Virus record (IMG/VR): IMGVR_UViG_3300017991_000388
Location: 1-24,267 of that record
Length of the DNA: 24,267 bases
Strand: one strand, 5' to 3'
DNA from: a virus
The notes below the pieces were generated by a model. That model did not search any database. It saw only the letters and a list, made by a program, of their open reading frames with translations, and had not been told where the DNA came from. Both the position numbers and the translations under genes were made by a program. Of the stretch, positions 1 to 24,267 are shown one piece after another (the stretch's first letter is position 1; each line of letters begins with the position of its first letter).

Positions 1-1361
1 CTACCTGCACCTCGGGCTCCAGCGTCGGCAAGTCTACCTGCACCCTCGGCCCCTTTCTTAGCAAGTTCACCAACACCACCAGCAGCCTTGCCAGTAGCCC
101 CAGCAGCGGCCTTAGCCGCACCACCAACAGCACCAGCAGCTTTACCCGCAGCACCAGCAGCTTTACCCGCAGCACCAGCAGCTTTACCCGCAGCACCAGC
201 GGCAGTTTTACCAGCAGTACCAGCGGCACCAGCCGCCTTCTTCAATGCGCCAGCCGCGCCTCCACCAGCAGCGCGGTCAATCGCTTTCTGCCTAATCTTT
301 GCAGCCCTTACATCACCCTTAGCTCTAATCTTTTCACCCTTTGCAATGCCCTTAGCTCTTGCAATTTCTGATTTCTTAATATTAGATCTCGCACGCATGT
401 TTCCAAGAATACTACCAGTATCTTTTGATGCCTCGCCGCGCTTAGTTGGATCAGACTGACCCGTCGCCTTATCTAATTGATCAGCAAATGCCTCGACAAG
501 AGTATAAGCAATTTGATGCCAGCTACCTTCAGCTTTGACAGCCTCCATCATTTTTTTCTTCTTCTTACCCTTCATGGCCTTGCCAATAGCTTCTCTACGA
601 TTCTTGAGATACTTATCTGTGGAATCAGAATCGCCATCGTTGTCCATGTCTGCATCGCCCTTACCGACAGGATCCAAGGAATCATCTGTAGTGGCACCAT
701 CATCATCAGTAGGTCCATTGTCCTTCTTCTTCTTCTTCTTTGCCTCCTCAATCCAAGGATCGTATGCCTCGCGTAGCTTGGCCTGAAGCATGGTCACAAA
801 GTTGGACTCCTTCTCAAGCTTGCTTTGGCTTTCTCTTGCAAACTGGGATTGAGTAGATTCGGAAAGACCAGGGAAAGCTCCACGGGTGGATGGATCGGCA
901 ACAAGATCGAAGGTGACTAGGCGGAAATCTTCGTTAACGATCTTGTTACCTTGGGCGTCCTCAGATAGTGTGCCCATTCCACGGGAAGAAATACCAATCT
1001 TAACACCACCCTCTACGAGAGCTTTGGCAGTAAGACCAGCAGGAGTTTTGAGGATTTCAGCTTCTCCAATAAGTTCGTTACCCTTCATCTCAAGCTTAGT
1101 AATTAAGTGAGATGCATTTGAAAGCTTGACGGTATCGTTTTGTGGGTGATCAAGCTCACCACACAAACGCCGCTCTGAGATAAGGGGTTGAACCTTTTTG
1201 AGTTGACCTTCAAGAACAGCGGTAGGATAGATTCTACCATTGTTATTCTTTTCATTACACCGACCAAAGACACCCTTGATCTTCATGGTGTCACTATTCT
1301 TACCCTCGGTAAGAACTTGAAGGTTCTCTACAATAAATACATCTTGGAGTAACTGTGTCAT
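1..1361 (-). CDS. 21: gp21-like prohead core protease with long charged and Ala/Gly/Lys-repeat C-terminal extension (3' end outside window)
   Basis: This gene is open to the left edge of the window, giving at least 453 residues with no stop. Residues 1-165 match the T4 gp21 prohead protease (herpesvirus-type serine protease fold). The catalytic His72 lies in GELDHP and the catalytic serine (Ser125 or Ser126) in GISSRGMG. In T4-like phages this enzyme sits in the prohead core and cleaves scaffold and capsid proteins after (I/L)-x-E. Past the protease the protein departs from the roughly 210-residue T4 form. Residues 208-213 are a lysine run, 236-249 an Asp-rich DxDxDNDGDxD calcium-loop-like segment, 265-270 another lysine run, and from about 365 onward an Ala/Gly/Lys-rich tract with exact 7-residue repeats. 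The start ATG overlaps the upstream stop as ATGA, with GAGG about 12 bases before it. The tail might be a fused scaffold or DNA-contacting region, which is inference. The protease call is firm. Confidence 0.9.
   Translation of the reverse strand, partial: MTQLLQDVFIVENLQVLTEGKNSDTMKIKGVFGRCNEKNNNGRIYPTAVLEGQLKKVQPLISERRLCGELDHPQNDTVKLSNASHLITKLEMKGNELIGEAEILKTPAGLTAKALVEGGVKIGISSRGMGTLSEDAQGNKIVNEDFRLVTFDLVADPSTRGAFPGLSESTQSQFARESQSKLEKESNFVTMLQAKLREAYDPWIEEAKKKKKKDNGPTDDDGATTDDSLDPVGKGDADMDNDGDSDSTDKYLKNRREAIGKAMKGKKKKKMMEAVKAEGSWHQIAYTLVEAFADQLDKATGQSDPTKRGEASKDTGSILGNMRARSNIKKSEIARAKGIAKGEKIRAKGDVRAAKIRQKAIDRAAGGGAAGALKKAAGAAGTAGKTAAGAAGKAAGAAGKAAGAAGKAAGAVGGAAKAAAGATGKAAGGVGELAKKGAEGAGRLADAGARGAG
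135..197 (-). repeat. Three exact 21-bp tandem repeats in the prohead protease gene
   Basis: Units at 135-155, 156-176 and 177-197 are identical and encode GAAGKAA three times (residues 389-409 of the protease gene). Degenerate versions continue on both sides, roughly 80-290, giving an Ala/Gly/Lys-rich tail reminiscent of histone H1 C-termini. The array is in frame and leaves the reading frame open. Confidence 0.9.
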
Positions 1362-1777
1362 TTGTACTTTAATCCTCGTTCTTTTTTGATAGATCTACTA
1401 CCATATTTTTGAGCTAACTTGTTGGAAGCTTTACCATATCGAAGCATGGTTCGCGCAGCGTGTTTTCTGACACTAGCAAAATCCGCAGGAGGGGTAGCAC
1501 TTCCCTTAGTAAAGCCTTTCGCAATCTTGCCTCTACCGCTCTTGCTTCCCCACTTACCCTTAGAAATAACATACAAACGACTAGCAGCTTTGGTAGTAAA
1601 TATGTCTCCATACTTACCATCTGACAAAGCACTCTTGATACTATCGTAAGTTCTAACTCGGCCTTTGAAAGACTTCTTTACATCACGCTTGGCTCCTTCT
1701 CTAGAGGTATAGGTTTTTCTACCCTCTTTAGAGCCTCGCGCTTCCGTAATGCTATCAATGGCCTCCGTCAGTTTCAT
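1358..1777 (-). CDS. Small basic protein in the prohead-core position; function unknown
   Basis: This gene encodes 139 residues, strongly basic throughout, with many Lys, Arg, Ser and Gly. The N-terminus reads MKLTEAIDSITEARG and so contains LTE-A and ITE-A, both fitting the T4 gp21 cleavage rule (I/L)-x-E before a small residue. I see no transmembrane segment or enzyme motif. Its start overlaps the previous stop as ATGA (1774-1777) and its own stop overlaps the protease start as ATGA (1358-1361), so all three are probably translated together. In T4 the small genes just before gene 21 (67 and 68) encode prohead core components, so a core or internal head protein is the best positional guess. 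I do not recognise a family by sequence. The basic composition would also suit a DNA-binding internal protein. Confidence 0.8.
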   Translation of the reverse strand: MKLTEAIDSITEARGSKEGRKTYTSREGAKRDVKKSFKGRVRTYDSIKSALSDGKYGDIFTTKAASRLYVISKGKWGSKSGRGKIAKGFTKGSATPPADFASVRKHAARTMLRYGKASNKLAQKYGSRSIKKERGLKYK

Positions 1778-2274
1778 TGTTTTCTAATTTTATTTCTAAT
1801 TGATTGCTTAAGAATATCCTTCTTTGATTTAACAGGGCGAGCAGAAATATAACCATACTTCTTTTCTTCTTTACCAATGCAGCTATCACTACTTTGGGAA
1901 CCAGCCAAATTGACGCCAATCTGACCTGTGGTTGTGGCAGCAGCACTCATTTCCTTTAGGAGATCTCTGACCTCTTCTAGAAGGGGAACAAGTTGCTGTG
2001 CAGTCTCCTCAGTTAAAGATTGAGCAGGCTTCTCTGGTTCTGCTTCTGACCAAACTAGCTCAGGAATAGAGTCTGCGGGTGGAGTATCTTGTGGGTGAAA
2101 ACTTTCGCCCAAAACCTCACGCATGAAAGTATCAGGAACTTCAACATTTGAGATGTCCCTACCAGCAGGTGCTAAACCGCTGCTCTTAGCTTGGGGAGGA
2201 AGTTGTTTTCCTTCCTTGATGCTTTGAGTTTGGTTTAGGATTAACTGTTCCGCGAAGTCTCCGATACTTTTCAT
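1774..2274 (-). CDS. Small head-cluster protein, probably prohead core component; function unknown
   Basis: This gene encodes 166 residues. Residues 1-90 are Pro/Glu/Gln-rich and look disordered. A predicted amphipathic helix of coiled-coil character covers about 90-112 (QQLVPLLEEVRDLLKEM). The last 30 residues are Lys/Arg-rich (KSKKDILKQSIRNKIRKQ). Several (I/L)-x-E motifs (LGE-S, LLE-E, LTE-E) would suit processing by the neighbouring gp21-like protease, but such motifs are common in Glu-rich proteins. A clear ribosome binding site, AAGGGGGAT, lies in the 19-base gap before the ATG. The gene ends in an ATGA overlap with the next one. Position between the intergenic promoter and the protease suggests a scaffold or core role. 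No family is recognised with confidence. Confidence 0.8.
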   Translation of the reverse strand: MKSIGDFAEQLILNQTQSIKEGKQLPPQAKSSGLAPAGRDISNVEVPDTFMREVLGESFHPQDTPPADSIPELVWSEAEPEKPAQSLTEETAQQLVPLLEEVRDLLKEMSAAATTTGQIGVNLAGSQSSDSCIGKEEKKYGYISARPVKSKKDILKQSIRNKIRKQ

Positions 2275-2293
2275 CCGTAGATCCCCCTTGTCC

Positions 2294-2674
2294 TCACTCT
2301 TCGTCTAGGTCTTGGAACAGAAGCTCGGCAAGAGTCTCGTCAATTACTGACTCGATATCCTCTTCGCCCTCTTGAAGTTGGGTAAGACGATCAACAAGGC
2401 CCACAACTACGTTAAGGTGCTCAAGAATGCTTTCCTCATCAAGAGGCTGGTCAAGCTGAGAAACGCAAAGGGGGCAAACGTGGACAGCTTCCTCAAGCTC
2501 CTCAGAGCCTTCCTCAGGCTTGTCAGCCTTCTTGGCCTTCTTCTTGGAGCCACAAGACTTCTTCTCTTCAAGGGTTTCACTCTCGTCAAGACGAGGAGTA
2601 ACACCAGCCTTACCCCAGGCAGCGTTCTCTAGTAGTTGTTGACGAAGTTCGTCACTTAATCTGTAATGATCCAT
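2294..2674 (-). CDS. Acidic small protein with CPLC motif, first gene of the head block; function unknown
   Basis: This gene encodes 126 residues, strongly acidic overall. A short Lys-rich patch (residues 39-52) is followed by Glu-rich sequence. A single CxxC (Cys67-Pro-Leu-Cys70), together with Cys41, is the only cysteine feature; four metal ligands are not obvious, so I do not call a zinc finger. The C-terminal half (about 78-126) looks helical and ends LFQDLDEE. The acidic composition and the place before gene 21 recall the acidic T4 prohead core protein gp67, but this is analogy of position and charge, not demonstrated homology. The gene is first behind the promoter-bearing gap. The start is preceded only by a weak GAGA about 8-11 bases upstream. 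Confidence 0.78.
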   Translation of the reverse strand: MDHYRLSDELRQQLLENAAWGKAGVTPRLDESETLEEKKSCGSKKKAKKADKPEEGSEELEEAVHVCPLCVSQLDQPLDEESILEHLNVVVGLVDRLTQLQEGEEDIESVIDETLAELLFQDLDEE

Positions 2675-2719
2675 TTCTATATCTCATAAAAAATTGGGTT
2701 AAGATTTGCATCTCTAAAC

Positions 2720-2750
2720 ATATCTAGCGTACTTTCACGCTATTGTCAAT
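2720..2750 (-). promoter_or_regulatory. Sigma70-like promoter for the head block
   Basis: On the minus strand a perfect TTGACA (2744-2749) is followed by a 17-base spacer (2727-2743) and TAGATA (2721-2726), which matches the -10 consensus at its first, second and fourth positions. It sits about 47 bases before the first head gene, in the only real intergenic gap of the window, so it is well placed to drive the head genes. No T4-type late promoter (TATAAATA) is present in the gap. Confidence 0.5.
2725..2742. promoter_or_regulatory. Perfect 6-bp inverted repeat in the promoter spacer (possible operator or hairpin)
   Basis: TAGCGT and ACGCTA are perfect inverted arms separated by six bases. With a G-T pair the stem extends to seven with a four-base loop. 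The repeat fills the spacer and touches the -10 element, where a repressor or activator would be expected to act. As a minus-strand terminator it is poor because no T-run follows directly; see the rejected list for the plus-strand reading. Confidence 0.4.
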
Positions 2751-2770
2751 TTTATTTTCTTTTTTGTGAA

Positions 2771-5614
2771 CTATCGACCAGGCTCAAAACCGCCTTGGCC
2801 TTCGGTATCAGGAGGCACAATCATCTCTCCTGTGTTAGTGCTTTTAATTGATCTAAACGTATCAGCACCCGCTCCACGCTTTCGTTGTACAAGCTGAGTT
2901 CCTTTAAAGGAGATTCGACTATTAGCCCTGCTAATTGGAGGAATAACCTTTACGTTGTTAATAAATCCGTTTTGAAGCGAATCCTTGATAGTATTAAAAT
3001 TTTCTATTCTAGAAAGTTTGTTAAACTGCTGTAGATTGAGTCTACTGTAGACATCAAACTCCGTTAGGGATTTTCCAATACCATTAATAGATAGCTCGTA
3101 GTTGGTATCTAGTTCTGTAATTATTTCTTTTAAAAGTCTAAAGCTAGTTTTCTGTCTATTATGCGTGTATTCTGAACTGCTTTTAAGAACGCCCCTGTCT
3201 CTATACGCAGTTTTGAACTCAGAATCCTCTACATTAATCACAGTCTGTCTAGCTTGGGTATCCTTATTGCCATAAACATCCACGGCATCTCTACCAATAG
3301 TGGCGTATCTAATAAATTTATTTGTCTGAGTATTCGAGAACTCTGGAACGATTGATGTTTTACATCTTAAAACTCTGGTTATTGTTCCATCACTTTCAAT
3401 CTCTTGAATCTGTGATTTTTCATTAAACAAATTGTAATCTGATCTGTTCGTTGGGTACAACAAGATGAACCAAGGAATCTGTCTAGTAAGGAGTGGAACG
3501 GTCTTGTTTTCTTTTGGAGAATCAAAAATCATATCTGTTTGTGTCAGATTAATTTTACCTGTACTTTCAACGTAATCAAGCAACAAATCAGAATCATCAA
3601 GCACGAAAACTCTTTTATTTGCTTTATACTTAATATACTCGTCGGCTGCTTGCTTTCCTGCCACAGTAGATGTGTCCACTATGCCATACTCCACAGTTGT
3701 ATCTTTTAATAAAAAAGATCCTGTCAATGCTGGTTTAGTATTTAAAGTTTCTAAATTAGCACTTAGCAAGTAATATTCTTGTCGTGGAGAGGATAGAGAA
3801 GAATCGAACTCGATACTTGACGCCACTGAAGGAGAGGCACTAGCCGTCAAAATTCTTCCACCATCCCCACCTAACAAATTAATAATATTTTGCCTGGTTT
3901 TCTCTGGTAACAGGAACGCATGATCTTTCTCAGACTCAGCAAATAACCTTTGGGTTCTACCCCCAATTGTTATGTTGATAAAATCTCCGTCTTGTAATGA
4001 CAAAGAGTTATTATCAATAAATGTACCATCATCGTTGATGTAGTATTTCTTCTTAACCCCGTTAATCGTGATTGGGATATGCATATCAACATCAGAGGGG
4101 AGCACTTTCCAGTTCTTTATAATTTCTTGATCTCTACCAGCTAACTGATTCTTGTCTAATGTAAACTTATGGTTATCTATCAACGACATCGCAGCTACTT
4201 CATTAACTTGCGGAAGAACAGATTTTTTAATTACAACAGGAACTCGCTTCTGGCTATCTTCAGCGAGCCTGGTTAAATAGCTGATTGATAAGTTGCCAAC
4301 AGTCCCATCAAGGACTCTAGAACCAATCATATTAAATATTTGATTTATTGAAAGATCTGTGCCATCATAGTTTTTAATCTTACCTAAGAGTTGTTTTACT
4401 TTAGGCTTAAGATTGTCATAAATTACTTCTGGAGTTATCCCAGCAGCCTTGGTGCTTTCCCAGTTACCCCCTTTATTTGTATTTTTTAAAGTGTAGTACA
4501 GGTTACTGTTGATTTTTTTATTAAAAAGTTCAGTATATTCAGTATCGTTGGACACTAGCTTAACAGGGTCTGGTGTTGTCTGAAAGGCAACCTTACTATC
4601 TTGTATTCCAAAAGGTTTTTGTTTTAAAGCATTTGCAATAAATGTGGGATTGTTTAAATCAATCACCCCCTTCAAGACAGAATCATCAGTAACTCCACTT
4701 TCAGGTCCTGGTAATTTTCCTATAACACCCCCCTGTCCAGCATTACCATCAGGTACTACAGGACCATCAGGTACTACAGGACCATCAGGTTCGTCTGGAA
4801 CATCAGGACCTTGTGGAGGAGTTATGGGTCCTCCATCAAAGTCTACGCTATCATCTATAATTTCAGGACCATCAGGTTCGTCTGGAACATCAGGACCTTG
4901 TGGAGGAGTTATGGGTCCTCCATCAAAGTCTACGCTATCATCTATAATTTCAGGACCATCAGGTTGATCAATAGGAATAAGAATTTTTGTAAAAGTTACT
5001 TTTACATTTTTACAATCACCCGTACATGTTTTTATTGTAGCTGGTGCACTAGTGAGGGGATCACCTTCCCCTAACACCACTGGACTTTCAGAACAATCTT
5101 CTCCTGGATTTGCTCCCTGTCCTATAGCTTCTTGCGTTACCTGATAAGTAACAATAAACCCAGCAGGAACAAAAGTGTTTTCTATAAGCTCTGCTTTAGC
5201 ATTATCTATTATGGTTTCTAAAGAATCAGGAGGGTTGTTCTCAGGAACATCTTTACAATCAAATTGATAAATAACAGAAAATACAGTCCCTCCCCCCAGG
5301 CCAGTTGTTGGTGTGAGCTGGGCATCTGGATTAGTGCAAACACACCTACAATTTGGACCTGTTGCGGCAGGACCCGCTCCAGTACCAGGGGTCGCCCCTC
5401 CAGGAGCTGCGCGTGCGCCTGACCCTGGTTGCCCAGGTGGTGGTGGAGGAGGTGGTGGTGGAGGAGGTGGTGGAGGTGGTGGGGGTGGTGGAGGTGGCGG
5501 TGGAGGTGGGTCTCCACCGCCTGAATCCACAGTTCCTCCATTATCAAAATTAGGGATATTTCCAGGTGATAGACCAGGAAGAAAGTCTCCACACCCAAAT
5601 GTACTTTTAGCCAT
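2771..5614 (-). CDS. Large virion structural protein with polyproline hinge and 29-residue tandem repeat; function unknown
   Basis: This gene encodes 947 residues. Residues 1-35 form a short head with a GCG motif. Residues 36-60 are 25 consecutive prolines, and about 61-90 are Gly/Ala/Pro-rich. About 91-210 is a Cys-rich region (CRCVC, then DCKD, EDCSES and TCTGDC). About 222-290 is an acidic Pro/Asp repeat region, including two exact 29-residue copies. From about 300 onward the protein looks globular and mixed, ending in a basic stretch (QRKRGAGAD). I do not recognise a named domain. Its place at the end of the tail block, after baseplate and fibre-like genes, suggests a peripheral baseplate, whisker or fibre-like virion protein built on extended linkers. 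The start overlaps the upstream stop as TAATG, with AAGGAG unusually close (2 bases). Translation of 25 prolines should depend heavily on host EF-P. Confidence 0.85.
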   Translation of the reverse strand: MAKSTFGCGDFLPGLSPGNIPNFDNGGTVDSGGGDPPPPPPPPPPPPPPPPPPPPPPPPPGQPGSGARAAPGGATPGTGAGPAATGPNCRCVCTNPDAQLTPTTGLGGGTVFSVIYQFDCKDVPENNPPDSLETIIDNAKAELIENTFVPAGFIVTYQVTQEAIGQGANPGEDCSESPVVLGEGDPLTSAPATIKTCTGDCKNVKVTFTKILIPIDQPDGPEIIDDSVDFDGGPITPPQGPDVPDEPDGPEIIDDSVDFDGGPITPPQGPDVPDEPDGPVVPDGPVVPDGNAGQGGVIGKLPGPESGVTDDSVLKGVIDLNNPTFIANALKQKPFGIQDSKVAFQTTPDPVKLVSNDTEYTELFNKKINSNLYYTLKNTNKGGNWESTKAAGITPEVIYDNLKPKVKQLLGKIKNYDGTDLSINQIFNMIGSRVLDGTVGNLSISYLTRLAEDSQKRVPVVIKKSVLPQVNEVAAMSLIDNHKFTLDKNQLAGRDQEIIKNWKVLPSDVDMHIPITINGVKKKYYINDDGTFIDNNSLSLQDGDFINITIGGRTQRLFAESEKDHAFLLPEKTRQNIINLLGGDGGRILTASASPSVASSIEFDSSLSSPRQEYYLLSANLETLNTKPALTGSFLLKDTTVEYGIVDTSTVAGKQAADEYIKYKANKRVFVLDDSDLLLDYVESTGKINLTQTDMIFDSPKENKTVPLLTRQIPWFILLYPTNRSDYNLFNEKSQIQEIESDGTITRVLRCKTSIVPEFSNTQTNKFIRYATIGRDAVDVYGNKDTQARQTVINVEDSEFKTAYRDRGVLKSSSEYTHNRQKTSFRLLKEIITELDTNYELSINGIGKSLTEFDVYSRLNLQQFNKLSRIENFNTIKDSLQNGFINNVKVIPPISRANSRISFKGTQLVQRKRGAGADTFRSIKSTNTGEMIVPPDTEGQGGFEPGR
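4777..4965 (-). repeat. Exact 87-bp tandem duplication plus partial third copy
   Basis: The unit at 4777-4863 is repeated without change at 4864-4950, and the first 15 bases recur at 4951-4965. In protein this is a 29-residue unit rich in Pro, Asp and Gly (DGPEIIDDSVDFDGG and PITPPQGPDVPDEP). Just downstream in the gene, at about 4750-4780, a shorter DGPVVP unit is also duplicated. Identity at the DNA level indicates a recent duplication. Confidence 0.95.
5435..5509 (-). repeat. Polyproline tract (25 Pro codons); G-rich plus strand
   Basis: These are twenty-five uninterrupted proline codons written with 15 CCA, 8 CCT, 1 CCG and 1 CCC. On the plus (template) strand this is a run of GG pairs able in principle to form two-layer G-quadruplexes. 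The mixed codons argue that the protein sequence, rather than a simple trinucleotide slip, is being kept. Confidence 0.95.
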
Positions 5615-8070
5615 TACTCCTTAATAGCAATAGTTGGGTTAACTTGATTAAGATTTCCGTATAAGAACCCAGCGTCTTCTTGAGTAAATCCTGTCATTTT
5701 CCACATGACAGTGGGGTAAGTGCATTTTCCAACTCTTGGGTTGCCCACATAACCTCGCCCAGCTTCGCCCGTGGCGACAGGTGCAGTATTAGAATACAAA
5801 ATATCATTTGTAAGAACGGAGAATCCAGAGAATTTGCGCCCATTAGTCCTGCCACTTTCGTTAGTTATATCCCAGCCTGGATCAGGAGAAGGGAACTCGG
5901 GAAGTTGGAGCTTATTGTTAGGCTCAATATGATTTGCCACATTGAATGAAATATAAATAGTAAACTCATCATACCCCTTCTCAACCCAAGATCCAAAAGA
6001 GAGTGCTCGGTTTGAACTATTTGGGCTCCCTCCATTCAGCATCTGAGGTACACAGTTTATTAATTTAAAGTCTACTTCATAATCTATCAAATTTGCTGGT
6101 CTTTTAAATTTAATTGTTTTTGAAATATAATGATATTTCATTTTAGGCATACCATAGACAACACCCGTGGAAAAACTATTAAGTCTTTCGGGAGTGTCTC
6201 CGTTCAATGTCGTTCCCTCAGGAGTTACAGGGTCACTATAGGATCCCGCAACAATTGAGCTGTCTGGCCCAAGAAAAGTATTCTCACTAATAAAAGTATT
6301 AATGTAGTCATTTGGACAATAGCCTTTATTATCTAAATCTTGTAGCACACACCACTTAGCTAGATCCCAGTCTGGGTAATCAGGTATTGTGATGTTGGTC
6401 GAACCAAGACCGTACTTTGATTTAACATAATCCTTGATATATTGCACACTATCGTTATCAGTTTCAGTATCTGTTGCAAACTGCTTTCTATAAAAATCAT
6501 ATAAAGCACCCTCAGCACCAAAATTAAAACCACCAAAAATGTAGCCTATTGCCAATGGATTTGTTGTTATCTCCGCAATTGCGTTGTCTTGTACCGTAGT
6601 TATTGTATTCAGATCTGAATACACCCTTCTAAGTTCGTAATCTAATTGGCTCTTGCCTACTGCTGGATTAGCTAGGGATAGTTGTGGGAACGCAGCACCA
6701 ATTCCTGCTCGTTCATTATAAGTTAACTCTGCGGTTCTAAAGAGGGGTCTAATATCTATAACATCAGTGCTTAGAACAATTTCAGAACTTTCTTGAACAA
6801 AGACATAAGCTACAGGTAGGATTGATTGCCCTACAAGCTCATATGCAGTATCCTCAAGCTTTTCAGAAATTAGTGGAGCCAAATTCAAAAGATCATCAGG
6901 GGCTGGGAAACTACCTCTTATTGGATAAGCTATGTCATTTGCTGATGTGCTATTGAACCCCATGTTGACGTTGCTTTGATCGCCTGGAGCCGCTAGAATT
7001 GAATCATTAGTGTTCACCTTGTATCCAGTAGCAATTCCAGTTTCTTTTCCCTCAAAAGATGTTTTTATACCAGCACCCTTTACAATACCTAAGACTGGTC
7101 TTGTAATTCTTTCAACTGATCCATTTTGAATTGTGTTAACACCACTAGCGTCAATAGGCTTACTGTAGATGAACACAAGGTCAATTCTCTGCGTAACACC
7201 AGTTACATCAACTGATTGCCCGTCTTCATCTGTGTATGAGAAATCAGTGGAATCAAACTTTGGTACTTCTATTGTGATTTCATCATCAACATCAACGATG
7301 GCTAATCTTGAAACTCCCCTCCAAGCTTTTATAAAGTAGCTTTCAGTCAGAGGGAAAGTAGCCCAACCACTAAAAATATTTGTAGTTTCATAACTAGGTA
7401 ATATAAACTCAGATGATGTAGAACCCTGAGACTTAGCCCAAGTAATAGCTTCAGTAATTGGGAATGGGGAATTGCTGGCACCTCCACCAGGGATGTTTAC
7501 ATCGAAACTTCCAAAAGAGAGCCATGATTTAGTTGTATCTAACTCTGCCCCATCATTATTAACTGGTCTGTCCGAATCAAAAACAGGCCAAGTAAAAGCC
7601 CGCTCAACAAGACCATTCATGCCTAAAGCACTCTCGGCAGTGGTTTGTTTAAATTTTTCTAAAGCAGCCTCTAAAATAGCATTTTTATCCCCTGGGAAAT
7701 CCCCTGGATTGGGCGCAGCAGCAGACCAAGCATCGACATCACCAATGGCCGCACCCATAACTTTTCTAAGGTAAGCCAAGGGTTCGCGTGTAGAAGCATC
7801 ATTTATTCTAGAAGTGTATCTACCTGGCTTGACACGAACCACCCTATCCGCTCCCGTAGCATAAGGCTTAAGTTCTTCAATATCTGATCTTTTTACTTGC
7901 CCTAAAGTAGCAGCAGTATTTTTAACCTGATCTTTCAGCCACAAGCAGTTTTCTTGAAGCTGCTTCAGAGGAATGTTATCTACTTCAAAGTAGTAAGGAT
8001 CATTTGCTTTAAAAAAGCGAATTGGATCGGTAAAACGATAGTTACTTTCTTGATATTGTTTTTCAACCAT
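5614..8070 (-). CDS. Virion structural protein with 'YYxEVDNIPLKQLQEN' N-terminal motif; probable baseplate or fibre-associated protein
   Basis: This gene encodes 818 residues. The N-terminus contains FKANDPYYFEVDNIPLKQLQ (residues 20-39) followed by a helix (ENCLWLKDQV). The same pattern occurs near the N-terminus of the upstream 1181-residue protein, which suggests a common docking segment. From memory, proteins with this opening occur among virion proteins of marine T4-like phages, but I cannot confirm this here. The rest is mainly beta-type sequence without catalytic motifs that I can name. There is no signal peptide or membrane segment. The start overlaps the upstream stop as TAATG, with AGGGAT a few bases before, and the gene ends in TAATG with the 947-residue gene. 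I infer a peripheral baseplate or tail-fibre-network component. Confidence 0.85.
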   Translation of the reverse strand: MVEKQYQESNYRFTDPIRFFKANDPYYFEVDNIPLKQLQENCLWLKDQVKNTAATLGQVKRSDIEELKPYATGADRVVRVKPGRYTSRINDASTREPLAYLRKVMGAAIGDVDAWSAAAPNPGDFPGDKNAILEAALEKFKQTTAESALGMNGLVERAFTWPVFDSDRPVNNDGAELDTTKSWLSFGSFDVNIPGGGASNSPFPITEAITWAKSQGSTSSEFILPSYETTNIFSGWATFPLTESYFIKAWRGVSRLAIVDVDDEITIEVPKFDSTDFSYTDEDGQSVDVTGVTQRIDLVFIYSKPIDASGVNTIQNGSVERITRPVLGIVKGAGIKTSFEGKETGIATGYKVNTNDSILAAPGDQSNVNMGFNSTSANDIAYPIRGSFPAPDDLLNLAPLISEKLEDTAYELVGQSILPVAYVFVQESSEIVLSTDVIDIRPLFRTAELTYNERAGIGAAFPQLSLANPAVGKSQLDYELRRVYSDLNTITTVQDNAIAEITTNPLAIGYIFGGFNFGAEGALYDFYRKQFATDTETDNDSVQYIKDYVKSKYGLGSTNITIPDYPDWDLAKWCVLQDLDNKGYCPNDYINTFISENTFLGPDSSIVAGSYSDPVTPEGTTLNGDTPERLNSFSTGVVYGMPKMKYHYISKTIKFKRPANLIDYEVDFKLINCVPQMLNGGSPNSSNRALSFGSWVEKGYDEFTIYISFNVANHIEPNNKLQLPEFPSPDPGWDITNESGRTNGRKFSGFSVLTNDILYSNTAPVATGEAGRGYVGNPRVGKCTYPTVMWKMTGFTQEDAGFLYGNLNQVNPTIAIKE

Positions 8071-11000
8071 TAGTTATCCCTCGACAGGTCAAATATTGAA
8101 GCAGATTTAAATCCAAGAGACCCAACCGAATCTCCGTCATAAGATTCTGATAATCTTCCAGTGGATGAGCGCGCCTGAATTAATGTTACTTTAACAGGAG
8201 TTCCAGCTAAGTTTACACTCGCATTTTGGGAGTTAGCAAAAGTTTTTGCGGCAGATTCGTCCAGGATACATTGTGTTGGGTTGTCCTCTACAAACTCTCG
8301 ACAGTAGTAGAAGCCTGAAGTATGTAGCTGATCAGGAACTCCATCATTATTAGAGTCGTAACTTAGCCTCAATAAATCTGGATAGATGCTGCTAGTAATA
8401 TTATCTCCTGTAACTGAATCGGAAATTACAACCGCTGATAGAGGTGCAGAGCAATTATATCCTTGAGAAAATAACTGATACGCTGGACCAACCACTCCGC
8501 TAAAGTTACCCGCGTGTGGATAAGACCCCTCAAAATATCCACTTAAATCAGTCTGTAGAGCTTTCGCACTTGATTTAGGGGTCCAGTATATTCTGAATAC
8601 GCCTTGGTTATTAGATGTATGTGGGTCAGCACCGATATTATATATCGTGGTGCCATCCACGTTTATTCCAGCTTCCCCTAGGGATGATCTTGTTTGAGTG
8701 TTCATATCTCCTGAAACTGGATAAAATCTATTGAATATTGTGTTTGTGTCAACACCAGAGGGTACAACCCAAACTGAACTACCTGCTCCGAAAACATCAA
8801 AAATACTCAAGCTTCCTGTTCCTGGGGTTCCAGCGGGTGCTCCACTCGCTGGAACATCGTAATCATTACCAGAGTTTATTCCATCAACGGAGGATGCCCA
8901 AATCGCGCTGGGACCATGATATTGAGTGCTGGCAGGGTGCATACCACTTACAGAAATATAAGAAGCATTTAGCCTGGAGGTGTCAGCCATGTTCCAAATC
9001 ATTAGCCTGTCACACAAAGATCCACTAGTGGTGTAGTAAAATCCGTCTAGTGGTGAATCATTCGTTCCAGCAGGGAAGTGAACATTTCTTACGTTGACCA
9101 CACTATCCTGTGCAGCTCTAACACAGACGCCACCTTGGGTTATATCATCAACTTGATCATTTGTTAGAGGCGTACCAATAAGGTTATTAGTATTAATAAA
9201 TCTTAATAACCCCGCTGTCTGAGTAAATGTAGGAATCTCTCCCTTACTAAGTCCAAGATTGTCTAAGGCATTGTCATTAATAGCAGTAACATCCTGGGGG
9301 TTTGGATAAAACTGAAGAGAGCCTGACACTGTGAAATTACTAGTATCAACAACACTGTCGTAATCAAAGCCGAAATCTAAATATTCTTGTCCTAATGATG
9401 TTCTACCCCAGTTCTTGGGGAATGCCCCGAGATCGTTCATATTGATGGTAGAATTTTTATTCGCCACCAAGCAGGCTCTGGTTGAGTGAAGTTCGACTGC
9501 GGTATGGTTTGCTCCTGAGCTTAGATCAAATCCGCTTACATCCAGACCAAATCTATCTCTATTTCTAGCAGGCTCAATGTTTAGAACAGAGTTGTCCTCT
9601 ACTAGAATATCAACACCGAATTGTGCCACGGCAGTAGGTCCATGTATGTTAATAGTGGAGTTGTTCGAACCATAAACCCCAGCAGCATATTGCTGGTTGA
9701 CGTACTGATTAGATCCAATAATAAAGGTACATCCAGTCTCACTACCAAACAAACTTACTTTTGAAGAATTATTAGCTTTTATAGCTCTGCCGTAAGCAGG
9801 AGCTGCTAGGTTTTCGTCTGACCCACTTACATCAATGTAGGGATGAATCAAATCAAGCATGGACCCATCGTTTACAGAGAAAGCAGGAAGCATTACTTGG
9901 TCCTGCCCATCAAAATTAATTGTTCCGTGAGCTACAGCAAATTTTGAGTTGCCATACTTTTGTGGAATGCTATTTTTTCTACGGAAAGTAAATGCACTGT
10001 TGTTTTGGAGATCCACATGCTGACCGTTAGCAGACATATCAAGCTGCTTTCTGTCGTTTTGACCTGAGTTTGTAGGACCCTCTACCGAATCAAATATAAA
10101 CTGGGTGTTTCTACATTTGATTGCCTCGTTGCTATGAGCGTCGATACATAGGTTTTCAAATACGAACTTCGAGTTATCCGCTTGAATGCCCGTATCATTT
10201 CCATAGACATCAACCAAACCTTTGACATCGACCTTTGAGTTATCTAGAAGGAAACCGTAACCTGTGTTAAGCTCAGAACCAAGAATACTGGCTCCGAGTG
10301 CTTGGGCAGGAAAAGCCCGTCTAATACCACCTGTGAGCTTCGAGTTGTCAAGCACAAAGCCAGCGTAGTTTCTAGACGCGATCACTTTACAGTCCGCTCC
10401 AGAGGCCCCTGTGTCCCCTACAGAAGTAAGGTCTGTAACCACAGTAGGCAAGGAGCTAATAGAGACATCACTGTTTACAGCATGGAATCCGTATCCAACA
10501 CCATCTTCTCTTGTAGTTGCGCTAGTAAGTTTATAGTTTCTGTAAGAAGCTGCTGACCTAGATAGAACAACTTTTGAATTGTTAAACTTCCAACCAGCTT
10601 CAGCGGCACGGATCGCGGTGCAGTTCTCTAAAAGCACATCTGAGTTAACCACTTCTATACCGTAAGCATTGGGGGCTAGAATATTATCCTTTCCTGCGTC
10701 CACAAAGAAGTTTCTAATGTAGATGGGCCCGTCACAGTTCTTTACTGTAATTTTTCCAAGCTTATTGAAGTAAGTGTTTCCTCCAACACCATCCTCTTCG
10801 GTGGTCATGCTTGCTCTATAAAGACTATTCCCAGTGGCTTGATTCTGGGCGCTAACATCCAGAGTAGGGAGAGTGTCATCACTTGTAGCAGGATTAGACT
10901 CATAAGGAGTTGCTACAAACTCATTCTGATTAGAACCAGGAAGTACAGTTTGATCAATGGCAACGCTCAGTGGAGCGTTTCTTAGAGTATGTTGTGGGTA

Positions 11001-11615
11001 CAAAACCCTGTTTGTATTGTTAGCAGTTCTTGAATCACCACCGCCTGAAAGGACTGCGGTTGAAACTGACAAACAAGAAGCATCTGTCAAAGCGTTACTT
11101 AGATCTAACGAACTAAGAGTTTCTACTAAATTGTGAGAAGCATTTTCCGTTGGAGTTACAACAGTATGAGCCTCACTAGAAGCATCATAAGTTCTACCGA
11201 AAGCTCTGTTAATAATCTCAATAGAGCCACCTTCTTCAATTCGGAAATTATGTAGCTCTAGGTCGCCCATATCACCGAAGCTTGCGACCTCAACTAGCAC
11301 AGGGAATCTAACAACCTTAGGAATGGCAGCAATACAGGAGCTTACTTCAGTGAACATATTCCTGTTAGCAGCGAGTGTTGCCGCAGGAGCATCACCAGAC
11401 ACGACGAGTGCTAGACCAGGAACGCCAGCAGAAGTATTGAAACCACCCTGCTCCCACAGCTCGTAGGTACGCTCTTCTAGGTCATACAGAGGAAGGTTAT
11501 CCTGCTCCCAATTGTAGAAAGAGCTAGTGTCAAATTTGGAAACGTAAGGAACCCATTCATTGAATAGCTTTACGCTCCCGCTACTGGTATAGATGTCGTT
11601 CTGATTAAAAGGCAT
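8070..11615 (-). CDS. Right-handed beta-helix tail protein (tailspike or fibre-like)
   Basis: This gene encodes 1181 residues. Residues 33-55 (FYNWEQDNLPLYDLEERTYEL) resemble the N-terminal motif of the next gene and may dock the protein on the baseplate. From about 316 to 726 there is a run of some fourteen repeats centred on an Asn-Ser turn, often G-(Y/F)-x-(V/L)-(D/N)-N-S-(K/D)-(V/L) (for example GFVLDNSKL, GFLLDNSKV, GIQADNSKF, GVYGSNNSTI). This is the pattern of stacked coils with an asparagine ladder in parallel beta-helix proteins such as tailspikes and pectate-lyase-fold enzymes. Near 1085-1094 a DSNNDGVPD segment resembles a calcium-binding loop. No pair of catalytic acids can be assigned by eye, so binding or glycan cleavage remain open. 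The start is one base after the upstream stop, with only a weak ribosome site. Confidence 0.88.
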   Translation of the reverse strand: MPFNQNDIYTSSGSVKLFNEWVPYVSKFDTSSFYNWEQDNLPLYDLEERTYELWEQGGFNTSAGVPGLALVVSGDAPAATLAANRNMFTEVSSCIAAIPKVVRFPVLVEVASFGDMGDLELHNFRIEEGGSIEIINRAFGRTYDASSEAHTVVTPTENASHNLVETLSSLDLSNALTDASCLSVSTAVLSGGGDSRTANNTNRVLYPQHTLRNAPLSVAIDQTVLPGSNQNEFVATPYESNPATSDDTLPTLDVSAQNQATGNSLYRASMTTEEDGVGGNTYFNKLGKITVKNCDGPIYIRNFFVDAGKDNILAPNAYGIEVVNSDVLLENCTAIRAAEAGWKFNNSKVVLSRSAASYRNYKLTSATTREDGVGYGFHAVNSDVSISSLPTVVTDLTSVGDTGASGADCKVIASRNYAGFVLDNSKLTGGIRRAFPAQALGASILGSELNTGYGFLLDNSKVDVKGLVDVYGNDTGIQADNSKFVFENLCIDAHSNEAIKCRNTQFIFDSVEGPTNSGQNDRKQLDMSANGQHVDLQNNSAFTFRRKNSIPQKYGNSKFAVAHGTINFDGQDQVMLPAFSVNDGSMLDLIHPYIDVSGSDENLAAPAYGRAIKANNSSKVSLFGSETGCTFIIGSNQYVNQQYAAGVYGSNNSTINIHGPTAVAQFGVDILVEDNSVLNIEPARNRDRFGLDVSGFDLSSGANHTAVELHSTRACLVANKNSTINMNDLGAFPKNWGRTSLGQEYLDFGFDYDSVVDTSNFTVSGSLQFYPNPQDVTAINDNALDNLGLSKGEIPTFTQTAGLLRFINTNNLIGTPLTNDQVDDITQGGVCVRAAQDSVVNVRNVHFPAGTNDSPLDGFYYTTSGSLCDRLMIWNMADTSRLNASYISVSGMHPASTQYHGPSAIWASSVDGINSGNDYDVPASGAPAGTPGTGSLSIFDVFGAGSSVWVVPSGVDTNTIFNRFYPVSGDMNTQTRSSLGEAGINVDGTTIYNIGADPHTSNNQGVFRIYWTPKSSAKALQTDLSGYFEGSYPHAGNFSGVVGPAYQLFSQGYNCSAPLSAVVISDSVTGDNITSSIYPDLLRLSYDSNNDGVPDQLHTSGFYYCREFVEDNPTQCILDESAAKTFANSQNASVNLAGTPVKVTLIQARSSTGRLSESYDGDSVGSLGFKSASIFDLSRDN

Positions 11616-11616
11616 T

Positions 11617-12222
11617 TTAGAAATTCAAGGTCCAACGGAATATGAGACTAAAATCACTAGTCTTTCGTATATTACTAAATGTTCTATAACAAACTAAAAT
11701 AGATCGGTCATCGTTAGCCGCTGTAGGGTTTTTCATAAACATACCAATCTCATTAATATTCAAGTCTTCCGATGAATCCCCTTGTAGGTTATTACAAGCC
11801 TCCTCATCCAAAACTAAAGTGTATCTAACTGATGAGTTACCAATTCGAGTTACTTTGTTGCCAGGTATTAATGCAAAAGCTCTATTAGAAATTAAGGAGT
11901 TTGCTACTATTTGGCTATTAACACTTATGAATAAATTACTATCTGTTCCATACTGCGAATCTGAAAGTTGACCAGATAATTGGTTGATGGCGCTAGTGAC
12001 CCCACCTGCTGGAGGACCAGAAACTCCTACCTGGAACCTGTCAATTTGGTAATCAAGAATACTGTCGGAACCTGATCCAGTAAAAAGATAGGAAAGGCCC
12101 ACACCCATTCCCGATACGATAATATTACTATCGTCTAAAAGGACTTCCTCATCCCCAGTATTCCATTTACGAATAATGGTAAGGTGCCCTGTAATGCCCA
12201 TGTCTTCAGCAAAATTTTTCAT
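11617..12222 (-). CDS. Small virion protein, paralogue of the upstream 370-residue gene
   Basis: I choose the ATG at 12220-12222 (201 residues) because it forms an ATGA overlap with the stop of the gene before it, like several other junctions here. The ATG at 12238-12240 would add six residues and overlap by 22 bases, with no ribosome site. GGAG lies 11 bases before the chosen start. Features shared with the 370-residue neighbour, in the same order, are an opening beta segment with a charged turn, a D/H-N-I/M-(I/L)-V-x-G pattern near residue 40 (DDSNIIVSGMG), a central INEIGMF segment, and a C-terminal CYRTFSNI then FRWTLNF. These patterns are common in small fibre or baseplate accessory proteins. 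The molecular role is unknown; a structural or fibre-adaptor job is inferred from position. Confidence 0.78.
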   Translation of the reverse strand: MKNFAEDMGITGHLTIIRKWNTGDEEVLLDDSNIIVSGMGVGLSYLFTGSGSDSILDYQIDRFQVGVSGPPAGGVTSAINQLSGQLSDSQYGTDSNLFISVNSQIVANSLISNRAFALIPGNKVTRIGNSSVRYTLVLDEEACNNLQGDSSEDLNINEIGMFMKNPTAANDDRSILVCYRTFSNIRKTSDFSLIFRWTLNF

Positions 12223-13331
12223 CGGAAATATATTCTCCATTTAATGGTCAAGTCTTGGTACTGACTCAAGCCTGCTGTTGTAGAAGCGACTATGTTAGTG
12301 CTAAAACCTTTTCTACAAAATAACTTGTACTTTCTAGGATTATTTACTAGAGCAAACTCAAAAGGAGGGGAATTTCCAGCCTGAAGGGACTTTTTCATAT
12401 CAATAGACCATAATCCAAGATCAGTGATTCCACCATAAGCGTTTGCAAATAAACAATCATCTTTTGATAGTGACACAGTATACTCTACAAAAGGGAACCC
12501 CTCATAATCATTTGCTGGTGCCTCTGCTGATAAGCACAAGCCACTAGCCCCACCACTGAAATTTAAACCAGCATGAGGCACAGAACTCATGACCATGTTA
12601 ACAAAGCCTCCACTATCCATGGAACTTACTTCATTAAAAAATCCACCTACAGAAGTATGTTTTTCAGAGAAAGTAGTAATATCAAGGGGATCATAAAATA
12701 CAAGCTTATTTAGTGTTCCATGTGGAGCACTACTTCCATCAGGGAAACAACCTACAATAGATCCTCCCACCGTTCTAATAGTTTGCCCAGCAGCTCCTGA
12801 CGCCAGGACAGGAAAGTTTTGCTCTAAATAACCGCTCGCTATCGCACTTGGCAAAAAGTTTTGAAGTTGCCCATTTGCTGAGAATATAGAACTGGGACTA
12901 AAATTACTGACTGTACCAGCAATATCGCATCCTTCTTGTAATAAGATCTCCTCTGGAGTTGGGGCTTTCGGGAACCCTGGGTCTGATGGCACTTTAGTAG
13001 CAGCAACATCATCTTCAGGGAATAATGTGACATTAGCTTCGAGTCCAGCTTGAACAGTACCCCCGTACTCAGCTTGGTATAACAAGAGAGAATTATTGCT
13101 AAAAGTGTGACCATTTCTACTAAAAGCTTCAGGCCCTGTTCCAAAAGAGATAGCGTTGATTCTGTAGTTTGAAGCATCTAATATGGATGAAGTGGCATGA
13201 TCCTCGACCCCAGAGAGCGAACGAGATACTGTCATAATGTCAGCCAGTAGCTCACCGCCACCATTAACGAGCATATTATGCTCCTTAAGGATCATCTTAT
13301 CCCCTTTCCAAATTTCTACTTCACCTCTCAT
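12219..13331 (-). CDS. Virion protein related to the downstream 201-residue protein
   Basis: This gene encodes 370 residues. It opens with GEVEIWKGDKMILKEHNMLV followed by a Gly-rich turn. A central ISFGTGPEAF is the type of beta turn found in phage fibre and baseplate accessory proteins. Near the C-terminus ITDLGLWSIDMKKS, LFCRKGFSTNIV and DLTIKWRIYF parallel INEIGMF, CYRTFSNI and FRWTLNF of the next gene. About 150 extra residues in the middle account for the larger size. There is no signal peptide or membrane segment. The start overlaps the stop of the hydrolase-like gene as TAATG, with AGGA about 9 bases before it. Probably a structural protein between the enzymatic baseplate appendage and the beta-helix protein; the exact role is not known. 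Confidence 0.8.
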   Translation of the reverse strand: MRGEVEIWKGDKMILKEHNMLVNGGGELLADIMTVSRSLSGVEDHATSSILDASNYRINAISFGTGPEAFSRNGHTFSNNSLLLYQAEYGGTVQAGLEANVTLFPEDDVAATKVPSDPGFPKAPTPEEILLQEGCDIAGTVSNFSPSSIFSANGQLQNFLPSAIASGYLEQNFPVLASGAAGQTIRTVGGSIVGCFPDGSSAPHGTLNKLVFYDPLDITTFSEKHTSVGGFFNEVSSMDSGGFVNMVMSSVPHAGLNFSGGASGLCLSAEAPANDYEGFPFVEYTVSLSKDDCLFANAYGGITDLGLWSIDMKKSLQAGNSPPFEFALVNNPRKYKLFCRKGFSTNIVASTTAGLSQYQDLTIKWRIYFR

Positions 13332-15346
13332 TATTCTTTTCCTGATTGTTCAATAAAGTAATGGAGAGCATCAAGCTTACCAGAGTTTAGTCCGAAGTCT
13401 TCAGAGAATCCAAACTGACCAGCATTTGTAGTACGAGTATGCATTCCGAAGTGGCTAAACTTTACCTCATCATTTATAGCAGATAATCCACTAATAAGTT
13501 CCTTGTAAATGTTTTCCATTGCAACAGAACTAGATGTCAGTTGTAGAATACGAAGCTCTGGATCAGTTTCAGGACTTCCAGCAGCTCCAGGAACATCAGC
13601 CTTTGAAGGTGTTAAGTGAGAACCACCTTCGTAAATACTTATTTTTATTCCTCTTGGGGAGATTACAGAATCATGAGTATTGAAGTCTGAAATTCTATCC
13701 TGAACATCATTATTCATGATACTAATCAAAGCACTAACGGCAGCATCATTACCAGTCATAGTGTTCGGAATACTACCTGAGGCTTGATACCAAGCACTAG
13801 CGTCCGCCCAATCAGATATGTTGTAGATAACAGGATCTCCAAAAGCAAAATCAGGAGCCTGTTTTGCTACGATGATGTGGTTAGCAGAGAAATCTACACC
13901 GTCAATAGTACCATCAGCGGTAACATTGTAAAATACACCAGAGGTGTTAGCAGCAGGCATTGAACCCGTTTCTGGGTTCCAGTCACCAGAAAATATTACT
14001 GGAAGAGTATCGTCGAAGCTTGGGCTGTAATACACATAACCACCAATAGCAACAAGATCGACCACAGTGGAGGTTTCAAGGTTTACTGCGGTAGTTGCTA
14101 AATCTCCACCAACCCCTCCGAACGCAGAGGCTCCAAAGTAGCAAGCACCGTCTAGGTTTCTTTCTACAATGAAAGTATTTACTTGCTGTCCCGCTACAAC
14201 ACGAACAATCTCATCAGTTGATCTTCCTCCAGCAATGTAGGAGTCATAAGCCCACCTAAACAGTTCTGCTGACTTTTGACCGTGGAAGTAGAGTCTACCC
14301 GTAAAAACGTCCCCAGGAAGAGCGGCAATGTCAGGGTTGGATGCTTGTTCAATAATATAACTTGCTTGAGAAAACAAACTGTTCCAAGTTTCATTAGACC
14401 ACTCAAGATATAGTTTTAGGCCTGGGTTTAGGTTATCGCGAATGTAGTCTACCCAATAAGTAATCAAGCTTTCCTGTGCCAAGTGTGGTGTTGGGATCCA
14501 CATGTCCGTATTGGTACGGTTAGCTAGATCCACCATCCATTCAATAGGTAAAGACTTTGTAACATCAGAGTGGCTAAAGTAATCAATGGGGTTTAGATTA
14601 CCAGAAGTATCTTCTACTGAGTTATTAGTATGAATCCAGTCTAAGTATCTAATGTATGAGAACCCACTAAGGTCATCTAAGAAGGCTTGCTGCCAGGGCT
14701 CGGCGTCAAGATCATCATTTACAAACTCATTTTGATATAGTTTGATCTTATCTACTCTTGAGTTAGGGCCTACATAAATATTCAAAGTACCCCCATTATA
14801 TTGGAAAGATACTCTTGTATTACCGTTAGGAAGAGTGCCGAGAGAGGTTAGAGATTTAAACCCTGCTGCATCTGCTGGCTCTAGAATCTGAATGTCGTTA
14901 GGTGAAGAATTAACTGAGGAGAACTCAACTACATAAGTTCCCGTCGGAGCTGTACCGTTATTTCCATCTAGCAAAACTGCTCCAGCGGATACAGCAGTGT
15001 CCCATACTAAAGGATATCCGTTATCATCGTAGGAAGTTATAGCTCCGTTATTATCATTAGTGCCAAAGTTATATGCATCAACGGCACTCTGTGATAATTT
15101 TAGCCAACTACTCTGACAAATGTGGAAAATGTCCTTACGCATCTTGTGGCTAGGTTGGAAAGAGTAGAATGGAGAAACATTCACTCCTATTTCAATACCA
15201 CTAGCGGGGTTAGCCGCCAAAGGTTCACCCCCGCCACCAGGATCGCCGCCACCACCAGGATCGCCGCCACCACCAGGATCGCCGCCACCAGGGACAGCCC
15301 CTACGGGCCTATTAACAAATATAGCAATGTATTGATTAGTTGGCAT
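13331..15346 (-). CDS. Glycoside hydrolase-like virion protein (clan A-type fold inferred) on a Gly/Pro/Asp hinge
   Basis: I choose the ATG at 15344-15346 (671 residues) because AAGGAGG lies 9 bases before it. An upstream in-frame ATG at 15415 would add 23 residues, 11 of them Lys or Arg, and has no ribosome site. After a short N-terminal segment comes a hinge of GGGGDP repeats (about residues 19-38). The large domain contains YIRYLDW, IPTPH, then YLEWSNETWN with Glu319, and much later ISIYEGGSH with Glu573. A glutamate after Asn in a W-S-N-E motif and a second glutamate in Y-E-G-G are placed like the acid/base and nucleophile of retaining clan A hydrolases, and similar sequences are often labelled cellulose-binding or cellulase-like. 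A likely job is degrading or holding a surface polysaccharide during adsorption. The substrate is unknown and activity is unproven. Confidence 0.78.
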   Translation of the reverse strand: MPTNQYIAIFVNRPVGAVPGGGDPGGGGDPGGGGDPGGGGEPLAANPASGIEIGVNVSPFYSFQPSHKMRKDIFHICQSSWLKLSQSAVDAYNFGTNDNNGAITSYDDNGYPLVWDTAVSAGAVLLDGNNGTAPTGTYVVEFSSVNSSPNDIQILEPADAAGFKSLTSLGTLPNGNTRVSFQYNGGTLNIYVGPNSRVDKIKLYQNEFVNDDLDAEPWQQAFLDDLSGFSYIRYLDWIHTNNSVEDTSGNLNPIDYFSHSDVTKSLPIEWMVDLANRTNTDMWIPTPHLAQESLITYWVDYIRDNLNPGLKLYLEWSNETWNSLFSQASYIIEQASNPDIAALPGDVFTGRLYFHGQKSAELFRWAYDSYIAGGRSTDEIVRVVAGQQVNTFIVERNLDGACYFGASAFGGVGGDLATTAVNLETSTVVDLVAIGGYVYYSPSFDDTLPVIFSGDWNPETGSMPAANTSGVFYNVTADGTIDGVDFSANHIIVAKQAPDFAFGDPVIYNISDWADASAWYQASGSIPNTMTGNDAAVSALISIMNNDVQDRISDFNTHDSVISPRGIKISIYEGGSHLTPSKADVPGAAGSPETDPELRILQLTSSSVAMENIYKELISGLSAINDEVKFSHFGMHTRTTNAGQFGFSEDFGLNSGKLDALHYFIEQSGKE
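15239..15292 (-). repeat. 18-bp tandem repeats encoding a GGGGDP hinge
   Basis: Units at 15239-15256 and 15257-15274 are identical, and a third at 15275-15292 matches for its first 16 bases. They encode Gly-Gly-Gly-Gly-Asp-Pro repeats joining a short N-terminal segment to the hydrolase-like domain. The composition is that of a flexible linker. Confidence 0.92.
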
Positions 15347-15355
15347 TCTTTTGAT

Positions 15356-15362
15356 CCTCCTT
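15356..15362 (-). promoter_or_regulatory. Strong Shine-Dalgarno (AAGGAGG) that fixes the hydrolase-like gene start
   Basis: This is the clearest ribosome site seen in the window, 9 bases before the ATG at 15344-15346. It lies inside the reading frame of the longer alternative start at 15415, so it argues for the shorter protein or for two products. The strength suggests high expression or re-initiation after the 74-base gap that separates the chosen start from the preceding stop. Confidence 0.75.
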
Positions 15363-15420
15363 AAGAGTCCTCTCATTGAGAGCATTATTTTCTTAAATGG
15401 TTTTTTCTTTCTCATGATAT

Positions 15421-18400
15421 CTAGACTCTAATAGCGCCATCCCATTCAGGATGAACTCTGTAGTTCAATCTACTTCCCCCACTAACCTCTAGAGTTCCTG
15501 ATGTGATTGTAGCATCTCTAGAAGCTATAGTGGTAGCATACTGTCCAACTCCTTGGCCTATTAATCCATTATAGAACTTTAAAACATCGCGAAGTTGGTC
15601 TTTTGATAGTTCTAATTTATTTTCTTTTACAAATGGACGTAAGGGAACTCCACTAGTCTCTACACCATAGCCTGTTCCAATTCCAGCGTTTTCTCTTTGA
15701 GTTAGATCTTGAAGCTCGATGGAATCAATGAGTAGGTATTTTTTTTCATTATTTGTTGGAATAAAGAAGATTTCAACAATATAATTAGTATCATCCCTAT
15801 GAACTTGTTCAGTAATTTTATATTCGGGATTCTGTATAGGGATAATGTCTAGGTACTCAGAGTTGTTCTGGTCAGTAAAGTTTCTAGTATCAAACTCTAC
15901 AACAAAATCTTCAAAATAAGAAGACCTAATGTTATTTAAAGAAACATCATTAATAATTGTTTCAGTTTTAGTTAGGTTATTTATACATTTTACTTGATCA
16001 GCAGGCTTATTATTAAAGATATACTGATGAGATAGAGTGTTTATTACAGTGTTTATTGATATATCAGTTTCTCGTAAAGGTTCCCACTTGTGGTTTGGTG
16101 TCCAGTTCCACATTAGTCCACTTACTGGTTGAGTATGAATCCAAACTCCAAGCTTACCACCGCCTAGAATATCTGAGTCCTCTTCTGCAATCAAAGACTT
16201 AACCTTTAGGCTAAATTTATGATCCTTGATGAAGTAGTTCCTTCTATCACCATAGGACGACAAATCAAATCTGATTCTAGGCAATCCACCTACAGACTTA
16301 CACTTGATAACTCTGTTGTTTATTAAGTAGTTTTCTAAACCAAAGACTTTAAATGCAGAATCTAAATCAAAAATTCTAAATTGGTTAGCTGATGGAGCGC
16401 CTGAAATGTCGCAGAACTCAATACCACTCAGGATAGCAGGATTCCTGTACTCAGCGTTGTTCACATTTCCAGAAACAAAGCTTCCTGATAAAGGAACTAC
16501 ACTATCCCCTGAATCGCTTGCTATGAAGGTTCCGTCACCGCCCTCATTCCACACACTAACTACATCAATCGCACTGGCTGAATCTACACTAGAAGCTACT
16601 AAATTGCTTACAGCGGAACCATCTAACTTCATGTCACAGTTGAACAATCCAAGTCCAAAAACTTGACCAAAGATATTACCACCAGTCTTGTCTATCTCAT
16701 TTAAATTAAGTGGGTGTTTAGCAAAATACTTACAGTAGTCTCGATGTAGTTTGTGTAGTCCGACCCCGAAACTAAAATTTTCATAATCAGCAAATGAATT
16801 TAGGACAAAGCCACTAGCAATTGCTTCATTTGCTAAACTTTGAGCGTTGTTCTTCCAGTATGAATCAGGGTCGTAAATGGACGTAGATGATAAAATTTGG
16901 AATGCATTATCCAGAGCTTTAGTTTCATAAAACTCATGCATGGTGTTATAAATCTCAGGCAATTGGCCCCTGTCAATATACCTCGCGGTGGCAAGAGCTT
17001 CCTCTGGCACCTTCGCATTTGATCCTAAATCAGATAATCCTCTATAAGGGAAAGTATTACTTGTGGGTATTCCAGAAAAAATATTATATGATGTTAGGTC
17101 TTCACATTCATTCCAAACGCCTGTTGGATCTACAGGATCGTCCACAGGATGGAACTTGCCCGCAGAAGCAACGTAACCTAGTGTAAGCTCACCTAAAGAC
17201 GAAGGCATAGACGCCTCAAACGTCGAAGCATCGTAGCTCACAGGGCCATTGAAGCCCGTCCTGTCGTAGTACCCTTCGTGAGGTAGCAGGTACTTCAGGT
17301 TGCGCCTACGCATCGCCCTTCGAGCCACACTGCCATGATCAGTAATAACCGCTGTTCCTGATATTAGGGCATCCGAGAAATCATTAGCGTCTGCTCTCTT
17401 GAATGTATTTAATCCTCCACGACCACCATCGGATCCACGCCCGTCATCTCCACCACCAGTAGCAAACGACATTGCGGTACCACTAAACTCAAAGTTTCCA
17501 AAGATAGCCGCAGAAGTGTATCCTGCCCTTGTATCATCATGGTCTAAACCCAAGTATTCATACTTAGTGCTAGATGCATCATAATACTCCTCTCCACTAG
17601 CACCTAAATTAACTTTGGTTATAGCGTGAGCTGGAGCAAACTCCTTAATAACTCTGGCTGCCTCGTATAAAGCATACTTACCATCACCTTCAAGAGTGGT
17701 CTTAGAGAAATCAAATTCAGTGTCTTTAAAGTTTATAAATAAGTGAGAAGATTTACCATTCCACAAACTTAGCAAGTTTTTCTCATAATCAGAAATACTT
17801 AGCATTACCTCATCAAAATTTGGAGGAATCTGAACAGAACTAAAGAACATTAAAAACTTATTTAAAGATCCAAGATCTGTTCCGTCTGTAACTGAACTAC
17901 TAACTATGAAGTTACCGACCTCATCTGCAAAAGAATCTGTAACTTGAAAACACTTTATTTTTTCAACTAAATAGTCTACCAATACTTCGCTAACTATACA
18001 CTCTTTATAATATTTTATTTCTTCAAACGGGGGAAGTGGATAGTTAACTCTTCCTCGGTAACTAAAAAGGAATTCTAAATCACCAACAAATTTAAGATAT
18101 GTTGGAAACTTTCCATTGCTGGGGTGAGATTCCCCTGCCATATACACACCCTCTCCCAAAGGTCCAAATGCATAGGCAGCATCAAAGGCATCCCCTTGTC
18201 CAAGTAGCTTAGCCTGATTTTTAAGAAGTTGAAAATTTTCATCGGTGGGTTTATGAACATGAAATGGCTTCATATCAGGATCACCGATAATTGTATATCT
18301 TCCTACTTCAGATCCATCATTATTAAGTTCAATGAATTCTGGAACTGGGAAGGGGCTGCCATGAAATATAAAGCTCTTGGGATAAGCTTTATAAACGTCT

Positions 18401-19782
18401 AGCAGGACACTATCAGTAACTAACTTTAAATTTTCTTCTAGACTGCTGGTGTTATAAGCACCTACACCACCTTTTAATGCTAAATCAGGAGTCCAAGTAG
18501 TAAGATTTTTGAATAGTGGAGACTTCGTTCCTAAACTATACCAAATAAGATGTGGGATATATGATTCCCACAATTCTTCAACCTTACCCGAAAGATCGAA
18601 AACGGAATCAATAATCAAAGTATTGATGGCAGTCTGGATTGCTTCAACGGTTCCCGATTTTTTGTATAAATCTATAGCAAGTCTGAGTTGTTGTCTCCAC
18701 TTTGCGGGGGAACCACCTCGAAGCCTAAACCCGATTAAATCTGCAATATACTGTAGCTGGTCATCCCTAACATTTTCTATGTCGTATATCAGCCCAATGT
18801 TTTCTATCTGATCTGTGACGTCTGCGAACTGAAGTCCCATTAAGTTTGTGAACTTTCTATGAGGACCTTTTGATACTCGGTCCTCTAATTCTGTTCCCGC
18901 ATCAATAAAACTATCAAAAGCATCTCGAACGGTGTAGTCCCTTTGGTCGATGTACAGGGGTGAGTAAACAATATCAACCAAAGTCTGTAGTGCGTCTAAC
19001 TTCTGTGTTCCACTTGTATACGTCGCAACCACACCATCACTCGCGTCTAAAATGGCATCAGCAGTTCCAGAAATAAAATCACTAGGTAGGTAAGACCCAA
19101 AGGAGCAGGTTTCGTTGTTTCTCCAAAGATACTCGGTTAGCCCCCGTATACCATCAACTGTCTCCAAGGTGTTTCCAACATACAAGGAGTTCAGTGAAGA
19201 CAAGACATAACTTGAAGGCGAGTAATCTAATCCACCATCAGCCGAAGTGTTTAAGAAGTAAAACCACCCTAGCGTATCTACAAGGTAATTGTGAACTGAA
19301 CTAGCATCTGCATTATCAGTTAACGCTGACAGGGTAGAAATGTTTGCTTCTAGGGAACCTGGCTGTGTTTGTGATGCAGGAACAATCAAGGGCAGTAAGG
19401 TGCCCGATAAGTAAGTATTGAATTGCCCGCTGGTATCGTAATCCGCTAATGAAGTTCCAAGAGGTAAAAGAATTTTAGACTCAAACAAAAATGGATTAAT
19501 CTTTGTAAGCTCGTTTTGCTTTACAAAGTATTGAGCTATACCATTTATGCTCCCTAGTGAATTTGTTTGAGTATTAGCAACTCCAGACAAGGAGATTACA
19601 TTAGAGATATTATTTGCTAGTGATAAGTGCTTATTGATTAAGTCCGAAACAGGGTTTAGTTCAGTGCCACTAAGCTGTAAATCTTTCTCCTGATATATTT
19701 CAGGAGTAATTAATTCAAGCAACTCTACAAAATTTGTTTTGTAGTAGTTTCTAGATTTTGGTGTGTATTTATTAATTCCCAT
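15421..19782 (-). CDS. Large baseplate wedge protein, P2 gpI / T4 gp7-like
   Basis: This gene encodes 1453 residues and directly follows the gp6-like gene. At about 317-378 it has the features of the phage tail protein I (gpI) family: NVRDDQLQYIADLIGFRL, then WRQQLRLAIDLYKKSGTVEA and a helix leading to an NTL turn. In contractile tails the gpI/gp7 protein is wedged with two gp6/J subunits and gp25/W and links the inner baseplate to its periphery. The protein is longer than T4 gp7 (about 1030 residues). The extra C-terminal two thirds include a Gly/Asp/Arg-rich segment (about 770-790), an Arg-rich stretch (ARRAMRRRNLKYLLP, about 818-832) in unusually GC-rich DNA, and beta-rich sequence to the end. 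The start overlaps the gp6 stop as TGATG with a weak ribosome site, consistent with translational coupling. The wedge role is well supported; one-to-one equivalence with gp7 is less certain. Confidence 0.82.
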   Translation of the reverse strand: MGINKYTPKSRNYYKTNFVELLELITPEIYQEKDLQLSGTELNPVSDLINKHLSLANNISNVISLSGVANTQTNSLGSINGIAQYFVKQNELTKINPFLFESKILLPLGTSLADYDTSGQFNTYLSGTLLPLIVPASQTQPGSLEANISTLSALTDNADASSVHNYLVDTLGWFYFLNTSADGGLDYSPSSYVLSSLNSLYVGNTLETVDGIRGLTEYLWRNNETCSFGSYLPSDFISGTADAILDASDGVVATYTSGTQKLDALQTLVDIVYSPLYIDQRDYTVRDAFDSFIDAGTELEDRVSKGPHRKFTNLMGLQFADVTDQIENIGLIYDIENVRDDQLQYIADLIGFRLRGGSPAKWRQQLRLAIDLYKKSGTVEAIQTAINTLIIDSVFDLSGKVEELWESYIPHLIWYSLGTKSPLFKNLTTWTPDLALKGGVGAYNTSSLEENLKLVTDSVLLDVYKAYPKSFIFHGSPFPVPEFIELNNDGSEVGRYTIIGDPDMKPFHVHKPTDENFQLLKNQAKLLGQGDAFDAAYAFGPLGEGVYMAGESHPSNGKFPTYLKFVGDLEFLFSYRGRVNYPLPPFEEIKYYKECIVSEVLVDYLVEKIKCFQVTDSFADEVGNFIVSSSVTDGTDLGSLNKFLMFFSSVQIPPNFDEVMLSISDYEKNLLSLWNGKSSHLFINFKDTEFDFSKTTLEGDGKYALYEAARVIKEFAPAHAITKVNLGASGEEYYDASSTKYEYLGLDHDDTRAGYTSAAIFGNFEFSGTAMSFATGGGDDGRGSDGGRGGLNTFKRADANDFSDALISGTAVITDHGSVARRAMRRRNLKYLLPHEGYYDRTGFNGPVSYDASTFEASMPSSLGELTLGYVASAGKFHPVDDPVDPTGVWNECEDLTSYNIFSGIPTSNTFPYRGLSDLGSNAKVPEEALATARYIDRGQLPEIYNTMHEFYETKALDNAFQILSSTSIYDPDSYWKNNAQSLANEAIASGFVLNSFADYENFSFGVGLHKLHRDYCKYFAKHPLNLNEIDKTGGNIFGQVFGLGLFNCDMKLDGSAVSNLVASSVDSASAIDVVSVWNEGGDGTFIASDSGDSVVPLSGSFVSGNVNNAEYRNPAILSGIEFCDISGAPSANQFRIFDLDSAFKVFGLENYLINNRVIKCKSVGGLPRIRFDLSSYGDRRNYFIKDHKFSLKVKSLIAEEDSDILGGGKLGVWIHTQPVSGLMWNWTPNHKWEPLRETDISINTVINTLSHQYIFNNKPADQVKCINNLTKTETIINDVSLNNIRSSYFEDFVVEFDTRNFTDQNNSEYLDIIPIQNPEYKITEQVHRDDTNYIVEIFFIPTNNEKKYLLIDSIELQDLTQRENAGIGTGYGVETSGVPLRPFVKENKLELSKDQLRDVLKFYNGLIGQGVGQYATTIASRDATITSGTLEVSGGSRLNYRVHPEWDGAIRV

Positions 19783-21362
19783 CAGTCTAACAAGATTATT
19801 GATATTGTTAGATTATTCAATTGAATAATCTCATTGAAATCAATCGTAACATCTTGATCAAAATCATCTATTGTAGAAATTCTTACTTCATCTATTTCAA
19901 ATATTTGTCTGTTTAGTTCAGCTATATTTAAGTCTTCACCAAAATCACGATTGTCAGCGTTCATATAAGTTAAAATTTTATTTCTAACTTTTGCTTTAAT
20001 TTGTTCTTGATTATTTTCTAGTTCTTTATCAATTGAAATTGTTACATTTAAATCAAGTGTTCTAATTAAACCGTCAACAATAACAATATCATCAGTTGCC
20101 ATCTTTTTCTTAGCTATGGCGTCTAAAAGCTGTGTTTTAAAGTTTGTTGTAGCCTTTTGGAGCTGTAAGTCTGATGCTTTTTCTAGAACATAAATATCAA
20201 TAACATTCGCAGATGCATAAGCTTTTCTTGTAGCTGCTGTGGCCTTTCCAATTGTGCCAAAGGTGCTAATAAAAGTGTTAGCAAAAACAGAATAGTCTTC
20301 TAGAGTAACTAAGCGATCTTGTCTTCTAAAGTTTAATGGAGCGTACTTTTTTGCATGTTCAATAGTCTCGGCATTAGAACCACCAGTTCCTTTACTTGTA
20401 TTAGTTACTGTACCAATTACGGGACCTCCTGTTGTGTTAAGTTGTATAGAGGCATTTATGGTATCTTTTTCAATATTGCCTCTAGTCCCCCCGCCCACAC
20501 GGTACTCAACCCTAAATGTTGCTGAGTCCGTTGGAGACACGCCTACTGATCCATCACCAAAAACTATTGTAGCGTTATATTCATCATCATAAATAACTTC
20601 AAAAATTTTGTCTGAAGATCCAGAAGCAAAATAAATATTGTCAACTTCCGAGTAGGCTCCTTTCACTGAATCATTTAAACTATTAACATAAACCAAAATA
20701 CTGCCTTCAATAACAGGTCCTTGACTGAGTTTGATTGTCTTAACTCCTTCTGTAGCAGCAAATTCCCCAGTCTCACTTACCAAAGCTCCTTCCTGCAATA
20801 CAAGATTTGTGTATACCTCTCCTGAACCATCGTCGGAATCAGTGGGTAGTAATCTAATAATTCCTGTATTATTCACAGTATCAACCAGCCCATTTTCAAC
20901 TTTATATAAAGTATAACTTAGTGCTCCACCGTCCTGAGGAGAGGTAATATTTATATTTCTATTTTCTGGAGTTATTGTGCCTGTTGAGGGTGTTTCAAAA
21001 GTGATTTTAGCGTCACAGGCGGCTGATAGTGGACCCCTCATTCTAATACCAATAAGCTCAAGCAACTTCTTTACACTTGATCTCTGCTTCGCAGTCGCCA
21101 AGAAGTTTTCATTAGCCAGCATGTCTGCCTTCATAGACATCACCGCGCCCATGTAAGCTGTAAGCTCAAGGAACATTAGACCTAAATCTGATTCCACAAA
21201 ATACTTATAATCGTTTGGATATACCGTTTTGGCGTAATCAATCAATGATTGACGCAAGGTGGTAAAGTCTGTAGCTGCAAAATTAATAAAGGATGGACGC
21301 TTAGAAACTGGTATTGTAGTCAGCTTCATAAAGTCTGAACCAATTGTTCCAGAAAAATTCAT
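19782..21362 (-). CDS. 6: Baseplate wedge protein gp6-like (baseplate J family)
   Basis: This gene encodes 526 residues, somewhat shorter than T4 gp6 (about 660). The N-terminal part (VYPNDYKYFVESDLGLMFLE and the following helix, which includes MKADMLANENFL) and the central GDGSVG motif with AEYRVGGGTRGN-type sequence (here VEYRVGGGTRGN) are typical of the baseplate J/gp6 family. The last third, with repeated ELENNQEQIKAKVRNKILTY-like helices, fits the dimerising C-terminal arm. gp6 dimers form the continuous ring around the baseplate hub that triggers sheath contraction. The gene starts in an ATGA overlap with the gp25-like gene and ends in TGATG with the large wedge gene. The gp25, gp6, gpI/gp7 order matches the conserved wedge core of contractile tails (W-J-I in P2). 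Confidence 0.93.
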   Translation of the reverse strand: MNFSGTIGSDFMKLTTIPVSKRPSFINFAATDFTTLRQSLIDYAKTVYPNDYKYFVESDLGLMFLELTAYMGAVMSMKADMLANENFLATAKQRSSVKKLLELIGIRMRGPLSAACDAKITFETPSTGTITPENRNINITSPQDGGALSYTLYKVENGLVDTVNNTGIIRLLPTDSDDGSGEVYTNLVLQEGALVSETGEFAATEGVKTIKLSQGPVIEGSILVYVNSLNDSVKGAYSEVDNIYFASGSSDKIFEVIYDDEYNATIVFGDGSVGVSPTDSATFRVEYRVGGGTRGNIEKDTINASIQLNTTGGPVIGTVTNTSKGTGGSNAETIEHAKKYAPLNFRRQDRLVTLEDYSVFANTFISTFGTIGKATAATRKAYASANVIDIYVLEKASDLQLQKATTNFKTQLLDAIAKKKMATDDIVIVDGLIRTLDLNVTISIDKELENNQEQIKAKVRNKILTYMNADNRDFGEDLNIAELNRQIFEIDEVRISTIDDFDQDVTIDFNEIIQLNNLTISIILLD

Positions 21363-21823
21363 GATATGGTAACTCCGACATCAAATACTTCCAAGTCAGA
21401 CTTGTCCAACTTTAGTGTGAGAATTACTTGTAAAGAGTTGCCCCCTGCTGGACCAGCTTCTCCTAAGGGAAACACAGCAAGCTTGGCGATTCTTGCTCCC
21501 ACAATGTAGTTTCTAAATGATGTTTCTATTTCGTTTCTAATTCCTTGGAAGGTGGATTCGTCTAATGGTTGAAATAAATACTTTCTAAGATTACACCCAT
21601 AATTAGGTAGCATTACTCTCTCACCCCGCTCAGTTAAAAGTAGCTGCTCAACTGAGTTTTTTATCATGTTTATTCCAGAAGACTTAGAAAATATACCCCC
21701 GTTAACCTTTGAACCCAGTGGATATTGGAGTCCATAGATTTCCTGCTTCTGGCTTCTTACAGGTTGGATGTTGTATCTTTCCTGTATTTTTCCATAAATA
21801 TTTGTTGTAAGATTAGCTGCCAT
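21359..21823 (-). CDS. 25: Baseplate wedge protein gp25-like (GPW/gp25 family)
   Basis: This gene encodes 154 residues, against 132 for T4 gp25. The family core is clear: SSGINMIKNSVEQLLLTERG, then GERVMLPNYGCNLRKYLFQP, then a helix (ESTFQGIRNEIETSFRNYI) and a beta strand (LQVILTLKL). The protein has the fold once described as lysozyme-like, but in phages it is a structural wedge subunit that initiates sheath assembly around the tube end. The start overlaps the stop of the LamG-bearing gene as TAATG, and the stop overlaps the gp6 start as ATGA. The extra N-terminal stretch (about 40 residues, including IQPVRSQKQEIYGLQYP) is longer than in T4. Confidence 0.95.
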   Translation of the reverse strand: MAANLTTNIYGKIQERYNIQPVRSQKQEIYGLQYPLGSKVNGGIFSKSSGINMIKNSVEQLLLTERGERVMLPNYGCNLRKYLFQPLDESTFQGIRNEIETSFRNYIVGARIAKLAVFPLGEAGPAGGNSLQVILTLKLDKSDLEVFDVGVTIS

Positions 21824-24267
21824 TAGATCTTAATATTTTTGAAAAACCCCTGCTGTGCATCATAGTTTTTCTTTACTTCCGAAGTATTTAGAGGTCTAGA
21901 ATAAAACTTTAAACTTCCTATGTGTCCACGAAGACCACTAACCACACCCCCTCGATCTCCTCCCAAGAAATTACCATGTTGGTACATACCGTCAGTGTAC
22001 CCTCCCCCCACGATCCAAGGTGTATAGAAGGGGTTTAGTAGCGGACCTTGCTTTACAGTCGAAGGTCCATCTACAGTGGTTGAAGAGTATTGGAAACTGT
22101 TATCTTTCTTGAATGAAGGTAGTGATGGGCCAATACCTTTATCTACTCCGAATACAGAAGTTATAGACGATGTAGCTACAAGAGAACCATCAGCATACAT
22201 TCTTATTTCATCTTTTTCAGGTTCGCAAGCAATATCAATTAGAACAAACTGAGAAGACACATCTCCAAAAGGAGTATCTTCTAAATCTACTTTCATTTTA
22301 TAGAAAGTTTCACTCTCTGGGCATTTTTCATTATTAATAAATGAAGCTGATGAGGAGTCTCTAGCTTGAGTTGGCGCTATGAAGAAACTCAAAGAAGACA
22401 CTGGATCGTTGTCGTAATTATTATTACTAAACGGAGCAGTATTTTGAGTTATCCTTCGGTCTCTAGTAAATCCACAAAGCATACCACGAACAAACTCACC
22501 GCTCCTTTTATTCTTTAAGAAATCTAAATCTGTAATTTGACCAGTGTGATCAACCGCAGACACGTTAGGATTTTTTCCAGTATTTTCACATCCAAACAAG
22601 ACTTTTGTTAAAGAAGAAGGAGAAGGTGTTCCTGGGGAAGATCCACTAGCCCAACCTAAAGCGCCATCCGTAATATTTGGAACATGAACCCAACATTCAA
22701 CAGTAAATCCAGTTGACGAATAAGTTAGATCTCTAAACTCTGGGGTGTCTGGTAGTTTGATGAATGATCCTAGAGCGGAAGCTCCTGCTGGGTCTGTGCT
22801 CTTGTTCTTCACTATACCTTCTAAGTATGGGATGGCTAATCCTGAAAAGAAGATAGACTGCTTTGATGTTCCCACAAGCTGTGCATTGTTGTACATGTCT
22901 TCCGTAGCACAGTTTGTGACATTGAAGTTAACTGAGGAGGGCAGCTCCAAAGAAGTATCCAAGAAGTTGTAGATGGCAAACAATCCGTTAGAAACCACTT
23001 GATCTGTTAGAGACAAAACAGTTCCAGCATTAGTAGAAGAAGGTGTGTATATAATTCCACCCTTTCCAACAGTAGGAACTTTTAATTGGTTAAAACTTAG
23101 AGATGGTGGTTTGGGCTGGGCGGGCTTCACAAACTTAGTCTCTAGAGGAAGCACAATACCTTCAATTTCTGCCTGCTCGAATACGAGAGCTTTCTGCTTT
23201 TCTAAGTCCACAGATAAGTTATATTTTTGTAGGTAAGAAAAATCGTTAATTGGGACTTCCCCAGGAGGGAACTCTGGAGCGGTCAATCCCCCATAAATTT
23301 GACCAGCTTTTATTGCTACCTCAATTTGTTTTTTTCTTCTGTTTATTTTAGTGTTATGATTAGCAATTTCGGATATAATCAAGTTTCGCTGATTAGTTAC
23401 AATTGAGGTGCCCTCACCAAACTCTGAAATAAAACCAGTTAGGTCTGAAGAAAGGTCATAAACGTGCTTGTCCCTTTGTTGTTTTAGAACAGCTAAGAAG
23501 TGATCCTCATCATAGTAATGTTGAATTCCAACACTATCATCAACTTTATTTGGATCAAAAATGTTATCAGTAAATTTGTCTAATGCTTCTAAAGAGATAG
23601 CCTGACCCTTACCTCCTAAGTTTGGATCGTAATCATATTTCCAAGCATCTCCCACAGGTACGACTCCAGAAATAGCTAAGTAGACAGGATCTAACCCCCC
23701 TTCGTAGGAGTCGTAATACAATCCATCATTTGTAAGGACGTAAAAACCAGCAGTAGTAATAGGAGGTCCATAAGTTAATCTGAAAACATCCTCATCCTCC
23801 TCCAAACCAGGATCTTCTAATGTAGTCCTATCAAATGTGGTGTCATTTAAGAATTGATCTAGCTCTGCTGAGTCTAAGAACTTTGGCTCTAGGGAGGGGT
23901 CAGCCGCACGCGCAGCTAAGATGTCATTGATTATCGCAATGGTTTCGTTAGCCGCTTGAATGAAGTCTCCCGCCTCTTGTAGTTTAGCTTTCTCCGCTTC
24001 ATATGCCCCGTCGGGTTCTGGAGGCAGTGCTGCTTTTTCTTCAGAAGAGTTACCTGATTTAAAGTTTTGAAGAGTGCTTAACTTATCAATACAATTTAGT
24101 ATGGCATCAATTTCATTCTTTGCACTTGTAACATTTTGATAAATCTGAGCCCCAAAAGATGATGCGTACTGGAGTGCTCCTAGTAAGCCAGCTAGATTAC
24201 TCTTTTTTTGTTTGTCATCATTATCAATGCCTAGCCAAGCTGAGTCAGACTGAAACTTAAAAGTTCC
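21823..24267 (-). CDS. Large virion structural protein with C-terminal LamG/ConA-like domain (5' end outside window)
   Basis: The frame is open from the stop at 21823-21825 to the right edge, at least 814 residues. A TTG at 23803-23805 is internal, since sensible sequence continues upstream of it. The visible N-terminal 150 residues are helical and rich in Ala, Asp and Lys. A further helical, coiled-coil-like region (about 290-330, including TKINRRKKQIEVAIKAG) precedes a Pro-rich linker (FVKPAQPKPPS). The last 300 residues have the laminin-G-like jellyroll pattern: FTVECWVHVPN, then EIRMYADGSLVATSS, and finally GSLKFYSRPLNTSEVKKNY. Such domains bind glycans or protein partners, so this protein could mediate host recognition or virion display. 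Its position directly before gp25 suggests a baseplate component. LamG identity is good by pattern; the ligand is unknown. Confidence 0.85.
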   Translation of the reverse strand, partial: GTFKFQSDSAWLGIDNDDKQKKSNLAGLLGALQYASSFGAQIYQNVTSAKNEIDAILNCIDKLSTLQNFKSGNSSEEKAALPPEPDGAYEAEKAKLQEAGDFIQAANETIAIINDILAARAADPSLEPKFLDSAELDQFLNDTTFDRTTLEDPGLEEDEDVFRLTYGPPITTAGFYVLTNDGLYYDSYEGGLDPVYLAISGVVPVGDAWKYDYDPNLGGKGQAISLEALDKFTDNIFDPNKVDDSVGIQHYYDEDHFLAVLKQQRDKHVYDLSSDLTGFISEFGEGTSIVTNQRNLIISEIANHNTKINRRKKQIEVAIKAGQIYGGLTAPEFPPGEVPINDFSYLQKYNLSVDLEKQKALVFEQAEIEGIVLPLETKFVKPAQPKPPSLSFNQLKVPTVGKGGIIYTPSSTNAGTVLSLTDQVVSNGLFAIYNFLDTSLELPSSVNFNVTNCATEDMYNNAQLVGTSKQSIFFSGLAIPYLEGIVKNKSTDPAGASALGSFIKLPDTPEFRDLTYSSTGFTVECWVHVPNITDGALGWASGSSPGTPSPSSLTKVLFGCENTGKNPNVSAVDHTGQITDLDFLKNKRSGEFVRGMLCGFTRDRRITQNTAPFSNNNYDNDPVSSLSFFIAPTQARDSSSASFINNEKCPESETFYKMKVDLEDTPFGDVSSQFVLIDIACEPEKDEIRMYADGSLVATSSITSVFGVDKGIGPSLPSFKKDNSFQYSSTTVDGPSTVKQGPLLNPFYTPWIVGGGYTDGMYQHGNFLGGDRGGVVSGLRGHIGSLKFYSRPLNTSEVKKNYDAQQGFFKNIKI

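Follow-up and report, generated by a model that had tools for sequence, protein, structure and literature searches.

The window analysed here is a 24,267-nucleotide stretch of viral DNA (IMG/VR record IMGVR_UViG_3300017991_000388). On one strand and contiguously, it carries a baseplate operon in the order gp25-like, J-like, 1453-aa, glycoside hydrolase (GH)-like, 370-aa, 207-aa, 1181-aa and 818-aa genes. Five bases separate the GH-like gene's start from the end of the 1453-aa gene, and at its other end the stop codon shares bases with the start codon of the next gene (TAATG). The genes around it are as follows.

21359–21823, minus strand: gp25-like baseplate gene (PF04965, E = 6.2e-12)
19782–21362, minus strand: gp6/J-like baseplate gene (TIGR02243, E = 2.4e-39, below that model's cut-off)
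15421–19782, minus strand: upstream 1453-aa baseplate gene (gpI/gp7-like), without an NYTxVEFDN-like C-terminal tail
13331–15415, minus strand: GH-like gene, a complete ORF of 694 aa with an ATG start; orthologue at the same place in L001/L207
12219–13331, minus strand: downstream 370-aa gene; 46 related contigs have it immediately after the 1453-aa gene

The phage group is uncultured and T4-like, and its genes include a gp25-like, a J-like and an S77 prohead protease gene (window 3–24267). The gp7/gpI label of the 1453-aa gene is based on gene order, after the gp25-like and J-like genes, together with a sub-threshold Tail_P2_I match (E = 0.026). With the label read in this way, the first-pass annotation was right to place the enzyme directly after a wedge gene and, as it lies between baseplate-operon genes, outside a lysis cassette. 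The same annotation had the gene occupy 13331–15346. Its end stands, a real minus-strand ORF terminating at 13331, but its start does not: 15346 is the internal Met24 of the 694-residue ORF, and 15415 is the better start because the 23 residues upstream are common to the orthologue in L001, which shares 84% amino acid identity with the window protein. The plus strand of the interval 13331–15346 is full of stops. From N- to C-terminus, the protein is laid out as follows.

15281–15415, minus strand: N-terminal segment, residues 1–45; a basic helix at residues 7–22, then QYIAIFVNRPVGA; candidate virion anchor
15224–15289, minus strand: Gly-rich hinge (GGGGDP)n, residues 43–64; four units in the window, two in the orthologue
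15176–15196, minus strand: barrel strand β1, residues 74–80, from the window model and alignment
14720–15118, minus strand: β-sandwich module, residues ~100–232, between β1 and β2; carbohydrate-binding-like in the models
14024–14719, minus strand: barrel β2 to β6, residues 233–464; R256 and Y460 invariant in the family
14381–14401, minus strand: WSNETWN, residues 339–345; predicted acid/base E342 (14390–14392), after β4
13748–14023, minus strand: insertion after β6, residues 465–556; mostly low-confidence or disordered in the model and missing from most relatives
13334–13747, minus strand: barrel β7 to β8, residues 557–694, from the window model, the alignment and a dN/dS of 0.07
13616–13633, minus strand: YEGGSH, residues 595–600; predicted nucleophile E596 (13628–13630), end of β7

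Both glutamates singled out as candidate catalytic residues in the earlier reading are present, in WSNETWN and YEGGSH, and its GGGGDP hinge is found as four GGGGDP/GGGGEP units. The proposal that this hinge tethers the domain to a short segment that could be an anchor holds in part: the segment and the hinge exist, but nothing identifies the segment as an anchor. Residues 24–71 have low pLDDT in the window model. A signal-peptide-like hydrophobic stretch was looked for in the N-terminal segment of the window protein and none was found. Hinge excepted, the segment has no similarity in the other ORFs of the related group and is conserved only in one orthologue; its 45 residues show no link to any known docking element.

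AlphaFold predicts that the window protein adopts a (β/α)8 barrel, with a core confidence above 90. A relative, L092, modelled with an input of 90 sequences, gave a mean pLDDT of 96.1 and a pTM of 0.92, with the eight barrel strands in order and a β-sandwich between β1 and β2. In this model E257 lies three residues past β4 and E401 two residues past β7; the two map to E342 and E596 of the window protein, in which N341-E342 follows the strand 335–339 and E596 comes directly after the strand 592–594. The two models were computed independently, and their strands fall at matching places. Clan GH-A enzymes are built on a (β/α)8 barrel with an Asn-Glu acid/base at the end of β4 and a Glu nucleophile at the end of β7, and these two catalytic carboxylates, about 5 Å apart, carry out retaining hydrolysis. 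Fold matches in the PDB were overwhelmingly to clan GH-A hydrolases at a probability of about 1.00, including GH10, GH79, GH53, GH5, GH1, GH51, GH42 and GH164, with moderate TM-scores (0.35–0.45 by query length) among which no single family stands out; searching BFVD with the first model turned up nothing convincing. The TIM barrel that the first-pass annotation had proposed is thus borne out by the predicted fold, by candidate glutamates at the ends of β4 and β7 and by the clan GH-A matches. By fold and residue placement, the barrel looks like one that works in the manner of a clan GH-A enzyme, activity being what we infer from these two features. The likeness to the clan (GH5, GH10, GH39, GH42, GH51, GH53, GH79) covers the predicted barrel, the Asn-Glu after β4 and the Glu at β7, as well as an Arg on β2 and a Tyr after β6, whereas the β-sandwich between β1 and β2 and the lack of a profile link to GH5, GH10, GH39 and GH42 set the window family apart.

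In keeping with this separation, hhalign profile-profile comparison to GH5, GH10, GH39 and GH42 returned probabilities of 0.1–1.4%, the same as column-shuffled decoys, while the four profiles link to each other at 90–97% in the same set-up. Judged by profile, the window protein falls outside these four families, and we make no family assignment because the comparison gave nothing. The window protein drew no meaningful match from Pfam, NCBIfam, PHROGs or PDB sequences, and 43 family members had no relevant Pfam, NCBIfam or PHROGs model, the glycosidase families GH5, GH10, GH39, GH42 and GH51 included. Weak PDB sequence matches to cellulosomal scaffoldin (E 0.08–0.4) span the sandwich only and were not used. 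The enzyme had been described as a type not seen in T4; this fits and can be taken further, since no match to it was found in 50,697 phage records. The literature yielded the GH25 precedent discussed below as the only find for family terms, and nothing relevant for the motif text.

Viral relatives were collected by scanning IMG/VR with a pair of degenerate DNA patterns that stand for [LVI]E[WY]SNExWN, followed by iterative HMM searching, which recovered 105 homologous ORFs in viral contigs. Iterative HMM searching also recovered 88 bacterial ORFs. A small family carrying MSKIEWTNETWNPIxGC, also caught by the EWSNE pattern, is unrelated and was removed by the HMM step. A search with the window protein by itself found one viral orthologue only. 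The bacterial genome scan, for which the 43-row family alignment was too diverse a query, gave at least 573 stretches with a family match; the 80 kept come mainly from Planctomycetota, Saprospiraceae, cyanobacteria, Armatimonadota and Chloroflexota. R256, E338, N341, E342, W344, N345, Y460, Y595 and E596 are invariant across 90 diverse aligned members. The E342 motif formed part of the search pattern and E596 did not, so that the invariance of E596 is independent evidence. With the family recovered in viral contigs and bacteria alike and E596 invariant in 90 of 90, the GH-like ORF is not a chance one. On these searches the family is large and widespread, and unnamed in Pfam, NCBIfam and PHROGs. 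The bacterial [LVI]EYSNExWN/YEGGQH proteins (Planctomycetota, Saprospiraceae, cyanobacteria, Roseobacter plasmids) belong to the same family at 23–37% identity in the best segment and share the barrel, sandwich and invariant residues, but many look secreted and some are fused to RTX-like repeats or GH16. In a quick tree, which places no donor for the phage gene, the window branch is long and groups with other long branches. A cluster of viral-contig members of ~500 aa (L042, L051, L067, L076, L082, L119) has a short hydrophobic N-terminus, with YEGGQH retained in those that the alignment displays.

The genes near viral relatives in unrelated phages include those for a head-tail adaptor (L092), portal (L062), tail sheath (L122), major head proteins (L013, L118) and terminases (L005, L053), a recurrent pattern among loci picked by hand rather than a measured enrichment. 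Relatives on Roseobacter and Paracoccus plasmids have glycosyltransferases and a nucleotide-sugar dehydrogenase in their vicinity, and one such relative is fused to a GH16. Across the wider bacterial neighbourhood the glycosyltransferase signal is mild (the commonest family accounts for 4 of 118), and because of this we claim no substrate.

The operon itself offers a comparison of filled and empty sites. With the 1453-aa gene as query, at least 80 related loci were found in IMG/VR, while neither the 1453-aa nor the 370-aa protein has a match in the 50,697 phage records. In the 46 contigs where these two genes adjoin, the GH-like gene is absent; it stands between them in 2 of 48 genomes (the window and L001/L207), and the stretches fetched from other contigs of the group hold no family member. 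Where contigs without the insertion show this end, the 1453-aa protein has an extra tail of ~10–20 residues, often ending NYTxVEFDN, whereas in both insertion-bearing phages it stops shortly past HPEW. The insertion was therefore accompanied by a change in the C-terminus of the 1453-aa protein. Elsewhere in that protein, lengths of 1973–2007 aa in L250 and L252 suggest a large internal insertion; match spans are longer in L244, L245 and L251 too. The N-terminus of the 370-aa protein is the same throughout the group, but additional modules bring the protein to 659, at least 880 and 1173 aa in some contigs (L223, L250, L252), and it is probably a variable adhesin.

Between the window and L001, dN/dS is about 0.12 in β2 to β6, and β7 to β8, at 0.07, is the most constrained large part of the GH-like protein; both ratios put the barrel under purifying selection. 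The β-sandwich has a dS of 1.58 against 0.2–0.35 on both sides, which points to its replacement by recombination with the catalytic part kept. The sandwich thus looks swapped between the two phages. In the adjoining 370-aa gene (window 12219–13331, L001 8031–9140) dS is 0.07, other compared genes having 0.3–0.7, and by this measure the gene contains a recent recombination tract.

We consider it reasonably probable that the GH-like protein is an accessory virion-borne glycan depolymerase, a reading in which activity, virion location and substrate are all deduced. Virion location is plausible given the contiguous baseplate operon, the lack of a signal peptide and relatives in structural modules; without such a peptide, the protein would reach an outside glycan most simply by riding on the virion. 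One small lineage of the T4-like group would have acquired a stand-alone depolymerase gene. The N-terminal segment and flexible (GGGGDP)n hinge would hold the enzyme on the tail or baseplate, the β-sandwich after strand 1 would probably serve as a sugar-binding module, and E342 as acid/base, after Asn341, and E596 as nucleophile would cleave the glycosidic bond with retention of configuration. The enzyme may in this way cut host exopolysaccharide, capsule or sheath glycan en route to the receptor. A more ambitious version is offered tentatively, as we think it somewhat less likely to be right than wrong: an unnamed, widespread GH family, by fold a separate branch of clan GH-A, may have been taken repeatedly into phage virion modules, and here a stand-alone baseplate enzyme may have been gained whole, docked by an N-terminal peptide that replaces the lost wedge-protein tail and retargeted by sandwich swaps.

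The same barrel could instead belong to an enzyme that never joins the virion: made in the infected cell, it would act on glycans that are intracellular or released, say by freeing progeny from host slime at lysis or remodelling host sugars, and would have no more than the late operon in common with the baseplate genes. N-termini that are signal peptides or lipoprotein-like in some viral relatives (L092, L042 group), the secreted look of many bacterial ones and a gene found in so few genomes of the group, and so dispensable for assembly, all fit such an enzyme. However, the window protein lacks a signal peptide, its gene sits between two genes of the baseplate operon at distances that resemble translational coupling, and it carries an N-terminal segment and hinge while its relatives recur in structural modules; we regard this account as unlikely, though worth keeping in mind. 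A catalytically dead barrel acting as a baseplate lectin or receptor-binding adhesin is more improbable still. The binding-like β-sandwich, hinge and module swap do recall adhesin evolution, yet both carboxylates and R256, N341, Y460 and Y595 are invariant in 90 members and β7 to β8 is the most constrained large part, so the lectin that the first-pass annotation had allowed for loses ground.

Cell-wall cutting from the virion has known examples. In T4, gp5 is a virion lysozyme that cuts peptidoglycan. A Bacillus jumbo phage has Gp255, a stand-alone GH25 peptidoglycan hydrolase reported to be part of the virion and to interact with a protein of the baseplate (PMC4870245). Like Gp255, the window protein would be a stand-alone glycoside hydrolase linked to the baseplate, and this precedent is what would speak for a virion lysozyme here. 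Gp255 differs in being a GH25 enzyme with a LysM-type part, of another family and with another probable substrate, and its virion presence was shown by proteomics, whereas that of the window protein is a prediction. With a fold that is GH-A-like rather than lysozyme-like and some bacterial relatives lying close to polysaccharide synthesis genes, a peptidoglycan target is very improbable. Searches of Pfam, NCBIfam and PHROGs found no lysozyme, amidase or peptidase domain, and an endolysin or lysozyme was rejected on these grounds and on the position between baseplate genes. A trimeric β-helix tailspike was likewise set aside, the model being a barrel with a β-sandwich and no right-handed β-helix. 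Such tailspike depolymerases, for example those of Klebsiella phages KP32 and KP34 and of P22 (PMC6205948, PMC10653864), share the proposed role of degrading surface polysaccharide from the tail, but the window protein is a barrel on a flexible hinge, added to the operon's other genes rather than replacing one.

The protein ties a large bacterial family, unnamed in Pfam, NCBIfam and PHROGs, to a testable activity through two named residues and a high-confidence model. The 46 empty sites, two filled ones and an altered partner protein form a natural experiment on a T4-like tail gaining a surface enzyme. To our knowledge, enzymes that degrade environmental exopolysaccharides are poorly known, and this one, if active, would be a tool for cutting them. 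Elsewhere in the window, a 947-aa protein (2771–5614) has a long unbroken proline run near its N-terminus, and an 814-aa protein (21823–24267) has a sub-threshold LamG/ConA-like lectin match (PF13385, E = 8.4e-4).
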